Shown piece after piece: positions 1 to 64,000 of a stretch of 64,000 nt of DNA; the stretch's first letter is position 1, and each line of letters opens with the position of its first letter. The DNA comes from an uncultured Bacillota bacterium (lineage in GTDB: Bacteria; Bacillota_I; Bacilli_A; RFN20; CAG-826). The notes below the pieces were generated by a model. It did not search any database. It was not told the origin of the DNA and was given only the letters and a program-made list of their open reading frames with translations. The stretch spans positions 1 to 64,000 of the forward strand of contig CASFVT010000016.1 in the NCBI GenBank assembly GCA_949298195.1. Reading direction: 5' to 3'. The position numbers and the translations under genes were made by a program.

Positions 1-660
1 GAGATCGTCGTCCTCAAGGGGGCGAGGTGCCGTTACACGACTGTCCAGAACTGGTCGACCAACATCGTCAACCTCGTCACCCAACGGGCCCTTGTCGAGG
101 AAGACGGCCTGATGGAATGGGTCGACGGGAACATCGGGAGCTACCGGAACATGAAATATCCGGGTTGCATCCTCAAAGGGGACAGAGCCCGTGGGAATAC
201 CATCTCGATTGCGGTGGCCGGGGCCAACCAGTTTCAAGACAACGGGGCCCGGATGGTTCACCTCGGACGGGATACTTCCTCGACGATCATCTCGAAATCG
301 ATCGTTCGCGGCGGGGGAACGGTCAATTACCGGGGAACCGTTCGGATGCACCCCGGGGCCATCAACGCCCATAGCCACGTCGAGTGCGACACGTTGATCC
401 TTGACGCGAAAAGCCAGAGCGACACCTTTCCAAAGAACGAGATCTTGAACGGGAATAGCTATATCGAGCACGAGGCAACCGTCAGCAAGATCAACGAGGA
501 CCAGCTCTTTTATTTGATGAGCCGCGGGTTGAGCGAACAAGAGGCGACCGAGATGATCGTCATGGGTTTCATCGAGCCCTTCTCGAAGGAGCTTCCGATG
601 GAATATGCAGTCGAACTAAACCAACTCATCAAACTCGACATGGCAGGTTCAATCGGATGA
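1..660 (+). CDS. sufB: Fe-S cluster assembly protein SufB (C-terminal part)
   Basis: C-terminal 219 residues of SufB, the scaffold subunit of the cytoplasmic SufBCD machinery that builds Fe-S clusters with ATP from SufC. The gene enters open from the left edge, so it is read in frame from base 1. Visible family features are the MHPGA turn, the HSHVECDTL strand of the beta-helix core, and the closing helices [14 protein letters not shown] and [11 protein letters not shown]. Full-length members have about 465 residues, so about half lies outside. Its TGA (658-660) overlaps the mnmG start as ATGA, which suggests translational coupling. Other Fe-S proteins in the window (ferredoxin, Nfu-like, MiaB, Nth) are likely clients. 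Confidence 0.95.
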
Positions 661-2525
661 GCGACTTCGATGTCATCGTCGTCGGAGGGGGGCATGCCGG
701 AATCGAGGCGGCTCGGGCCGCTTCCGCCATTGGTGCCTCGACCCTTTTGATTAGCCTTAACCGTTCGATGATCGGGAATACCCCCTGCAACCCCCATATC
801 GGCGGTTCGGCCAAGGGCATCGTCGTCCGGGAAGTGGATGCCCTCGGGGGACTCATGGGCCTTGCCGCGGATATCGCCCCCCTTCAGATCAAGATGCTCA
901 ATGAGAGCAAGGGGCCGGGTGTCCGTTGTCTCCGGGCGCAGGTCGCAAAGCATGAATATCCGGCGCATATCCTTGCCCTTTTATCGAGAATCCACAATTT
1001 GACCATTCTCGAAGGGGAGGTTTGCTCCCTGCTTTTCACCGATGGCCGCCTCTCTGGCATCCGTCTTTTGAATGGACGGGAAATCACTGCGAAATCGGTT
1101 GTGCTCACGACCGGGACCTACCTCGATGCCTCGGTCATCCGGGGGCAAACAGTCAAAAAAGAAGGGCCAGATGGGGAGAAGTCCTCCCTTCCCCTCGCCG
1201 GGGATTTACGTCGTCTCGGCCTCGAGCTGGTTCGCTTCAAGACCGGGACCCCGCCGCGACTTGATTACGGGAGCATCGATTTCTCCAAGGCCCAGATCCA
1301 GCTTGGGGAGGACGGGCCCTTGGCTTTTTCCTACCTCACGACGGACTACACCCCCCTTGAACGCCAGCTTCCCTGCTACATCGTCTACACCAACGAGAAG
1401 ACCCACGAGCTCATTCGGGCCCACCTTTTCGAGTCGGCTGTCTATAACGGCATCATTTCCGGGATCGGACCTAGGTACTGCCCCTCTATCGAAAGCAAGC
1501 TCGTCCGTTTCCCCGACCACGACCGCCACCAGCTCTTCCTCGAGCCGGAGGAACGCGATTATTCCTCGGTTTACCTCCAAGGCTTTTCCACCGGTTTCGA
1601 CGAAAAGATGCAAGAGCAAATGGTCCATACCATCGTCGGACTCGAAAAGGCCAAGATCATCAAGTATGCCTATCAAATCGAGTATGACGCGATTTCCTCC
1701 TTCGAGTTCGACCATTACCTCCGGGTCAAGAAGGTGCCGGGCCTATTCGGGGCCGGGCAAATCGTCGGAACTTCCGGTTACGAGGAAGCGGCCGGTCTAG
1801 GTCTCGTGGCCGGGGCCAATGCCGCCCTGTCTGCCCTTAGCCGCCCCCTTCTAAGCCTCGGCCGGGAGGAGGCCTACATCGGGGTGATGATCGATGACCT
1901 CGTGACGAAGGGGGCCGACGAACCCTACCGCCTTCTTTCGTCACGGGCTGAACATAGACTTCTCCTCCGCCACGACAATGCCGACCTCCGTCTTACCGAG
2001 AAGGGATATCAGTTCGGCCTCGTCGACGATAACCGCTACCGTCTCTACCTCCAACGGAAATGCGAGGTGGAAAAGGCCGTTGCTTATCTTGAGGAAACCA
2101 GGTTGAAGCCCTCGGACGGCCTCAACTCCTATCTCCGGCAAAACGGATACGAGGGGATTAGCCGCCCCTACCTTGCCTCGGAACTCCTCACGCGGGGCAG
2201 GCTCTCCCTCAAGGGGCTTCTACCCTTGTTGCCAGAATCATTGCAGCTGAGCCCCAATTCGACCTTGACCGTCGAGACCGAGATCAAGTTCCGCGGCTAC
2301 ATCGAGCGAGAGGAGAAGTCGATTGCCGAGAAACGAGCCTACGAGACCGAGCCAATTCCCGAAGACATCGATTATTCATCGATTAAGGGACTTCGGAACG
2401 AGGCCCGGGAAAAACTGGGCAAATTCCGTCCCCTGACGGTCGGGGAGGCCGGACGCATCCCCGGGGTCAACCCTGCGGACACGACCCTGCTCCTGCTATA
2501 CTTGAAAAAGGCGGCCCATCAATGA
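657..2525 (+). CDS. mnmG: tRNA U34 carboxymethylaminomethyl-modifying enzyme MnmG (GidA)
   Basis: FAD-dependent partner of MnmE; together they install the (carboxymethyl)aminomethyl group at C5 of wobble U34 in certain tRNAs, using a methylene-THF-derived carbon. The 622 residues match the family length. The N-terminal Rossmann motif GGGHAG (residues 10-15), the following TPCNPHIGG segment and a late [19 protein letters not shown]-contact stretch are all visible. The start overlaps the sufB stop (ATGA) and the stop overlaps rsmG (ATGA, 2522-2525). mnmG-rsmG-parA-parB is the conserved origin-proximal order of Bacilli, where mnmE normally precedes mnmG; here sufB takes that place. Confidence 0.97.
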
Positions 2526-3208
2526 ATTTCGATAGTCTCATATCCTTCTTCCCCGATGTCCTCAACGAAGGAAAAGCCGCATCGTTCAGGCGTTATTTCG
2601 AATTGCTCGTCAAAGCCAATTCGATAATGAACCTGACCCGCATCAGTGACACGGATGAAGCCATCGTCAAGCATTTTTACGATAGTCTTGCCCCTGCCCA
2701 CCTCCTCATGCCCTCCCCAAGCCTCATCGACGTTGGCTCGGGGGCCGGTTTCCCAGGTCTCGTCTACGCGATTGCCTATCCTGCCATCAAGGTGAGCCTC
2801 GTCGAGAGCAGCGGCAAGAAATGCCGCTTCCTCCATGAGGTCAAGGACGAATTGGGCCTGCAAAACGTCTCGATCATCAATGCCCGGGCGGAGAAGCTAC
2901 GGGAGCGTGAGTTCTATGACGCGGCGACGGCCCGGGCCGTGAGCGAGCTCCCCGTCCTTCTCGAACTTCTCTCACCTCTTGTCAAAGTGGGAGGCAAGAT
3001 CCTGGCTTACAAAGGGCCGGATGTTTCTGGTGAACTGGAAAAGGCCGAGAGGGCCATCCGCCTCCTCGGCCTCGAGCTCGCCACGGTCGAGGAGTCGGAA
3101 CTCCCCCTCGCGATGGGAAAAAGAAGCAATGTCCTCTTGCGGAAGGCGAGGAGATGCCCGCGGAACTTCCCCCGTGACTATGCGGACATCAAAAGGAACC
3201 CCCTATGA
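2522..3208 (+). CDS. rsmG: 16S rRNA (guanine527-N7)-methyltransferase RsmG (GidB)
   Basis: SAM-dependent methyltransferase that makes m7G527 in 16S rRNA; loss of it gives low-level streptomycin resistance in other bacteria. The 228 residues fit the family. The SAM-binding motif [12 protein letters not shown] lies near residues 69-80 and is followed by the acidic strand [11 protein letters not shown]. It starts at the ATGA overlap with mnmG and ends in an ATGA overlap with parA (3205-3208), so the four genes look like one transcript. Confidence 0.95.
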
Positions 3209-3978
3209 GAAAGATCATCGCCATAGCCAACCAGAAAGGCGGGGTCGGGAAGACGACGACGGCCATCAACCTTTCCGCCGCCCTCGCCAGCGACGGCCGG
3301 AAGGTCCTTTTGATCGACTTCGATCCGCAGGGCAATGCCGGGCGGGGACTTGGCATCGACGTCAATGCCATCCTCGCCAGCAGTCTCGATGCCCTCTTTG
3401 CCGAGAACCCCGAGGCCTTTTGCCTCGAGACGGCGGTGGAAGGCCTCCGCCTTCTCCCGAGCAACCTCCGTCTCGCTTCCCTCGATGCCAAGGTTCAGGA
3501 AAGGCAACTCCCCGATCCGTTCTTCCTCCTCAAGAAGGCCATCGACCGCCTCGATGGGGAAGCCGATTACATCGTCATCGACTGTCCCCCGAGCCTCGGC
3601 CTCCTCAACATCAATGCCCTCGTTGCGTCCACCAGCGTCCTCATCCCGGTTCAATGCGAGTATTTCGCGATGGAAGCCGTCGCAGCCATCCTCTCTTCGA
3701 TTTCCAAGGTAAAGCGTTCCTACAATCCCTCCCTCAAAATCGAGGGTTTCCTCCTCACGATGTACGATCCAAGGACGAGCTTGGCCACCGAGGTTGCCCA
3801 AGAGGTCCGGGGGCTATTCAAGGAAAACACCTTCTCGACCATCATCCCCCGGAACGCCTCGATTCCCGAAGCCTCGGCCCGGGGGCTTCCCGTCACCTCT
3901 TTCCGGCCGTCCGCCCAAGGTTCGATGGCCTACTTCGCCCTCGCCCGGGAACTCATCGACCATGAACAAAAAGGCTAA
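3205..3978 (+). CDS. parA: Chromosome partitioning ATPase ParA/Soj
   Basis: Walker-type ATPase that works with ParB in origin segregation and, in Bacillus, in control of DnaA. The deviant Walker A motif KGGVGKTT is at residues 11-18 and the Walker B strand is [14 protein letters not shown]. Its 257 residues equal the usual Soj length. The gene overlaps rsmG by 4 bases and its last 17 bases overlap parB, so the pair is coupled. I searched by eye for the 16-bp parS palindrome and found none in the window. Confidence 0.95.
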
Positions 3979-4801
3979 GCTAAACCCCGGGCTCGAGGAA
4001 CTCGTCCGGAAATTCTCCCAAAGCGATGTCATCGCCGAGATGGAGAAGGAATACCAGTCATTGTCGCCGACCGAGCTTCCGGTCCGGGAAATCGACGATT
4101 CCCCCTTCTTGAAGCGGGTAGCCCCCAACTCAAACCTCATTGCCCAGATGGTGCCTTCGGTTCGGGAAAAAGGTCTTTTCTCGCCTCTCATCGTCCGGCG
4201 GGTTGCCTCCCATTACGAATTGATCCTCGGCCGGAAGAGGTATTTCGCGGCCAAGGCGGCTGGGCTTGAAACCGTTCCGGCGGCCATCCGTTCGGTCGAT
4301 GACGAAGAGACGCTTCTCATGCTCCTTGCCGACACCCGCGACCAGCGGGAAGGCAACGTCGTCGAGATGGCCGTCCTCTATGAAGCCCTCGCGACCCGTT
4401 ACAACTACTCGATGCGGACCTTGGCCACCCTTTCCCACGAATCCCGGAGTCAGGTCGCCAATTCGATGCGGATCCTCTCCCTGCCCGACGATGTCATCCA
4501 GATGGTCTCCCAAGGGGAGATTTCCTATGGCCACGCCCGAGCCCTTTGCCCCCTTTCCTCCAGTCTGGTCCATCGGGCCGTGCGGGACATCAAGCGGTTC
4601 GGCCTTTCAGTCCGGGAAACCGAGGAGTTGGCCGCTGGATTAAAGGGCGTCCCCCCTTGTTCGGGGGGCCTGGATGCCCTGGCCTCCTCAATCGGGGCCA
4701 AGGAGATCGTTGACCGGGGGAATAGTCTTGTGATCTCCTTCTCTAACGAAGGGGAAAAAGACCATTTCAAGGAACTTTTGCGCTCGTTTTTCGAAAAATA
4801 G
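3962..4801 (+). CDS. parB: Chromosome partitioning protein ParB/Spo0J
   Basis: DNA-binding CTPase clamp that loads at parS sites and recruits SMC. The ATG at 3962 lies inside the end of parA; an in-frame extension further upstream only reads through parA in another frame and was discarded. This gives 279 residues, normal for Spo0J. Visible parts: the nuclease-like ParB domain with [13 protein letters not shown] and the CTP-pocket stretch [13 protein letters not shown] (a variant of the classical GERRxRA box), then the helix-turn-helix region [15 protein letters not shown]. No Noc paralogue lies upstream of parA. Confidence 0.94.
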
Positions 4802-4838
4802 GCATTCATTGGGGCCCTTGCCCCGGAAAGGAAGACTG

Positions 4839-5090
4839 ATGCTCGAATACCGTTATGACACCCAACTCCTGATTGAGGGAAAGGGCCTCGACGAAAACGC
4901 GATCAACTCCTACATCGAATCGCATTTCAAGGGGGATTGCCTCCTTGTCGTCGGGGACGAAACCCTCATCAAGCTCCATTTCCACACCAATGAACCGTGG
5001 CTCGTCCTCGAGTACTGCGCCGGACTCGGAGAGGTCTATGACATCGTCATCGAGGACATGGACCGTCAAAGCCGCGGGCTCAAGGGCTGA
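4839..5090 (+). CDS. Stand-alone protein resembling the middle domain of fatty-acid kinase FakA (YloV/DAK family)
   Basis: 83-residue protein whose sequence resembles the region between the DhaL-like kinase domain and the DegV-like domain of FakA. Recognisable parts are GDCLLVVGDETLIKLHFHTN (FakA reads GDSLVVVGDDxLxKVHVHTN) and VLEYCAGLGEV. The HxHT pair that holds zinc in FakA is kept, but the N-terminal YCTE segment is YDTQ here, so the likely zinc cysteine is replaced by Asp. The ATG at 4839 was chosen for the purine-rich ribosome site at 4824-4835; an upstream in-frame ATG at 4809 lacks one. It follows parB by 37 bases. Role unknown; it may regulate or complement a kinase encoded elsewhere. 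Confidence 0.72.
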   Translation: MLEYRYDTQLLIEGKGLDENAINSYIESHFKGDCLLVVGDETLIKLHFHTNEPWLVLEYCAGLGEVYDIVIEDMDRQSRGLKG

Positions 5091-5097
5091 TTAGGCA

Positions 5098-5125
5098 TTT
5101 ACAGATACCGCACCGCGATTAAAAT
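5098..5125 (+). promoter_or_regulatory. Predicted promoter of the FMN riboswitch-ribU unit
   Basis: TTTACA (5098-5103), a 16-base spacer and TAAAAT (5120-5125). Transcription would start near 5132, just at the first helix of the riboswitch. Confidence 0.65.
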
Positions 5126-5128
5126 GTA

Positions 5129-5241
5129 GGGGCTTCAGGGCGACGAGAATTACGTCGACTGGCGGTATAGCCCGCGAGCTCCAACGAGCACGAGCCGGTG
5201 AGATTCCGGCGCCAACGGTAAAGTCCGGATGATAGAAGCCG
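5129..5241 (+). ncRNA. FMN riboswitch (RFN element)
   Basis: The conserved core of the flavin mononucleotide aptamer is present in order: CTTCAGGGC, the GGCGGTATAGCCCGCGAGC junction, GAGCCGGTGAGATTCCGGC, and CCAACGGTAAAGTCCGGAT followed by GATAGAAGCC, which closes helix P1 with GGGGCTTC. When FMN is plentiful it should fold and shut off the downstream riboflavin transporter gene. Confidence 0.96.
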
Positions 5242-5256
5242 CTACCGACTTCCCGT

Positions 5257-5287
5257 CCCCTCGAGCGTGTCCACGGAGGGGCTTTTT
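5257..5287 (+). terminator. Riboswitch expression platform: hairpin with U-tract covering the ribU ribosome site
   Basis: CCCCT (5257-5261) can pair with AGGGG (5277-5281), followed by five T residues (5283-5287) directly before the ATG at 5289. The right arm is also the ribosome binding site GGAGGGG (5275-5281). The same hairpin could therefore end transcription or hide the Shine-Dalgarno sequence. Confidence 0.65.
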
Positions 5288-5288
5288 C

Positions 5289-5984
5289 ATGGATTACCGT
5301 TCAATTGTCTTCATAGTTCTTCTCTTCGTCTTCCTCGTCCTCTTGGTCCGCTTTTACGCCAAGGGGCATAGTCCCAAGAGCTTCGACTGGCCGCGTTTCA
5401 TCGCCCGGATCGGCATCTTCTCGGCCATCGCTGCTGTCCTCTACGTCGTGCCGATTTTCCAAATCAACCTGCCTTTCTTCCCAGCCTTCCTCGCCCTTCA
5501 TTTCGACGAGATACCTATCTTCGTGGCCGGTTTCGCCTATGGGCCGGTCTCGGCCTTCGCGATCATCGTGGTGAAGACGATTATCAAACTACCCTTCACT
5601 TCGACCCTCTGCGTGGGGGAGTTGAGCGATCTCGTCTTCTCGGCCGCCTTCGTCATCCCGGCCGCCCTCATCTACAAGAGAATCAGGAATCTCAAGGGCG
5701 TGGCCATCGGCTTTGGGGTCGCCACTCTCATCCAGGTTGCCGTGGCCATGCTCATGAACGTTTACGCGATGCTCCCCTTCTACATGTTCGTCATGGGCTT
5801 TACCGAGGAGTCGCTTCTGGCGATGTGCCAAGCGGCCAACCCGAACATCACGAGTCTCGGATGGCCCTATGCCTTCTATGCCGTTCTTCCCCTCAACTTG
5901 ATGAAGGACGCCATCGTGATCGTCGTCACCTTCCTTGTCTATAGGAGCTTGCATCTCTTCCTCCGTTATCAGAGGAAAGCATGA
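5289..5984 (+). CDS. ribU: Riboflavin ECF transporter substrate-binding subunit RibU
   Basis: Integral membrane S-component that binds riboflavin and docks onto a shared energy-coupling module (EcfA, EcfA', EcfT) encoded elsewhere. The 231 residues hold five to six hydrophobic segments. The central stretch with KTIIKLPFTSTLCVGELSD and AAFVIPAALIYK is the RibU signature. The ATG at 5289 is fixed by the GGAGGGG ribosome site at 5275-5281; an upstream in-frame ATG lies inside the riboswitch. Control by the FMN aptamer supports the substrate assignment. No rib biosynthesis genes are adjacent, so uptake may be the main vitamin source. Confidence 0.95.
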   Translation: MDYRSIVFIVLLFVFLVLLVRFYAKGHSPKSFDWPRFIARIGIFSAIAAVLYVVPIFQINLPFFPAFLALHFDEIPIFVAGFAYGPVSAFAIIVVKTIIKLPFTSTLCVGELSDLVFSAAFVIPAALIYKRIRNLKGVAIGFGVATLIQVAVAMLMNVYAMLPFYMFVMGFTEESLLAMCQAANPNITSLGWPYAFYAVLPLNLMKDAIVIVVTFLVYRSLHLFLRYQRKA

Positions 5985-5989
5985 AAAAA

Positions 5990-6010
5990 GACCGGCAGCA
6001 GCCGGCCTTT
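5990..6010. terminator. Bidirectional terminator between ribU and the ferredoxin gene
   Basis: CCGGC (5992-5996), loop AGCA and GCCGG (6001-6005) followed by TTTT. On the other strand the run of A before the stem becomes a U-tract, so it can serve both convergent genes. Confidence 0.7.
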
Positions 6011-6022
6011 TCATTCGGAAGC

Positions 6023-6208
6023 TTATTCTTCCTCGATCGCACCGACGGGGCAGGAAGCGACGATCTCGTCGATCCGGCTCTCGTCTTCGACGTCGCCGAT
6101 GACTTCGCTTTTGCCGTCGGCCCCGAAGGCGAAGACGGTCGGGTCGAGGTTCACGCAGAGCCCGCAGCCGATGCAGGCCTCGGCGTTGATTTTGACTTTC
6201 TTGGCCAT
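6023..6208 (-). CDS. Small ferredoxin with one [4Fe-4S] cluster
   Basis: 61-residue electron carrier. The motif CIGCGLC (Cys12, Cys15, Cys18) plus Cys53 in SCPVGA gives the four ligands of a single [4Fe-4S] cluster. The second CxxCxxC of bacterial 2[4Fe-4S] ferredoxins is absent and the protein is acidic, as in Bacillus-type Fer. The ribosome site AGGAGG (complement of 6216-6221) sits 7 bases before the ATG at 6208. Redox partners are not visible nearby. Confidence 0.93.
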   Translation of the reverse strand: MAKKVKINAEACIGCGLCVNLDPTVFAFGADGKSEVIGDVEDESRIDEIVASCPVGAIEEE

Positions 6209-6233
6209 GGAAGTTCCTCCTAGTTCGGCACGA

Positions 6234-6262
6234 AATATAGCATTGATCGGTAGTCACTTCAA
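6234..6262 (-). promoter_or_regulatory. Predicted promoter of the ferredoxin gene
   Basis: On the minus strand TTGAAG (complement of 6257-6262), 17 bases, then TATATT (complement of 6234-6239). The -35 hexamer is identical to that of the gpsB promoter. Confidence 0.72.
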
Positions 6263-6333
6263 CTTGCCAAGGACCGGTAAAAACGAGGTAGCCATGGCTA
6301 ATCGGAAAATCGTCGCTTTCCCTCCTTTTTCCC

Positions 6334-6660
6334 GTGAAGGGAGAAAGGAAGGCAAGTAAAATAGACCGCGTGGGAAACAAGACGAGGATCCAGAGATGGA
6401 AACGCTACCGGGAGAAGATCAAGGCACTCCCCGATGCCTCCTTCGACACGAAGAAGGGGAACGCTATCTCCTTTTCCAAGGTCGATCGGGCCCGCCTCGA
6501 GGGTTCTGTCCAGCCTTCTTATGCCCCGCGCCTCGAGACGACGGCCTACAAATCATATTTGGCTCGTAAAAGGCGCAACCTCCTTCTCAAAAGCCTGGCC
6601 CTTATCCTCACCGTTGTCCTCTTCGTCCTTCTTTATGTTTTCTGGGTCGAGGCCCGCTAA
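6334..6660 (+). CDS. Small basic protein with one C-terminal membrane segment, unknown function
   Basis: I do not recognise this protein. From the GTG at 6334 it has 108 residues; a second in-frame GTG at 6370 lies behind purine-rich sequence at 6340-6352 and may be the true start. The first about 80 residues are rich in Lys and Arg and end in ARKRRN. They are followed by one strongly hydrophobic stretch near residues 85-104 and a short charged end. This fits a tail-anchored membrane protein with a basic cytoplasmic domain. It precedes cmk by 15 bases and is probably co-transcribed with it. Confidence 0.6.
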   Translation: MKGERKASKIDRVGNKTRIQRWKRYREKIKALPDASFDTKKGNAISFSKVDRARLEGSVQPSYAPRLETTAYKSYLARKRRNLLLKSLALILTVVLFVLLYVFWVEAR

Positions 6661-6675
6661 GCGAAAGGAATCCGC

Positions 6676-7359
6676 ATGAACACTTCACCGATTGCCATTG
6701 CCATCGACGGGCCGGCCGCGGCCGGGAAAAGCACCATCGCCCGCCGGGTGGCCGAGTGCCTTGGATTCACCTACGTCGATACCGGGGCCATGTACCGGGC
6801 CTTTACCCATGCGGTCATCAAGAAGGGGCTCGATCCCAAAAACGAGGCCCAGGCCATCACCCTCATCCCGGAGATCGAGATCGACCTCCTCGAGGACGGC
6901 CGGGTCATCTGCAACGACGAGGATGTTACCAAGACGATCAGGGAACCCCTCATCTCCGGGAACGTGAGTTACATCGCCGCCATGAAGCCGATTCGGCTCG
7001 CCCTCGTGGAGATGCAGCGCGCGATTGCCGCGCGCCACTCGGTCGTCATGGATGGTCGTGACATCGGTACCTACGTCCTCCCCGATGCCGCGGTGAAGAT
7101 CTTTCAGACGGCCTCGGTCGAGACGAGGGCCATCCGCCGTTATGAGGAAAACCTCGCCAAGGGCATCCCGACTTCCCTCGAGGATGTCAAACGGGATCTC
7201 CGCGACCGCGATTACATCGATAGCCATCGCGAATTCGCACCCCTCCGCCCGGCCCCGGATTCGATCTTGATCGACACTTCCTTCATGAGCATCGACGAAG
7301 CGGTGGAAGCCGTTCTTCGGGCCGTGAAGCGGAAGATGGGAGACGGAATCACATGCTAG
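6676..7359 (+). CDS. cmk: Cytidylate kinase
   Basis: Phosphorylates CMP and dCMP with ATP in pyrimidine salvage and nucleotide supply. Bacterial-type CMP kinase of 227 residues with the P-loop GPAAAGKS (12-19), the following YVDTGAMYRA segment and the MDGRDIGTYVLPDA stretch that contacts CMP. The end overlaps der by 7 bases. Linkage of cmk and der is common in Bacilli and Mollicutes. Confidence 0.96.
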   Translation: MNTSPIAIAIDGPAAAGKSTIARRVAECLGFTYVDTGAMYRAFTHAVIKKGLDPKNEAQAITLIPEIEIDLLEDGRVICNDEDVTKTIREPLISGNVSYIAAMKPIRLALVEMQRAIAARHSVVMDGRDIGTYVLPDAAVKIFQTASVETRAIRRYEENLAKGIPTSLEDVKRDLRDRDYIDSHREFAPLRPAPDSILIDTSFMSIDEAVEAVLRAVKRKMGDGITC

Positions 7360-8657
7360 GGACCGTCGCCCTCGTCGGGCGGCCTTCCTCCGGGAAGAGC
7401 ACCATCTTCAACCGGATCATCGGGGAACGCCGCTCCATCGTCGAGGAAACCCCCGGGGTGACCAGGGACCGCCTCTACGCCCATGCCGAATGGCTGACCA
7501 AGAAGTTCACCATCATCGATACCGGGGGAATCCAGCTCAAGGACGCTCCTTTCCAAGCCGAGATTCGGGCCCAGTGCGAGATTGCCATCGAGGAGAGCGA
7601 CCTGGTCGTCTTCGTCACCGACGCCCATTCCCTCCTCACCGACGACGACCGCCTCATCGCCAAGCTCCTCCACCAGAAAAAGAAAAAGACAATCCTGGTG
7701 GCCAACAAGCTCGACAACATCGAATCCATTGGGGACGTATCCGAGTATTACCGCCTTGGCTTCGGGGAACCGATGGCCGTCTCCGGTGCCCATGGCATCG
7801 GCATCGGCGACCTTTTGGATCGGATCGTGAGGGAGCTCCCTGAGAAAGAGGAAATCGATTACCACGGGGCCATCGCCTTCTCCCTCATCGGGCGGCCGAA
7901 CGTCGGCAAGAGTTCCCTCGTCAACCGCCTCATCGGAAAGGAACGCTCCATCGTGGCTGCCATCGAGGGAACGACCCGCGACTCGACCGATACCCCCTTC
8001 TCACGTGACGGAGTCAATTACGTGGCCATCGACACGGCCGGTCTCCTCAAGCGCGGGAGAATCTACGAGTCGATTGACAAATACGCTGCCTTGAGGGCAT
8101 TGAGCGCCATCGACCGTTCGGAAGTGAGTTTCATCATCATCGATGCCCACGAGGGAATCCGTGAGCAGGACAAGCATGTGGCCGGCTATGCCTACGAGGC
8201 CGACAAGGCGATGGGCATCATCGTCAACAAGTGGGACCTTGCCAAGGCGGAGGGGAAAAACAAGGAGGACTTCACCCGGGAAATCCGTTCGGCCTTCAAG
8301 TTCCTCGACTTCGCCCCGATACTGTTCGTCTCGGCCCTGACCGGGGAAGGGACGGGGAAGATCCTCGAGGCTTGCCAGAACGCCCACGAGGCCCATAACC
8401 GCCGGGTACCGACGAGCATCCTCAACGACATCGTCCGCGATGCCCAGCAGATCAACCCGACCCCCGATTTCCACCACGGCCGCCTCAAAATCTACTATGC
8501 GAGCCAAGCCCGGGTCGCCCCTCCGACGTTCATCATGTTCTCGAATAACCCCCAGCACGCCCATTTCTCCTATACCCGCTACCTGGAGAACCGTCTCCGG
8601 GAGGCCTTCGATTTCGCGGGTTCGCCCATCAAGATCGTCTACCGGGAACGGAAATAG
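7353..8657 (+). CDS. der: Ribosome-assembly GTPase Der (EngA)
   Basis: Essential GTPase of 50S subunit maturation with two tandem G domains. The first P-loop is GRPSSGKS (residues 9-16) and the second GRPNVGKSS (about 180-188). The matching NKxD motifs are NKLD and NKWD, and a KH-like C-terminal domain follows. The 434 residues are standard. The ATG lies in the last codons of cmk, so translation is coupled. The first P-loop has Ser-Ser where most homologues have Asn-Val, a minor departure. Confidence 0.96.
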   Translation: MLGTVALVGRPSSGKSTIFNRIIGERRSIVEETPGVTRDRLYAHAEWLTKKFTIIDTGGIQLKDAPFQAEIRAQCEIAIEESDLVVFVTDAHSLLTDDDRLIAKLLHQKKKKTILVANKLDNIESIGDVSEYYRLGFGEPMAVSGAHGIGIGDLLDRIVRELPEKEEIDYHGAIAFSLIGRPNVGKSSLVNRLIGKERSIVAAIEGTTRDSTDTPFSRDGVNYVAIDTAGLLKRGRIYESIDKYAALRALSAIDRSEVSFIIIDAHEGIREQDKHVAGYAYEADKAMGIIVNKWDLAKAEGKNKEDFTREIRSAFKFLDFAPILFVSALTGEGTGKILEACQNAHEAHNRRVPTSILNDIVRDAQQINPTPDFHHGRLKIYYASQARVAPPTFIMFSNNPQHAHFSYTRYLENRLREAFDFAGSPIKIVYRERK

Positions 8658-8705
8658 GAATTTCCCTCGGTTTCTTCGAAGTTTCACCAATGCCTCTGCA
8701 AATAA

Positions 8706-8719
8706 TGAAAGCGTTTTCA
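8706..8719. promoter_or_regulatory. cre-type (CcpA/LacI-family) operator in the der-hup gap
   Basis: TGAAAGCGTTTTCA matches the catabolite responsive element consensus TGWAANCGNTNWCA at every position and is near-palindromic. It lies 49 bases after der and 159 bases before the hup -35 box. The rest of this 278-base gap (8658-8935) is AT-richer and holds an inverted repeat CATCA...TGATG (8812-8829), but no gene I can support. Confidence 0.6.
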
Positions 8720-8877
8720 TTGACGGAGATCTTTATCGGAAAAAGCGGCCGAATATGGGCACTTTCCATGACAAAAGAGGCTGTCCCGACCATGTAAGGA
8801 ATGAAAAAATCCATCAATTTTTAATGATGTGAACGCCATTCTTTAGATGACATCGGAATTTTTAGTGATTTTACTGC

Positions 8878-8906
8878 TTGCAATGGAATTGGAGCCTTGC
8901 TAACTT
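8878..8906 (+). promoter_or_regulatory. Predicted promoter of hup
   Basis: TTGCAA (8878-8883), 17-base spacer, TAACTT (8901-8906). It predicts a leader of about 23 bases containing the ribosome site AAAGGAG before the ATG at 8936. Confidence 0.65.
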
Positions 8907-8935
8907 TAAGGCACAGTTTTGAAAGGAGACATTTC

Positions 8936-9208
8936 ATGAACAAGGCTGAACTCGTCGAAGAAGTTGCCCTCAAAGGCACCCTTACCAAAAAAGACGCCGA
9001 GGCGGCGGTCGATGCGGTCATCGAAGTCATCACCGAAGCCCTCGTCGCCGGCAAGGAAGTGAAGCTCTCGGGCTTCGGCATCTTTGCCAAGAAGATCCGC
9101 CCGGCCCGGGAAGGCACCAACCCGGCCAACCAGGAAAAGATCACGATCCCGGAATCCGCGACCGCGACCTTCAAGATCTCCAAGGCCCTCAAAGAGAAGC
9201 TCAACTAG
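8936..9208 (+). CDS. hup: Histone-like DNA-binding protein HU
   Basis: 90-residue nucleoid protein that bends DNA as a dimer. It begins MNKAELVEEVA and carries the HU signature GFGIFAKKIRPAREGTNPAN, which forms the DNA-binding arm. The ATG at 8936 follows AAAGGAG (8922-8928); an earlier in-frame TTG at 8897 would lie in the promoter. It is a single-gene unit with its own promoter and terminator. Confidence 0.97.
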   Translation: MNKAELVEEVALKGTLTKKDAEAAVDAVIEVITEALVAGKEVKLSGFGIFAKKIRPAREGTNPANQEKITIPESATATFKISKALKEKLN

Positions 9209-9229
9209 TTTCCCTAACCTGATGAACGA

Positions 9230-9248
9230 GCCCGCCCGGCGGGCTTTT
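9230..9248 (+). terminator. Rho-independent terminator of hup
   Basis: GCCCGC (9230-9235), loop CCG, GCGGGC (9239-9244), then TTTT. Confidence 0.8.
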
Positions 9249-9251
9249 CGT

Positions 9252-9257
9252 TATAAT
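9252..9257 (+). promoter_or_regulatory. -10 box giving a probably leaderless mRNA for the cca-like gene
   Basis: A perfect TATAAT only 8 bases before the ATG at 9266, with no ribosome site in between. The expected start point (about 7 bases downstream) falls practically on the start codon. No good -35 box is visible; the space is filled by the hup terminator. Confidence 0.5.
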
Positions 9258-9265
9258 CATTGGGC

Positions 9266-9901
9266 ATGGTACGCCTCCCCCTCTTCGATGAGCTGTCCGC
9301 CCTCTACTTCGAACACGGGTACACCCTCTACCTCGTCGGCGGAAGCAGTCGCGACCTCCTCTTGGGCCTCGAACCGGAGGACTACGATTTCGCGACCGAG
9401 GCAACTCCCGAGGAAGCTTCCTCCTTCCTTCCGCCCGATAGCGATTTTTCCTTCTCCCGCTTCGGCTGCGTGAAGCTCGGGAAGCGGTGGAAGGGGGCCG
9501 AGATCACCACCTTCCGGACAGAGGGGGGCTATCTGGACGGCCGTCACCCGAGCGAGATTTCCTTCGTGGGGGACATCGAACTGGATTCCCTTAGGCGTGA
9601 CTTCACCATCAACGCGATTTACCTTGACCGGGATTACGTTCCCCATGATTTCCACGGGGGATTGGGCGATCTCCGTTCCGGGCTCATCAGGACAATCGGC
9701 GATCCCTACATGCGCTTCAAGGAGGATCCCCTCCGGATGGCGCGGGCCGAGCGCCTTGCCTCCCGGCTGGGCTTCGAAATAGAGGAGGCCACCTTGAAGG
9801 CCCTGCGGGAGTGCTATCCTCTCCTGGGGAAGTTGAATCCCGCCAAGCTGAAGGAAGAAGAAAGGAAGGGTTGGACATGGCAAATAGAGGAAAGTCGATG
9901 A
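9266..9901 (+). CDS. Short class II tRNA nucleotidyltransferase (CCA-adding/poly(A) polymerase head domain)
   Basis: 211-residue protein with the head domain of class II nucleotidyltransferases: GGSSRD (25-30) and the metal-binding Asp39-Tyr40-Asp41, the RRDFTINAIY motif, and the beginning of the RNA-binding neck (EDPLRMARAERLASRLGFEIE). Full CCA-adding enzymes have about 400 residues with body and tail domains; these are missing and the stop is clean. Position before dnaD-nth matches B. subtilis cca-birA-dinG-dnaD-nth only loosely. It could be a minimal CCA-adding enzyme or one with another tRNA-end or RNA-tailing role. The stop overlaps an in-frame ATG of dnaD (ATGA, 9898-9901). Confidence 0.8.
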   Translation: MVRLPLFDELSALYFEHGYTLYLVGGSSRDLLLGLEPEDYDFATEATPEEASSFLPPDSDFSFSRFGCVKLGKRWKGAEITTFRTEGGYLDGRHPSEISFVGDIELDSLRRDFTINAIYLDRDYVPHDFHGGLGDLRSGLIRTIGDPYMRFKEDPLRMARAERLASRLGFEIEEATLKALRECYPLLGKLNPAKLKEEERKGWTWQIEESR

Positions 9902-10521
9902 AGGACTTCGTTCCCTTCGAGTACGTGATGCTCGAGACGTATCGGGAACTCGGACTGAGCGAAAACGAATTGGCCGTCCTGCTCATGAGCGACCACCTCC
10001 TCCAGCAGGGAACCCCGATTCTTTCAAGCGATACCCTTGCCCTCAAGATGAGCCTGAAGAGCGAGGAAATAGACACTCTCCTCGCTTCCCTGCTTTCCAG
10101 GAAGTTCCTCTCCTATGAAAGGCAGGGTGGGATGAGTACCTTGAGTGCCGCCCCTGCCAAGGAACGGGCCTATGCCCGCTTCGAACTCGCCGTCTCCAAG
10201 CGCGATGGCACCTCCGTTAGCGAGGAAAGGGTGGAGAAACTCATCGCCTTCTACGAGGACCGCCTCGAACGGGTACTTTCCCCTTTGGAACGTTCTTCCC
10301 TTTCCCGCTTCGTCGACATGGGTTTCCTCGACGGGGAAATCGAGGATGCCCTCCTTGACTGCCTCAGCGAGCACCGGGCCTCCCTCAAGGCGGTCGAGCG
10401 GCGCCTTCTCGCCCGGCGGCAGGCCGATGACATCCAAAAAGAAGGGGCGACCGCGGTTTCCCATCTCGATGCCACCCCAATCGAGGCAAGCCTCGAAAGG
10501 GAAACGGGGAGGGGCAAGTGA
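9877..10521 (+). CDS. dnaD: DNA replication protein DnaD
   Basis: Primosomal protein that acts with DnaB and DnaI in helicase loading in Bacilli. The N-terminal winged-helix domain (KDFVPFEYVMLETYRELGLS onward) and a C-terminal helical DnaD-like domain (RLERVLSPLERSSLSRFVDM) are visible. The ATG at 9877 has the ribosome site AGGAAGGG 6 bases upstream; ATG 9898, which forms an ATGA overlap with the preceding stop, is an alternative that removes 7 residues. This start gives 214 residues, close to B. subtilis DnaD (232). Ends in a GTGA overlap with nth. Confidence 0.88.
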   Translation: MANRGKSMKDFVPFEYVMLETYRELGLSENELAVLLMSDHLLQQGTPILSSDTLALKMSLKSEEIDTLLASLLSRKFLSYERQGGMSTLSAAPAKERAYARFELAVSKRDGTSVSEERVEKLIAFYEDRLERVLSPLERSSLSRFVDMGFLDGEIEDALLDCLSEHRASLKAVERRLLARRQADDIQKEGATAVSHLDATPIEASLERETGRGK

Positions 10522-11165
10522 GGAAAAAGGATAAGCTCCCCCTCATCCTCGGCTTCCTCCATCGGGAATACCCGGATGCCCGGTGTGCCCTCCTCTTCCA
10601 TGACGATTACGAGTGCTTATTCGCCATCGCCCTCTCGGCCCAGACAAGCGACCGGGCGGTGAACATGGTCACGCCGGCCCTCTTTGCCCGCTACCCGGAC
10701 GTCGAATCTCTCTCCAAGGCCGACGAAGCGGAAGTCCGTTCCCTCATTGTCCGGCTTGGCCTAGCGAAGAGCAAGGCCCATAACCTGGTGTTGGCTTCTA
10801 GGGCCATCGTCGAGCGGTTTTCCTCGCAAATCCCTTCTAGCGTTGAGGATTTGACCAGCCTACCGGGCATCGGGCTGAAGACGGCTTCCGTCTATCTACT
10901 CGAACGGAAGGGCATTGCTTCCCTCCCCGTCGATACCCATGTCGGACGGATCGCCGTCCGCCTTGGGCTTGCCGAGGCAAAAGACAGCCCCGGAAAGATC
11001 AAGGAAAAACTCGAGGCCTATTTCCCGAAGGAGGAATGGCATTTCGTCCACTTGGCCTTCATTGCCTTCGGTCGGAACAGGTGCCGGGCCGTGAACCCCG
11101 ATTGTTCGGATTGCCCTCTCATCGGTCCATGTTCTTTTCGAAGAAAAAAGAAGAAGCGGCCTTGA
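10518..11165 (+). CDS. nth: Endonuclease III
   Basis: DNA glycosylase and AP-lyase for oxidised pyrimidines (base-excision repair). The helix-hairpin-helix LPGIGLKTA contains catalytic Lys121, and Asp139 lies in VDTHVGR. The [4Fe-4S] site is complete: Cys189, Cys196, Cys199 and Cys205 (C-x6-C-x2-C-x5-C). The GTG start overlaps the dnaD stop (GTGA). The last 47 bases overlap the convergent recU gene. Confidence 0.95.
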   Translation: MRKKDKLPLILGFLHREYPDARCALLFHDDYECLFAIALSAQTSDRAVNMVTPALFARYPDVESLSKADEAEVRSLIVRLGLAKSKAHNLVLASRAIVERFSSQIPSSVEDLTSLPGIGLKTASVYLLERKGIASLPVDTHVGRIAVRLGLAEAKDSPGKIKEKLEAYFPKEEWHFVHLAFIAFGRNRCRAVNPDCSDCPLIGPCSFRRKKKKRP

Positions 11166-11730
11166 GGTAGGCGTAACGCGGCCGTAGGCCCTCTTCGAGG
11201 AGAATCCCGTTTTTCCGGATGTCGTCGACCGGAATCGACTTCCTCTTTCCTTCCTTCAGGAAGGCCAAGACGAAGGAGGCCGGGACGAAGTATGTCTCCC
11301 CGAGCTTGGGGAAGCGGATGAGGAAGAAGGCCCATCCCCCGTTTTCGATGACCGCGGTCAGGTGCTCGACCTGCTGGGGTGGGATGTTATGGAGGGGAAA
11401 CGAGGTCATGGAATGACATTCCTTGGCCTCGAAGTCGAGGTAATGCCCCTTGTAGACTCCGTTGTAGTCGGTAGTCGATTGGGCCTCGAAATAGGCTTCC
11501 TTGATCTTGGCCCCGTGTGCATAGTCGACCTTCACGATCTTGATAGGTGTCGGGCGCTTGTAGACGAGGGCCTCGCCTTTCTCCCGGTAGTAGGCATTGC
11601 TTTCATTGATGTCGCTTTCGAAACCCATCCCCCGGTTGGCCGCCCGCTTGTCTTTGCGGCGGGGGAAGCTGTCCCCTTTTTCTTCTCTCTTTAGGGGAGT
11701 CACTCCCTTCGGATAGTTGAATTCCCTCAT
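11119..11730 (-). CDS. recU: Holliday junction resolvase RecU
   Basis: Cleaves four-way junctions in recombination and helps segregate chromosomes in Firmicutes. Visible features are NRGMGFESDINESNAYYRE near the N-terminus, the catalytic stretch QSTTDYNGVYKGHYLDFEAK with Asp, Glu and Lys of the nuclease core, and PPQQVEHL. The start at 11730 forms an ATGA overlap with the stop of the upstream exonuclease gene; a longer reading would extend into that gene. 203 residues, normal length. In Bacillus recU pairs with ponA; no penicillin-binding protein is next to it here. Confidence 0.93.
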   Translation of the reverse strand: MREFNYPKGVTPLKREEKGDSFPRRKDKRAANRGMGFESDINESNAYYREKGEALVYKRPTPIKIVKVDYAHGAKIKEAYFEAQSTTDYNGVYKGHYLDFEAKECHSMTSFPLHNIPPQQVEHLTAVIENGGWAFFLIRFPKLGETYFVPASFVLAFLKEGKRKSIPVDDIRKNGILLEEGLRPRYAYLKAASSFFFEKNMDR

Positions 11731-12449
11731 TTGAAACACTCCCGGACGAACAGTTCCCACATCGGGCGGTCGACCGTCTTCCCCTCCTGGATGGCCTCGA
11801 GGACCCTAAGGAGGGGGAGGGGGAGCTTCCGGTAATGGGAAAGGGTCTTCATGTATTCCCGTTCAAGGACATCGGGCGAGGAGATGACGGCTTGGTAAAG
11901 CCGAAAGAGGCTCATCGCATCGCTGGTCGCGTCGTGCTCCCGCCCCTTGAACGGGACCGAGAAGGCAAGAATGGCATTGTGGAGGGAGAGGGGGTTCCCG
12001 TTCCCGTCTTGGACGTAGGTCTTCAGGAAGGCTTGGAAATCAAGGTGCCGGCGGTAGAGAAAGCGGAGGAAGGAATCGTCAGCCTCCGATTGCTTCCGCG
12101 TCGCCTCGAGGATCTGGATGTCGCTTGGGCCCCAGGTGAGGAAGAGCGTCTCGTCAAGGCGGTAGCCGATGTAGTGCTTGAGGGCGTCGAGGGCCCTTTG
12201 GAAACTCGTCCCCTCTTCCTTGAGGAGGCGTTCGTCGATTCCGGTCAACGTCCTCACCAGTCTTCCGATGGGGTGCTTGGCTTTGACGTAAACGCGGAAA
12301 GGGGGGTGGCTTTTGCGGGGGTTTCCCTGTGGATCGACCTCGCACATCTCGGCCCCGATTTCGATGGCCTCGTGGCTCAACTGGGTGGCTTCGAGGTCGA
12401 GGAAGACGAGGGTAGAGGCCCCGCGGAGGGCCCTTTCGATGATTTTCAC
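11727..12449 (-). CDS. DnaQ-like 3'-5' exonuclease (DEDDh family)
   Basis: 240-residue protein with the complete DEDDh set: Asp18 and Glu20 in FLDLEAT, Asp110 in WGPSD, His172 and Asp177 in HDATSD. This predicts a two-metal 3'-5' exonuclease acting on DNA or RNA. It resembles the stand-alone exonuclease-type proteins annotated in Bacilli rather than a polymerase subunit. It overlaps recU by 4 bases, so a DNA repair role is likely but not proven. Confidence 0.85.
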   Translation of the reverse strand: MKIIERALRGASTLVFLDLEATQLSHEAIEIGAEMCEVDPQGNPRKSHPPFRVYVKAKHPIGRLVRTLTGIDERLLKEEGTSFQRALDALKHYIGYRLDETLFLTWGPSDIQILEATRKQSEADDSFLRFLYRRHLDFQAFLKTYVQDGNGNPLSLHNAILAFSVPFKGREHDATSDAMSLFRLYQAVISSPDVLEREYMKTLSHYRKLPLPLLRVLEAIQEGKTVDRPMWELFVRECFK

Positions 12450-12540
12450 CCCGTTATCCTAACATAGTCGGGGCCGAAGGCCTTTATCTCGGGTCGATTT
12501 GACGGAAGAATATTAAAAAAGGAGAACGTCAAAGTCTTCG

Positions 12541-13458
12541 TTCAAGGATCTGCGAATCGTCGACAATTTCTACCAATCGAGTGCTTTCTATCCGATGCCG
12601 ACCATCCTCGTCTCCACCCTCGACGACGAGGGGAAGACGACCTTGGGGGCCTATTCGCTCTGTTTCCCTTATTACATCGCCGGGAAGTCCTATTACGCGA
12701 TGCTCCTCGAGTGCCGGAATTCATCGAATACCGCCCAGAACCTCCTGAAGCGGGGGAAATGCGCCCTCAACTTCCTGGAGGACTCCTACCGCGACTTCCG
12801 GGAAACGGTCAAGCTCGGCTTCCCGGGCCAGACCAGCAAGGAGAAAATGGCCCATTGTCCCTTCGAACTCGAAAAGGGACTCTCCGAAGGGGAAGACCGC
12901 CCCCTCGTCGTCAAGAAGGCCTATCAGGTCTTTGAATGCACGTGGGACGACGGCCTCGAAAACGCCTACGAGGACCGTGAACGGGTCGGTCAGCTCGACG
13001 GGATCGAGCCACCTTACCGTAACTTCAACGGCATCACCTCCAAATTCGGCTGCCACTTCATCCTCAAGGTCGACAAGATCCTCATGAAGGAGCGGTATCA
13101 CGATGCCATCGTGAATGGGGTGAAGGCCTCGTCCTTCCCGAAGGTCCCGGTCGATTTTGGTTACCGCGATTCGACCTACTTCTGGTACACCAAGTTCTGA
13201 CGTGGTCTCAAGTGCCCGATTCCGGACACCCAGTCCAATAGCCTTGGATCCGTCCGTTTTGCCGCTGACCGAATCGACCCGGAAATCAAATTCACCGACG
13301 GGGCCTGCGCGATGCTCGTCAAGGTCCCGCGGGTCTTCCTCAAGACCGTCCTCAATGGCTGTGTCAAATACGCCAGGGAACGCGGCATTGCCCTCATTGA
13401 CGAGAAGGTGATGAAGGACATCAACGACAAACGCCGGGCCGAAAAAGGGAAGAAGTGA
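12541..13458 (+). pseudogene. Broken flavin reductase-like gene with a PCP-reductase-like C-terminal segment
   Basis: The intact core is an ATG at 12595 to TGA at 13198 (201 residues) of the FMN-binding flavin reductase fold: GAYSLCFPYYIAGK, LECRNSSNTAQNLL, and the closing FGYRDSTYFWYTKF. Upstream, the same frame still reads typical family sequence (KDLRIVDNFYQSSAFYP, 12544-12594), but no ATG, GTG or TTG precedes it before the TAA at 12514; only CTG 12550. Downstream, after TGA 13198-13200, the same frame stays open to 13458 and encodes VKVPRVFLKTVLNGC and YARERGIALIDEKVMKDI, which resemble the small PCP_red domain (PF08369). A CGA-to-TGA change would explain the break. The gene looks damaged at both ends, or carries assembly errors. 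Confidence 0.72.
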
Positions 13459-13470
13459 GAGCCGGCCAAA

Positions 13471-13496
13471 GAGAGAAGGACGTGTCCTTCTCTTTT
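13471..13496 (+). terminator. Rho-independent terminator after the flavin reductase remnant
   Basis: AGAGAAGGAC (13472-13481) pairs with GTCCTTCTCT (13484-13493), followed by T residues. A long and near-perfect stem. Confidence 0.82.
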
Positions 13497-13507
13497 CCTT
13501 GCTTCGA

Positions 13508-13536
13508 TTGAAGAGATTTGGTGCCTTCAATATAAT
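13508..13536 (+). promoter_or_regulatory. Predicted promoter of gpsB-rnpB
   Basis: TTGAAG (13508-13513), exactly 17 bases, TATAAT (13531-13536). The best promoter match in the window. The ATG of gpsB is 11 bases past the -10 box, so the leader would be only about 5 bases with no room for a ribosome site. Confidence 0.82.
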
Positions 13537-13547
13537 CTAGTGGCGTT

Positions 13548-13964
13548 ATGGAACACCGTCTCGAACTCACGCCCAAGAAGATCCTCGAGGAGAAGTTCAC
13601 CAAAAACGTCAAGGGGTACGATCCCGAGGAGGTCGATGCCTTCCTCGACAAGGTCATCCTCGACTACCGGTCCTTCCTTGCCTATCAAAAGGAGAACGAG
13701 GAGTACCTCTCCTCCCTCCGGGGCGAGATCGAGAAGCTCCGGGCTTCCTCGACCAGCTCGGGCGACGTCGAACGGCGTTATCTCGATCGCATCCGGTCGC
13801 TCGAGGCCGAGAACGCCTCCCTCCATAACAAACTCGACAAAATCCGTCCGGGCGATGCCCCGACCGCGGAGAACATCGGGCTCATCAACCAAGTGAATCG
13901 TCTTTCCGAGTTCGTCCACGACCTCGGTTACGATCCCAAGACCCTCACCAAGCGAGGATCTTGA
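13548..13964 (+). CDS. gpsB: GpsB/DivIVA-family cell-division coiled-coil protein
   Basis: Membrane-associated adaptor that links division and wall synthesis in Firmicutes. It starts with the DivIVA-type lipid-binding head (LTPKKILEEKFTKNVKGYDPEEVDAFLDKV) split here as LTPKKILEEKF and GYDPEEVDAFLDKV, followed by coiled-coil heptads to about residue 100. At 138 residues it is longer than GpsB (about 100) and shorter than DivIVA (about 165); I prefer GpsB because gpsB lies directly before rnpB in Bacillus, as here. The strong promoter with a nearly absent leader suggests non-Shine-Dalgarno initiation. Confidence 0.82.
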   Translation: MEHRLELTPKKILEEKFTKNVKGYDPEEVDAFLDKVILDYRSFLAYQKENEEYLSSLRGEIEKLRASSTSSGDVERRYLDRIRSLEAENASLHNKLDKIRPGDAPTAENIGLINQVNRLSEFVHDLGYDPKTLTKRGS

Positions 13965-13965
13965 A

Positions 13966-14292
13966 CCCCGGCCCAGGCGGCAGCTACCGCTTAGGTAGAG
14001 GAAAGTCCATGCTCGCACGGCCTGCGATGGCCGTAACGATTGCGCTAGGCGAATCAATAAGCCTAGGTACGCGGGAGCGCGTAACGGCGGAAGAATGTCT
14101 CCAGTAGACAGGAATCCCCAAGGTGCCACAGAGACGAGCCTGCTCGCGAGGGCAGGATGAAACGAGGTAAACCCCGCAAGCGAGAAACCCAAATTCGGTA
14201 GGGGAAGGGCAAGGCGCGAACTGAAGCGCCACGCCCCGGGAAACCGAGATTAATTGCCGTCCTCGACAGAACATGGCTTACCGGGCCGGGTA
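13966..14292 (+). ncRNA. rnpB: RNase P RNA
   Basis: Catalytic RNA of RNase P, which trims tRNA 5' ends. The universal core GAGGAAAGTCC lies at 13998-14008 and the 3' partner ACAGAACATGGCTTAC at 14266-14281. Helix P1 is formed by CCCGGCCC (13967-13974) and GGGCCGGG (14283-14290), which set the ends. The gene starts 2 bases after the gpsB stop, so it is probably co-transcribed and processed. No clear terminator is visible before pgsA. Confidence 0.95.
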
Positions 14293-14313
14293 CTCAATCG
14301 ACCGCTTAGAAAA

Positions 14314-14946
14314 ATGAAAGTCAACCTCCCAACGAAAATCACCGTCTCCCGGATTGTCCTCGTCGTTCTCCTCTGGGTCTATTTCATCCTCGTGGATACG
14401 TTGGTTGCCGACCCCATTTATCTCGGGAATAGCGGCGTGAGCCTCTATTTCCTCATCGGGGGAGTCTTTTTCCTCCTGACTTCCCTCACCGATTGGCTCG
14501 ACGGCTACTTGGCAAGGAAACTCAACATGGTGAGCGATCTTGGCAAGTTCCTCGATCCGATTGCCGACAAGCTCCTCGTCGATTCGGCCCTCATCTACCT
14601 TGCGGTCACGAGCTTCGACACCCTCCACATCCACTTTGCCTGCGTCATCCTGATGGTCGCCCGTGACCTCGTCGTCGATGCCTTCCGCCAAGTCGCCGCC
14701 AGCAAGGGCAAAATCCTCGCCGCCTCCTATTTCGGAAAAGCCAAGACCGTCCTCCAGATGATTGCCATCGTCCTCGTCTTCCTCAATGGTTGGCCATTCT
14801 CTTATTTCGATGCTGGTTGGGATCCCGCCCTCAGGGTGGCCAGCTGGTTCGTTTACCTCGCTACCGCGGTATCCTTCTTATCGATGATCGATTACCTGTG
14901 GAAGAACCGTGCGGTCTTGAAGGAGGAAGAACATGGTATCGCTTGA
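14314..14946 (+). CDS. pgsA: CDP-diacylglycerol-glycerol-3-phosphate 3-phosphatidyltransferase
   Basis: Membrane enzyme that makes phosphatidylglycerophosphate, the first step to phosphatidylglycerol and cardiolipin. The CDP-alcohol phosphotransferase signature D-G-x2-A-R-x8-G-x3-D-x3-D is complete (DGYLARKLNMVSDLGKFLDP, then IAD). About five hydrophobic segments. The ATG at 14314 gives 210 residues; a longer in-frame reading would run into rnpB. Overlaps cinA by 14 bases. pgsA-cinA-recA is the classic Bacilli order. Confidence 0.95.
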   Translation: MKVNLPTKITVSRIVLVVLLWVYFILVDTLVADPIYLGNSGVSLYFLIGGVFFLLTSLTDWLDGYLARKLNMVSDLGKFLDPIADKLLVDSALIYLAVTSFDTLHIHFACVILMVARDLVVDAFRQVAASKGKILAASYFGKAKTVLQMIAIVLVFLNGWPFSYFDAGWDPALRVASWFVYLATAVSFLSMIDYLWKNRAVLKEEEHGIA

Positions 14947-15409
14947 GAAATCCTACAAAGTCATCGAGGCCCTCGCGAGCCGTCGCCTGAGCATCGGCTC
15001 GGTCGAATCGATTACCGGAGGGCTCTTTGCATCGAGTCTCTGTGCCATCCCCGGGGCTTCCCGGGCCTTCCGCGGGGCCCTCGTGACCTATACGGCGGAG
15101 GAGAAACACCGACTCGTCGATGTCTCCCCCCGCGACATCGACCGTCACGGGGTCGTCAGCGAGCCGGTGGCCGTCCAGATGGCCATCGGGGGGCTTCGCA
15201 AGCTCGATGTAGACGTAGCCGTCTCCTTCACCGGAAACGCCGGCCCGACCCGCGAGAAGGGCGATGCCCCGGTCGGACGGGTCGAGATGTGCATCGCGAC
15301 TAGACACGGCCATGTCTCGATGGGCCAGGATTTCTCCGGGACGAGGAACGAAATCCGGGAAAAGGCCGTCGAGATGATGCTCGACACCCTCCTTTCGATT
15401 TACGAGTGA
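14933..15409 (+). CDS. cinA: Nicotinamide-nucleotide amidohydrolase PncC (short CinA, C-terminal domain only)
   Basis: 158-residue stand-alone form of the CinA C-terminal domain, which deamidates NMN to NaMN in pyridine-nucleotide recycling. The motif [14 protein letters not shown] with the catalytic Ser, and SFTGNAGPT, are visible. The N-terminal molybdopterin-like (COG1058) domain of full CinA (about 410 residues) is absent, as in E. coli PncC. It overlaps pgsA and precedes recA, as competence-linked cinA does in Bacilli. Confidence 0.92.
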
Positions 15410-15455
15410 GGGCCAAAACAGGAAATCTGGCCTATATAAGGATGGAGGAACCCAT

Positions 15456-16457
15456 ATGGTGGACAAAGAAGTGAAAAGCAAAGACGAGGCCTTGGAAGAG
15501 GCTCTCAAGTCGATTGAGAAGGTCTATGGAAAGGGCGCGGTCATGCGAATGGGGGAACAGCCCCATGTCGATGTCAACGCCATTTCCTCGGGGTCGCTTC
15601 TTCTCAACCAGGCCCTTGGGGTCGGGGGCTACCCGCGGGGTCGGATCATCGAGATCTACGGGCCTGAGAGCTCGGGCAAGACGACCCTCGCCCTCGAGGC
15701 GGTGAGCGAAGCCCAGAAGAAAGGCGGAAGAGCCGCCTACATCGATGCCGAGCACGCAATCGATCCCGAATACGCGGCCAAGCTCGGTGTCGACATCAAC
15801 GAACTCATCCTCTCCCAGCCCGATAGCGGTGAACAGGCGCTCGAGATCGTCGACCTCCTGGCTTCTTCCGGGGCCATCGACATCATCATCGTCGACTCGG
15901 TGGCTGCCCTCGTTCCCCAGGCCGAACTCGACGGGGTGATGAGCGACAACCAAGTCGGCCTTCAGGCCCGCCTCATGTCGAAGGCGATGCGTAAATTGGC
16001 CGGCATCCTCGCCAGGAGCCAATGCTTGGTCATCTTCATCAACCAGCTCAGGGAGAAAGTCGGGGTCGTCTATGGCAATCCAGAGACGACGACCGGCGGG
16101 CGGGCCCTCAAGTTCTACGCCTCGATCCGGCTCGACATCCGGCGGGCCGAGGCCATCAAGAACGGTTCCGAGATCGTCGGGAACTCCGTCCGGGTCAAGG
16201 TGGTCAAGAACAAAGTGGCCCCGCCTTTCAAAAGCTGCACCATCGAGATCATCTACGGGAGCGGCATCTCCAAGGAAGGGGAACTGCTCGACCTCGGTGT
16301 CGAGTACGGCCTCCTCAAGAAGAGCGGCAATTGGTACCAATTCGGCGAGGAGAAGATTGGCAACGGCAAGGAGGCCGCGAAGGGCTTCCTCGAGGCCAAC
16401 CCCGAACTGAGGGAACGCCTCGAAGCCGAGGTCACGGCCAAGCTCAAGGGAGAATGA
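15456..16457 (+). CDS. recA: Recombinase RecA
   Basis: Strand-exchange ATPase of homologous recombination. Walker [10 protein letters not shown], the [21 protein letters not shown] segment split as INQLREKVG and [17 protein letters not shown] (loop L2 and following), and the usual C-terminal domain are present in 333 residues. The ribosome site GGAGG (15444-15448) precedes the ATG at 15456. A TATATA box lies at 15433-15438, without a convincing -35 box. I see no LexA (SOS) box in the 46-base gap. Confidence 0.97.
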
Positions 16458-16477
16458 GGGGCAAAACCCCTCTTTTT
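16456..16477 (+). terminator. Rho-independent terminator of recA
   Basis: GAGGGG (16456-16461), loop CAAAA, CCCCTC (16467-16472), then TTTTT. The stem begins inside the stop codon. Confidence 0.85.
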
Positions 16478-16526
16478 CATTCGCTTTTTTCTTATTTCTA
16501 GTATCATGGGCTAAAGGAGATGAATC

Positions 16527-18182
16527 ATGAATAAGAAAGTCATAGCCTCGTTTGCCCTCCTCGCCCTCCTCGCCTCTTGTTCTCCAAAGGCCGGGGTATC
16601 CGTCCTCGACAAGGGAATCGCGGATGCCAACGTGATGGAAATCGAGCCCTTGGATTACCACCATGCCAATCTCGGCGAAGCGGTCTCGGTCGCCGAGTGG
16701 CTCGCGGATGGGTGGTCGCTCAATGACACTTCCTTCCTTTCCCGGGGACTCCTCATCCTCTCCAATGCCAGCGGGGAGAGGAGGATCTACGACCTAGTGT
16801 CCGCCACTTATGTCTCCCCGTTCGGGACGACGGCTCTTGCTTCCGACGTCGACTACGAGATTCTGACCAATCCGGCCTACGGCTACACGCTCGCGGTAAG
16901 CCAGGATGGGAAAACCAAGATCGTCGACGGGGCGGGGAACCTCCTTTACGACGACGATATCCTGCATAGCCTCACTCCATCGTATCGGGAAGAAAAGGAC
17001 GGCAGTTTCTATTACGACATATCCGGACTCAATCTCGATGGCCAAAACGTGAGCCTCCACTTCACTTACGACGGCGATACCCACTTCCTCCACGAAAACG
17101 AGAATCTCGATTTGGCCTACCCCGGCATCGATTTCTCTTCCTTGCTCGATCTCGAACCGTACGGCCTTGAGGGACTTTACCTCAAGCGGACGAGCGGCTA
17201 TGGGCTCTGGTATGTCATCAATGACCTCGGTAACATCGTCAATTCCTACTTCGTGCCGTCTTATTCGGCCGACACCCAGTCCGAAGTCATCGTCGACGGG
17301 CGGATCATCAAGCAGCTCTATTACAGTCTCGGAGACGACGAGACCTCCTATGATCTCGTCTCCGGCGGGAAAAAGATTGCCGTCGACACGGTGACCATCG
17401 ATCTCCGGAGCGGGAAGATTTCCTCCCTTGAACTCCCTTACATCATCATGGGAACGGGGACCCCACTCAACAACGCCGAGGGGAAAGCCGCCTATTCGAT
17501 GGTCAACATCGCGAAGATCAACGACCAGAAACGCCTCGCCGAGGCCGAACAGGTGGCCATCGACCGGAATGGCGAAATCGCCTTCGTCACCAACGGCATC
17601 AACCCGAAGAGCTTCGTGAAACTCGACGGGGGCAATTACTTCAACACGACCAGCGAATACCTCTATGACGAGAATCTCGTCCTCCGGGCCGACTTCTCGA
17701 CCCTTACCTCGACCTACCTCCCAGGCTGGGAGATGCTACTCGTCAACGACGGGCTCCGCTATTCGATCATCGACGGCTACGGGCGGAAGCTCATTCCCTT
17801 CACGAGCGACGCCATCTATCCCTCGCCCCTCGCGGACGGCACTTTCTACCTTGAAAAAGACGACGGCTTCTACACCTTGACCCTCCAAGGCGAAGGGGTG
17901 GAAAAAAGCGTCGACGACAACCGCATCAAGGCCTACAAAGACGACTCCTACTACCATGTCTCTTCCCTCGGCGGGGGTCTCTACGCCCTCAGCGAAACCG
18001 ACGGGAGCACGATGGAAACCAGTATCTCCATCTACTTCAACGGGGAAGTCATCGGAACGCTCAATGGGCTCGATGCCTCGGTGGATGGGACCCTCCTCGA
18101 ATGGCTTGACGGGACCGGCTATGTCTTCCTCCGCCTCGTCGGCGGTAACGAGATTTCCTATCGGACCGTTTCCCTTTCCTGA
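16527..18182 (+). CDS. Large secreted lipoprotein of unknown function
   Basis: 551 residues with a lipoprotein signal: basic start MNKK, hydrophobic core and lipobox LLASC with Cys18. I do not recognise the mature part. It is rich in Asp, Tyr and Ser and shows a repeating pattern of short strands (for example EVIVDGRIIKQLYYS, GKTKIVDGAGNLLYDD, YSIIDGYGRKLIPF) typical of WG-repeat or beta-propeller-like all-beta proteins. The ribosome site AAAGGAG precedes the ATG. It stands alone between two terminators and opens the carbohydrate block between recA and rny; a role in glycan binding at the surface is a guess. Confidence 0.72.
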   Translation: MNKKVIASFALLALLASCSPKAGVSVLDKGIADANVMEIEPLDYHHANLGEAVSVAEWLADGWSLNDTSFLSRGLLILSNASGERRIYDLVSATYVSPFGTTALASDVDYEILTNPAYGYTLAVSQDGKTKIVDGAGNLLYDDDILHSLTPSYREEKDGSFYYDISGLNLDGQNVSLHFTYDGDTHFLHENENLDLAYPGIDFSSLLDLEPYGLEGLYLKRTSGYGLWYVINDLGNIVNSYFVPSYSADTQSEVIVDGRIIKQLYYSLGDDETSYDLVSGGKKIAVDTVTIDLRSGKISSLELPYIIMGTGTPLNNAEGKAAYSMVNIAKINDQKRLAEAEQVAIDRNGEIAFVTNGINPKSFVKLDGGNYFNTTSEYLYDENLVLRADFSTLTSTYLPGWEMLLVNDGLRYSIIDGYGRKLIPFTSDAIYPSPLADGTFYLEKDDGFYTLTLQGEGVEKSVDDNRIKAYKDDSYYHVSSLGGGLYALSETDGSTMETSISIYFNGEVIGTLNGLDASVDGTLLEWLDGTGYVFLRLVGGNEISYRTVSLS

Positions 18183-18197
18183 TGGCCCAAATGAAAT

Positions 18198-18218
18198 GAG
18201 CCGGCTCCCCGGCTCTTT
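18198..18218 (+). terminator. Rho-independent terminator of the lipoprotein gene
   Basis: GAGCCGG (18198-18204), loop CTCC, CCGGCTC (18209-18215), then T-rich sequence. Confidence 0.8.
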
Positions 18219-18233
18219 CTTTTGCCCGCAGTT

Positions 18234-18266
18234 GGTAACAAAAATATAGAAACAGGGAACAAAAAT
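18234..18266 (+). promoter_or_regulatory. Direct repeat upstream of the GH3 operon
   Basis: GGTAACAAAAAT (18234-18245) recurs as GGGAACAAAAAT (18255-18266), 21 bases or two helical turns apart, within the 191-base gap before the beta-glucosidase gene. Possible regulator site; the protein is unknown. Confidence 0.35.
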
Positions 18267-18373
18267 GAAAGAGATATCCATCCCAATGGTTCTATCATTC
18301 ACTTAGCCACGTATGCGGTTTCCCCTTCACCAGTTGATTGGCGTTTCCCCTACGCGGTGATGTAAGGGCTTTC

Positions 18374-20818
18374 ATGATGGAAAAGGATCTCGAGTCAACC
18401 CTAGGAAAACTCACTCTCCAAGAGAAGATTGCCTTGGTCTCCGGGCACGATTTCATGTTCACCAACCGAATCAAGCGACTTGGCATCAGGGCCCTTCGCT
18501 TTTCCGATGGCCCCCATGGCCTCCGCGTCCAGACGGAAGGTGGGGACAACGGGGTTACCGGATCGCTTCCGGCGACGGCCTTCCCAACCGCGGCGACCGT
18601 GGCCTCGAGTTGGAATCTCGATAATCCCCACAAAATCGGCTCGGCCCTCGGAAAGGAAGCCCATGAATACGGCATCGATGTCGTCCTCGGCCCCGGGGCC
18701 AACATCAAGCGTTGTCCCCTGGCCGGACGCAATTTCGAGTATTTCAGCGAAGACCCCTTGCTCTCCGGCAAGATGGCCGCGCAGGAAATCAAGGGCATCG
18801 AGAAAGAAGGCGTCGGGGTTTCCCTCAAGCACTTCGCCCTCAACAACACGGAGGATTACCGGAGCAACGGCGACTCCGTCTGCGACGAACGGGCGATGCG
18901 GGAAATCTACCTGAAATCCTTCGAAATCGCGGTGAAGGAAGGGAAGCCGGCGACCATCATGTCGGCCTATAACAAAGTCAACGGTACCTATTGTTCCGAG
19001 AATGAGTGGCTTCTCACCGATCTCCTCCGGAATGAATGGGGATTCGACGGCTTGGTGATGACTGACTGGGGAGCCATGCACGACCGGGTGAAGGCCCTCA
19101 AGGCCGGTCTCGACCTTGAGATGCCAGGCGATTCCTCGATTTGCCGGAAGTGGATCGAGGAAGCCATTGGGGATGGCCGGCTCCCGGCAAGCGTTCTCGA
19201 CAAAGCCGTCTTGAACGTCCTCCGCCTCGTCGCGAAATACGATCGGGAGCACGCTGGCGATTGTTCGTTGCTGGATGACGACAAGCTGGCCGAGGAAGTG
19301 GCCATCGATTCGGCCGTCCTCCTCAAAAACGATGGGATCCTCCCTCTCAAAAGAGGAGATAGATACGTGGTCGTCGGCGATCTCTTCGCCAAGATGCGTT
19401 ACCAAGGGGCCGGTTCCTCGATGATCAACCCGACTCGTTTGCTCACCCCCGAGGAGGCCTTCAAGGCCGCCGGGGTGGATTTCGTCTATCGTCGCGGTTA
19501 TGAAGAAGAGCGAACGGAGACGGATGAGTCCCTTCTCAAGGAAGCGGTGGAAGAAGCGAAGAAAGGCGGAACGCTCATCCTCTTCGCCGGCTTGACCGAT
19601 TACGTGGAGATGGAAAGCTCCGACCGGAAGGACATGCGCCTCCCGAAGAACCAGCTCGATCTCATCAACGCCCTTCTCCCGGTGAACCCAAACCTCGTCG
19701 TTGTCTTATATGGCGGTTCCAGCGTTGAGATGCCCTTCATTGCCGGGGCGAGGGCCATCCTTGACATGTACCTTCCGGGCCAAGCCGGGGGGAGGGCTAC
19801 CTACTCCCTCCTTTTCGGGGAGGAATCGCCCTCTGGTCATTTGGCCGAGACCTGGTTCAAGGAATATTCCTCCCTTCCGTTCTCGAAGAGCTTCGGCCAG
19901 ACGCCGGTCGAGAACTACAAGGAATCCATTTACGTTGGTTACCGTTATGGCCTCGCCCACCGGGAAGACGTCGCCTTCCCCTTCGGCTATGGGCTCAGCT
20001 ATAGCCGTTTTGCCTGGTCGGACTTCACCCTCGAAGAAAACGGAAAAGACCTCATCTTCTCCCTCACGGTGGAAAACTGTGGGGAATTCAATGCCGCGGA
20101 CGTGGTTCAGATCTACGTCCGGAAGCCCGTTTCGGGGCTTGACCGCCCTCTTCGCGAACTGAAGGGTTTTTGCAAGGTATATTTGAAAAAAAGCCAGCAA
20201 AAGAAGGTTGAAATTCGCGTTTCCAAGGAGGATTTGCAGGTCTATGACGTCTCGAGGCATGCCTTCTGCCTCGAGGAAGGGGAATATCTCTTCGAGGCGT
20301 GCTTAGATGCCTTCACCCCGCGCTTCTCCCTGAGCGTCAAGCTAAGCGGGGAGAAAATCGCCTCTTCCCTTGCACAAGGGCTGGAAAAGAAGTACCGGGC
20401 CGTCGACATCGCCTCCATCACCGAGGAAGAATACGATGAGTATGTCGGCTATCATCCGACGCTTCTTCCCTTGAAGCCCATTACCCTCGAAAGCAAGCTT
20501 GACGATCTCAAGGCGACTTTCATGGGGAGGATCCTCCGCGCGGCCGTCCTCTCGGTGGCAAAGAAAAAACTCAAGGCGGCCAAGAGGCTCCCGCCCGGAA
20601 TCGAACGGAGCAACAAGGTCAAGGGAGCCATCTTCCTCCGCAATGTCATGGTCAACACCTCGCTCGTGTCGCTATCGATGAATGCCGGTGGGGCAATGCC
20701 CTACAACTACGCCGAGGGCTTCGTCGAGCTGAGCAACGGGCATCTTGTCAAAGGCATTAAATGCTTCGCGCGTCATATCGAGGCTTTAGATCTTCCTGAG
20801 GAGGCAAAACATGGCTGA
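18374..20818 (+). CDS. Glycoside hydrolase family 3 (beta-glucosidase-like), cytoplasmic
   Basis: 814 residues with the GH3 TIM-barrel domain ([26 protein letters not shown], and the nucleophile Asp231 in [10 protein letters not shown]), an alpha/beta sandwich domain, and a fibronectin-III-like domain ([13 protein letters not shown] onward). The last about 110 residues are an additional helical segment seen in some Firmicutes GH3 enzymes. No signal peptide, so it should act on imported oligosaccharides. The ATG at 18374 has GTAAGGG upstream; a second ATG follows at once. Likely specificity beta-glucoside or beta-xyloside; it cannot be narrowed from sequence alone. It overlaps the transporter gene by 8 bases. 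Confidence 0.92.
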
Positions 20819-22958
20819 GTCGAGACTTTTGAGCGGTCGCTTCTGGAATTCCAAGGCGCGATCCAAGAACGTGACCCGGGGTGAGAAATGGCTCGGGTAT
20901 CTGGTCGGTCCCTGCGGGGCCATCCTCTTCAACGCCCTCCTCAGCACCTACCTCAATGTCTTCTATACCGACGTATTGGGCCTTGGGACCATCTGGGGTG
21001 GCCTTTTCCTCGTCGTCTTCCCGATCCTTTCGAAGATCATCGACGCCATCACCAACGTCATCATGGGCTGGATCATCGACCGGACGAAGACCAGGCAGGG
21101 GAAGGCCCGGCCCTGGCTTCTTCTGAGCGCCCCCTTCCTCGCCGTTACCGGCATACTTCTCTTCGTCGTCCCGAGCGGGAACCTCGCCCTCCAGATCGTC
21201 TGGGTCGTCCTTTCCTACAATCTCTTCTATTCGTTTGCCTACACCATTTACACGATGAGCCACAACCTGATGGTTCCCCTTTCGACGAGGAATGCCTCCC
21301 AACGCGGGGTCCTTGCCGTCTTCAACAACGTCTCCTCCATCATGATGACCGGCATCGTCGTCGCCCTCATCTTCCCGATGGCCATCATCCCGCTCCTGGG
21401 GACTTCCCAGAACCTCTGGATCATCGCCATGGGAATCCTTTCCTGCATCACCCTTCCCCTCACCGTCCTCGAATACTACTTCACCAAGGAACGGGTCACG
21501 GCCGAACTTGGAAACCAGAAGGAGAAGAAAATGCCCTTCCGCCTCCAACTCAAGGCCGTCTTCACCGACAAGTACCTCTTGCTCCTCCTCGGCTACTTCC
21601 TCCTTTCGACCATTACGACGAGCCTCAAGAACATGGCTCTTCCTTACTACTGCAATTATGTCCTCGGCGAATATTCGGATGGCATCACCCAGACCCTCAT
21701 CTCGGTCCTCGGGGGAATCCCGATGGGCATCGGCATCTTCGCCGTTTGGCCCCTTGCCAAGAAGTTCGGCAAGAAAAACGTCACCGTCTTCGGCTTCCTC
21801 CTTTTTGCCTTTGGATCGCTGGTTTGTTGGCTCGCTCCCCGGAGCATGCCGGTCGTCTTGGTCGGGCAGTTCATCAAGAACATGGGTTCCCTGCCCAGCG
21901 CCTACGTCTTCATGGCCCTCTTCTCCGATACCCTCGACCACATGGAATGGAAGAACGGCTTCCGTTCCGATGGGCTCGCCATGTCGGTTTATTCGGTCAT
22001 CCTGACGGCCGCCCAAGGGGTCGTCACCGGCATCTTCAACGGCAGCATCATGGCGGCCGGATACCTCGCCCCGACCACCCAGGAAACCGATCCCGGTGCC
22101 CTCACCGAGGCCATGCAGAAGGTCATTGCCAACCTCGACGGTACCTATTCGGTCATTTGGAACCAACCGGATGCCGTCAATAGCGCCATCGTCTTCTTCT
22201 TCCTCGGGCTCGAGGTCTTCGGTGGCCTTCTCTACGCCTTCATGCTTGCCTTTGTCCGGGTCGAGAAGACCCTTACCCCGAAGCAGAAGATGATTCGGGA
22301 GCGGATGAGGCTCAACACGATTGCCCGCGGCGAGGTTTGGGTCGATCCCGACGTCCGGGCCGAGGAAGAGCAAAGGAAGCTCGACGAAGAGGCCGAGAAG
22401 GCCTACCGCGAGGAACTCAAGGCACGCTGCAAGAAAAAGGACCTCGATTATGAGGCCGAACTGAGTGCTCACGTGGCCATCCTCGAGGAAAAGGCAGCCC
22501 GGCGGAAGGCCAAGGAAGACGCTCTTCTCAAGAAGGCCGAAGCCAAATCGGCCGCCAAGAAGGCCAAGGAAGAGGAAAAGCTCAAGGCCCTAACCGCCAA
22601 GAAACGGGAAGCCATCGAGCTCAAGAAGCAGAAGCAAGCAAACCACGACCGTTACCTTTGGGCCATCGAACGGGCCAAGGGCGAAATCCATTACGTCAAG
22701 AGCCATGGCGAACTCATCATCCTCGACGACGCCTATGAGCAAATCGACCACAACAAAGAGGAGATTTCCGCCCTCAAAAAGGAGGGGAAGGAGAACCCGC
22801 TGCTCGCCCCGTCCTCCGAAGCCAAGAGCAACCTCCTCCGCCTTGAAAACGAGCACATCCTCGCCAAGGCGAAGGCAGATGTCCGGGAACATCGGCGGGA
22901 GCACGAATCCGACGATTGGACGCTCCTCGCCAAAGAGTATCTCGCCGAGGGGGCTTGA
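20811..22958 (+). CDS. GPH-family (MelB-like) sugar:cation symporter with a long charged C-terminal tail
   Basis: 715 residues. The first about 480 form a 12-helix major-facilitator transporter of the glycoside-pentoside-hexuronide type ([17 protein letters not shown] is the characteristic loop). From about residue 487 to the end comes a hydrophilic tail of about 230 residues, very rich in Lys, Glu and Ala (for example [36 protein letters not shown]). It is predicted to form long coiled coil in the cytoplasm. Normal GPH members have 450-500 residues. Start overlaps the GH3 gene, so enzyme and importer are coupled; substrate probably a beta-linked or rhamnose-containing glycoside. Confidence 0.9.
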
Positions 22959-23057
22959 AGATGGACGAAACGGCCTTCTTCCGTATCTTGACCGGGCTTT
23001 CTCTTGGCAAGGGAACGCCTGGAGAGGGCCTTCTACGAGGGAAGACCGTCTAGAAAA

Positions 23058-23087
23058 GACGCCGTGGGGACCCCCGTCAATGGCGTC
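23058..23087 (+). other. Hairpin in the leader of the GH78 gene
   Basis: GACGCC (23058-23063) and GGCGTC (23082-23087) flank an inner GGGG/CCCC pairing. No U-tract follows, so it may be an mRNA structure near the start codon rather than a terminator. Confidence 0.4.
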
Positions 23088-23113
23088 GTCAATCGTTTGG
23101 GAGGAAGAAAGAA

Positions 23114-25684
23114 ATGAAAGCCGTCGACTTGCGCGTCGATTACCTCGTGGCCCCACTCGGGCTCGGGGACAGGAAACCGGTTCTCAGCTGGCTCTGCGAG
23201 GGAGGCAGGAAGCAGACTGCCTTCGAAATAAAGCTCCGGGAGGGCGGAAAGACCATCCACGAATCCGGGAAGATCGCCTCTGACTCGATGTCGTATCAAT
23301 TGCCCATCGAACTCTCTTCGCGCCAGCAAATCCATTGGGCGGTCAAGCTCTACGACGAAAACGGGGATAGCGAAGGTTACTCCGCCGAATCGAGTTTCGA
23401 GATGGGGTTCCTTGGGGAAGGCGATTTCCGTGCCCACTGGATCAACGGGAATTACCGGGCCAGCAAGAAGAAGCGCTATCCAGTCGATTGCTTCAAGAAG
23501 GAATTCACCGCGACTGGCATTCAGAAAGCCCGCCTCTACATCACCGCCTGCGGGCTTTACGAGGCGAAAATCAACGGGATCCGGGTTGGGGAATTCGTCC
23601 TCGCCCCCGGTCACACCGATTACCGCCTCCGCATCCAACTCCAGACTTATGACGTCACTTCCTTGCTCAAAGACGGCAAGAACGTCATCGAGGTCGAACT
23701 CGCCGATGGTTGGTACCGCGGCTCGATCGGGGCCTGGGGCCTCACCTACCAATATGGAAAGTTTAGCAAGCTATTCGCCCAGCTCGAAGTGGAGACCGTC
23801 TCCGGTTCCGTTGAAGTCCTGAGCGACGGTAGTTGGTCATGGAGCAATGACGGCCCGATCAGGTTCGCCGACAACAAAGACGGGGAGATCGTCGACTCGA
23901 GGCTCGTTCCTTCTTACGCGGGAAAGGCGAGGGTGAGCAGTTGCAAACTCATTCCGACCCCTTCCGACAACGTCGAGGTCAAGGAGGGAGAGCGCTTCAC
24001 CCCGATAAGCAAGGCGCAAGCCCCGAGCGGCAAGTGGATCTATGCCTTTCCCCAAAACATCGCTGGTTATTCCCGCATCAAGTTCATGGCCGAGGGAAAC
24101 GAGAAGATCATCCTTCGTTTTGGGGAGATGCTCGACGAAAGCGGGGAACTGAGCCTCAGGAACATCCAGTGCGTCAGCAAGAAAAAAGCCACCCCGCTCC
24201 AGAAACTCGAATACACCTGCCATCCCGGGCTCAACGAATACAAGCCGAAATTCACCATCTTCGGCTTCCAATACGTCGAATCGAACCTCGAGCTTGAATC
24301 GATCGAGGCCATTGCCGTTTACTCGGCCATGGAAGAGACCCTCACCTTTCATAGCTCGAATCCCCTCCTCGACAAATTCGTCGAATGCACGAAATGGTCG
24401 GCCAAGAACAATTCGGCCGACGTCCCGACCGACTGCCCGACGCGGGAACGGCACGGTTGGACCGGCGACTCGGAGATCTTCTTCCTAACCGCGGCCTATC
24501 TTTTCAACTACGCGCCCTTCGCCCGGAAGCACCTCCGGGACATCTACGACTGGCAGAAGAAAAGCGGGCGGCTGCCCCAGATCGCCCCCTATGGTGGGGT
24601 CGACTTCTACATGTGGACGATGAACGGGGCCCCCGGCTGGTCGGACGCGGGCATCATGATCCCTTACCGTTACGCGAAGGTCTACGCCGACGAAAAGATC
24701 CTCCGCGAGTTCTATCCGGGAATGCGCTCATATGCCGAGTTCATCATCCGTCGGATGGGCAAACACACCTTGCTCTCCAAGCCCCTCCATTTGAAACGCG
24801 CGGACCGGAAATATGCCGTCAACATCGGTCAGGCCTATGGGGAATGGCTCGAACCGGCGGACGTCCATCCCCTCGCCTGGACCGACATGATCCTCCCCAA
24901 GCCGGAGGTCGCGACCGCCTACGCCTCGTGGATGATGTCGATGATGGAGGAGATTGCCGGGAGGCTCGCCAACAAGGAAGACGAAAAGCGCTATGCCTTC
25001 TACGCCGAGAAAAGCAAGAAGGCCTATCAGGCCCTCCGCCGGACCCAAGATTATAGTCTCGACACCGACCGCCAGGCCCTTTTGGTGAGGCCCCTATACC
25101 TGAACCTCCTCGACGAAGGGCAGGCCGCCTATGCCAAGAAGCGCCTACTCGAGGCAATGGAGCACTATTCCTGGCGGATCGGGACCGGGTTCCTCTCAAC
25201 CCCGCTCATCCTCTACGTCCTTCAGGACATCGATGTCGAGGCCGCCTATCGCCTCCTCGAAAACGAAGAGATGCCCGGCTGGCTCTTCATGGCCAAGGCC
25301 GGGGCCACGACAATTTGGGAATCGTGGGAAGGCAATTACGCGAAAGGCGGGATTGCCTCCCTCGACCATTATTCGAAGGGGGCCCTCCTCGAGTGGGTCT
25401 TCTCCCGGATGATGGGCATCAATGTGGCTGGTGAGAACCGTTTCCTCCTCACCCCGGCCCCCGGTGGCCATTTCCGCCATGCTTCCTGCTCCTACAAAAG
25501 CCGTTTCGGCACGGTCAAGTCGAGTTGGGAGAAACTAGATGATGGTTGGCGTTTCTCGATTGAGATCCCGTCCAACACCGAAGCCGACTTCCTCCTTCCT
25601 GACGGGAGCAAGACCCACCTGAATGCCGGAAAGCACGTCATCGAGCGGACAAACCGGGGTCATCGGGATTTCGAACAGGGCTAG
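23114..25684 (+). CDS. Alpha-L-rhamnosidase, glycoside hydrolase family 78, cytoplasmic
   Basis: 856 residues with the full GH78 layout: N-terminal beta domain with GLYEAKINGIRVGE, the Bac_rhamnosid N domain, the (alpha/alpha)6 catalytic barrel with DCPTRERHGWTGD starting at Asp440, and a C-terminal beta domain. The D-x-x-R-x-E motif carries catalytic acids of the inverting mechanism. No signal peptide is visible, so it should split rhamnosides inside the cell after uptake by the preceding symporter. Ribosome site GGAGG lies 8 bases before the ATG. With GH3 it would remove terminal rhamnose and glucose from plant or microbial glycosides. Confidence 0.94.
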   Translation: MKAVDLRVDYLVAPLGLGDRKPVLSWLCEGGRKQTAFEIKLREGGKTIHESGKIASDSMSYQLPIELSSRQQIHWAVKLYDENGDSEGYSAESSFEMGFLGEGDFRAHWINGNYRASKKKRYPVDCFKKEFTATGIQKARLYITACGLYEAKINGIRVGEFVLAPGHTDYRLRIQLQTYDVTSLLKDGKNVIEVELADGWYRGSIGAWGLTYQYGKFSKLFAQLEVETVSGSVEVLSDGSWSWSNDGPIRFADNKDGEIVDSRLVPSYAGKARVSSCKLIPTPSDNVEVKEGERFTPISKAQAPSGKWIYAFPQNIAGYSRIKFMAEGNEKIILRFGEMLDESGELSLRNIQCVSKKKATPLQKLEYTCHPGLNEYKPKFTIFGFQYVESNLELESIEAIAVYSAMEETLTFHSSNPLLDKFVECTKWSAKNNSADVPTDCPTRERHGWTGDSEIFFLTAAYLFNYAPFARKHLRDIYDWQKKSGRLPQIAPYGGVDFYMWTMNGAPGWSDAGIMIPYRYAKVYADEKILREFYPGMRSYAEFIIRRMGKHTLLSKPLHLKRADRKYAVNIGQAYGEWLEPADVHPLAWTDMILPKPEVATAYASWMMSMMEEIAGRLANKEDEKRYAFYAEKSKKAYQALRRTQDYSLDTDRQALLVRPLYLNLLDEGQAAYAKKRLLEAMEHYSWRIGTGFLSTPLILYVLQDIDVEAAYRLLENEEMPGWLFMAKAGATTIWESWEGNYAKGGIASLDHYSKGALLEWVFSRMMGINVAGENRFLLTPAPGGHFRHASCSYKSRFGTVKSSWEKLDDGWRFSIEIPSNTEADFLLPDGSKTHLNAGKHVIERTNRGHRDFEQG

Positions 25685-25988
25685 CACCCTATCGTCAATC
25701 CCTTCATTTAAAACACCCAAATTTGCGCAAGGCAAAATCAATTTTGTGACGTTTTGAAAAGGAAAGCGGCTTTTTGCGGGGATATCTGGCCTGGTCGATG
25801 TTTTTTTGCCGATCGTATGCAAAAAGGGTGGTAGCGTCTTTCCCGGCAGGAGATTACAATTGACCCGTGCCGCAAGGCGACCCAAGCGTGCTTGGAAGAT
25901 GGACTTCAGGGCCCTGCCCTCGTATAAAAAGCGATTTCCCGAGGTTTCGTGGTGGGCAAACGCCGCCGGCAGAAAAGGAGATATGCCG
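25685..25988 (+). promoter_or_regulatory. Intergenic region before rny with palindromic elements
   Basis: 304 bases without a gene I can support. It contains CAAATTTGCGC (25718-25728), also present at 56609-56619, and a small inverted repeat CAAAAT-CA-ATTTTG (25733-25746) that could close the GH78 transcript. A second inverted repeat is TTTTTGC...GCAAAAA (25803-25825). A CGTATAAAAAG stretch near 25921 could supply a -10 box for rny. An in-frame extension of rny upstream to 25806 is open but has no ribosome site and an atypical composition. Confidence 0.4.
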
Positions 25989-27569
25989 ATGTTTTACCTT
26001 GAAATCAGCGACGCGGTCCTGGGCTTATCGCTAGCCGGGGCCCTCGTCGTCGGTCTCGTCCTGGCCCTCGTGGCCTTCCTTGCGTTCGGGCCGAAGCTCG
26101 CCAAGAAGAGCGCCTCGAAGGAGGCCAAGCAGATCTTGAGGGATGCCGAGACGAAGGCCGAACGGATCAAAAAGAACGCCGAACTCGATGCCAAGCAGGC
26201 CGCCTTCGAGAAAAAGCAGGAGACCCAGAACGAGATCCGGGAGATGAAATCCGAAATCATCGCCCAGCAGAACAACCTCTCGATGCGGGAGAAGACGATT
26301 GACCAACGTGACCGGGCCCTTCTCGACCGCGAGAAGGCACTCGAACAGAAAAACGAGGTCCTCGGCCAGAAGATCGAGGCCAATCAGAAGAAAGGCGAGG
26401 AACTCGACAAGAAGATCGAGGAAATCATTGCCGAGCTCGAGAAGGTCTCTGGAATGTCGACCAAGGAGGCCCATGACGAAATCATGGCCCGGGTCGAATC
26501 GCGGATGGCCAGCGAGATAGCCGCCTACATCAAGAACGCCGAAGACGAGGCCCACGACACGGCCGAAGCCAAGGCCAAGAACCTCCTCTCGATGGCATGC
26601 GACAAATACGCCCAGGAGGTGACCACCGAACGGACGGTCGCCGTCATCGCCCTGCCGACCGACGAGCTCAAGGGCCGGATCATCGGGCGGGAAGGCCGGA
26701 ACATCCGGGTTCTCGAGCAGACCCTTGGAGTCGATCTCGTCATCGACGATACCCCGGAGGTCATCACCGTCAGCTGCTTCAACCCAATCCGTCGGGAAAT
26801 CGCCCGGCGGACCCTCGAGGCCCTCGTCAAGGACGGCCGCATCCAGCCCGGCCGCATCGAGGAAGTCGCAGCCAAGATGAAGAAGGAAGTCGAGACCGAG
26901 ACCCAAAAAGCCGGCGAAGAGGCGGCCAACAAACTCGGCTTGCCGCGGATCAGGCGGGAGCTCCTCGCCCAGCTCGGGAAGCTCAAGTACCGGACTTCCT
27001 ATGGGCAAAACGTCCTCATGCACAGCATCGAGGTGGCCCATTTGACGGGCATCATGGCTGCCGAGCTCGGCCTTGACCAGAACCTTGCCAAGCGGGCCGG
27101 TCTCCTCCACGACATCGGCAAGGCCGTCGATTTCGAGATCGAGGGGAGCCACGTCGCCCTCGGGGCCGACTTGGCCCGGAAATACGGCGAGCCCGATGTC
27201 GTCGTCAACGCAATCGAGTCCCACCACGGCGACGTCGAGGCCAAATACGTCATCTCCTATCTCGTAAAGGCGGCCGATACTCTTTCGGCAGCCCGTCCGG
27301 GTGCCCGGAGCGAGACGATGGAGAACTACGTCAAGCGGATCGCCCAACTCGAGGAGATCGCCAATGGCTTCGAGGGAGTCCAGCAGGCCTACGCCGTCCA
27401 GGCAGGACGGGAAATCAGGGTCATGGTCATTCCCGAAAAGGTCTCCGATAGCGAGGCCGTGAAGATGGCCATGGAGATGAAGGACAAGATCGAGTCGACG
27501 ATGGCCTACCCTGGCCAGATCAAGGTCAACGTCATTCGCGAATACCGGGCCGTGGAGACGGCCAAGTAG
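25989..27569 (+). CDS. rny: Ribonuclease Y
   Basis: Membrane-anchored endoribonuclease that starts mRNA decay in Firmicutes. The 526 residues show an N-terminal transmembrane helix, a long Lys/Glu-rich coiled coil, a KH domain (GRIIGREGRNIRVLEQTLGV) and the HD domain (LLHDIGKAVDFE near residue 373, and AIESHHGDVEA). The ATG at 25989 lies 8 bases after GGAG (25977-25980); the ATG at 25983 is too close to it. It heads rny-ymdB-miaB-miaA, spaced by 2 bases or overlapping. Confidence 0.96.
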   Translation: MFYLEISDAVLGLSLAGALVVGLVLALVAFLAFGPKLAKKSASKEAKQILRDAETKAERIKKNAELDAKQAAFEKKQETQNEIREMKSEIIAQQNNLSMREKTIDQRDRALLDREKALEQKNEVLGQKIEANQKKGEELDKKIEEIIAELEKVSGMSTKEAHDEIMARVESRMASEIAAYIKNAEDEAHDTAEAKAKNLLSMACDKYAQEVTTERTVAVIALPTDELKGRIIGREGRNIRVLEQTLGVDLVIDDTPEVITVSCFNPIRREIARRTLEALVKDGRIQPGRIEEVAAKMKKEVETETQKAGEEAANKLGLPRIRRELLAQLGKLKYRTSYGQNVLMHSIEVAHLTGIMAAELGLDQNLAKRAGLLHDIGKAVDFEIEGSHVALGADLARKYGEPDVVVNAIESHHGDVEAKYVISYLVKAADTLSAARPGARSETMENYVKRIAQLEEIANGFEGVQQAYAVQAGREIRVMVIPEKVSDSEAVKMAMEMKDKIESTMAYPGQIKVNVIREYRAVETAK

Positions 27570-27571
27570 GA

Positions 27572-28366
27572 ATGAGGATTCTCTTCTTCGGAGATGTCGT
27601 CGGAAGGAGTGGGCTAGCCGCCCTCTCCTTCTTTTTGCCTCGCTTGAAGGAGAAGACGAAAGCCGACTTCCTCATCGTCAATGGGGAGAATTCGGCCCCG
27701 GACGGCCGGGGGATGGGCTACCAGGAATTCGAACAACTATACGGCCTTGGGGCCGACTGCGTGACCCTGGGCAACCATTTCGACCGGAAGAAATCGATCC
27801 TGGCCCACCTCGACGGGGAAAGGGCAATCCTCCGCCCAGCCGGTTGGGAGGAAGAAGCCCGGGGTGCGTCTTCCCGCGTCTACTCGGTCGACGGCGTGCC
27901 CATCCGGGTGAGCAACCTCCTCGGGAGGGGCCTGATGGACCGGGAATATGCCTCGCCGTTCACGATGATCGACCGGATTCTAAAAGGGTCGGATGAGAAA
28001 ATCCACCTCGTCGATTTCCATGCCGAATCGACTTCCGAGAAGGCCTTGTTCGCAAACTATCTCGATGGGAAGGTCTCCGCGGTCATCGGGACCCACACCC
28101 ACGTCATGAGCGCGGACTCCAGGATCCTTCCCAGCGGGACCGCCTTCATCACCGATGTCGGGATGAACGGCGATCCCGACGGGATCATCGGCTTTGACGT
28201 CGAGACGGCCCTGGGTCGCTTTGTCTACGGAAAAGAAACCCATTTGACCCCCGGCCAGGGAAAGCGCCTCATGGCCAATGCCGTCCTCCTCGACATCGAT
28301 GAGGGCGACGGCCATGCCAAATCGATCGAACCCATTTCCCTCATCGAGGAAGGAGAGAAACGATGA
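27572..28366 (+). CDS. ymdB: YmdB-type metallophosphoesterase
   Basis: Dimetal phosphoesterase of the TIGR00282 family; the B. subtilis protein hydrolyses 2',3'-cAMP and affects biofilm formation. Metal ligands are visible in FFGDVVGRSG, VNGENS, TLGNHFDR and HVIGTHTHV (here VIGTHTHVMSA). 264 residues, standard. It sits between rny and miaB as in Bacillus and overlaps miaB by 4 bases. Confidence 0.95.
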   Translation: MRILFFGDVVGRSGLAALSFFLPRLKEKTKADFLIVNGENSAPDGRGMGYQEFEQLYGLGADCVTLGNHFDRKKSILAHLDGERAILRPAGWEEEARGASSRVYSVDGVPIRVSNLLGRGLMDREYASPFTMIDRILKGSDEKIHLVDFHAESTSEKALFANYLDGKVSAVIGTHTHVMSADSRILPSGTAFITDVGMNGDPDGIIGFDVETALGRFVYGKETHLTPGQGKRLMANAVLLDIDEGDGHAKSIEPISLIEEGEKR

Positions 28367-30093
28367 AACTCGAAGAACGCTACTTGGCTTGCCAAAAGGA
28401 AGCCGCGCGGAAACTCCAGACGGACTACGGACGCTTCCTTGGCCAGGTGCCGGCGCTGCTCAAGGAGAAATACGCCGGGCGGCGTTATTTCATCAAGACC
28501 TACGGCTGTCAAGGCAACGTCCGCGACGGGGAGACGATGGCCGGTCTACTCGAGCTTCTCGGCATGAAGCCGGCCACCGACGAGAAAGAAGCCGCCATCG
28601 GCATCATTAACACCTGCGCGGTGAGGGAGAACGCCGAGGAGAAGATCTTCGGGGAAATCGGGCTATACAAGGAAAACGCCGAAACCGACCCCGACTTCAT
28701 CCTCGTCATCGCCGGCTGCGCGATGGCCATCGACGGCCTCGCCTCCTCGATCATGAAGCGTTATCCCTGGGTAAGACTTGTCATCTCCACCCACGAGGTC
28801 GGGGAACTGCTTTCCCTCCTTTCCGATGCCCTCGATAAGAGGATCATCGCGACGAGGAGCGCCGCCGCGGAAGTGGTGGAAGGCCTTCCGGCCGTCCGGA
28901 CCGATCCCTACAAGGCCTACGTGAACATCTCCCATGGCTGCGACAAGTTCTGCACATATTGCATCGTTCCCTATGCCCGGGGCCGGGAACGGAGTCGGAA
29001 GAAGGAGGAGATACTCGAGGAGTGCCGTTCCCTCGTCCGGGCTGGTTATCAGGAAATCACCCTCCTCGGGCAAAACGTCAACTCCTACGGGCTCGACCTC
29101 GATGGAGGATATCACTTTGCCGAACTCCTCCGCGACGTCGCCGCGACGGGGATCCCGCGCCTTCGTTTCCTCACTTCCTATCCGAGCGTCTTCAACCTCG
29201 AGATGGCCGAGGCGATGGCCTCCTCCCCGAACATCTGCCCGGCCCTCCACTTCCCCGTCCAAAGCGGCTCAACGAGCTGCCTCCGGCGGATGGGCCGGCG
29301 TTATAGCCGTGAGGAATATCTCGAAAGATTATCCGAAATTCGGCGGGTCGTCCCGGGAATCGCGGTGAGCACCGACATCATCGTCGGCTTCCCCGGGGAG
29401 AGCGAGGAGGAATTCCTCGATACCCTTTCCCTGGTCAAGGAGGCCCGTTTTGCCTCGGCCTTCACCTTCATCTATTCCCCCCGGCCCGGCACCCCGGCCG
29501 CCAAGATGGAGCAGGTCGATCCGAAGATCAGCCACGAACGCTTCCTCCGCCTCAAGGAGGCGGTCGAGTATTCGACGGCCGAATATGCTTCCTCTTTCGT
29601 CGGGCGGGAAGTCGAGGTCCTCGTCGACGGCCCGAGCAAGAAGGACGGCGACATCCTCTCCGGCTACACGAGGGAAGGGAAACTCGTCCATTTCCCCGGG
29701 CCGGCCTACCTCCGGGGGACGATGGCCCGGGTGAAGATAGTCGAAAGCCATGTCTTCCACCTTAGGGGCGACCTCCTCGATGACCCGATTGAAACCAAGG
29801 CCCGGGAAGTCTCGCGCCTCCTGAATCTGGATCCCTCGGTCAGTTCGATCAAAAAGAAAAACGGCGACCCGAGGACCATTGCCCACCTCCGGGAAATCGA
29901 CGAGAGGCTTCGCTCAAGCCAAAAGGAAATGGCCCTCGCCATCGGGGACGAGGCGGCCCATAAGAAGGCCAAGTCCGCCTACGAGGGACTCCTTGCTTCC
30001 ATCCGAAGCGACCCCTTGGCCGTCAATTACCTCCGGGAGCACGCCTACCTCGAGGAAGAACTCCTCCTCATCAGGGAGATCCTCGAAAGATGA
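28363..30093 (+). CDS. miaB: tRNA-2-methylthio-N6-dimethylallyladenosine synthase MiaB with a C-terminal YmcA/YlbF-like extension
   Basis: Radical-SAM methylthiotransferase that turns i6A37 into ms2i6A37. The N-terminal cluster cysteines are Cys49, Cys85 and Cys119; the radical-SAM CxxxCxxC is Cys193, Cys197 and Cys200. The TRAM domain ends near residue 468. About 105 extra residues follow, mostly helical, including REIDERLRSSQKEMALA and SDPLAVNYLREHAYLEEELL. This pattern resembles the Com_YlbF family (YmcA/RicA, YlbF/RicF). In B. subtilis ymcA is the gene directly after miaB, so this looks like a gene fusion. MiaB of B. subtilis has 509 residues. Overlaps ymdB and miaA by 4 bases each. Confidence 0.93.
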   Translation: MKLEERYLACQKEAARKLQTDYGRFLGQVPALLKEKYAGRRYFIKTYGCQGNVRDGETMAGLLELLGMKPATDEKEAAIGIINTCAVRENAEEKIFGEIGLYKENAETDPDFILVIAGCAMAIDGLASSIMKRYPWVRLVISTHEVGELLSLLSDALDKRIIATRSAAAEVVEGLPAVRTDPYKAYVNISHGCDKFCTYCIVPYARGRERSRKKEEILEECRSLVRAGYQEITLLGQNVNSYGLDLDGGYHFAELLRDVAATGIPRLRFLTSYPSVFNLEMAEAMASSPNICPALHFPVQSGSTSCLRRMGRRYSREEYLERLSEIRRVVPGIAVSTDIIVGFPGESEEEFLDTLSLVKEARFASAFTFIYSPRPGTPAAKMEQVDPKISHERFLRLKEAVEYSTAEYASSFVGREVEVLVDGPSKKDGDILSGYTREGKLVHFPGPAYLRGTMARVKIVESHVFHLRGDLLDDPIETKAREVSRLLNLDPSVSSIKKKNGDPRTIAHLREIDERLRSSQKEMALAIGDEAAHKKAKSAYEGLLASIRSDPLAVNYLREHAYLEEELLLIREILER

Positions 30094-30971
30094 TCGTCGC
30101 CCTCCTTGGCCCGACGGCCTCCGGGAAAAGCTCGCTTGCTGAAGAATTGGCCGCCGAGTTCCCGTTCGTCATCGTCAATGCCGATCCCTTCCAGACCTAT
30201 CGGGGAATGGAGATCCTTTCCTCGGCCCCAAGCAAGGAAGACTTAGCCAAGGCCGATCACCGGCTCTATCTTTTCCAGGATGTCGATGTCCCTTATGACG
30301 TGGTGAGCTACCAAGCCGATGCCCGGCGGGAAATCGCTGCCGTCAAAGCCCTCGGAAAGATCCCCTTCTTCGTCGGCGGAAGTGGGCTCTACCTTCGTTC
30401 CGCCCTCTTCGAATATGAATTCCCGAAAGCCGTCAAGAAGATCGACATGAGTCCCTATTCCGCGCTTTCGGATGGGGATTTGCACGCGAAACTATCCGAA
30501 CTCGACCCAGTTGAATCTAAGAAAATCCATCCCAACAACCGGGTGAGGGTCCTCCGGGCCATCGAGATCGTTCTCATGACCGGGAAAAGGAAAAGCGACC
30601 TCTTCCCCTCCCGTCCGAAGCCCATCGAGGAAACCCTCTTCCTCTATCTCAAACCCGACCGCGAGACGACCCGTAGGAAGATCGATGAGCGGCTCGATGG
30701 GATGATCGAGGCCGGACTCGTATCCGAGGTGGACTCCCTCGTCCGGCACTATGGCTACGGTGCCCCGGGGCTCAAGGCCATCGGGGCCAAGGAACTATTT
30801 CCATATTTCCGAGGGGAGAAGCCCCTCGAGGAATGCCTTCTCGACATCCGTACCCACACCCATCAATACGTCAAGCGACAAGAGACCTTCTTCGCCCATC
30901 AATTCACGACGACGAAAATATCTTCCAAGGAGGAAGCCGAAGATGCCATCAAAGCCTTCCTTTCAAAGTAG
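30090..30971 (+). CDS. miaA: tRNA dimethylallyltransferase
   Basis: Adds the dimethylallyl group to A37, producing the substrate of MiaB encoded just upstream. The P-loop GPTASGKSS (7-15), the DPFQTYRGMEI segment (with Pro-Phe where many homologues have SMQVY), FVGGSGLYLRSALF and the late GLKAIGAKE are present. 293 residues, normal. It overlaps miaB (ATGA) and the following tcdA-like gene by 29 bases. Confidence 0.94.
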   Translation: MIVALLGPTASGKSSLAEELAAEFPFVIVNADPFQTYRGMEILSSAPSKEDLAKADHRLYLFQDVDVPYDVVSYQADARREIAAVKALGKIPFFVGGSGLYLRSALFEYEFPKAVKKIDMSPYSALSDGDLHAKLSELDPVESKKIHPNNRVRVLRAIEIVLMTGKRKSDLFPSRPKPIEETLFLYLKPDRETTRRKIDERLDGMIEAGLVSEVDSLVRHYGYGAPGLKAIGAKELFPYFRGEKPLEECLLDIRTHTHQYVKRQETFFAHQFTTTKISSKEEAEDAIKAFLSK

Positions 30972-31641
30972 GACCGCCCTCTTGATTGGGGAAGACGGGG
31001 TGAAGTGTCTTGCCTCATCGAAGGTCTACCTCGCCGGTCTCGGCGGGGTCGGGGGCACTTGCTTCGAGGCCCTCGTCCGGTCTGGAATCGGATCCTTCTT
31101 CCTCGTCGACGGCGATAAAGTCGAGGAAAGCAATCTCAACCGTCAGCTCCTCTTCACCGAACTCGCCCTCGGAAGCTATAAAGTCGAGGCGGCTTACATG
31201 AGGGCAGCCTTGATCAATCATCGCCTTCAAGTGGATACGAGGAAGAAAAGAATCGAGGCCGAGGAGAGAATCGACCTCCGTGGCTATGACCTCGTCATCG
31301 ACTGCATCGACGATGTCGGGGGCAAGCTTGCCCTCATCAAAAGCGCGATCGAGGCCGAAAAGCCGATTCTCTCAAGCCTAGGGATGGGCTTCCGGCTCGA
31401 TCCCTCCGCCCTCAGGGCCGGGAAGATGGGGGAAGTCCAAGGCGACCCCCTGGCCAAGGCCCTCCGGACGAGGGCCCGGAAAGAGGGCATCGACCTCTGC
31501 CCGGTGACTTTTGTCTATAGCCAGGAGTTCCCGCACGGGCATGGGGAGGACGTGGCCTCGATGATGATGGTCCCTTCCGCGGCCGGGCTCCTCCTCGCCG
31601 CGGAGGCGGTCAAGGCCCTCCTCGGGATGAAGGGCGACTAG
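30943..31641 (+). CDS. tcdA: E1-like ATP-dependent dehydratase of the TcdA/CsdL type (t6A37 cyclisation)
   Basis: 232-residue ThiF-family enzyme that adenylates a carboxylate. Nucleotide motif AGLGGVGGTCFEALVRSG, then LVDGDKVEESNLNRQ, and DLVIDCIDDVGGK. The family member TcdA converts t6A37 of tRNA into cyclic ct6A. The ATG at 30943 lies 9 bases after AAGGAGG (30927-30933), inside the end of miaA; a longer reading overlaps miaA fully and was rejected. Placement directly after miaB-miaA makes a run of genes for position 37 of tRNA. A ubiquitin-like-protein activating role is less likely because no such partner is near. Confidence 0.88.
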   Translation: MPSKPSFQSRTALLIGEDGVKCLASSKVYLAGLGGVGGTCFEALVRSGIGSFFLVDGDKVEESNLNRQLLFTELALGSYKVEAAYMRAALINHRLQVDTRKKRIEAEERIDLRGYDLVIDCIDDVGGKLALIKSAIEAEKPILSSLGMGFRLDPSALRAGKMGEVQGDPLAKALRTRARKEGIDLCPVTFVYSQEFPHGHGEDVASMMMVPSAAGLLLAAEAVKALLGMKGD

Positions 31642-31704
31642 TCAACCAACCGGGGAATCCCTATCATTAACGTTGATATCTCTTTTTGAATGGGAGCGAG
31701 GCCT

Positions 31705-33315
31705 ATGGTTTTGGATATTGTCGACGTTGCCAGGAAAGCGGGAATCGAGGAACGCCATCTCGAGCTCTATGGTCGCGACAAGGCCAAGATTCTCGATACC
31801 ATCGCCGAGAAGGCCGATTCCCGGCACGACGGGAAACTCATCCTGGTGACGGCCATCACCCCGACCAAGGCCGGGGAAGGGAAGACCACGACCTCCATCG
31901 CCCTCGCCGAGGGATTCGGCGAGATGCACCAAAATGCCCTCCTTTGCCTCCGTGAGCCGGCCCTCGGGCCCGTCTTCGGCATCAAGGGCGGCGCGACCGG
32001 CGGCGGCAAGGCCTCCATCCATCCCTCCGAGGACATCAATCTCCATTTCACCGGGGACATGCACGCCCTCACTTCTTCGATCAACTTGGTGGCTGCCCTC
32101 ATCGACAACGAGCTCTTCCATGGCAGCCTCGGGCTTGACATCGACCCGGAACGGGTGACCTGGAAACGGGCCCTCGACATGAACGACCGGGCCCTCCGGG
32201 AAATCGACATCGCTCTCGGGCCGAAAAACGGGCTGCCCCGTCATGACGGCTTCATCATTACCGTCGCCCACGAGATGATGGCCATCATGTGCCTAGCCAA
32301 AGACGAGGAGGATTTCCTCGCCCGCCTCAATGAGATGATCGTCGCCTATTCCAAATCGGGGAAGGAAGTCACCCTCCGTGACCTCCGTTGCTCGAAGGCG
32401 GTGATGCGTCTCATGAAGAAGGCCCTCCGCCCGAACCTCGTTCAGACCCTGAGCGGGGATCCGGTCTTCGTCCACGGGGGACCCTTTGCCAACATCGCCC
32501 ACGGGTGCTCCTCCATCATTTCCCTCAAATTGGCCCTGAAGCTCTCGCCGCTTGTGATAACGGAGGCCGGTTTTGCGGCCGATTTGGGAGCCGAGAAGTT
32601 CTTCGACATCGTTGCCCGGGAGATGGGCATCAAGCCTTCCCTCACCGTCCTGGTGGCGACCATCCGGGCCCTCAAACTCCACGGCGGGGTTCCCTTCGGG
32701 GAACTCGCTTCGCCCGATGTCGAGGCCCTTAAGCGCGGACTTCCCAACCTCCTGGCCCATTACGAGAACCTCAAGAAGTTCGGGATGGACGTGGTGGTGG
32801 CCATCAATCATTTTTCCACTGACGTCCCGGAGGAGACTGCCTATCTCGAGGATTACCTCCGGGCACGCGATATCCGCTTTGCCTTCGTCGACGCCTATGA
32901 ACGAGGGGCCAAGGGCGGGGTCGGCCTCGCCCACAAGGTAATCGAGGCCCTCGGGGTCGGGGCTTCCGATTATCGCCCCCTCTACGGGATGTCGGAATCA
33001 ATCAAGGCGAAAATCGAGAAGATCGCCAGGGAAATCTACCGGGCCGACGGGGTCGAGTACAGCGAGCTCGCCGAACGGCAAATCGCCGATTGCGAGGCGA
33101 GGGGATACGGCTCCTTCTACGTCTGCATGGCCAAGACCCCGAATTCCTTGAGCGATGACCCGAAACTCCTCGGGGTACCTCTCCACCATGTCGTCCACAT
33201 CCGGGAAGTCGAGGTGAGCAGGGGCGCCCGTTTCATCGTCCCCTTGGCCGGCTCGATCCTCCGGATGCCGGGCCTACCGAAGGTTCCCGCGGCCATCAAG
33301 ATGGAGGACGAATGA
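31705..33315 (+). CDS. fhs: Formate-tetrahydrofolate ligase
   Basis: Makes 10-formyl-THF from formate, THF and ATP, feeding purine and fMet-tRNA synthesis. The nucleotide loop TPTKAGEGKTTTSIAL, REPALGPVFGIKGGATGGG and the closing RMPGLPKVPAA are family hallmarks. The ATG at 31705 sits 8 bases after GGGAG and gives 536 residues, slightly short of the usual about 555; the ATG at 31690 would add five. A possible -10 box TATCAT is at 31662-31667. It overlaps the DUF951 gene by 4 bases. Confidence 0.95.
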   Translation: MVLDIVDVARKAGIEERHLELYGRDKAKILDTIAEKADSRHDGKLILVTAITPTKAGEGKTTTSIALAEGFGEMHQNALLCLREPALGPVFGIKGGATGGGKASIHPSEDINLHFTGDMHALTSSINLVAALIDNELFHGSLGLDIDPERVTWKRALDMNDRALREIDIALGPKNGLPRHDGFIITVAHEMMAIMCLAKDEEDFLARLNEMIVAYSKSGKEVTLRDLRCSKAVMRLMKKALRPNLVQTLSGDPVFVHGGPFANIAHGCSSIISLKLALKLSPLVITEAGFAADLGAEKFFDIVAREMGIKPSLTVLVATIRALKLHGGVPFGELASPDVEALKRGLPNLLAHYENLKKFGMDVVVAINHFSTDVPEETAYLEDYLRARDIRFAFVDAYERGAKGGVGLAHKVIEALGVGASDYRPLYGMSESIKAKIEKIAREIYRADGVEYSELAERQIADCEARGYGSFYVCMAKTPNSLSDDPKLLGVPLHHVVHIREVEVSRGARFIVPLAGSILRMPGLPKVPAAIKMEDE

Positions 33316-33536
33316 GTTCGAGTGAACCTTCCTTTCTCCTCTACGACGTCGTCGAGATGAAACGCCCCCACCCTTGCAAGGACCGGGGCCGCCTCTTCCA
33401 GATCGTCCGCCTCGGGGCCGACGTGAAGATCACCTGCCTCTCCTGCGGGCGGACCATCATGCTCGACCGCGGCCATTTCGACGAACGGGTCAAGCGGAAG
33501 GTCTCCTCGCCGGGGGCCCCGATTAAGACGAAGTAA
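33312..33536 (+). CDS. DUF951 small zinc-ribbon-like protein
   Basis: 74 residues with the DUF951 pattern VVEMKRPHPC, RLGADVKITCLSCGRTIML. Cys22, Cys42 and Cys45 could bind a metal. Function is unknown; in many Firmicutes the gene lies next to ychF or near the parB region, so a translation-linked role is often suspected. Here it is coupled to fhs. Confidence 0.88.
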   Translation: MSSSEPSFLLYDVVEMKRPHPCKDRGRLFQIVRLGADVKITCLSCGRTIMLDRGHFDERVKRKVSSPGAPIKTK

Positions 33537-33549
33537 GGCCAAGATGCCG

Positions 33550-33578
33550 CCCCTCCGCCTATATAGGGGAGGGGTTTT
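33550..33578 (+). terminator. Hairpin after DUF951 whose right arm is the ribosome site of the ABC gene
   Basis: CCCCTCC (33550-33556) pairs with GGAGGGG (33568-33574), followed by TTTT. The right arm lies 7 bases before the TTG start at 33582, so the same element can end the fhs transcript and hold back translation of the next gene. Confidence 0.65.
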
Positions 33579-33581
33579 CCT

Positions 33582-35603
33582 TTGGAAGTCAGGGATCTAC
33601 ATGTCGAATACCGTATCGGGAAGAGACGGGTGGAAATCCTCAAGGGGGTTTCTTTCTCTTTTCCCAAGAAGGGGCTATTTGCCGTTTACGGCCCCTCAGG
33701 GTCGGGGAAAAGCACCCTTTTGGCCGTCCTCTCGGGTTACTTGAGGGCCAAATCGGGTAAGGTCATCGAGGACGGGAAAGACCTCCTCCGCCTATCGCGC
33801 CGCGGACGGGAAAGACGTCTTCGGACCCGGGTTGGGATCATCCGCCAGGGCTTTGACCTCCTCGAGGGGAAAAGCGTCTTCTACAACGCCGCCTTGCCCC
33901 TCTTCCTCCTCGGGTGGGGGAAAAGAAAGGCCCTCGAGGCGGTTAGGCCCCTTTTGGAGAAGGAAGGGCTTCTTCCCTCGCTTGAGAAGAAAGCCGGGCT
34001 TCTCTCAGGAGGGGAAAAGGCCCGCCTGGCCCTAGTTAGGGCCCTCGTCAAGGATCCCGAAACCATCCTTGCCGACGAGCCGACCGGGAACCTCGACGGG
34101 AATAACGCCGCCCTCGCGATGAGCCTATTGAAGGAATGTTCGAAGGAGCGCCTCGTCATCCTCGTGAGCCACGACGAGCAGTTGTCCCGGCCTTACGTCG
34201 ATGGGCATATCAGGCTCTATGACGGGGTGGTGGTCGAGGCCGATTTGCCGGTGGACACGTCCAAGGAGGTGAGGAAAATGAAGGGGAAGCGGTGGAATTT
34301 CCGCCCCAGCCGCCTTCGGGACTTCCTTCTTGAGGAATTTTGGAAGGGCAAGGGGAAGATGGCCCTCTCTTCGGCTGCCTCTTGCCTCTCGGCCCTCCTC
34401 TTCGTTTTCAGCGCCGCCTTCGAGGAAGGCGCGGAAATCTCCATCAAGGAGGAGAGCCGCCTCTCCCTATCCTATCTTTCCTTTTCGTATTCGATTGTCG
34501 AGGCAATCGAGGGAAATGGTCCGGTTTCCCTTACCCGGTCGCGTCGCCCGAGCAAAGAAGAAGAGGAAGAACTCCTTCTCCTTGAAGAGGACGTTCAGGT
34601 CGTCCCCAGCCTTTCTTATTATCTTCCGAGCCGTTACCCGGTGGAGGTCAACGGCTTTCCCTTCGACGAGGTGGAACTGGTTCCCATCGGAAGCTTCTCT
34701 TATCTCAACGATCCCATTTGGTCAGGGCGGGTAATCGGGGAGATACCGACCGGGAACCCCCTCTCATACTGCGTCGTCAACAAGGAATTCGCCTCCTTGG
34801 TCAAGGGGATTCCCCAAGGTGCCAAGGTGATGATTGAACGCGAAATCCACCTTGAAGAGGGTGACCTTACCGAGGATTTTTCCCTTGGACTGGAATTTTT
34901 CATTGCCGCGACCATCGACGAGTTCTCTTTCTTGTCCACCCCACGCCTTTATTATTCCTATGCGGCCCTGGCCGGTTATTTGAAGAACGTCGAATTCAAG
35001 ACGATGGCCGGGAATCCCTACTCCCATGTCGAGGAGAGTTCGGATGCCTCCCCGGTTTCGTCCTACTCCTCACTCGTGTTCGCGGAGAGCCCGGAGGGGG
35101 CGGAGGAGCTTTACGCGGAGAGCAAGGCCCTTGAAGGCCATTCCCTCACCTCCGAGGCGATGGCCTCCGCGGAAAGCTTTGCCGAACTCTCTTCCTCGTT
35201 CATCCTCCTCATCGAGCCCTTCTTCCTCATCCTCCTTCTCGGGACGGGCTTCGTGATGGCTTCCCTCGCCTATTCCTCCTTCCTCAGCCGGAAGCGGGAC
35301 TTCGCCATCCTCTCCTCCCTTGGGGCCAGGCACGGGGATTTATTGGCCCTTTACCTCATCCCGGTCTTCCTCTCCTCGCTCCTCGGGGCCCTCCTCGCCC
35401 TTTGCCCGGCTTCTTTCTACCTTTCCCTTGGCCGTTCATATTTCCTCGAGGCGACGAAGATGCCCCTCCTGGCCCCGGAACTTCCGTTGACGAGCATCAT
35501 CTTCGGCCTCTTGATATTCGCCATCCTTCCCCTCGTTGGACTCATCGTTCCCTATTTCCGGGGCTCGTTTCGAAACCTCCATGAGGAACTCAACCGGGAA
35601 TGA
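33582..35603 (+). CDS. ABC transporter fusion: ATPase plus FtsX/MacB-type permease
   Basis: 673 residues. The ATPase occupies about 1-220: Walker A GPSGSGKST, signature LLSGGEKARL (near 140), Walker B ILADEPTGNLDG. Then one membrane helix (about 263-282), a large outside domain, and three membrane helices at the C-terminus, the last part with AILSSLGARHGDLLALYL, typical of FtsX-like permeases. The start is TTG 33582, chosen for GGAGGGG at 33568-33574. Such transporters act as mechanotransmitters in lipoprotein or peptide export and resistance. It overlaps the second fusion by 4 bases; the two may form a heterodimer. Confidence 0.88.
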   Translation: MEVRDLHVEYRIGKRRVEILKGVSFSFPKKGLFAVYGPSGSGKSTLLAVLSGYLRAKSGKVIEDGKDLLRLSRRGRERRLRTRVGIIRQGFDLLEGKSVFYNAALPLFLLGWGKRKALEAVRPLLEKEGLLPSLEKKAGLLSGGEKARLALVRALVKDPETILADEPTGNLDGNNAALAMSLLKECSKERLVILVSHDEQLSRPYVDGHIRLYDGVVVEADLPVDTSKEVRKMKGKRWNFRPSRLRDFLLEEFWKGKGKMALSSAASCLSALLFVFSAAFEEGAEISIKEESRLSLSYLSFSYSIVEAIEGNGPVSLTRSRRPSKEEEEELLLLEEDVQVVPSLSYYLPSRYPVEVNGFPFDEVELVPIGSFSYLNDPIWSGRVIGEIPTGNPLSYCVVNKEFASLVKGIPQGAKVMIEREIHLEEGDLTEDFSLGLEFFIAATIDEFSFLSTPRLYYSYAALAGYLKNVEFKTMAGNPYSHVEESSDASPVSSYSSLVFAESPEGAEELYAESKALEGHSLTSEAMASAESFAELSSSFILLIEPFFLILLLGTGFVMASLAYSSFLSRKRDFAILSSLGARHGDLLALYLIPVFLSSLLGALLALCPASFYLSLGRSYFLEATKMPLLAPELPLTSIIFGLLIFAILPLVGLIVPYFRGSFRNLHEELNRE

Positions 35604-38353
35604 AGGGGATCAGGATCGAGGGCCTTCGGAAATCCTTTCCCGGGCGGCGGTTATTCACCTCCTTTTCCCTTGAACTCCCTTCCCGGGGTTTCTATGCCCT
35701 CTTCGGGGCTTCTGGTTCGGGGAAGACGACCGTCCTCGATTGCCTTTCCGGGCTCGAGAAAGCCGATGGCGGGGAGATCTTTCTCTTTGGTCGGGCCGTC
35801 AAGGGTGGCTATCCCGACCGCCTCCTCGATATCGGTTACCTCAGGCAGGGATATGACCTCCTCCTCGAGGAACGGGCAGTCGACAACGTCGCCCTGCCCC
35901 TATTGGCCGCCGGGACAAGGAAAGGCGTGGCCGAACGGAAAGCGCGCGAAACGTTGAAGCGGCTGGGCTTATCTTCCCATCTCCATGACAAAGCGAAGAC
36001 CCTATCGGGTGGGGAGAGGGCCCGGCTGGCCCTGGCCCGGGCCCTTGTCCTTGACCCGCCCCTCCTACTTTGCGATGAGCCGACCGGGGCCCTCGACGGG
36101 GAGAATGCCCTCCTCGTCTATCGGCTCCTCGCCGTGGAAGGGAAGCGCCGCCTCGTCTTCATGGTGAGCCACGACGAGGAGCGGACCATCCCTTTTCTAA
36201 GCGGGGCTTATCGCCTTCGGGACGGGAAGGCCGAGCAGCTCTTCGAGCAAGGCGCGGAAACCTCTCGTGGGGGGAATCCAAGGCGCCGCAAAAGGAAGGA
36301 CGGCTTCTGCCTTTTTCTCGAGATGGCCTTCCGGCGGCTCGGCTTTAGGAAAGTCGAGACGGGCTTTTTCCTCCTCGTCCTCTCCTTTGCCTTCTCTTCC
36401 CTCGGAATCGGTAATTACGTTTCAAACAGCCTCCCGATGGCCCTCGAGGAGTCCTTCACGGCCATTACCGGGAAAGGGGAGCTCCATGTCGAAAGCCGTG
36501 ATGGTGTCCTTTCGATCAGCGAAACATCCCCGACGGATGAAGAGATGGGGGAACTAGGGTCCGTTCTCGGGGATGAGGCGGTGGCTTATGGGGCATCTTA
36601 CCTCGCCCCGTGGGAAAGCCTTTTTCCCGAAGCCAATGAAGGGTCGATCGTCTATCGGAACCGTGCCTGCCCTTTGGACGGACTGACCATCAGGAGCGTC
36701 AATGACGTCCTTCTTCTCGATGAAGCAGTCGGCGAACTGATATATCCAAACCGGCCGGAGGTCATGGAGGTCGACCAAGTCATCTTGGGGCTTCCGTTCG
36801 AAGAGCTGAATGCGGTGTGCCGGGACTACGGAATCGGCCGCGATTACGAGTCCTTTGGCCGTTTTCTCGAGCAAAACCCAGTTGAATTGATCTTTTCCTT
36901 CGTCAATTCATCGTGGGGATACGATGCCGAGGTGCTCTTGGAGGTCATCGGGGTGATGGAGAGCGAGAAGGTGGGTCTCATCCATTCCTCAATGGGTTGG
37001 AACCAGGAGATGCTGGAGGGGGCGCTTTCCCTTCCTGCCTATCTCGAGGAAGGCGAAAGCGGGGAACCGTGGGCCATCCTTAAAAGGCCCTACGTCCTCC
37101 CTCGCGAGGATCCGACATCCTTCATTGCGAAATGGAGGGAGGATCCCCGGTTTGAAGGCTATCTCTTTGAACGCGCGAACCGGGAGCTCAATCGTGCCCA
37201 TTTCGGGGAGGGGCCCGTCAGCCGGCTCAACCGGGTCTACATCACCTCTCTTGACGAGCTCCCGTTTGATGTCTGCTCATTCCGCGAAATCGCTTCCCGG
37301 GAGGAGATCGAGGGCGTGGCCTACCTCGCCTCCGGGTCATACCTTTCCTATCCTGAAGCCCTCGCGAGCGGTTTTGCCGCCCCGTTTTATCTTTCAACGG
37401 ACGAGAAGCTGCTTTTCTCCGTGGTCGAGGCCCTCCCTTCTTATGGAATCGAGGGCGGGCGTCCCCTGCCGGAAGAGACGGATGGGGTAGACATCGGATA
37501 TTTCCTTTTCCCGAGGACCGAGAGCCTCGTAATCTCCAATGGCGGGAGCCTCATCGAAGGGAAGAAACCCTCCTCTATCCACGAAATCGGCCTGAGCAAG
37601 TCCCTTTACGAGGAACTCGGCCGCCCGGAAAGAATCGAGGTGGCGGCTTATCGGGAAAGCGAGTTCGTCGGCCTTGACCAGTTGAAGGATGCCTATTCCT
37701 ATCTGAGCCTTGAGGTATCGGGAATCTACGAAGGGGAAGGGGATGTCCTTCACGTCCCTCCCTACTGGAGCATCGACTTCTTCCGGGATGCCGTCGGGAT
37801 GGACGCCTCGGAACTCCTCGTCTCCGAAGCCATCCTCGTCTTGGGCGAGGGGATCGACGGACCGTCCTTCGCCTCGTTCCTCAATTCCCGTTACCCCTCT
37901 TTCCGGTTCGTCGACCCATCGTCGCTTCTCGAGGAAGGGATCGACGAGGCGGTCTCTTACATGGGCGCTGTCCTTTCCGCCCTCGTCGCTTTCAGCGTCG
38001 CCATGGCCTTCTTCATGGCCATAGGGGTCGGACTCGGGGGGAGCGAGGCCTCTCAGAAGGAGGGAAGGGCCCTGTTCGTCCTCGGCTTCAATCGGGAGGA
38101 GGTATCCAGCCGGGAGTTCCTCTCGATGGCCCTCCCCCTCGTCTTGTCGCTCGTCTTTTCCCTCGCGGGGCTTCTCATCCTCGAGTGGAGCGCTCACGAG
38201 GCTCTTGCGGAAGCCTTCGGGGCCTCGACTTTCGAACTGGATGCCCGGCCCCTCGTCCTGGTCGCCATCCTGGCCTTGTTCATCCTCTTCGTGCTCGGGA
38301 TAATCTCCTTCTTCAAGGGGAAAGGGCGCGATTTCTCGCGGAACGGGAGTTGA
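35600..38353 (+). CDS. ABC transporter fusion: ATPase plus FtsX/MacB-type permease, larger partner
   Basis: 917 residues with the same order as the upstream gene: ATPase (GASGSGKTT, TLSGGERARLALARAL, LLCDEPTGALDG), one helix near 255-275, an unusually large outside domain of about 500 residues, then three membrane helices near the C-terminus (AVLSALVAFSVAMAFFMAIG and following). The outside domain is rich in acidic and aromatic residues and I do not recognise it. Being coupled by ATGA to a homologue suggests a two-subunit complex. No two-component system or substrate peptide gene lies next to it. Ends 14 bases before the convergent lipoprotein gene. Confidence 0.86.
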   Translation: MKGIRIEGLRKSFPGRRLFTSFSLELPSRGFYALFGASGSGKTTVLDCLSGLEKADGGEIFLFGRAVKGGYPDRLLDIGYLRQGYDLLLEERAVDNVALPLLAAGTRKGVAERKARETLKRLGLSSHLHDKAKTLSGGERARLALARALVLDPPLLLCDEPTGALDGENALLVYRLLAVEGKRRLVFMVSHDEERTIPFLSGAYRLRDGKAEQLFEQGAETSRGGNPRRRKRKDGFCLFLEMAFRRLGFRKVETGFFLLVLSFAFSSLGIGNYVSNSLPMALEESFTAITGKGELHVESRDGVLSISETSPTDEEMGELGSVLGDEAVAYGASYLAPWESLFPEANEGSIVYRNRACPLDGLTIRSVNDVLLLDEAVGELIYPNRPEVMEVDQVILGLPFEELNAVCRDYGIGRDYESFGRFLEQNPVELIFSFVNSSWGYDAEVLLEVIGVMESEKVGLIHSSMGWNQEMLEGALSLPAYLEEGESGEPWAILKRPYVLPREDPTSFIAKWREDPRFEGYLFERANRELNRAHFGEGPVSRLNRVYITSLDELPFDVCSFREIASREEIEGVAYLASGSYLSYPEALASGFAAPFYLSTDEKLLFSVVEALPSYGIEGGRPLPEETDGVDIGYFLFPRTESLVISNGGSLIEGKKPSSIHEIGLSKSLYEELGRPERIEVAAYRESEFVGLDQLKDAYSYLSLEVSGIYEGEGDVLHVPPYWSIDFFRDAVGMDASELLVSEAILVLGEGIDGPSFASFLNSRYPSFRFVDPSSLLEEGIDEAVSYMGAVLSALVAFSVAMAFFMAIGVGLGGSEASQKEGRALFVLGFNREEVSSREFLSMALPLVLSLVFSLAGLLILEWSAHEALAEAFGASTFELDARPLVLVAILALFILFVLGIISFFKGKGRDFSRNGS

Positions 38354-38367
38354 AGGAGGCGAAGGGG

Positions 38368-39174
38368 CTACATCGCGTTGTATTTCCTGGAGTTGTAGGG
38401 AAAGACCGACGGGATGTCGAGGAATCGGAGGTCGCGGATTTCCATTTGACAGTTGTATTTCGCCTCGGCCAGCTGTTCTTCCTGAGAAAGCAGAATGTCG
38501 AAGTAGAAGCCGATCGTCGGAACCACTTGGCCGAAGTCGATTTTCGAGGCGATGTTCCAAGCGCACAACGGGGTTCGGAGGAACCAGGAAACGTAGTCGT
38601 CTTCCATGAAACCGAAATTACCGAAGAAATCATATTGCTCTATGAATGAGCGGCCGGTCCCGAAAATCGTCTCGCCGTCATGTAGGAGCAGAAAGCACCA
38701 CGGCCTTTTCTCATCCCAGAAATCATGGGAAGGCGTTGGGTTGTAGGCTTCGACCAGCAGCATGATGCCCTGAAGCGTTTTGCCTGCCCAGTTCATCGAT
38801 GGCAGGAATTCCGCGTCGGATGGAGCGTCGACGGCAAACGACCAGGCCTCGACGAAGGTGAGGACGTTCCATTTGTCGTCCTTCACGACAAAGCCGTCGC
38901 GGTTCAAATCCCCTTCGGGGAACAGGAAGGGGTACGGCTCTTGTTTCGGCAGGGCCCGGGGGAGCTCGGCGGTTAGGACATCGGGATTCGCCCATTTCAC
39001 CGAGTCGTAGAGATCCAGCAGGAACGAATATTCACGCGGGTATGGGGAATAGCCGCACTCCGCGTACCTTGCCTTCGAGCAGGCCCCGAGGGCGGATAGT
39101 CCCGCGAAGGCCACCCCGACGGAGGCGGCGAGCGCTCTTCCGACGGAACGGCGGGATGCGCCTTTCGCGTTCAT
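38368..39174 (-). CDS. Exported lipoprotein, unknown function (last gene of the minus-strand operon)
   Basis: 268 residues from the ATG at 39174, which has AGGAGAG upstream and forms an ATGA overlap with the preceding gene's probable end. A basic start, a hydrophobic stretch and the lipobox SALGAC with Cys32 mark a lipoprotein. The mature part is rich in Trp, Phe and Asp and contains FPEGDLNRDGFVVKDDKWN, which looks like a dockerin-type or EF-hand-like calcium loop (D-x-N-x-D-G). I do not recognise the family. Convergent with the ABC genes. Confidence 0.7.
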   Translation of the reverse strand: MNAKGASRRSVGRALAASVGVAFAGLSALGACSKARYAECGYSPYPREYSFLLDLYDSVKWANPDVLTAELPRALPKQEPYPFLFPEGDLNRDGFVVKDDKWNVLTFVEAWSFAVDAPSDAEFLPSMNWAGKTLQGIMLLVEAYNPTPSHDFWDEKRPWCFLLLHDGETIFGTGRSFIEQYDFFGNFGFMEDDYVSWFLRTPLCAWNIASKIDFGQVVPTIGFYFDILLSQEEQLAEAKYNCQMEIRDLRFLDIPSVFPYNSRKYNAM

Positions 39175-39745
39175 GTGCCGCTCTCCTGGGGAAGCGAGGA
39201 TCCCGGGACGGAAAACCCGTGGGTCGGGCGACGAGCAGGAAGGCTTCGGCCCAATGGGACCGCCATCCGTGGCCGTGGAGGCGGAAATAGACCATCTGGG
39301 AATGCTCGATCTCGAAGCCGATGTGGACATCGCCAAGCCATGGGCAGGGATCGTCGACAAGCTGAATGGCTTCCCCGCTTGGCGGGTCGAGCGGCGAGGC
39401 CGTCGGGTCGTCGGTCGGAAAGCTGAATGCCTCTATTGCGCAGCCGCCGTTGTGCGTGAGGTAGGCCAAATACGTGCCCCCGACGAGATGTGCCGAGAAC
39501 CATTTCGCTTCCCCGGCCCTGATCGGCGGGACATGGGCAAAGGGCCGCACGTCCACGGAATCGTATTGCTCCATCGGGACGATTCCCCCCGGGAAGCCAT
39601 GGCCGAGGAGGCCCTCCGCATACTCGTTTTCCGCGGTCGTCGGGTCCGGCGGGACGGAAGGGCCGACCGCGCCCGGGGCGCACCCGGAGGCCGCGAGGGC
39701 AACGCCGAGCAGCATGATGGAATTCAGCAATGCACCGTGTTTCAC
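39171..39745 (-). pseudogene. Exported lipoprotein with a PPC-like beta domain, frame-broken near its end
   Basis: GTG start at 39745 after GGAGG; lipobox LAASGC with Cys22. The mature part KWFSAHLVGGTYLAYLTHNG resembles bacterial pre-peptidase C-terminal (PPC) domains and the equivalent segment of the next gene upstream. In the starting frame the end turns into Arg/Pro-rich sequence and runs on to 39032 inside the next gene. A shift of one base between about 39205 and 39235 (runs CCC or GGG) instead gives THGFSVPGSSLPQESGT and a stop at 39171, exactly forming ATGA with the next start. So a single base appears to be missing, either by mutation or assembly error. Confidence 0.62.
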
Positions 39746-40748
39746 TCGGATACCTCCAGGTAGGGGATTTGCGCCATCGTTATGTCGGAAATCGGCCGGA
39801 TCATGAACCAACATCCATCGTTGTAAGCGTTCCAGTCTTTCCCGAAAACCCTGAGATAAACTTTCTTCCCGGCCTCGGCGTAAAATGTGACACCGGTTTT
39901 GGCGATTCCCGGGCAATGGCGTTTTCTTCCTGTATGCATTCCCCGAATGGGGGATCGAACGGGGAATCAGTCGGCTCTCCGCAAGGCAGTTTAAAGGCTT
40001 GAATGGTCACGAGATTCGTATTCGGCGTATAGCATGTGTAATAGCCGTCGGACGGGGCGGTATAGGAGAACCACTTGAATTCGTATGGCTCGAGTGGGTC
40101 CGTTTGCATGCCTTCGCCGGACTGGCCTATTGGTTCGATGTCTTCGGAATTCGGCAGTCTGGAAAGCGCGGCGTTGGCCCATTTTTCGCCTTTGTCATCG
40201 GTAAAGTATACGGTTCCGCGCGATACCGCGTCTCGAGGCAGGGGACCCAAGGTATGAGGCCCGTAATAGAAGGGATGGTCGTCAATATCGTCGAAGAGTT
40301 CCTTGGTAACCCTATAATCGGCAAACTGCCTTCCGTCTTTATCATGTTCCGGGGCATCAATCCCTTCGAAATACAACGGAATCCACAGGATTTCGGTATT
40401 TTCTGCGCCATCTTGGAATTCGAAATAGTCATGATATCTTTTGAGATAATTCATCGCTTCCTCACCTGATGAGCAGGACTGCCTCAAGATTTGATTGATC
40501 GATTCCGAGCAAGCCCCGGAAACGATGTCGATTTCAAAACTCGCTATCGTTCCGAGAACACCGCCACCGTATAGGTAAGAAGCGACGAGGGAAAACAACC
40601 CTACTGTGGTCTCCACGAGCGAAAGAGTGAACGCGTTTCTTCCAAAAGCATCCTGCTGTGCCTCGAAATATTTGTATCCCATCTCAAAAACTTTTTTGAA
40701 CGAATTTCTCAGTTCCTTTCCCCATACGACGGTGTACGAAGTCAACAC
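39742..40748 (-). pseudogene. Exported protein with a PPC-like C-terminal domain, frame-broken
   Basis: GTG start at 40748, overlapping the upstream stop. In the starting frame it runs to 39801, but after about 39915 the sequence stops looking like protein. Shifting by one base at CCCGGG (39908-39913) gives GIAKTGVTFYAEAGKKVYLR and ends in TGA at 39742, which forms a GTGA overlap with the next gene. The module EFKWFSYTAPSDGYYTCYT with FDPPFGECI is parallel to the PPC-like module of the following gene (KWFSAHLVGGTYLAYLT, LDPPSGEAI). The N-terminal third has two hydrophobic stretches. Function unknown. Confidence 0.6.
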
Positions 40749-41587
40749 CGGCTTTTTCCATTTGCCACCCAGCAGTCGTATGGCATGAAGTCATATCTAT
40801 TTGCCGTTTCCGGGTAGTGCACCGTCACTGGTGAGGTGTTTTCAAACCAACTCATGAAATTCGCGTCGTAGGTCATGTAGGGAAAGTAATCGGCTTCCCA
40901 GAACGCCCCTTGCGCCCCTTTGAAGTGCTTTAGGTAGTAGATGTTGTGGGAAGGGCGCTTCAAATATGTGCAGCTGAAGATGATGTTGTATTTTTCGTTC
41001 TTGGTGTATTGGGAAGCGTCGGCTGTCCCCTCGATAGACAGGACGTAACTGCCGGCTTTCAACGGCATCTGCTCGGCATGCTTTGCCGTGATCGTTTTTT
41101 GATAGAACTGCTTTGGCTCGGTATAGACGGTGTATTCGGCTTGCTTCATTTGGGTGACCTCGCGCTTGTAGATGGTCACCTTTGCCCCGCGGGCCGCCAT
41201 ATTCCAGCCAGCCGGTTCGAACTGATAGCTGAAAAGGGCATCGGAAAGAAGGTAGAACGAATAGAAATCGATGTCGTTCTCGTTGGTATCAGAACACAAC
41301 GTTGCTCCCATGAGCGCCGTTCTGTAGCTTCCGTCATAGGCGTGGACGTTTGTGACGGGCGTGGCATCCTTGAACATGTCGTTGGGCTCCAACGAGTCAC
41401 CGGTAGGGAGACTATTGTCGGTCACCGTCCGCAAGACAAGCCTATCGTTCCCGATGCTGTCGAATTCCGGGTCAACGAATATTATGTTCGGGTACTGGAA
41501 ATTTTCTTCTATCCCAATGAGCGCGTTCCCGCTCATCGCCTTGATCAAAATGCTGCCCAAGACAATCGAGGTGCTCAATATCGACAT
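40742..41587 (-). CDS. Exported protein with PPC-like domain, first gene of the minus-strand operon
   Basis: 281 residues from the ATG at 41587, 5 bases after AAGGAG. A hydrophobic N-terminus without a clear lipobox suggests secretion. SLEPNDMFKDATPV followed by NDIDFYSFYLLSDALFSYQF is the layout of PPC domains (entry D-S-x-E-P-N-D, then D-x-D-x-Y-S-F). The last codons overlap the next gene by 7 bases; one added base in the GGG near 40770 would join the two into one frame (CWGGKWKKPVLTSYTVVWG), so the two may be a single gene in other strains. The coding sequence is clearly AT-richer than its neighbours. Confidence 0.68.
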   Translation of the reverse strand: MSILSTSIVLGSILIKAMSGNALIGIEENFQYPNIIFVDPEFDSIGNDRLVLRTVTDNSLPTGDSLEPNDMFKDATPVTNVHAYDGSYRTALMGATLCSDTNENDIDFYSFYLLSDALFSYQFEPAGWNMAARGAKVTIYKREVTQMKQAEYTVYTEPKQFYQKTITAKHAEQMPLKAGSYVLSIEGTADASQYTKNEKYNIIFSCTYLKRPSHNIYYLKHFKGAQGAFWEADYFPYMTYDANFMSWFENTSPVTVHYPETANRYDFMPYDCWVANGKSRC

Positions 41588-41958
41588 GTTTCTCCTTTCC
41601 CGCGGCTTTGCCGAAATGCCGTTGGCTGACCGCCTGCCAGCGCGGCGGATGTCGCTTTGAGGCGTCGACGAGGGGGTTAACGCCCACATTGTATCGGATG
41701 TCGATGGGCTTGGGCACCAGTCCCGCCCATCCCCAGAGCGGTCCAAGGAGACGAAGCCGAAGCGAAAATGCCGACGATATCGTGATTCTTTGCCTTCTAT
41801 TGCATTGCTCACGCAAATTAAACGGCCTTGCGGTTGTTAGAGCAATCCGGTCTAGGCTTGGCTTTACCGTTGCCCGATGCCGAAACTGGTTTACCAGTCC
41901 ATCTTTTCTGGTGATATATTTATCACCGGCCCGCAGGGGCCAGGAAAGAGAGGACTCC
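41588..41958. promoter_or_regulatory. Intergenic region between the lipoprotein operon and csp, with stacked palindromes
   Basis: 371 bases with no gene I can support. The minus-strand operon must start here; ATACAAT on the minus strand (near 41690) is a possible -10 box. Close to csp there are three palindromes in a row: ACTGGT-TT-ACCAGT (41885-41898), GGTGATA-TATT-TATCACC (41910-41927) and a GGCC...GGCC hairpin just before the ribosome site. The middle one covers the likely -10 region (TATATT) of csp. They may be operators or, if transcribed, the cold-sensing leader. Confidence 0.5.
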
Positions 41959-42162
41959 ATGAAGGGAACCGTCAAGATGTTCAACGCGGAGAAGGGCTTC
42001 GGCTTCATCCACGGTGAGGACAACGTCGACTATTTCTTCCACTTCTCGGCCTTGGTGATGGAAGGCTATCACACTGCCGAAAAGGGCGAGCAAGTCGAAT
42101 TCGAGGCGACCAATGGCGAGCGTGGCCCCCGGGCCGAGCACGTCGTGAGGATCGCCGAGTAA
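41959..42162 (+). CDS. csp: Cold shock protein (CspA/CspB family)
   Basis: 67-residue single cold-shock domain that binds single-stranded RNA and DNA. The RNA-binding motifs KGFGFIHGED (RNP1) and YFFHFSAL (RNP2) are intact. The ATG at 41959 follows AAGAGAGGA; the open frame upstream to 41608 is not protein-like. A strong terminator follows, so this is a single-gene unit. Confidence 0.95.
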   Translation: MKGTVKMFNAEKGFGFIHGEDNVDYFFHFSALVMEGYHTAEKGEQVEFEATNGERGPRAEHVVRIAE

Positions 42163-42181
42163 GCCTCGCGAGAACGCTTTC

Positions 42182-42200
42182 CCCCCTTGTGGGGGATTTT
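42182..42200 (+). terminator. Rho-independent terminator of csp
   Basis: CCCCC (42182-42186), loop TTGT region, GGGGG (42191-42195), then A and TTTTT. Confidence 0.75.
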
Positions 42201-42264
42201 TCTTTTCCCTTCGTGCCTTTTCGCCCGCCCGCGCGAAGGCTATAATCGACCCTGGTCAATCCAG

Positions 42265-43374
42265 ATGAGCATGAAAACCGGCATCGTCGGCCTTCCGAAC
42301 GTGGGGAAGTCGACCCTCTTCAATGCCATAACCAATTCCCACGTCCTCGCGGAGAACTACCCTTTCGCCACCATCGACCCGAACGAGGGAATCGTCAGCG
42401 TCCCCGATGAACGACTCGCCTACCTATCCTCCCTCTATTCCCCGAAGAAGACCACCTACGCGACTTTCACCTTCTACGACATCGCCGGTTTGGTTCGGGG
42501 AGCCTCGAAGGGCGAGGGACTCGGCAACCGCTTCCTGGCCGCCATCCGGGAATGCGATGCCATCGTCGAGGTGGTCCGCTGCTTCGAAAGCGAGGACATC
42601 GTCCACGTCGACGGGAAAATCGATCCAAGGCGCGACATCGAGACCATCGACCTCGAACTCGCGATGGCCGACCTCGAGACGGTCAACAACCGGATCGGGA
42701 AGCAGGAAATCCGGGCCCGGGTCGCCAAAGACAAGCAAGCCATCTACGAGATGCCCATCCTCACCGCCCTCAAAGCCGTTCTCGAAGAAGGCCTACCGGC
42801 CCGCCGGGCCAAGGGGCTAAGCGAGGAGCAGCTCGAATATGCCAGGAAGAGCCTCTTCCTCCTCACTCTCAAGCCGATACTCTACGTGGCCAACGTTTCG
42901 GACGAGGGATACCAAGGAATCGAGGACAACCCCCATTTCCGGGTCGTCGAGGAAATCGCGAAGGAAGAAAACACCATCGCCATCCCGGTCTCCTGCGCGA
43001 TCGAGTGCGAGATCAGCAAGCTTCCACCTGAAGAACGGGCCGAATTCCTCGAAAGCCTCGGGACGAAGGAAAGCGGCCTCGACCGTTTGGTCAAGGCTTC
43101 CTATTCCCTCCTCGATCTCGCGACCTTCTTCACGACCGGAAAGGACGAATGCCGGGCCTGGACCTTCAAGAAGGGAATGAAGGCCCCGGAATGCGCCGGG
43201 ATCATCCATAGCGACTTCGAGAAGGGCTTCATCCGGGCCGAGGTCACTTCCTATGACGACCTCCGCGAACTCGGGAGCGAGGAAGCGGTGAAGGAGAAGG
43301 GCAAACTCCGGCTCGAAGGCAAGGACTACGTGATGAAGGACGGGGACATCTGCTACTTCCGTTTCAACACATGA
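42265..43374 (+). CDS. ychF: Redox-regulated ATPase YchF (Obg family)
   Basis: P-loop protein that prefers ATP and binds ribosomes; it affects translation and oxidative-stress response. P-loop GLPNVGKST, switch region, [19 protein letters not shown], then a helical domain and the C-terminal TGS-like domain ending [11 protein letters not shown]. 369 residues from ATG 42265 (ATG 42271 is possible). A perfect TATAAT is at 42241-42246; the leader is about 12 bases and has no ribosome site. Overlaps ispF by 4 bases. Confidence 0.96.
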
Positions 43375-43865
43375 AGGAATTCCGGATTGGATACGGTGAG
43401 GACATCCACGTCCTAGAAAAGGGCCGGAAGCTCGTCCTCGGGGGGATTGAGGTTCCCTCTTCGGTCGGCTCCCTCGCCCATAGCGACGGCGATTGCCTAT
43501 ACCATGCCATCGCCGACGCCCTCCTCGGGGCGGTCGGGGATCGTGACATCGGGCATCTCTTCCCCGACGACGACCCGGAGACCGAGGGAATCGACTCCTC
43601 GTTCATCCTCCTCGCGGCCGGGAAGAAAGCGGAGGATGCCGGTTACGTGGTAAGCAACCTCGATTGCCATTTGGCCCTTGAATGCCCGAAGGTCGGGCCC
43701 TATGTCGCGGCGATGAAGGCAAAGACCGCCGCCCTCCTCGAAATCGAAGAAAGCGACATCTCGATCAAAGCCGGTACCGAGGAAGGCCTCGGCCCCATCG
43801 GCGAAGGAAAGGCCGTCCGGGCAACCGCCGTCGTCTTGTTAGTGAGAAAGGAACAGCATGGATAA
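43371..43865 (+). CDS. ispF: 2-C-methyl-D-erythritol 2,4-cyclodiphosphate synthase
   Basis: Fifth enzyme of the MEP route to isoprenoids. IGYGEDIHVL (metal ligands Asp and His; most homologues have G-x-D-x-H), LAHSDGDCLYHAIADALLGA, and DIGHLFPD are present in 164 residues. Asp of the first motif is followed by Ile-His as usual, with Glu replacing the preceding Phe or Val. It is the only MEP gene in the window; MiaA needs the same isoprenoid precursor. Overlaps argS by 8 bases. Confidence 0.93.
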   Translation: MKEFRIGYGEDIHVLEKGRKLVLGGIEVPSSVGSLAHSDGDCLYHAIADALLGAVGDRDIGHLFPDDDPETEGIDSSFILLAAGKKAEDAGYVVSNLDCHLALECPKVGPYVAAMKAKTAALLEIEESDISIKAGTEEGLGPIGEGKAVRATAVVLLVRKEQHG

Positions 43866-45486
43866 CCAAACGCGTTTGAGAAAGGCCATTGCCGCCGCCC
43901 TGTCGGATCTCGGTCTCTCCATCGATGAAGAAAAAGTCCCGTTGGTCGAGAGCAAGGAGAAAAGCCATGGCGACTATGCCACCTCGATTGCCCTCAAATT
44001 GGCCAAGCCGGCCGGGAAAAGTCCCCTCGAGCTGGCCAATTCGATTGCCTCCTTATTGCCGAAGGAACTGGTCGAGCACTATGAGGTGGCCGGACCTGGC
44101 TTCATCAACTTCTTCCTCAAAAAAGAGGATTTAGAGGGGGTCATTGCGACAATTTTGAAGGAAGGCGCCCATTATGGCGACGGGCGGAAAAAGGGCAAGA
44201 AGGTCGACATCGAGTTCGTCTCGGCCAATCCGACCGGCGACCTCCACCTCGGCCACACCCGGGGGGCGGCCCTCGGGGACGCGACGGCCTCCCTCCTATC
44301 GAAAGCCGGTTACAAAGTCACCCGCGAGTACTACGTCAACGACTGCGGCAACCAAGTCCGCCACCTTGGCCTAAGTCTCTATGCCCGTTACCGGGAACTA
44401 TTCGGCTATCCCCTCGAACTCGGGGACGACGATTACCACGGGGAAGACCTCATCGAGATTGCCCGGGAAATCAAGGAAAAGAAAGGCGACTCCCTTTTGA
44501 ACGGCAGCGAGGAAGACCTCGCCTACTTCTCCCGTTACGGGGTCGATCGGGAACTGGGCAAGATCAAGGATGACCTCGCCGCCTTCGGGGTCCATTTCGA
44601 TGTCTTCAGTTACGAAAGCGACATCCGGAAGTCCGGGAAGATCGAGGAAGCCATCGCCTATTTCAAGGAAAACGGCCTGGCCTACGAGGACGGCGGGGCC
44701 CTCTACCTCAAGACCTCGGCCTACCTCGATGACAAGGACCGCCCGATTGTCAAAAAAGACGGGAGCTATACCTACTTCATGCCGGACATCGCCTACCATT
44801 ACGACAAGATCAGCCGCGGTTATGACCTCCTCATCGACATGCTGGGGGCCGATCACCACGGGTATCTCGCCCGGATGAAAAGCGCCCTCATGATGAAGGG
44901 CTATCCCGAAGACGTCCTCGAGTTCGGGCTCTACCAGATCGTCCGCGTCTACAAAGACGGCGCCGAGGTCAAGATGAGCAAGCGGACCGGGAAGGCGGTC
45001 GCCCACCGCGACCTCGTCGCCGAAGTCGGCAAGGATGCCGTCCGCTACTTCTTCAGCGAGCGGAGCGGGGATACCCATCTCGACTTCGACCTCGACCTCG
45101 CCCTCTCGAAGAGCAAGGAGAACCCGGTCTATTACTCCCAGTACGCTTATGCGCGCTGCCAAAGCGTCCTCCATCTCGCCGAGCCGATTTGCCCGGAACT
45201 CACCTTGGGGACCCTCGTCCTTCCCCTAGAAGGGGAAATCCTCAAGCATTTGGCCTCTTTCCCTGCTATGATAGAGGCCGCCGGCGAAGCCCGGGCCCCC
45301 TATAAGGTGGCCGGCTACGTCTACCGCCTGGCTTCCCTCATCCACGAGTACTACGCCTCGACGAGGATCATCGACCGGGAGAACGCCGTCTTGACCGCTT
45401 CCCGCCTCGCCCTCATCAAAGCCGCATCCATCGTGATCAAGGAAGGCCTGGGCATCCTCGGGGTCACGGCCCCGGAAAAAATGTAG
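43858..45486 (+). CDS. argS: Arginyl-tRNA synthetase
   Basis: Class I aminoacyl-tRNA synthetase, 542 residues. N-terminal additional domain for the tRNA D-loop, catalytic HLGH in FVSANPTGDLHLGHTRG (near residue 130), MSKRTGKA (near 373) and the DALR anticodon-binding domain at the C-terminus. It overlaps ispF and leads into rpoE with a 19-base gap containing AAAGGAG. Confidence 0.96.
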   Translation: MDNQTRLRKAIAAALSDLGLSIDEEKVPLVESKEKSHGDYATSIALKLAKPAGKSPLELANSIASLLPKELVEHYEVAGPGFINFFLKKEDLEGVIATILKEGAHYGDGRKKGKKVDIEFVSANPTGDLHLGHTRGAALGDATASLLSKAGYKVTREYYVNDCGNQVRHLGLSLYARYRELFGYPLELGDDDYHGEDLIEIAREIKEKKGDSLLNGSEEDLAYFSRYGVDRELGKIKDDLAAFGVHFDVFSYESDIRKSGKIEEAIAYFKENGLAYEDGGALYLKTSAYLDDKDRPIVKKDGSYTYFMPDIAYHYDKISRGYDLLIDMLGADHHGYLARMKSALMMKGYPEDVLEFGLYQIVRVYKDGAEVKMSKRTGKAVAHRDLVAEVGKDAVRYFFSERSGDTHLDFDLDLALSKSKENPVYYSQYAYARCQSVLHLAEPICPELTLGTLVLPLEGEILKHLASFPAMIEAAGEARAPYKVAGYVYRLASLIHEYYASTRIIDRENAVLTASRLALIKAASIVIKEGLGILGVTAPEKM

Positions 45487-45505
45487 AATCCCAAAGGAGA
45501 AAACC

Positions 45506-45925
45506 ATGAATACCGAAAAAAGCATGATCGATGCCGCCTACGAAGCCCTCGAGAAGCACGGTGGGGCCCTCACCTTCACCGATCTCGTGAACGAGGTGGC
45601 CGCCATCCTCGAGATGAGCGAAGAGGAAAAGCTCGCCCGCCTCGGTTCCCTTTATACCGATTTGACCCTCGACGGACGCTTCGTCGCCCTTACCGACAAC
45701 TTCTGGGACCTCCGCAAGAACCACACCTACGACAAGGTCCACATCGACTACAACGAAGTCTATAGCGAGGACGTCGAGGAAGAAGGCGAGGAAAAGGACA
45801 AGGAAGAGGAAGAAGGCGAGGAAGGCGAAGGCGAGGAAGATGACGGAAACGTCGAGGAAGAAGGCGAGGAAAAGACCGTTGCCCTCGACGAGGACGTCGC
45901 TTCCTTCGTCGGTCAGAACCAATAG
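45506..45925 (+). CDS. rpoE: RNA polymerase delta subunit
   Basis: Firmicute-specific RNA polymerase subunit that favours recycling and promoter selectivity. The N-terminal HARE-HTH fold (SMIDAAYEALEKHGGALTFT to about residue 85) is followed by a disordered tail of mostly Glu, Asp, Gly and Lys, as expected. 139 residues is a little short of B. subtilis delta (173). The acidic tail is encoded by GAA/GAG-rich repeats, a possible hot spot for length change. Confidence 0.92.
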   Translation: MNTEKSMIDAAYEALEKHGGALTFTDLVNEVAAILEMSEEEKLARLGSLYTDLTLDGRFVALTDNFWDLRKNHTYDKVHIDYNEVYSEDVEEEGEEKDKEEEEGEEGEGEEDDGNVEEEGEEKTVALDEDVASFVGQNQ

Positions 45926-45961
45926 GCTGCGTTCCATTTGATATATTCCAAGGAGGTCAAA

Positions 45962-46840
45962 ATGGAAAACAAATACAATCTCCCCAACTACGTGAGCATG
46001 ACCGAGATGCTCAGGAAGGCCCAGGCCGGCCACTACGCGGTCGGGCAGTTCAACATCAACAACCTCGAATGGGTGAGTGCCATCCTCGACACCTGCCAGG
46101 AACTCAAGGCCCCGGTCATCCTCGGGGTGAGCAAGGGAGCCTGCACCTACATGGGCGGCCACCACGTCGTCGTCGACATGGTCCTTGCCTACATGCACGA
46201 CAACCACATCAGCATCCCGGTGGCCATCCACGTCGACCACGGCCCGACCTTCGAGTGGTGCAAATCCGCCATCGACGCCGGCTATAGCTCGGTGATGATC
46301 GACGGGAGCCACTTCCCCCTCGAGGAGAACATCGCCCTCGTCAAGAAAGTCGTCGAATACGCCCATCCCCGCGGCGTCTCGGTCGAGGCCGAACTCGGCC
46401 GCGTCGGTGGGCAGGAAGACGAAGTCGTGGCCGAGAGCATGTACGCGGTCCCCTCCGAGTGCGTCCGCCTCGTGAAGGAGACCGGCATCGATTGCCTTGC
46501 CCCGGCCCTCGGCTCGGTCCATGGGCCCTACCATGGCGAGCCGAAACTCGGCTTTGACGAGATGGAGGAAATCCATGACCTCGTCGGCATCCCCCTCGTC
46601 CTCCATGGCGGGAGCGGCATCCCCGACGAGCAGATCCGGAAGGCCATCGACCGCGGGACTTGCAAGATCAACGTCAACACCGAGTGCCAGCAGTATTGGA
46701 CGAGGGTCGTCCGCGAAGTGCTCAAAAACGACGAGAAGGTCTATGACCCGCGCCACATCATCGGGCCGGGGAAGAAGGGCATTGCCCAAACGGTCCGCGA
46801 ACACTGCGAGGTGTTTGGCTGCATCGGCAAGGCCGAATAA
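45962..46840 (+). CDS. fba: Class II fructose-bisphosphate aldolase
   Basis: Zinc enzyme of glycolysis that splits fructose-1,6-bisphosphate. Zinc ligands lie in HVDHGPTFE and in the [14 protein letters not shown] loop; [11 protein letters not shown] is the flexible active-site loop. 292 residues from ATG 45962, directly after AAGGAGG; 24 upstream bases in frame were rejected. rpoE-fba proximity is a Bacilli trait (pyrG is missing between them). Own terminator follows. Confidence 0.96.
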
Positions 46841-46858
46841 GTTTGCATCGTAACGCAA

Positions 46859-46883
46859 GGGACGGGCACTCCCCGTCCCTTTT
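46859..46883 (+). terminator. Rho-independent terminator of fba
   Basis: GGGACGGG (46859-46866) pairs with the CCCGTCCC region (46872-46879), followed by TTTT. Confidence 0.85.
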
Positions 46884-46912
46884 GTCTTAGAATTCGGGAG
46901 GAGGTTTCACCA

Positions 46913-47707
46913 ATGGACATCAAGAAGGCCCTCGTGGACATGGAAAAGACGGCTCGTGAGGCCGGCAAACTCATCCTCGAGATATACGAGACCGATTTCG
47001 CGGTGGAGGTCAAAAGCGACGATAGCCCGGTTACCGCGGCCGACAAGACAAGCGATGCCTTCATCAGGGAACGGCTTTCTTCCCTTTACCCGGAAGCCGC
47101 CTTCCTCACCGAGGAAAGCGGGGACGACCCCTCGCGTCTAAAGAAAGAGTGGGTCTACATCGTCGATCCCCTCGACGGCACGAGCGACTTCGTGAACCAC
47201 GACGGGGAGTTCGCCGTCCTCATCGCCCTCGTCCACTTCCACGAGGTCGTCGCCGGGGTCATTTACTCCCCGACCCTCGATCTTCTCTACTCGGCCATCC
47301 GGGGCGAGGGGGCCTATAAGGAAACGGGTGGCAAGAAGGAGAGGATCCACGTTTCCGACCGGGTGGGGAATTCCCTCCGCTTGCTTATATCGAAGACCCA
47401 TTTCAACGAGAAGGAGAAAGACTACATCGCAGCCCGGAAGTCGGCTTTCACGAGCATCGAACCCCGCGGGGCAGCCATCAAGTTCGGCCTCATCGCCGAG
47501 GGGAAGGCCGATGTCTCCTACCGTTTCTCGCCCTTTACCAAGGAATGGGACGTCGCCCCGGGGAGTCTCATCCTCGAAGAGGCCGGGGGCTACATGCTGA
47601 AGCCGGACGGAACCGCCTATTCATTCAACCGCCCCGACGTCTATAACCGGGAAGGGTATTTCCTTCTAAACAAGAAGGAAAACCTCGACCTCCCAATCGA
47701 CGGATAG
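46913..47707 (+). CDS. Inositol monophosphatase-family phosphatase, CysQ-like
   Basis: 264 residues with the IMPase metal motifs: EES (in FLTEESGDD), DPLDGTSDF and WDVAPGSLILEEAGG. The order and spacing resemble CysQ, the 3'(2'),5'-bisphosphate nucleotidase that removes pAp; an inositol or fructose-1,6-bisphosphatase role is possible, notable as it follows fba. Ribosome site GGAGGAGG precedes the ATG. Confidence 0.88.
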   Translation: MDIKKALVDMEKTAREAGKLILEIYETDFAVEVKSDDSPVTAADKTSDAFIRERLSSLYPEAAFLTEESGDDPSRLKKEWVYIVDPLDGTSDFVNHDGEFAVLIALVHFHEVVAGVIYSPTLDLLYSAIRGEGAYKETGGKKERIHVSDRVGNSLRLLISKTHFNEKEKDYIAARKSAFTSIEPRGAAIKFGLIAEGKADVSYRFSPFTKEWDVAPGSLILEEAGGYMLKPDGTAYSFNRPDVYNREGYFLLNKKENLDLPIDG

Positions 47708-47764
47708 TTGATGAACCCAGCTGCCCAATCGGGTATATTTAGGTCAGAAAGGAAGTAAAGAAAC

Positions 47765-47989
47765 ATGACTTGGTTCAACAAGCAATCCCGCATCGTCCAA
47801 TTGATCCTCCTCCTCATCCCGGTCGTCAACTGGGTCGTTGAGATCTTCGTCCGGGTGACCGCGATCATCGAGAAGCCGACTCTTCGGAACCTCATCGGGC
47901 TCCTCCTCGGGGTCATCCTCGGCTTTGCCTTTGGTTGGGTCGACTTCATCTGGGTTCTCATCTTCAACCACCTCTTCCTCTGCAAGTAG
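47765..47989 (+). CDS. Small membrane protein, unknown function
   Basis: 74 residues with two hydrophobic stretches (about 11-32 and 44-70) and a basic middle (KPTLRN). Not recognised. The ribosome site AAAGGAAG and a TATATT box upstream support a real gene. Its stop touches the next start (TAG then ATG), so the two small proteins are made together and may interact. Confidence 0.65.
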   Translation: MTWFNKQSRIVQLILLLIPVVNWVVEIFVRVTAIIEKPTLRNLIGLLLGVILGFAFGWVDFIWVLIFNHLFLCK

Positions 47990-48301
47990 ATGAGCGAAGG
48001 GGAAAAGAGCTTCAGGGAGGCCCTGTTAAGCCTCCCGTTCTGGGCCAAAATCGTCCTTTGCCTAGCCGATTTCGTCTACGGCATCGAACGTTCGATCGAG
48101 GCCTATAGGGCCAAGAACGTGCTAGCCCTCGTCGTCTCGATCGTCTGGATCTTCGTCTATCCGGCCAACCTGATTGTCGATCTCGTCTATCTCCTCCTCA
48201 AGGGGAGATGGCTCTCGATTCTCGAGCTCTTCGCCGAGGCGGGGAATGTCGACACCCACGGGGCCATCGAGGTAGAAGTGAAGGAAAAGGATGGGAATTG
48301 A
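47990..48301 (+). CDS. Small membrane protein, unknown function
   Basis: 103 residues. Two predicted membrane helices (about 17-35 and 43-70) and an acidic C-terminal tail. Not recognised. It begins directly after the preceding stop without a separate ribosome site of its own, which indicates re-initiation. It shares the hydrophobic-basic-hydrophobic layout of its neighbour and may be a diverged duplicate. Confidence 0.62.
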   Translation: MSEGEKSFREALLSLPFWAKIVLCLADFVYGIERSIEAYRAKNVLALVVSIVWIFVYPANLIVDLVYLLLKGRWLSILELFAEAGNVDTHGAIEVEVKEKDGN

Positions 48302-48328
48302 CCCGCAAAACGGGGACATTCATGACAA

Positions 48329-48355
48329 AAGCGAGGCTTAGACGGCCTCGCTTTC
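48329..48355 (+). terminator. Terminator of the small membrane protein pair
   Basis: GCGAGGC (48331-48337) and GCCTCGC (48345-48351), followed by T-rich sequence. It overlaps the last codons of the convergent Nfu-type gene. Confidence 0.75.
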
Positions 48356-48652
48356 CTTTTTCGATTGAAGGGCCTTTTCCTTTTTGGCCCGGTATTTTTC
48401 CAAGACGTCTATCGGGGCTTTGTCGCTTGAGAGGACCCGGACGACACCGGGGACTTCTTCCATGAGGATGATCTCGACCCCGGCCGAGATGTCCGCGTCG
48501 GCGTAGAGGCAGCCGGCGCAGGCCCCGTTCATTTCGACGTAGACGGTCCCGTCCTTTTCCCCGACGTAGGAGATGTCACCGCCCTCGCGCTGCATGAAGG
48601 GGCGGATCTTGTCGAGGACGGTCTCGATTTGACGGTCCAATTCTTCGCTCAT
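48338..48652 (-). CDS. Nfu/NifU C-terminal-domain Fe-S carrier
   Basis: 104 residues matching the NifU C-terminal domain: IRPFMQREGGDISYVG and the cluster ligands in GACAGCLYADADI (CxxC). Such proteins receive a [4Fe-4S] cluster from the SUF scaffold and pass it to targets. Members of this family are usually about 75-80 residues; here a charged Lys/Glu tail of about 20 residues is added. Functional link to sufB, MiaB and ferredoxin is likely. Confidence 0.9.
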   Translation of the reverse strand: MSEELDRQIETVLDKIRPFMQREGGDISYVGEKDGTVYVEMNGACAGCLYADADISAGVEIILMEEVPGVVRVLSSDKAPIDVLEKYRAKKEKALQSKKESEAV

Positions 48653-48737
48653 ACCGGACGTATTTTAGTGAGGGGGGAGAGACTAGACAAGAAAAGCGGC
48701 TCGAAAGGGATTTATAATCGCGGGTAGGAGAAACGAC

Positions 48738-50453
48738 ATGGAAAAGGAAACCCCCTCATACGAAGAATGGGAAGCGGTGAAGATGAAGCCGTCTTCCTAC
48801 CTCAAGAAGATCGACAAGGCCATCAAGGGCCTTGAGGAAGCCGCTTCGGCCAAAGACGCCATCCGGGCAGTCAAGGCCTATTCGAAGGCAATGGACAAGG
48901 TACTCGACGATTTCGGGACGGTTTCCCTTGCTTACACCCTCGATACCCGGGACGAGGAGAATGGGAAAAACCAGAAAGCGGTCGATGCGGCCACCCCGCT
49001 CGTCCAGGAAGCCTCCCTCCCCTATGCCCGGGCCCTCCTCTCCTCGCCCTACAAAGACGAGATCGAGGCCAGGTTCGGTTCCCATTACCTCACGATGCTC
49101 GAATACCAGCTCAAGGGCTTCTCGCCGGAAGTGGTCGCCCTCTCCCAGAAGGAGAACGAGCTGGGCAGCCGTTACGATGCGGTGAAAAGCCAAGCCGTCG
49201 TCCACTTCGAGGGCCGGGATTACGGCCTTGGCCAAATCGGGGCCTTCTATGGCGACAAGGACAGGAACAGGCGAAAGGCGGCCCAAGATGCCGCGATTGC
49301 CGCGGTGAACCAAATCGCCCCGGAACTCGAGGACATCTTCGACGAACTGGTGAAGATCAGGAACGAAAAAGCCCACCTCCTCGGCTTCGATAGCTATAGC
49401 GACCTCTCCTACTATCTGATGGGCCGTTACGACTATGGTCGGAGGGAGGTCTCTTCCTACCGCGAAGCCATCCATGAGGTCGTGACCCCCCTCGCCGAGA
49501 AGATTGCCCGGGAGGAAGCCCGGGCCCTGGGCCTCAAACGCCTCTCCTACGAAGACCTCGAGGTGTATTACCCCGACGGGAACCCCCTTCCGCGGGGGAG
49601 CACCGAGGAGAAGGTGGACAACGCCAGGAAGATGTATGGAGCCCTCTCCGCGGAGACGGGTCGTTTCTTCGACTTCATGGTGGAAAAGCACCTCCTCTTC
49701 CTCGAGGCGAAGCCCGGCAAGGCCCTCGGGGGTTACATGAACTACTTGCCTCTCAAGAAATGCCCGGTCATCTTCTCGAACTTCAACGGCACTTCTGGGG
49801 ACATCGACGTCTTGACCCACGAATTCGGGCACGCCTTCCAAAGTTACCTTGCCCGGAACATCAAGCTGCCCGATTACCGGTGCCCGACGATGGACGGGGC
49901 GGAGATCGATTCGATGGCCATGGAGTTCTTCGCCTGGCCCTACATGGACCTCTTCTTCGACGAACCCGACAAATACCGTTACCAGCATCTTGCCAGCGCG
50001 ATTCTCTTCCTCCCCTACGGGGTCACGGTCGACGAGTGGCAGCATTGGGTCTACGATCACCCGGAGGTCGGCAAGGCCGAACGCCGGGCGGCCTGGAAGG
50101 AGATCGAGGCCAAGTACACCCCCTACAAGAGCCGGGCCTACGAAGGGGCCGGTTACCTAGGGGAAGGGCTCCGCTGGATCATGCAGGGGCACGTCTATTC
50201 CTCGCCGTTCTACTACATCGACTACACCTTGGCCCAGGTGGTGGCCTTCGAGTTCCTCGCCCTCGATCAGAAGGACCACGAACGGGCCTGGCGGAAATAC
50301 GTCCGGCTTGGCAGCCTCGGCGGGAAGTACCCCTTCCAGCACCTCCTCAAGAAGGCCGGCCTCCGTTCGCCTCTCGAGGAAGGCGCCCTCAAAAAGATCG
50401 TCACCCCGGTCAAGCGAATCCTCAAAATCGAGGAAGAGAAGGCCTATCGATGA
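48738..50453 (+). CDS. pepF: Oligoendopeptidase F-type metallopeptidase (M3 family)
   Basis: Cytoplasmic zinc peptidase that trims oligopeptides. The zinc motif HEFGHAF starts at residue 361 (His361, Glu362, His365) with the third ligand Glu in the following helix (MDGAEIDSMAMEFFAW). 571 residues, typical for the short PepF group. AGGAG precedes the ATG at 48738, and a perfect TATAAT at 48713-48718 marks the -10 box. Confidence 0.93.
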   Translation: MEKETPSYEEWEAVKMKPSSYLKKIDKAIKGLEEAASAKDAIRAVKAYSKAMDKVLDDFGTVSLAYTLDTRDEENGKNQKAVDAATPLVQEASLPYARALLSSPYKDEIEARFGSHYLTMLEYQLKGFSPEVVALSQKENELGSRYDAVKSQAVVHFEGRDYGLGQIGAFYGDKDRNRRKAAQDAAIAAVNQIAPELEDIFDELVKIRNEKAHLLGFDSYSDLSYYLMGRYDYGRREVSSYREAIHEVVTPLAEKIAREEARALGLKRLSYEDLEVYYPDGNPLPRGSTEEKVDNARKMYGALSAETGRFFDFMVEKHLLFLEAKPGKALGGYMNYLPLKKCPVIFSNFNGTSGDIDVLTHEFGHAFQSYLARNIKLPDYRCPTMDGAEIDSMAMEFFAWPYMDLFFDEPDKYRYQHLASAILFLPYGVTVDEWQHWVYDHPEVGKAERRAAWKEIEAKYTPYKSRAYEGAGYLGEGLRWIMQGHVYSSPFYYIDYTLAQVVAFEFLALDQKDHERAWRKYVRLGSLGGKYPFQHLLKKAGLRSPLEEGALKKIVTPVKRILKIEEEKAYR

Positions 50454-50464
50454 GTCTTTCCCTT

Positions 50465-50505
50465 GCAAAACAGACTTCTTTTCTTGGGAAAAAGAAGTGT
50501 TTTGC
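50465..50505 (+). terminator. Long inverted repeat after pepF
   Basis: GCAAAAC (50465-50471) and ACTTCTTTT (50474-50482) pair with AAAAGAAGT (50490-50498) and GTTTTGC (50499-50505); only a two-base bulge interrupts 16 pairs. There is no clear U-tract, so it may end transcription weakly or protect the pepF mRNA 3' end. Confidence 0.55.
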
Positions 50506-50530
50506 CTAGGAAGGGAACTCGTGGTATAAA
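50502..50530 (+). promoter_or_regulatory. Predicted promoter of the DUF368 gene
   Basis: TTGCCT (50502-50507), 17 bases, TATAAA (50525-50530). The -35 box overlaps the right arm of the preceding inverted repeat. The start codon is 12 bases past the -10 box. Confidence 0.58.
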
Positions 50531-50542
50531 ACGGCGGTCAAC

Positions 50543-51520
50543 ATGGAAGAAACGGACAAGGAAGCGGTAGGCGGGGAAGTCTCACTCGCCTACAAGGACA
50601 AAAAGGAGTGGCTAAAAGCCACGGTCCTCGGCTTTTTCATCGGCCTCGCGGTCATCGTTCCCGGCGTCTCGGGATCGGCCGTGGCCATCATGATGAAGCT
50701 CTATGAGCGGCTCCTCCACGCCATGTCCTCGCTTCTCAAGAGCTTCAAGACCGCCTTCCTCTTCCTCCTACCGATCCTCATCGGGGCGGTGGTGGGCTTC
50801 GGGCTCGGCTTCCTGGCCGTCAAAGCCCTTCTCGAGTTGATCCCGTTTGCCATCATCCTCTTCTTCGGTGGCCTCATGCTCGGGGCCTACCCGTCGATTT
50901 ACGATGAATGGAAGGGTGACGGGCACACTCCCTGGCGGGTCGTTCTCTTCGTTTTTGGCATCCTCGTTCCCCTCGCCATGGCCCTCCTTTCGAGTTTCTT
51001 CCGGGAAGGGAGCCTCGACCTAGGCAACCTTTCTTGGTACCACTATGTGCTCTACCTTTTCCTCGGCTTCCTCATGGCCATCACCCAACTCGTCCCCGGC
51101 CTTTCGGCGACGGCCCTCCTCATGGCCGTCGGGACATATACCCCCCTCATGGATTCGGTGAGTCTCACCTATTGGGGGGAAAATCCCATGGTCTTCCTCG
51201 TCTACGGTTGCCTCGCGGTCGGTTTCCTCCTCGGCCTCTTCCTCGTTTCCAAGGCCATCGGTTACCTCCTCAAGCGGTGGAGGGCGGCCGCCTTCCACCT
51301 CATCGGGGGGCTTTCCCTCGGCTCGATCGCCGCGATGCTCCTTTCCCCGGAAACCTTCGAGGTCTATTTCTCCTGGTCGAAGGAAGGAATCGACGGTCTC
51401 GACCTCGGTCTCGGAATCGGGCTCTTCTTCCTCGGGACCGTCCTCTCCTTCCTCCTTTACCGCTTCGAGAAAAGGAAGGGAGAGGGTAGCGGCGCGATGG
51501 GCGGGACGCCGGCCTCCTGA
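50543..51520 (+). CDS. DUF368 membrane protein (PopT-type undecaprenyl-phosphate translocase)
   Basis: 325 residues with 8-9 membrane helices and the two internally repeated motifs VIVPGVSGSAVAIMM and QLVPGLSATALLMAVGTY. DUF368 proteins (PopT) and DedA proteins (UptA) have been shown to recycle the lipid carrier undecaprenyl phosphate across the membrane for wall polymer synthesis. That function is assigned by family. The start has little leader and only a weak ribosome site. Confidence 0.9.
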   Translation: MEETDKEAVGGEVSLAYKDKKEWLKATVLGFFIGLAVIVPGVSGSAVAIMMKLYERLLHAMSSLLKSFKTAFLFLLPILIGAVVGFGLGFLAVKALLELIPFAIILFFGGLMLGAYPSIYDEWKGDGHTPWRVVLFVFGILVPLAMALLSSFFREGSLDLGNLSWYHYVLYLFLGFLMAITQLVPGLSATALLMAVGTYTPLMDSVSLTYWGENPMVFLVYGCLAVGFLLGLFLVSKAIGYLLKRWRAAAFHLIGGLSLGSIAAMLLSPETFEVYFSWSKEGIDGLDLGLGIGLFFLGTVLSFLLYRFEKRKGEGSGAMGGTPAS

Positions 51521-51615
51521 TCCCCCTTGGTCGTTTTCCTGCGCATTGCTAGATATTGCGTGCATCGGTGGGAGCCTTCACCCGGCTCGGATATACTCAT
51601 CTGGAGGTATTCGAC

Positions 51616-54588
51616 GTGAACTTCTTATCGACTTTCGCCCGCCTGGCAGAAAAAGGCGTGGCCCATCGGGGCCTCCATGGCCCCTTGGCTTTCCAGAACT
51701 CCCCCCTCGCCTTCCGCTTGGCCCTCGAATGGGGCTATCCCTTCGAAACCGACGTCCACCTGAGCAAAGACGGGGAACTCTTCCTCATCCACGATCACGA
51801 CTTGATCTACCAAACCGGTGAGCCGGGGATCATCGAGGAACTCGCTTCCGAGGAAATCGCGTCTTACTCACTCCCCGACGGGACGAAGATCATGAGACTC
51901 GGGGAGCTTCTTGAGATGATCCACGGGCGGGTTCCCATCGTCCTCGAGCTCAAGGCCTACCAAGGGAACGGGAAAGCCCTCGCCGCGGCAGTCGAATCCG
52001 CTATCCGGGGTTATGGAGGCGAGCTCCTCATCATCTCCTTCAACGAGGAGGCCCTCTTCGCCTTCCCGCGGGAAAAAGCCCCGCGGGGGCTTCTCATCGG
52101 GGGCGACGAACTCCGGTACTTGGACGAGGGGAAGATGGGCAAATGCGACTTCCTCGACGTCGCCTATCCTCTCCTCGACGACCCAAAAATACTTTCCTAC
52201 CGGAAAAGAGGTGGGAAGGTCCTCTCCTGGACGATCCGCGATGAGCTTTCCCTTGAGAAGGCCTCGGCCTTGAGCGACGCGGTGACCTTCGAGGGCTTCC
52301 GTCCCTTTGGGCCTGACCAGAGGAAGGTGGAAGGGTTCTATCTCCAATCCATCGAGAAGACGATGAACGGTTCCCTCCTTTATCTTCATGACCTCCCGGA
52401 AGAGGCCGCCTTCCTCGAGGTGGCCGGAGCCAGCGAATACCAGCTCTTCCTCAACGGGAAGTTCCTCCTTTACGGGCCCGAACGCGGGGCCAAGGGCCGT
52501 TTCTACGTCGATGAGGCGCTCCTACCCCCGGCCCCGAAGAGGAGATTGGCCGTCCTTTTGACCGGGAGCAACGCGAAAGGCTACGAACGGGTCAACGAGC
52601 CGCCGTTCCTCTTCCTTCGCCTTTACGGTCGGAAGGGAGAACTCCTGAAGACACTCGAAGAGGGCGAAACCGCCTACCGGAGTCCCTTCCGCCTCGAGAA
52701 GGTGGCCCGCTTTTCCTACCAACGGGCCTTCTCGGAAGCTTATCGCTTTGATTACGCGAAGCACCGGGCAATGAAAACCCCGGGCCTCCCCTTCGAAGGG
52801 GAAGGGGAGAAACTTTCCCCGACCGGTTGCTTCGAGCTCAATGAACGGAGGACCCATTGCCCCCGTTACGAAAAATCCGAGGGTCATCCGCTTGAAGGCG
52901 GAACTTATGTTCTCGACGAAAGTCTACCGGTCTACGACGACCGTTCGATGCACGCTCCCTTCCTCGGGATGTACGAGAAGAAGGAGTGGGAAGTCGCTCC
53001 GTCGGACTATCTTTCCAAATGCGTCTTCGAGGCCGGGGAACTCTCCTATTCCTTGACCAAGGGCCGCTTCCTCACCTATGACCTCGGGGCGAGTCAGACC
53101 GGCTTCCCCGTCCTCCGTCTCAAAGTGAATGCGCCCAGCCGCTTCATTCTCGCCTTCGACGAGGTCGATACCTCCCGCCGCGGGGTCACCGTCGGGATCG
53201 ATTTCAAGCGGAACGGGACGATGAACCTCCTATATTACGAGTTGACCCCGGGAACGTATGAGCTGACCGGCTTCCTCCCCGTTTCGGGACGCTACTTCCG
53301 CCTCCTCCTCGTCGATGGCTGGATCGAGGCCTCCCCTGGCTCCTTCTCCCTCATCCGCCTTGAGAATCCCGATTACGCCCGGCTTTCCTACCGGGTGATG
53401 GACGCGGAACTCCAATCCATACTGGAGGCCGCGGTCTCCTCCTTCCGTCAGGATGCGGTCGACCTCCTCATGGACTGCCCCTCCCGGGAGCGGGCCGGTT
53501 GGCTCTGCGACACCTACTTCACCGGGCGGGCCGAGGCCCTCATCACCGGGGAGAACGTAGTTGAGAAGGCCTTCCTCGACAACTTCGCCCATTACGTCAA
53601 CCTCGGCGACCAACCGCCGAAGATGATCCCGATGTGCCATCCGAGCGACTATGGGGATCAAGGCTACATCCCCAATTGGCCGATGTTCTACGTCCTCGAG
53701 CTTTTCGAGGCGTACAAAAGGAACCATCGGACGGTCGATCTTTCCTCGCCATTGTCCCGCATCGACGATTTCCTCTCCTGGTGCGAGGGGTTCGAGGACG
53801 AGGACGGCTTCCTCGAGGACCTCGACGGGGTCGTCTTCGTCGAGTGGAGCCACGCGAATGACCTCGAAAGCACGAGGGGGGTCAATTTCCCGACCAACAT
53901 GCTTTATTCGCGGATGTTGGAGGCCCTGGCCAGTCTCTATCCCGACCGTTACGCCCACTTGAAGGGAAAGGTCGCCCGCCTCGAAAAAGCCATCAAGGGG
54001 CTCGGCTACGACGGGCAGTGGTGGAACGACAACGCGAAGCGGGGGGAGGACGGTAGGCTCCACCTGACCGGTCGGATCAGCGAGGTCGCTCAATACTATG
54101 CCCTCCACTTCGGATACGTTCCCGACGACGGGTTCAAGAAGCGCGTCCATTCCCTTCTTGGGCCTAGACGCGATCCGAGCGTCAAGGAAGACCGCGTCTT
54201 CCCGGCCAACATGTTCATCGGCTACTACCTCCGCCTCTCTTCCCTGCTTGCCGACGGGGAATACGCGAAGGTCATCGAGGAATGCCGCCTCTATTTCGGG
54301 AAGATGGCCCTGTATACCGGGACCCTCTGGGAATACGATTCCTTCTATGCCTCCCTCACCCATGGCTTCACCTCCTTCGCGGTCAACTTGATCGTCGAAT
54401 CCCTCACCGGCATTTCCTTCATAAGCGAGGGCAAGAAGGAAGTCCGCCGCGGCAAGGGGAAGAGGGTAGAGATTGACTGCTCCTTCTCCCTCCCCCTCGA
54501 AGGCGGGCGGAAATTCATCTACTTCGCAAGAAAAGGAGGGGAAGAATCGCTCCTTCTCCCTCCCGATTACCGCTTGGTCGAGGATTAG
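51616..54588 (+). CDS. Fusion of glycerophosphodiester phosphodiesterase and GH78-like rhamnosidase domain, cytoplasmic
   Basis: 990 residues. Residues 1 to about 235 form a GDPD TIM barrel: His17-Arg18 (AHRGLHG), Glu44 and Asp46 (ETDVH), His59 (IHDHDL) and a late Glu in VLELKAY; these are the catalytic and metal residues of the family. From about 250 on the protein follows the GH78 layout: two beta domains and an (alpha/alpha)6 barrel with DCPSRERAGWLCD starting at Asp620. No signal peptide. The GTG at 51616 lies 8 bases after CTGGAGG; a longer in-frame reading from 51556 was rejected. The pair of activities suggests hydrolysis of a glycerophospho-glycan. It overlaps the convergent GDPD lipoprotein by 4 bases. 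Confidence 0.88.
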   Translation: MNFLSTFARLAEKGVAHRGLHGPLAFQNSPLAFRLALEWGYPFETDVHLSKDGELFLIHDHDLIYQTGEPGIIEELASEEIASYSLPDGTKIMRLGELLEMIHGRVPIVLELKAYQGNGKALAAAVESAIRGYGGELLIISFNEEALFAFPREKAPRGLLIGGDELRYLDEGKMGKCDFLDVAYPLLDDPKILSYRKRGGKVLSWTIRDELSLEKASALSDAVTFEGFRPFGPDQRKVEGFYLQSIEKTMNGSLLYLHDLPEEAAFLEVAGASEYQLFLNGKFLLYGPERGAKGRFYVDEALLPPAPKRRLAVLLTGSNAKGYERVNEPPFLFLRLYGRKGELLKTLEEGETAYRSPFRLEKVARFSYQRAFSEAYRFDYAKHRAMKTPGLPFEGEGEKLSPTGCFELNERRTHCPRYEKSEGHPLEGGTYVLDESLPVYDDRSMHAPFLGMYEKKEWEVAPSDYLSKCVFEAGELSYSLTKGRFLTYDLGASQTGFPVLRLKVNAPSRFILAFDEVDTSRRGVTVGIDFKRNGTMNLLYYELTPGTYELTGFLPVSGRYFRLLLVDGWIEASPGSFSLIRLENPDYARLSYRVMDAELQSILEAAVSSFRQDAVDLLMDCPSRERAGWLCDTYFTGRAEALITGENVVEKAFLDNFAHYVNLGDQPPKMIPMCHPSDYGDQGYIPNWPMFYVLELFEAYKRNHRTVDLSSPLSRIDDFLSWCEGFEDEDGFLEDLDGVVFVEWSHANDLESTRGVNFPTNMLYSRMLEALASLYPDRYAHLKGKVARLEKAIKGLGYDGQWWNDNAKRGEDGRLHLTGRISEVAQYYALHFGYVPDDGFKKRVHSLLGPRRDPSVKEDRVFPANMFIGYYLRLSSLLADGEYAKVIEECRLYFGKMALYTGTLWEYDSFYASLTHGFTSFAVNLIVESLTGISFISEGKKEVRRGKGKRVEIDCSFSLPLEGGRKFIYFARKGGEESLLLPPDYRLVED

Positions 54589-56477
54589 GCGCCGTAAACA
54601 TCATCCACGAAGGAGTCGGGGAGGACGATCCCCGACTTCTTTTCATGGACAGGGGCGAAGTCCGGGTCGGCCCCGAGGGAACCGTTCCCGACGATGACCT
54701 CGGGGCTATAAAGACCGTGGCCGAGCGCGGCGTCGTAGTAGTAGAAGGTACCGTGTAGGTATTGATCGGTGGCCGTGTCGCCCTCCAAGAGGATGAACTC
54801 GGCCGGGACGCTTACGCTGGCATGGCCATACGTCTCGGCGGTCGTGGCCGTCAGGCCATCGAGGCCGTCGACGTTCTCGAGATAGATGTACTTCGCCGGC
54901 GTCAGCTCGGCAATCACGTCCTTCGATTTCTCGGCCACGTCGGTCGTCACGATGTTGCTGGCGTTTTTGAAATTGCTCTGGTCTTTGTAGGTGTAGCTAT
55001 TGATCGGATACCCCCTGGCGAGGAAATCGTAGGCGTTGCCAAAGAGGGTGCCACTCATCGAGTAATCGCACCCCCACTGGTATTTCCGGAAGTAGTCGAT
55101 TGCCCCTTCCGGGTCCTCGGGCCCGACGTATTCGAAATTGTAGTCGGGGCCGTATCCGATGCTGGCAAGCGGCATCCAGGGGCTGTGTTCACGGGCCCCT
55201 TCGATGAAGGGAGGGAAGTAGGAAATGCCGAGGACTTGCTTTTCCATACCGGTTTTGCGGACGATTTCCTCCACGTAGCGCATCGGATCCTTGCCTAGGA
55301 CCCTCTCACTGCACCAGTCCATCTTGAGCTCGAGCATGTAGACGAGGGGGGATCCCTTCCCGGCGAGGAGGGCTTCTTCAAGGGTCGGGACGGTGTTCCC
55401 TTCGTCGACCCCGTTGTCGTCGAGTCGGTAATGCTTGATGTCGTCCCAGTTCTCGCTTATGAAGCGGGTACTGATGCCCGGGCACTCGGACGAGAAATAG
55501 GCCGGGCTATCGTCGTGGCAGACGACTACCACGTTGTCCTTGGTGATTTGGAGGTCGATTTCCACGTGGGTGGCCCCGGCATCGTAGGCATCGGCGATGG
55601 CCGGCAGGGAGTTCTGGTTGTAGACCCCGGCAGTCGTCAGTCCCCGGTGGGCGGAAAGGAACTGCTTCCGGGTCCGTCCCGCCTTGGAGAATTTGCCCAA
55701 AAGGGAATCCATGGCCTGCAAATCGCCGCTCACGATGCCATAAGCCCCGGAGCAGACGGCCCTTGGGAGCTCGCCGTCCTCGGCCATCACCCAAGTGTTC
55801 TTGAAACGGGCATTCAGGTATTCCACGGCCGCCTCGAGGCTTTGATTGTCGGCATCCAGGATGATCGTGTCGGCCCCGGCCGCCGTCGCGGCCGCCTCGA
55901 GGAGGTAATAATCTTCATCGTTTTCCAATTTGGCCGCCCTTGCGTCGAAAGCCAAGGAGAAAAGCTTGGCGAATTCGTCGTTTCCGGCCGCGAGAAGCAC
56001 TTCGAGGTCGTCGGAGACGATGTAGGAATCGTTGACCGCGAGCGATTTCCGGATGCTCAAGAGGTAGGCGTGGAGGGCCTCTTTCGCCTCCAGGTAGACC
56101 GCCGGGATGCTCGGATGGCCGTTGAGGCAGTCCAGGTAAACGGCGTTCCACGTCCCGAGTTTCTCTCCGCCAGCCCCCATCACATTGAGACCATCGTCGA
56201 GACGAAGGAGGGTCACCGTCGTCTTCTTGGCGGCCTCCTTCAAAGCCGTGAGGTCTTCGGAAGAGGAAGGTGCATAGACGCGGATGGGCTCATTGAGGAG
56301 CTGGTTGCCGATTGGCGTGACGTCCGCGAATGTGTCGACAATCAAGCCCGTTTGCTCGTTTGGCAGTTCCTCCAAGGAGGATTCCGAGACGCTCGAAGAG
56401 GCGGTGGTTGGCCCGCAGGAAGCGAGGACCAAGAGGATGGCGGAAGGCAAAAGTACCGATGTTCGTGGCTTTTTCAT
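54585..56477 (-). CDS. Secreted lipoprotein with a glycerophosphodiester phosphodiesterase domain
   Basis: 630 residues. Signal with lipobox VLASC (Cys21), then a Ser/Glu-rich linker, an alpha/beta N-terminal domain of about 230 residues that I do not recognise, and a GDPD domain beginning SAHRGLTTAG (His277) with HVEIDLQITKDN and CHDD. It should act at the cell surface on glycerophosphodiesters such as lipid head groups or glycerol-phosphate-modified glycans. It is read towards the cytoplasmic GDPD-GH78 fusion and lies behind the DeoR gene, whose transcript could continue into it. Confidence 0.88.
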   Translation of the reverse strand: MKKPRTSVLLPSAILLVLASCGPTTASSSVSESSLEELPNEQTGLIVDTFADVTPIGNQLLNEPIRVYAPSSSEDLTALKEAAKKTTVTLLRLDDGLNVMGAGGEKLGTWNAVYLDCLNGHPSIPAVYLEAKEALHAYLLSIRKSLAVNDSYIVSDDLEVLLAAGNDEFAKLFSLAFDARAAKLENDEDYYLLEAAATAAGADTIILDADNQSLEAAVEYLNARFKNTWVMAEDGELPRAVCSGAYGIVSGDLQAMDSLLGKFSKAGRTRKQFLSAHRGLTTAGVYNQNSLPAIADAYDAGATHVEIDLQITKDNVVVVCHDDSPAYFSSECPGISTRFISENWDDIKHYRLDDNGVDEGNTVPTLEEALLAGKGSPLVYMLELKMDWCSERVLGKDPMRYVEEIVRKTGMEKQVLGISYFPPFIEGAREHSPWMPLASIGYGPDYNFEYVGPEDPEGAIDYFRKYQWGCDYSMSGTLFGNAYDFLARGYPINSYTYKDQSNFKNASNIVTTDVAEKSKDVIAELTPAKYIYLENVDGLDGLTATTAETYGHASVSVPAEFILLEGDTATDQYLHGTFYYYDAALGHGLYSPEVIVGNGSLGADPDFAPVHEKKSGIVLPDSFVDDVYGA

Positions 56478-56605
56478 GTTATGTATCTCCTCTCATTACC
56501 TTCTATCGAAACGGTTGGCGAATGCAACAGGCCGGCCGTTCCGGCATCTCGCCTCTTCCCAAGGATTGGCGATTGCGCGTGCCGATTTTCGCATTTGTGC
56601 GCAAT

Positions 56606-56619
56606 GCGCAAATTTGCGC
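56606..56619. promoter_or_regulatory. Perfect 14-bp palindrome between deoR and the GDPD lipoprotein gene
   Basis: GCGCAAATTTGCGC, next to a related inverted pair CGCATTTGTGCGC (56590-56602). Located in the 149-base gap before the GDPD lipoprotein, so a candidate operator for its promoter. Confidence 0.5.
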
Positions 56620-56626
56620 GCCGGTT

Positions 56627-57391
56627 TCAAGAGGCAATCACCAGTTGGACGTTGTGGCGCCGGAAGGCCTCTTTGTAGTCTTCGCTTGGCTCCTGGTCGG
56701 TAACGAGGACGTCGAGGTCCGACACCCGGCAATCAGAGGCCAATAAGCCTCGATCGAACTTCGTGTGGTCGATCATGGCGATGAGGCGCTTGGAACGTCT
56801 GGCCATTGCCGATTTGACTCGTTGCTGCTCGACGGTTCCTTCGCTCGGACCGGTTTCTAGCGAAAAGCCACGGCAGGAGAAAATGAAGGTGTCGACCGTG
56901 AAATTGCTCACAAAGGCCACGGTATCCGGGCCAATCGAGGACCCGACGTTGAAGGCAATGATGCCCGGGGCCATGTAGGATGAGAAATTGGCGCAGTTGG
57001 ACAGGGCCGCGGCATTGTCGAAGCCATTGGTGATGATGGTGATGTCCGAGAAGTTCTTGAGAAGCGGTATGAGCTGGGCAACCGTCGTGGAGGAATCGAA
57101 GAAATAGCTCTCCCCTTCGTGGAGGAACTGAAGGGCGGCCTGGGCCATCTTCTTCTTTTCGGCGATGTTGCTTTGGCGCCTGATGATGGAAGACACCTCG
57201 CCAGTCGTCGGCGGAAGGGCCGAGGCACCTCCCCGAACCCTCTTTATGAGGCCGGCGTTCGCCAGGTCGGCCAGGTCACGGCGTATCGTCGCCGGGGAGG
57301 CAAAGACCATTTTTGCCAGCTCGTCCACCGACACATACGTTTTGCCCTTGGTAATCTCCAGGATTTCCGTTTTTCGTTCGTCAATGAGCAT
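56627..57391 (-). CDS. DeoR-family sugar-responsive transcription regulator
   Basis: 254 residues: N-terminal DeoR helix-turn-helix (DERKTEILEITKGKTYVSV, then SPATIRRDLADLANAGLIKR) and the C-terminal sugar-phosphate-sensing fold (FFDSSTTVAQLIPLL, TNGFDNAAAL, CRGFSLETG, MIDHTKFDRG). Such regulators respond to phosphorylated sugars or to glycerol phosphate (GlpR), which would fit the neighbouring GDPD enzymes. Divergent from the SGNH-importer operon and upstream of the GDPD lipoprotein; probably controls both and itself. Confidence 0.93.
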   Translation of the reverse strand: MLIDERKTEILEITKGKTYVSVDELAKMVFASPATIRRDLADLANAGLIKRVRGGASALPPTTGEVSSIIRRQSNIAEKKKMAQAALQFLHEGESYFFDSSTTVAQLIPLLKNFSDITIITNGFDNAAALSNCANFSSYMAPGIIAFNVGSSIGPDTVAFVSNFTVDTFIFSCRGFSLETGPSEGTVEQQRVKSAMARRSKRLIAMIDHTKFDRGLLASDCRVSDLDVLVTDQEPSEDYKEAFRRHNVQLVIAS

Positions 57392-57433
57392 AATCGCACC
57401 TCACGTGATTTAACTTTCGCAAAAATCTGCTCA

Positions 57434-57464
57434 ATTATCAACGTTTCAATCAAAGACAATCAAA
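57434..57464 (-). promoter_or_regulatory. deoR promoter with tandem repeats
   Basis: On the minus strand TTGATT (complement of 57458-57463), 18 bases, GATAAT (complement of 57434-57439). The plus strand shows CAATCAAA twice (57447-57454 and 57457-57464), exactly one helical turn apart and overlapping the -35 box, as expected for an autoregulated DeoR-type operator. Confidence 0.55.
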
Positions 57465-57467
57465 ACC

Positions 57468-57509
57468 TTGCACATCTGCTTACGGCACTCGAGAATGAAA
57501 GCGCTTTAG
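57468..57509 (+). promoter_or_regulatory. Promoter of the SGNH-importer operon with a cre-like operator
   Basis: TTGCAC (57468-57473), 17 bases, GAGAAT (57491-57496). Directly overlapping is TGAAAGCGCTTTAG (57496-57509), which matches the cre consensus at 12 of 14 positions and lies over the expected start point, a repressing position. Suggests catabolite or LacI-family control. Confidence 0.58.
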
Positions 57510-57521
57510 CGGAGGGATAGC

Positions 57522-58832
57522 ATGTCATTTCAGTGCAAAAGCAATTCGATGAAGGGAAAAGCGGCGGTGGGCCTCGCCCTAGCCACGTTTGCCCTCAGCG
57601 GTTGCGGTCCGACAGGGGTGGGTTCATCTTCCAGCATCCCCGTTTCTGAAGAACCGTCTTCTTCCTCGGGAGAGGTGTTCGAATCGCTCGACCCCGAGAA
57701 GATGCCCAACTACGTCGAGGACCTCGATTCGTTTGAATACGATTACGAGACCAATCCGAAAGCCGTCACCGATCCTTTCTTCGACGGAAACATCATCTAC
57801 AACGAAACGGTCATGCTTAGGACCCAGGAAGACGGGACCGGGCTTGGGTATCTTCGCTTCGAACCGACGAAGATAATCTCGGTCCGCGACTACACCCTCA
57901 AGAACGTCTTTGCCGAGGGAACCGATTACGTGATCGACGGCAATTCGATTGCCGCCCCGGCCGGTAGCAAAATTGGGCATTGGACCGACAAGCAGATGCA
58001 TGGGGAAGAGGACATCCCGGCCCCTTACGTCAAGACCAACGGAATCAAAAACACCCTCACCGACTACATGTTGATGAGCTCGACGGTCTACACCGAGTCG
58101 CCGTTTTATTACGGCACACAGGTGTACGTGACGTATGCCTACGATGTCTCAGAGGTCAACGCGGCCGAACTGCCCAAGAGCCAAATCGCCTCCCTTCCGA
58201 ACCTCAAGGCCAAGTTGGAGGCGAAAAGCGGTTCGCTCAAGGTAGTCGGGATCGGCGATAGCGTCATCGAGGGCTGTTCCTCGTCCGAGAAATTCAACCA
58301 CGAACCTTACCAGGCTCCTTTCTTCGACCTCTTCACCGAGGCAATCGAACGCGATTACGGCCTTGACGTGACCGGGGAGAACATGGCGGTCGGGGGAACC
58401 ACCTCCTCCAACGGAGCCCAGGATGCGCTTCTCGCTCGGGTCGTCAATCAAAACCCTGATCTCGTTTTGGTCCACTATGGCATCAACGACTTACCGACCA
58501 CCTCGCCGAACAAATTCAAAGACAACATCGAATACATCGTCCTCTACTTGAAGAGCCATCTCCCGAACGTGGAAATCATCCTCATGTCCCCGATTTCCCC
58601 CAATAACCGGAGTTACGACATCTTCCGGCTCGAGGACTATCGGAGCCGGATGGACTACTTCGTCGAGAAAAACGACGGGGTCATCTTCCTCGACATGACC
58701 GCCTATTCCAATTTCATGCTCGAGGGCGGTCGTGACTACTACGACATGACCGGCAACGGCATCAACCATCCCAACGACTATGGGCACCGCCTTTACACCG
58801 GGGCCCTCCTCGCCACCATCAAGACTGCTTAA
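57522..58832 (+). CDS. Secreted SGNH/GDSL-family esterase lipoprotein
   Basis: 436 residues. Lipobox ALSGC with Cys28; an in-frame ATG at residue 10 is the alternative start, but only the first has the ribosome site GGAGG. After a Ser-rich linker and an N-terminal beta domain comes the SGNH hydrolase: GIGDSVIEG (Ser247, block I), ENMAVGGTT (block II), YGINDL (block III) and HPNDYG (block V with His and Asp). Likely removes acyl groups (acetyl) from a glycan at the cell surface so that glycosidases can work. First gene of the operon with the ABC importer. Confidence 0.88.
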   Translation: MSFQCKSNSMKGKAAVGLALATFALSGCGPTGVGSSSSIPVSEEPSSSSGEVFESLDPEKMPNYVEDLDSFEYDYETNPKAVTDPFFDGNIIYNETVMLRTQEDGTGLGYLRFEPTKIISVRDYTLKNVFAEGTDYVIDGNSIAAPAGSKIGHWTDKQMHGEEDIPAPYVKTNGIKNTLTDYMLMSSTVYTESPFYYGTQVYVTYAYDVSEVNAAELPKSQIASLPNLKAKLEAKSGSLKVVGIGDSVIEGCSSSEKFNHEPYQAPFFDLFTEAIERDYGLDVTGENMAVGGTTSSNGAQDALLARVVNQNPDLVLVHYGINDLPTTSPNKFKDNIEYIVLYLKSHLPNVEIILMSPISPNNRSYDIFRLEDYRSRMDYFVEKNDGVIFLDMTAYSNFMLEGGRDYYDMTGNGINHPNDYGHRLYTGALLATIKTA

Positions 58833-58847
58833 TCAAGGAGGTCATTC

Positions 58848-60227
58848 ATGAAAAGCAAGCACACCATCATCCTCGGAGGGCTCTTAACGGCCATTGCCCT
58901 CACCGGCTGTGTCATCGAAAAGCCTGGGGAAAGCGGGCAATCATCGTTTGTCGAGCAGGAAATAGAGATCGGCATCCCGGCCGACTACGATGGCTCCATC
59001 GGGATCCTCATCCCCTCCGGCAACGAAAACGAGCAGACGATGATCGACGCGGCCATCGAGGCTTTCAAGCTCAAGTATCCGAAAGTCAACATCTCGACGA
59101 CCTTCGTCACGATCAGCACCTATGAATCGCAGGTGCGGCAAATGCACATGGCCGAGAGACTTCCCGACATCGTGTGGACCAATTCCCAGGAAGTCTACTT
59201 CCTCCGCTCCCTCAATGTCATCGAGCCGCTCAACAATTACATCAACGCCTCCGAGGCGCGCGGCGATTACGACTTCGAGGCCGACTTCAAGACCGAGTTC
59301 TTCGACATGGCTGGCGATGGGGATCTCTACTATGCCGTTCCCCGGAGCGCCGACACGGTCGTTACCTTCTACAACAAGAAACTCCTGAGCGACGCCGGCA
59401 TTTCGATGGACAAAATCAAAAACGGCTGGACTTGGGACGATTTCCTGAGCATCTGCGCCCAGTGGCGGACCCACGCCGATGCCCTCGGCCACGCCGAGGA
59501 CTGGTTCTGCGCGGACTTCAACATGAGTTGGTCGTCCGTCTACTACCCCTTCATGCGGAGCTACGGCGCCGACATTTTCCAAGCCGAGAATACCATCGGG
59601 GTCGATACCCAGGCCATGCGTGACGCCCTCGCCGCCATGCGCGATCTGGCCGACAAGCGTTATTGCGTCGGGGCGGGGGTGACTTCCGGTTCCTCCTTCG
59701 AATCGGCAACCTGCCCGTTCATCTTCCAGTCGGCGGCCATTTCCCACTATGACAACATGCGCGCCCTCAAGGGCAACATCGACATCGTCACCTTCCCGAT
59801 CATCAACGGGGAGCAGGGGAAAATCGGTGCTGGCATTGCCGGGTATTCCCTCACCTCGGCTTCCAAGGAGAAGCTCCTTTCCTGGGAATTCCTGAACTTC
59901 CTCATGTCCTATGACGGGCAACAGGCCCTTGCCAGCGGCGGCCTCAACCTCCCGTCCATCCGTAATGACCTTGCCGATCCCGACAATACCGATGCCAACT
60001 GGACGAAAGGCTACACCGACCGCAACCTCGAGGCCTACGTCCTCTACGACGAACGCAAGATCGCCGACGAGTACTATTCCTACATCGACCCGTCCGCGAT
60101 GGCCGACGTTACCCTCGCCATCGGCGACGTCGTCGGTGACACCCTTTCGACGAGCAGCAACCGCCCGACCATCGACAAGATCATCGAAAACGCCATCGAA
60201 GACCTCGAATACGCCATCAACGACTGA
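58848..60227 (+). CDS. ABC sugar importer, substrate-binding lipoprotein
   Basis: 459 residues of the family 1 extracellular solute-binding type. Lipobox ALTGC with Cys21. PADYDGSIGILIPSGNENEQ leads into the first lobe; PDIVWTNSQEVYFL and GWTWDDFLSICAQW are typical of the MalE/oligosaccharide group. The binding cleft is rich in Trp and Tyr, suggesting an oligosaccharide. No ATPase gene is in the operon, so a shared MsmX-type ATPase elsewhere is needed. Confidence 0.93.
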   Translation: MKSKHTIILGGLLTAIALTGCVIEKPGESGQSSFVEQEIEIGIPADYDGSIGILIPSGNENEQTMIDAAIEAFKLKYPKVNISTTFVTISTYESQVRQMHMAERLPDIVWTNSQEVYFLRSLNVIEPLNNYINASEARGDYDFEADFKTEFFDMAGDGDLYYAVPRSADTVVTFYNKKLLSDAGISMDKIKNGWTWDDFLSICAQWRTHADALGHAEDWFCADFNMSWSSVYYPFMRSYGADIFQAENTIGVDTQAMRDALAAMRDLADKRYCVGAGVTSGSSFESATCPFIFQSAAISHYDNMRALKGNIDIVTFPIINGEQGKIGAGIAGYSLTSASKEKLLSWEFLNFLMSYDGQQALASGGLNLPSIRNDLADPDNTDANWTKGYTDRNLEAYVLYDERKIADEYYSYIDPSAMADVTLAIGDVVGDTLSTSSNRPTIDKIIENAIEDLEYAIND

Positions 60228-60269
60228 TAACCACCTCTACCATCATCCAAGCAAATAGGTAATACGTCC

Positions 60270-61277
60270 ATGGAACCGACAGCAACGGGCAACGAGAAGA
60301 AACCCTTTCTCGTTGCCTTGAAAGAGAAAGCGTCTTCTCTTTTACCGAAGAAAAAAGACGTTGGGGACCCGAATTTCAAGCGCCCCAAGATAAAGATGAG
60401 CGCTTCGAGGAAGAAGGAAACCATCGCCGGTTGGGTTTGCTGTTCTCCCCTCATCATCGGCTTGGCGCTATTCACGGCCATCCCGATGTTCTGCTCGCTC
60501 ATCTGGAGCTTCTTCTGGTATGACGGCTTCAATATGTCCCCGGCCGGCTTCGGGAACTTCGTCCATGCCTTCACGGACGCCCAGGTAGGGACGGCCGCCC
60601 TCAACACCCTCATCTACGCCTGCGTGAACATCCCCCTGAACCTCGTTCTCAGCTACTTCCTGGCCCTTTTGGTCAACAACAGCCACAAGTTCACCCGGGT
60701 GTTCCGCGTCCTCTTCTATTTGCCGGTCGTCATCCCGGCCGTCGTCTCCGGCCTTCTTTGGAAGGATCTCTTCGACAACACCTATGGCATCTTCAACAAG
60801 ATCCTGACTTCACTCGGGCTCGACAAGTTCCCGTTCTTCATGGATCCGAAGACCGCCATGTTCTCTCTCATCTTCATGGGATTATGGGGAATCGGCGGTG
60901 GCATGATCCTCTGGCTTTCGGCCTTCAAGAACATCCCCAAGGATCTCTACGAGTCGGCCAAGGTCGACGGGGCCAACGCCTTCCAGCGGTTCTGCCACAT
61001 CACCATACCGATGTCGACCCCGATCATCTTCTTCAACCTCGTCACCTCGGTCATCGGCTCGCTCCAGTACAACGGAACCCTCATCTTCGCCCCGCGTGAC
61101 GGGCGCGGATACGAGGATTCCCTCCTCCTTTACGGGGTCAAGATCTACTGGGAAGCCATCAGGGTCGGGGACATTGGCTATGCTAGCGCCCTCTCGTGGC
61201 TGCTCTGCATCGTCATTTCACTGCTCACCTTTGTCTTGTTCAAGACATCGAAGTGGGTCTTCTACGGAGGCGAGTGA
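60270..61277 (+). CDS. ABC sugar importer permease, MalF/UgpA type
   Basis: 335 residues with six membrane helices after a basic cytoplasmic N-terminus of about 50 residues. The EAA loop that contacts the ATPase is SAKVDGANAFQRFCHITIP. It follows the binding-protein gene by 42 bases and is 2 bases from the second permease. Confidence 0.93.
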   Translation: MEPTATGNEKKPFLVALKEKASSLLPKKKDVGDPNFKRPKIKMSASRKKETIAGWVCCSPLIIGLALFTAIPMFCSLIWSFFWYDGFNMSPAGFGNFVHAFTDAQVGTAALNTLIYACVNIPLNLVLSYFLALLVNNSHKFTRVFRVLFYLPVVIPAVVSGLLWKDLFDNTYGIFNKILTSLGLDKFPFFMDPKTAMFSLIFMGLWGIGGGMILWLSAFKNIPKDLYESAKVDGANAFQRFCHITIPMSTPIIFFNLVTSVIGSLQYNGTLIFAPRDGRGYEDSLLLYGVKIYWEAIRVGDIGYASALSWLLCIVISLLTFVLFKTSKWVFYGGE

Positions 61278-61279
61278 GA

Positions 61280-62203
61280 ATGAACTACCAGACACTCAAA
61301 GACCGCCTCACCGGGGATGCCTTCAAGAGCAACCGGACGGCCCGTGCATGGGATTTCACGAAGACCAGCGCCCTCTTCCTCGGGATGTGCTTGGTGGCCC
61401 TCGTCCTCATGTTCCCGTACATCTTCATGGTGTTCAAGTCGCTCATGTCGGAGGCGGAGATCCTCGATCCGAATCCCCATTTCTTCCCGAATTGGTCAGA
61501 TTTGCAGTGGAACAACTTCGTCACCCTCTTCACCGATGCGAGTTCCGGCTACAACTATGCGGTCGCCCTCGGGAACACCTTGCTCATCATCCTCTTCAAC
61601 ATCATTGCCATTCCCCTTTCGGCCACCCTCATCGCCTACAGTTTCTCGAAACTCAGGTGGAAGGGCCGCAACGTCGTCTTCGCCATCATGATGCTGACGA
61701 TGACCCTTCCGGGCGTCGTTACCCAGATTCCCCTCTACGTCATCTACTCGAAGGTCGGCTGGCTCAACACCTTGATGCCGTTCACCATCCCGAACCTCTT
61801 CGGGGGCGGCGCGATGTACATCTTCCTCATCCGCCAGTACATGTTCGGCATCCCCAACGAACTATGCGACGCGGCGAAGATCGATGGCTGCGGCCCCTTC
61901 CGCATCTATTGGTCGATCATCCTCCCCAACTGCAAGTCGATCATCATCTACATCATCATCTCCGTCTTCAATTCCTATTGGGGCGACTACTACGGCCCGC
62001 TCCTTTACATGCCGTCCACCGATGCCCCCTACACGTTCGCCTATGCGATTTTCAAGAGCACGGTCGAGGGCATGGCGGCCACCCAATGGGCGGCGGTCAG
62101 GATGGCCGGTGGCGTCTTCATGACCCTCTTCCCGACGATCCTCTTCATCGTCTTCCAAGAGCAACTTACCGACGGAGCCCTCACCAGCGGCATCAAAGGA
62201 TAA
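61280..62203 (+). CDS. ABC sugar importer permease, MalG/UgpE type
   Basis: 307 residues from ATG 61280, with six helices and the EAA loop CDAAKIDGCGPFRIYWSIIL. The start follows GGAGGCGAG (61266-61274); a longer reading from 61196 lies inside the other permease. Together the two form the heterodimeric channel. Confidence 0.93.
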   Translation: MNYQTLKDRLTGDAFKSNRTARAWDFTKTSALFLGMCLVALVLMFPYIFMVFKSLMSEAEILDPNPHFFPNWSDLQWNNFVTLFTDASSGYNYAVALGNTLLIILFNIIAIPLSATLIAYSFSKLRWKGRNVVFAIMMLTMTLPGVVTQIPLYVIYSKVGWLNTLMPFTIPNLFGGGAMYIFLIRQYMFGIPNELCDAAKIDGCGPFRIYWSIILPNCKSIIIYIIISVFNSYWGDYYGPLLYMPSTDAPYTFAYAIFKSTVEGMAATQWAAVRMAGGVFMTLFPTILFIVFQEQLTDGALTSGIKG

Positions 62204-62207
62204 AGCC

Positions 62208-64000
62208 ATGAAAGCCAAAAGGACCATCATTCCAAGCGTCGTTCTCCTCGCCACCTGTTTACTGGCTTCCTGCAACGAGGCCAACCGGCCAAGCCATGAG
62301 CGCATCGAGGACAACCGTTCGCTCACCGACGAACAGTTCACCGTCAATTCACTTGCGGCAACCGATGCCTTCGGCCGTTCCTTTTCCTCGGTCTCCATGG
62401 CCAACCCCGAGAAGGAAACCGGGATGTTCTATTCCCTTTGGCACGGTAGCCACGAATCGGGCATCTACGACGTCACGGAACTGAAGGAAACGAATCCGAC
62501 CGCCCTCTGGGACGTGACTTCGGGAACGGGCCTACCGACGGCCAGCCCCCTTGGCCAATACCATTATTTCGGCCGTCCCCTCTATGGCTATTACGACAGC
62601 CGCGACCCCTGGGTATTGGCCCGGCACTGCGAGCTCTTCACGATGGCCGGCATCGACTATCTCGTCTTCGACACGACCAATAGCGTCATCTACACGGACG
62701 TGGTAAGCGCCCTCATCGAGGTTTGGCGGAAGTTCGCCGCCCAGGGCTTCGAAGTCCCGAAGCTGGCCTTCTACACGAATTCCCATAGCCAAATCACCGT
62801 CAATTCCCTTTACGGCATCTGGTTCCAGGACGACTCCTACGACGATGTCTGGTACATGGTCGACGGCAAGCCGATGCTCGTTACCCGGAAGGAAGACTTC
62901 ACCGACCTCGAGCGGCTCGCCCTCTACGAGGAGCGCTTCACCCTGAAGTCGAGCCAATGGCCCGACGAGCGGATGCAGCGCGATGCCTTCCCCTGGATGA
63001 ACTGGGATTGGCCGCAGTTCAACCACAACGGCACGATGTCCGTCTCGATTGCCCAGATGCCTGGCTACAACGCGGCCAATCAGGAAGAAAGCAACTACGG
63101 CCGGGGATACACCCGGGCGACCGAAGGCTATGAGTGGGGCGAGCAAAACCTCGACGAATACGAGAAGGGTCTCAACTTCGAAGAGGAGTGGCGGACTGTC
63201 TTCGACGAGGAGCTCAACGAGGGCAAGGAAGTCAATAATGTCTTCATCACCCAGTGGAATGAGTGGATGGCCATCAAGAACCGGGCCAACAACGGCGACA
63301 TGCAGATGGTCGACGGCTTCGACCTCATTTACAGCCGCGATGCCGAGATGACCGATAGCGAAACCGGATATGGCGATGGATTCTACCTGCAAATCGCCCG
63401 TAATCTCCGCAATTTCGCCTATGAGGACGGGGAGCATTATCTTCTTGACCACCAAAGCATTTCCATCGGGACCGACGATCCGAAGTGGAACGAGGTCGAA
63501 TACACTTACCGCGATTTCGAGGGCGATGCCCAGTTCCGGAATTTCGAGAACGCGGCCACGGCCGGTTCCCCCGGTTACGAGGTTTATAGCGACCTCACTG
63601 CCCGCAACGACATCGTCAACACCAAGATCGCCCACGACAACGACAACATCTACGTTCGGGTCGAGACCTCGGCCGACATCATCGCGAGTTCCGGCGACGA
63701 GAGCTGGATGAACCTTTTCATCGGCAACCCCGATTTGGAAGAGAGGTCGGCTTATGCCGACAACTTCGACTTCCGGATCGTCCCTAACGGAAGCGGGACG
63801 CTCGACGTCTTGACTTACGACGCCGAGACGAATGAATGGGTCAAAAAGGAAAGCGCCGGTGCCTATGTTTATGCGGGCGATGTCATCGAATACCGCATCC
63901 CCCGCGGTTCGCTCGGCCTCGCCGGCGGCGATCCGCACCTCCTCTTGAAAGTGACCGACCACTTGGTTGACCCGACCGACGTCGACGATTTCTACGTGAG
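62208..64000 (+). CDS. Secreted GH71/GH99-like lipoprotein (cut by the right edge)
   Basis: Starts at ATG 62208 after AAAGGA and stays open to the edge (597 residues). Lipobox LLASC with Cys22. YHYFGRPLYGYYDSRDPW, MAGIDYLVFDTTNS and FITQWNEWMA resemble the (beta/alpha)8 domain of GH71/GH99/WbsX-type proteins, which include endo-alpha-mannanases and alpha-1,3-glucanases. The part beyond residue about 430 looks like a carbohydrate-binding beta domain (DNDNIYVRVETSADI). It probably cuts a surface glycan whose fragments the adjacent importer takes up. Assignment to one family is not certain. Confidence 0.75.
   Translation, partial: MKAKRTIIPSVVLLATCLLASCNEANRPSHERIEDNRSLTDEQFTVNSLAATDAFGRSFSSVSMANPEKETGMFYSLWHGSHESGIYDVTELKETNPTALWDVTSGTGLPTASPLGQYHYFGRPLYGYYDSRDPWVLARHCELFTMAGIDYLVFDTTNSVIYTDVVSALIEVWRKFAAQGFEVPKLAFYTNSHSQITVNSLYGIWFQDDSYDDVWYMVDGKPMLVTRKEDFTDLERLALYEERFTLKSSQWPDERMQRDAFPWMNWDWPQFNHNGTMSVSIAQMPGYNAANQEESNYGRGYTRATEGYEWGEQNLDEYEKGLNFEEEWRTVFDEELNEGKEVNNVFITQWNEWMAIKNRANNGDMQMVDGFDLIYSRDAEMTDSETGYGDGFYLQIARNLRNFAYEDGEHYLLDHQSISIGTDDPKWNEVEYTYRDFEGDAQFRNFENAATAGSPGYEVYSDLTARNDIVNTKIAHDNDNIYVRVETSADIIASSGDESWMNLFIGNPDLEERSAYADNFDFRIVPNGSGTLDVLTYDAETNEWVKKESAGAYVYAGDVIEYRIPRGSLGLAGGDPHLLLKVTDHLVDPTDVDDFYV

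Follow-up and report, generated by a model that had tools for sequence, protein, structure and literature searches.

A glycerophosphodiesterase fused to a GH78-like rhamnosidase domain in a rhamnose-utilisation locus of an uncultured Bacillota bacterium

Why would one bacterial protein join a glycerophosphodiesterase (GDPD) to a GH78-like glycoside hydrolase, and what substrate would call for both? This question is raised by a gene in a 64,000-nucleotide stretch of DNA from an uncultured Bacillota bacterium, hereafter the window (Table 1). Translation of the gene gives 990 residues with zero internal stops, in agreement with the frame, length and coordinates of a preliminary description made from the sequence, and no stop or frameshift separates two genes near residues 235-260. 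A GGAGG ribosome-binding-like site (CTGGAGGTATTCGACGTG) lies upstream of GTG 51616 and alignment places this codon at the position of the ATG starts in three relatives, making an alternative start at TTG 51556 (a 1010 aa frame) less likely. Four species of a single genus carry the fusion intact; the other three encode the same unbroken protein at 992-993 aa and 66% identity. Given its occurrence in these three other MAGs, we rejected an assembly or frameshift artefact, and their contig names (NODE, k127, idba) indicate different assemblies, which further argues against an assembly origin. A promoter and terminator scan returned fewer matches than in shuffled sequence.

Table 1. Features of the fusion gene and its locus (positions in the window unless stated otherwise)
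Feature	Coordinates	Strand	Evidence and remarks
GDPD–GH78-like fusion gene	51616..54588	+	990 aa, GTG start, no export signal
GDPD domain, residues 17-232	51664..52311	+	PF03009, fold match; H17, R18, E44, D46, H59, E111
N-terminal beta domains of GH78-like part, residues 235-595	52318..53400	+	no Pfam match; predicted fold aligns to 2okx
Six-hairpin barrel, residues 596 to about 916	53401..54363	+	PF17389; D620, E625, D632, E906, H916
Secreted GDPD lipoprotein	54585..56477	-	630 aa, GDPD at residues 277-447, lipobox LASC
DeoR/GlpR-type regulator	56627..57391	-	PF00455 3.4e-38, PF08220 7.3e-14
GDSL hydrolase lipoprotein	57522..58832	+	PF13472 7.5e-19, lipobox LSGC
Sugar ABC importer, substrate-binding lipoprotein	58848..60227	+	PF01547 6.9e-26, lipobox LTGC
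ABC permease 1	60270..61277	+	PF00528 1.5e-12; best NCBIfam UgpA, far below cut-off
ABC permease 2, true start probably inside frame	61196..62203	+	PF00528 1.1e-14; best NCBIfam UgpE, far below cut-off
Secreted GH99/GH71-like lipoprotein, runs past window	62208..64000	+	predicted fold
Locus past window, same contig	L048 = G000:C16:57000-76587		second GH99-like lipoprotein, Big_2 surface protein, canonical GH78, RhaA, RhaD, RhaB

Both halves of the protein belong to recognised families. Domain searches recovered PF03009 at residues 17-212 (9.6e-11, 42.7 bits versus a Pfam gathering cut-off of 23.6) and PF17389 (Bac_rhamnosid6H) at residues 596-846 (5.8e-11, 42.7 bits versus 24.5). A structure predicted from 35 aligned sequences is confident (mean pLDDT 89.8, pTM 0.85), with low confidence confined to the catalytic loop at residues 617-628, and places a GDPD fold and a rhamnosidase fold in one protein. 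In the N-terminal half, residues 1-233 of the model adopt a TIM-barrel GDPD fold resembling 3qvq (Z 27.8, 226 residues, rmsd 2.2). The active site named in the preliminary description (H17, R18, E44, D46 and H59) is present at those positions together with a third metal ligand, E111, in the motif ELK, and all six residues are identical in 27/27 aligned GDPDs, suggesting that this half would be a catalytic phosphodiesterase. In a tree, the fused GDPD clusters with cytosolic stand-alone GDPDs (support 0.964), apart from secreted GDPDs, and these cytosolic relatives sit in unrelated gene neighbourhoods. We rejected orthology with UgpQ since the equivalog model PRK09454 scores 46 bits against a cut-off of 264.

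The remainder of the model, residues 235-990, aligns with the GH78 enzyme BsRhaB (2okx; Z 37.6, rmsd 3.2, 718 residues) and contains an (alpha/alpha)6 barrel with GH78 layout; the structure matches ranked after 2okx are rhamnosidases too. The motif DCPSRER lies exactly at 620-626 as the preliminary description had it, and its proposal of a GH78-type barrel is borne out by domain, structure and conservation. Residues D620, E625, D632, E906 and H916 are invariant in an alignment of 14 relatives, the first four correspond to BsRhaB D567, E572, D579 and E841, and the 2okx motifs DCPSYEQVFWVGD and CWEM line up with the barrel active-site residues. With residue roles at these four positions taken from Klebsiella and Streptomyces rhamnosidases (PMC4690510), the catalytic acid E625, the base E906 and the rhamnose-binding aspartic acid D632 are present by alignment, the acid sitting in the low-confidence loop of the model. 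D632, E906, W629 and H916 are counterparts of rhamnose-binding or catalytic residues in solved GH78 enzymes. The accessory GH78 models PF08531, PF05592 and PF17390 gave no Pfam match, yet the predicted fold aligns across those domains, and accessory GH78 domains are not universal, KoRha having two domains only (PMC4690510). By homology, the barrel would be an alpha-L-rhamnosidase.

How firmly rhamnose can be named as the sugar depends on the wider GH78-like subfamily. Members also occur in loci without Rha genes, one of them with a sulfoquinovose-isomerase-like gene, so some of the subfamily may act on a sugar other than rhamnose. Within the subfamily, the barrels of Rha loci make up one clade (support 1.000), which favours rhamnose here without proving it. 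In genome G256 (L129:11268-15963), an unfused barrel relative lies beside the sulfoquinovose-isomerase-like gene, an FGGY kinase and a class II aldolase, a neighbourhood that suggests the subfamily serves further sugars. Four fragments in different frames at L129:16015-18077 resemble the GH78-like protein and are probably a broken paralogue.

The two active sites are unchanged in 4/4 fusions, and structure together with these conserved sites rules out a chance domain match. In the closest pair of fusions, pN/pS is 0.15 for the GDPD part and 0.10 for the GH78 part, indicating purifying selection on both halves, and therefore neither is a decaying passenger. These results confirm the fusion as a real, conserved domain combination. 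Its distribution is narrow: a search of 279 genomes sampled from the order recovered the fusion from these four and from none of the remaining 275, and no further one appeared in 395 genomes drawn from the class. We also surveyed 392 sampled genomes of the phylum for fusions of GDPD to glycoside hydrolases, considering matches with strong E-values, a level below which the four-species fusions themselves score; among the matches listed, three GDPD frames exceed 700 aa, and these pair GDPD with a laminin-G-like domain (PF06439) and no hydrolase barrel. The preliminary description knew of no enzyme with GDPD ahead of GH78, and we found none in the literature, where searches combining the names of the two enzymes with rhamnose polysaccharides or with utilisation loci returned no match. 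As far as we searched, the domain combination is undescribed, built from two known families.

The genes around the fusion strongly support a locus that uses rhamnose. Past the window it encodes L-rhamnose isomerase (RhaA), rhamnulose-1-phosphate aldolase (RhaD), rhamnulokinase (RhaB) and a canonical GH78 enzyme in which Pfam recognises three GH78 domains. The gene order is repeated in the three other fusion genomes, with RhaD absent from the listing for G035, where it was probably suppressed by an overlap filter, and RhaA, RhaD, rhamnulokinase and canonical GH78 also occur together in G028. In G035, a gene upstream of the fusion encodes lactaldehyde reductase, the enzyme that usually acts next in rhamnose breakdown, and in the genome under study a homologue is present as two pieces at contig ends (86-90% identical). 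Tail to tail with the fusion gene lies the gene for a secreted GDPD lipoprotein; by eye, about 250 residues ahead of its GDPD domain resemble a decayed GDPD-like barrel. A DUF368/PopT gene at 50543-51520 was not counted in the system because the other three genomes do not have it next to the fusion.

Two paralogous secreted lipoproteins (62208-64000, continuing to L048:5209-8953) have no significant Pfam or NCBIfam match. The one that was modelled resembles the GH99 endo-alpha-mannosidase 4acy (Z 18.3, 265 residues, rmsd 4.2); the model adds a beta domain at its C-terminus, and WNEW is a conserved motif. Of 279 genomes of the order, 12 encode relatives, in most cases within this same locus, and the proteins possibly represent an unnamed glycoside hydrolase family. 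As L-rhamnose is 6-deoxy-L-mannose, endo-action of a GH99-like enzyme on rhamnan would be reasonable.

Related loci bear on how the two GDPDs came together. In two genomes (G014 and G028) the same locus lacks a secreted GDPD, and the gene immediately next to the regulator is a GH78-like one that is not fused. A search of 224 genomes of the family recovered full-length relatives of the secreted GDPD (53-58% identity) from the other three fusion genomes alone. At this locus, a secreted GDPD therefore accompanies the fused one; the pair may stem from one evolutionary event, so we count their co-occurrence as a single observation. The rhamnose locus of G175, from another genus, has a different GDPD protein beside a different GH78: at L118:5000-7486, an 828 aa protein with laminin-G-like and GDPD domains adjoins a canonical GH78 at the locus end. 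In the rhamnose loci of G017 and G175, a lipoprotein of about 407-423 aa occupies the same place (L115:7578-8849 and L117:10976-12199) and is missing from fusion genomes; its G175 copy has a weak match to acetyl xylan esterase.

What, then, would the fusion do? It has no signal peptide and no lipobox, whereas its locus partners have lipoboxes, and the protein is therefore probably cytoplasmic and would act after import. In the scheme we propose, secreted lipoproteins (the two GH99-like putative endo-glycosidases, the GDSL esterase and the secreted GDPD) would trim a rhamnose-rich polymer outside the cell, and the ABC transporter would bring the fragments in. The GDPD domain of the fusion would strip remaining glycerol-phosphate groups, a decoration that we infer from the GDPD domains alone, and the GH78-like barrel would cut terminal alpha-L-rhamnosides, probably by an inverting acid/base mechanism with E625 as acid and E906 as base. 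Freed rhamnose would pass to RhaA, RhaB and RhaD; the order of these steps is likewise put forward provisionally. We give a probability of roughly one half to the reading of the fusion as a bifunctional cytoplasmic enzyme that finishes imported glycerol-phosphate-bearing rhamno-oligosaccharides in a rhamnose-glycan utilisation locus. The canonical GH78 already present in the locus besides the fusion's barrel counts against it.

That second GH78 opens the door to a different division of labour, in which the canonical enzyme, with its three GH78 Pfam domains, frees rhamnose and the fusion's barrel cleaves another sugar of the same polymer, for example one in a glycerol-phosphate side chain. Detection of the barrel domain only, with no accessory GH78 Pfam models, and the barrel relatives in loci without Rha genes are consistent with this, as is the placement of glycerol-phosphate on glucose side chains in Streptococcus mutans (PMC11754754). 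We nonetheless consider it doubtful, as the barrel keeps counterparts of rhamnose-binding and catalytic residues and belongs to the supported clade of Rha-locus barrels. The two activities might instead serve separate substrates, the GDPD salvaging glycerophosphodiesters of teichoic acid or lipid for glycerol-3-phosphate and the fusion merely joining the enzymes of one regulon. The affinity of the fused GDPD for cytosolic enzymes from unrelated neighbourhoods fits such a role, and secreted GDPD lipoproteins related to that of the locus are also encoded in other ABC-transporter loci that have no Rha genes. Against this, general salvage is already provided for by a further stand-alone GDPD in each fusion genome, and the fused copy shares its rhamnose locus with a secreted GDPD; a division between two substrates is in our view an unlikely explanation.

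Glycoside hydrolase accessory domains are often binding or stabilising modules, and a non-catalytic GDPD half of this kind would have a parallel in a solved multidomain beta-1,3(4)-glucanase (7ww4, 7wwc) with an N-terminal GDPD-like fold. Retention of all six catalytic and metal positions in the four fusions and the low pN/pS of the GDPD half make this very improbable.

If the bifunctional reading holds, the locus suggests a bacterium that feeds on glycerol-phosphate-decorated rhamnose polymers. The preliminary description had named such chemistry, as in streptococcal wall polysaccharides: its rhamnose part is supported by genes that it did not cite, those for RhaA, RhaD, rhamnulokinase and canonical GH78, glycerol-phosphate receives indirect support from the two GDPDs, and the streptococcal link is unproven. 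GlpQ-type enzymes are restricted to sn-glycero-3-phosphoryl groups (PMC7086022), and a decoration with sn-glycerol-1-phosphate would therefore need a different stereospecificity or another natural polymer, a stereochemical problem for the streptococcal link. More tentatively, the fusion could be the intracellular terminal step, taking glycerol-phosphate and rhamnose off the same oligosaccharide, by which the bacterium eats the decorated rhamnan of other Gram-positives, with a GH99-like outer endo-rhamnanase, a pathway for which we know of no earlier description. Glycerol-phosphate on streptococcal rhamnose polysaccharides was itself missed for decades (PMC11754754), and our literature search found no paper on consumption of glycerol-phosphate-decorated rhamnose polysaccharides by other microbes. 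If the proposal is true, the locus would offer a defined enzyme set of two secreted putative endo-enzymes, two GDPDs and two rhamnosidase-like enzymes, and with it tools for taking glycerol-phosphate and rhamnose off such polymers for structural work.

Each part of the fusion has a counterpart among known systems. BsRhaB from Bacillus sp. GL1 shares the fold over residues 235-990, the barrel and the equivalents of its D567, E572, D579 and E841, but has about 16% identity to the fusion and is without a GDPD domain; in nature it acts on a rhamnoside derived from gellan. UgpQ (PRK09454; 2otd, from Shigella) is the best sequence match of the N-terminal half, with the same fold (Z 26.6) and the same active-site residues, and is, unlike the fusion, a single-domain cytosolic GDPD. 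The beta-1,3(4)-glucanase 7ww4/7wwc also has a GDPD-like fold ahead of a glycoside hydrolase (Z 25) but is described as a glucanase, whereas the hydrolase of the fusion is rhamnosidase-like. GlpQ of Bacillus subtilis (5t9b) has the fold (Z 24.4) and conserved catalytic residues of the fusion's GDPD in a single-domain protein that acts on poly-glycerol-phosphate wall teichoic acid (PMC7086022). Among polymers, the streptococcal GAC and SCC are glycerol-phosphate-decorated rhamnose polysaccharides, the kind of substrate needing both activities (PMC12282279, PMC11754754), although they carry their glycerol-phosphate on GlcNAc or glucose side chains and not on rhamnose.
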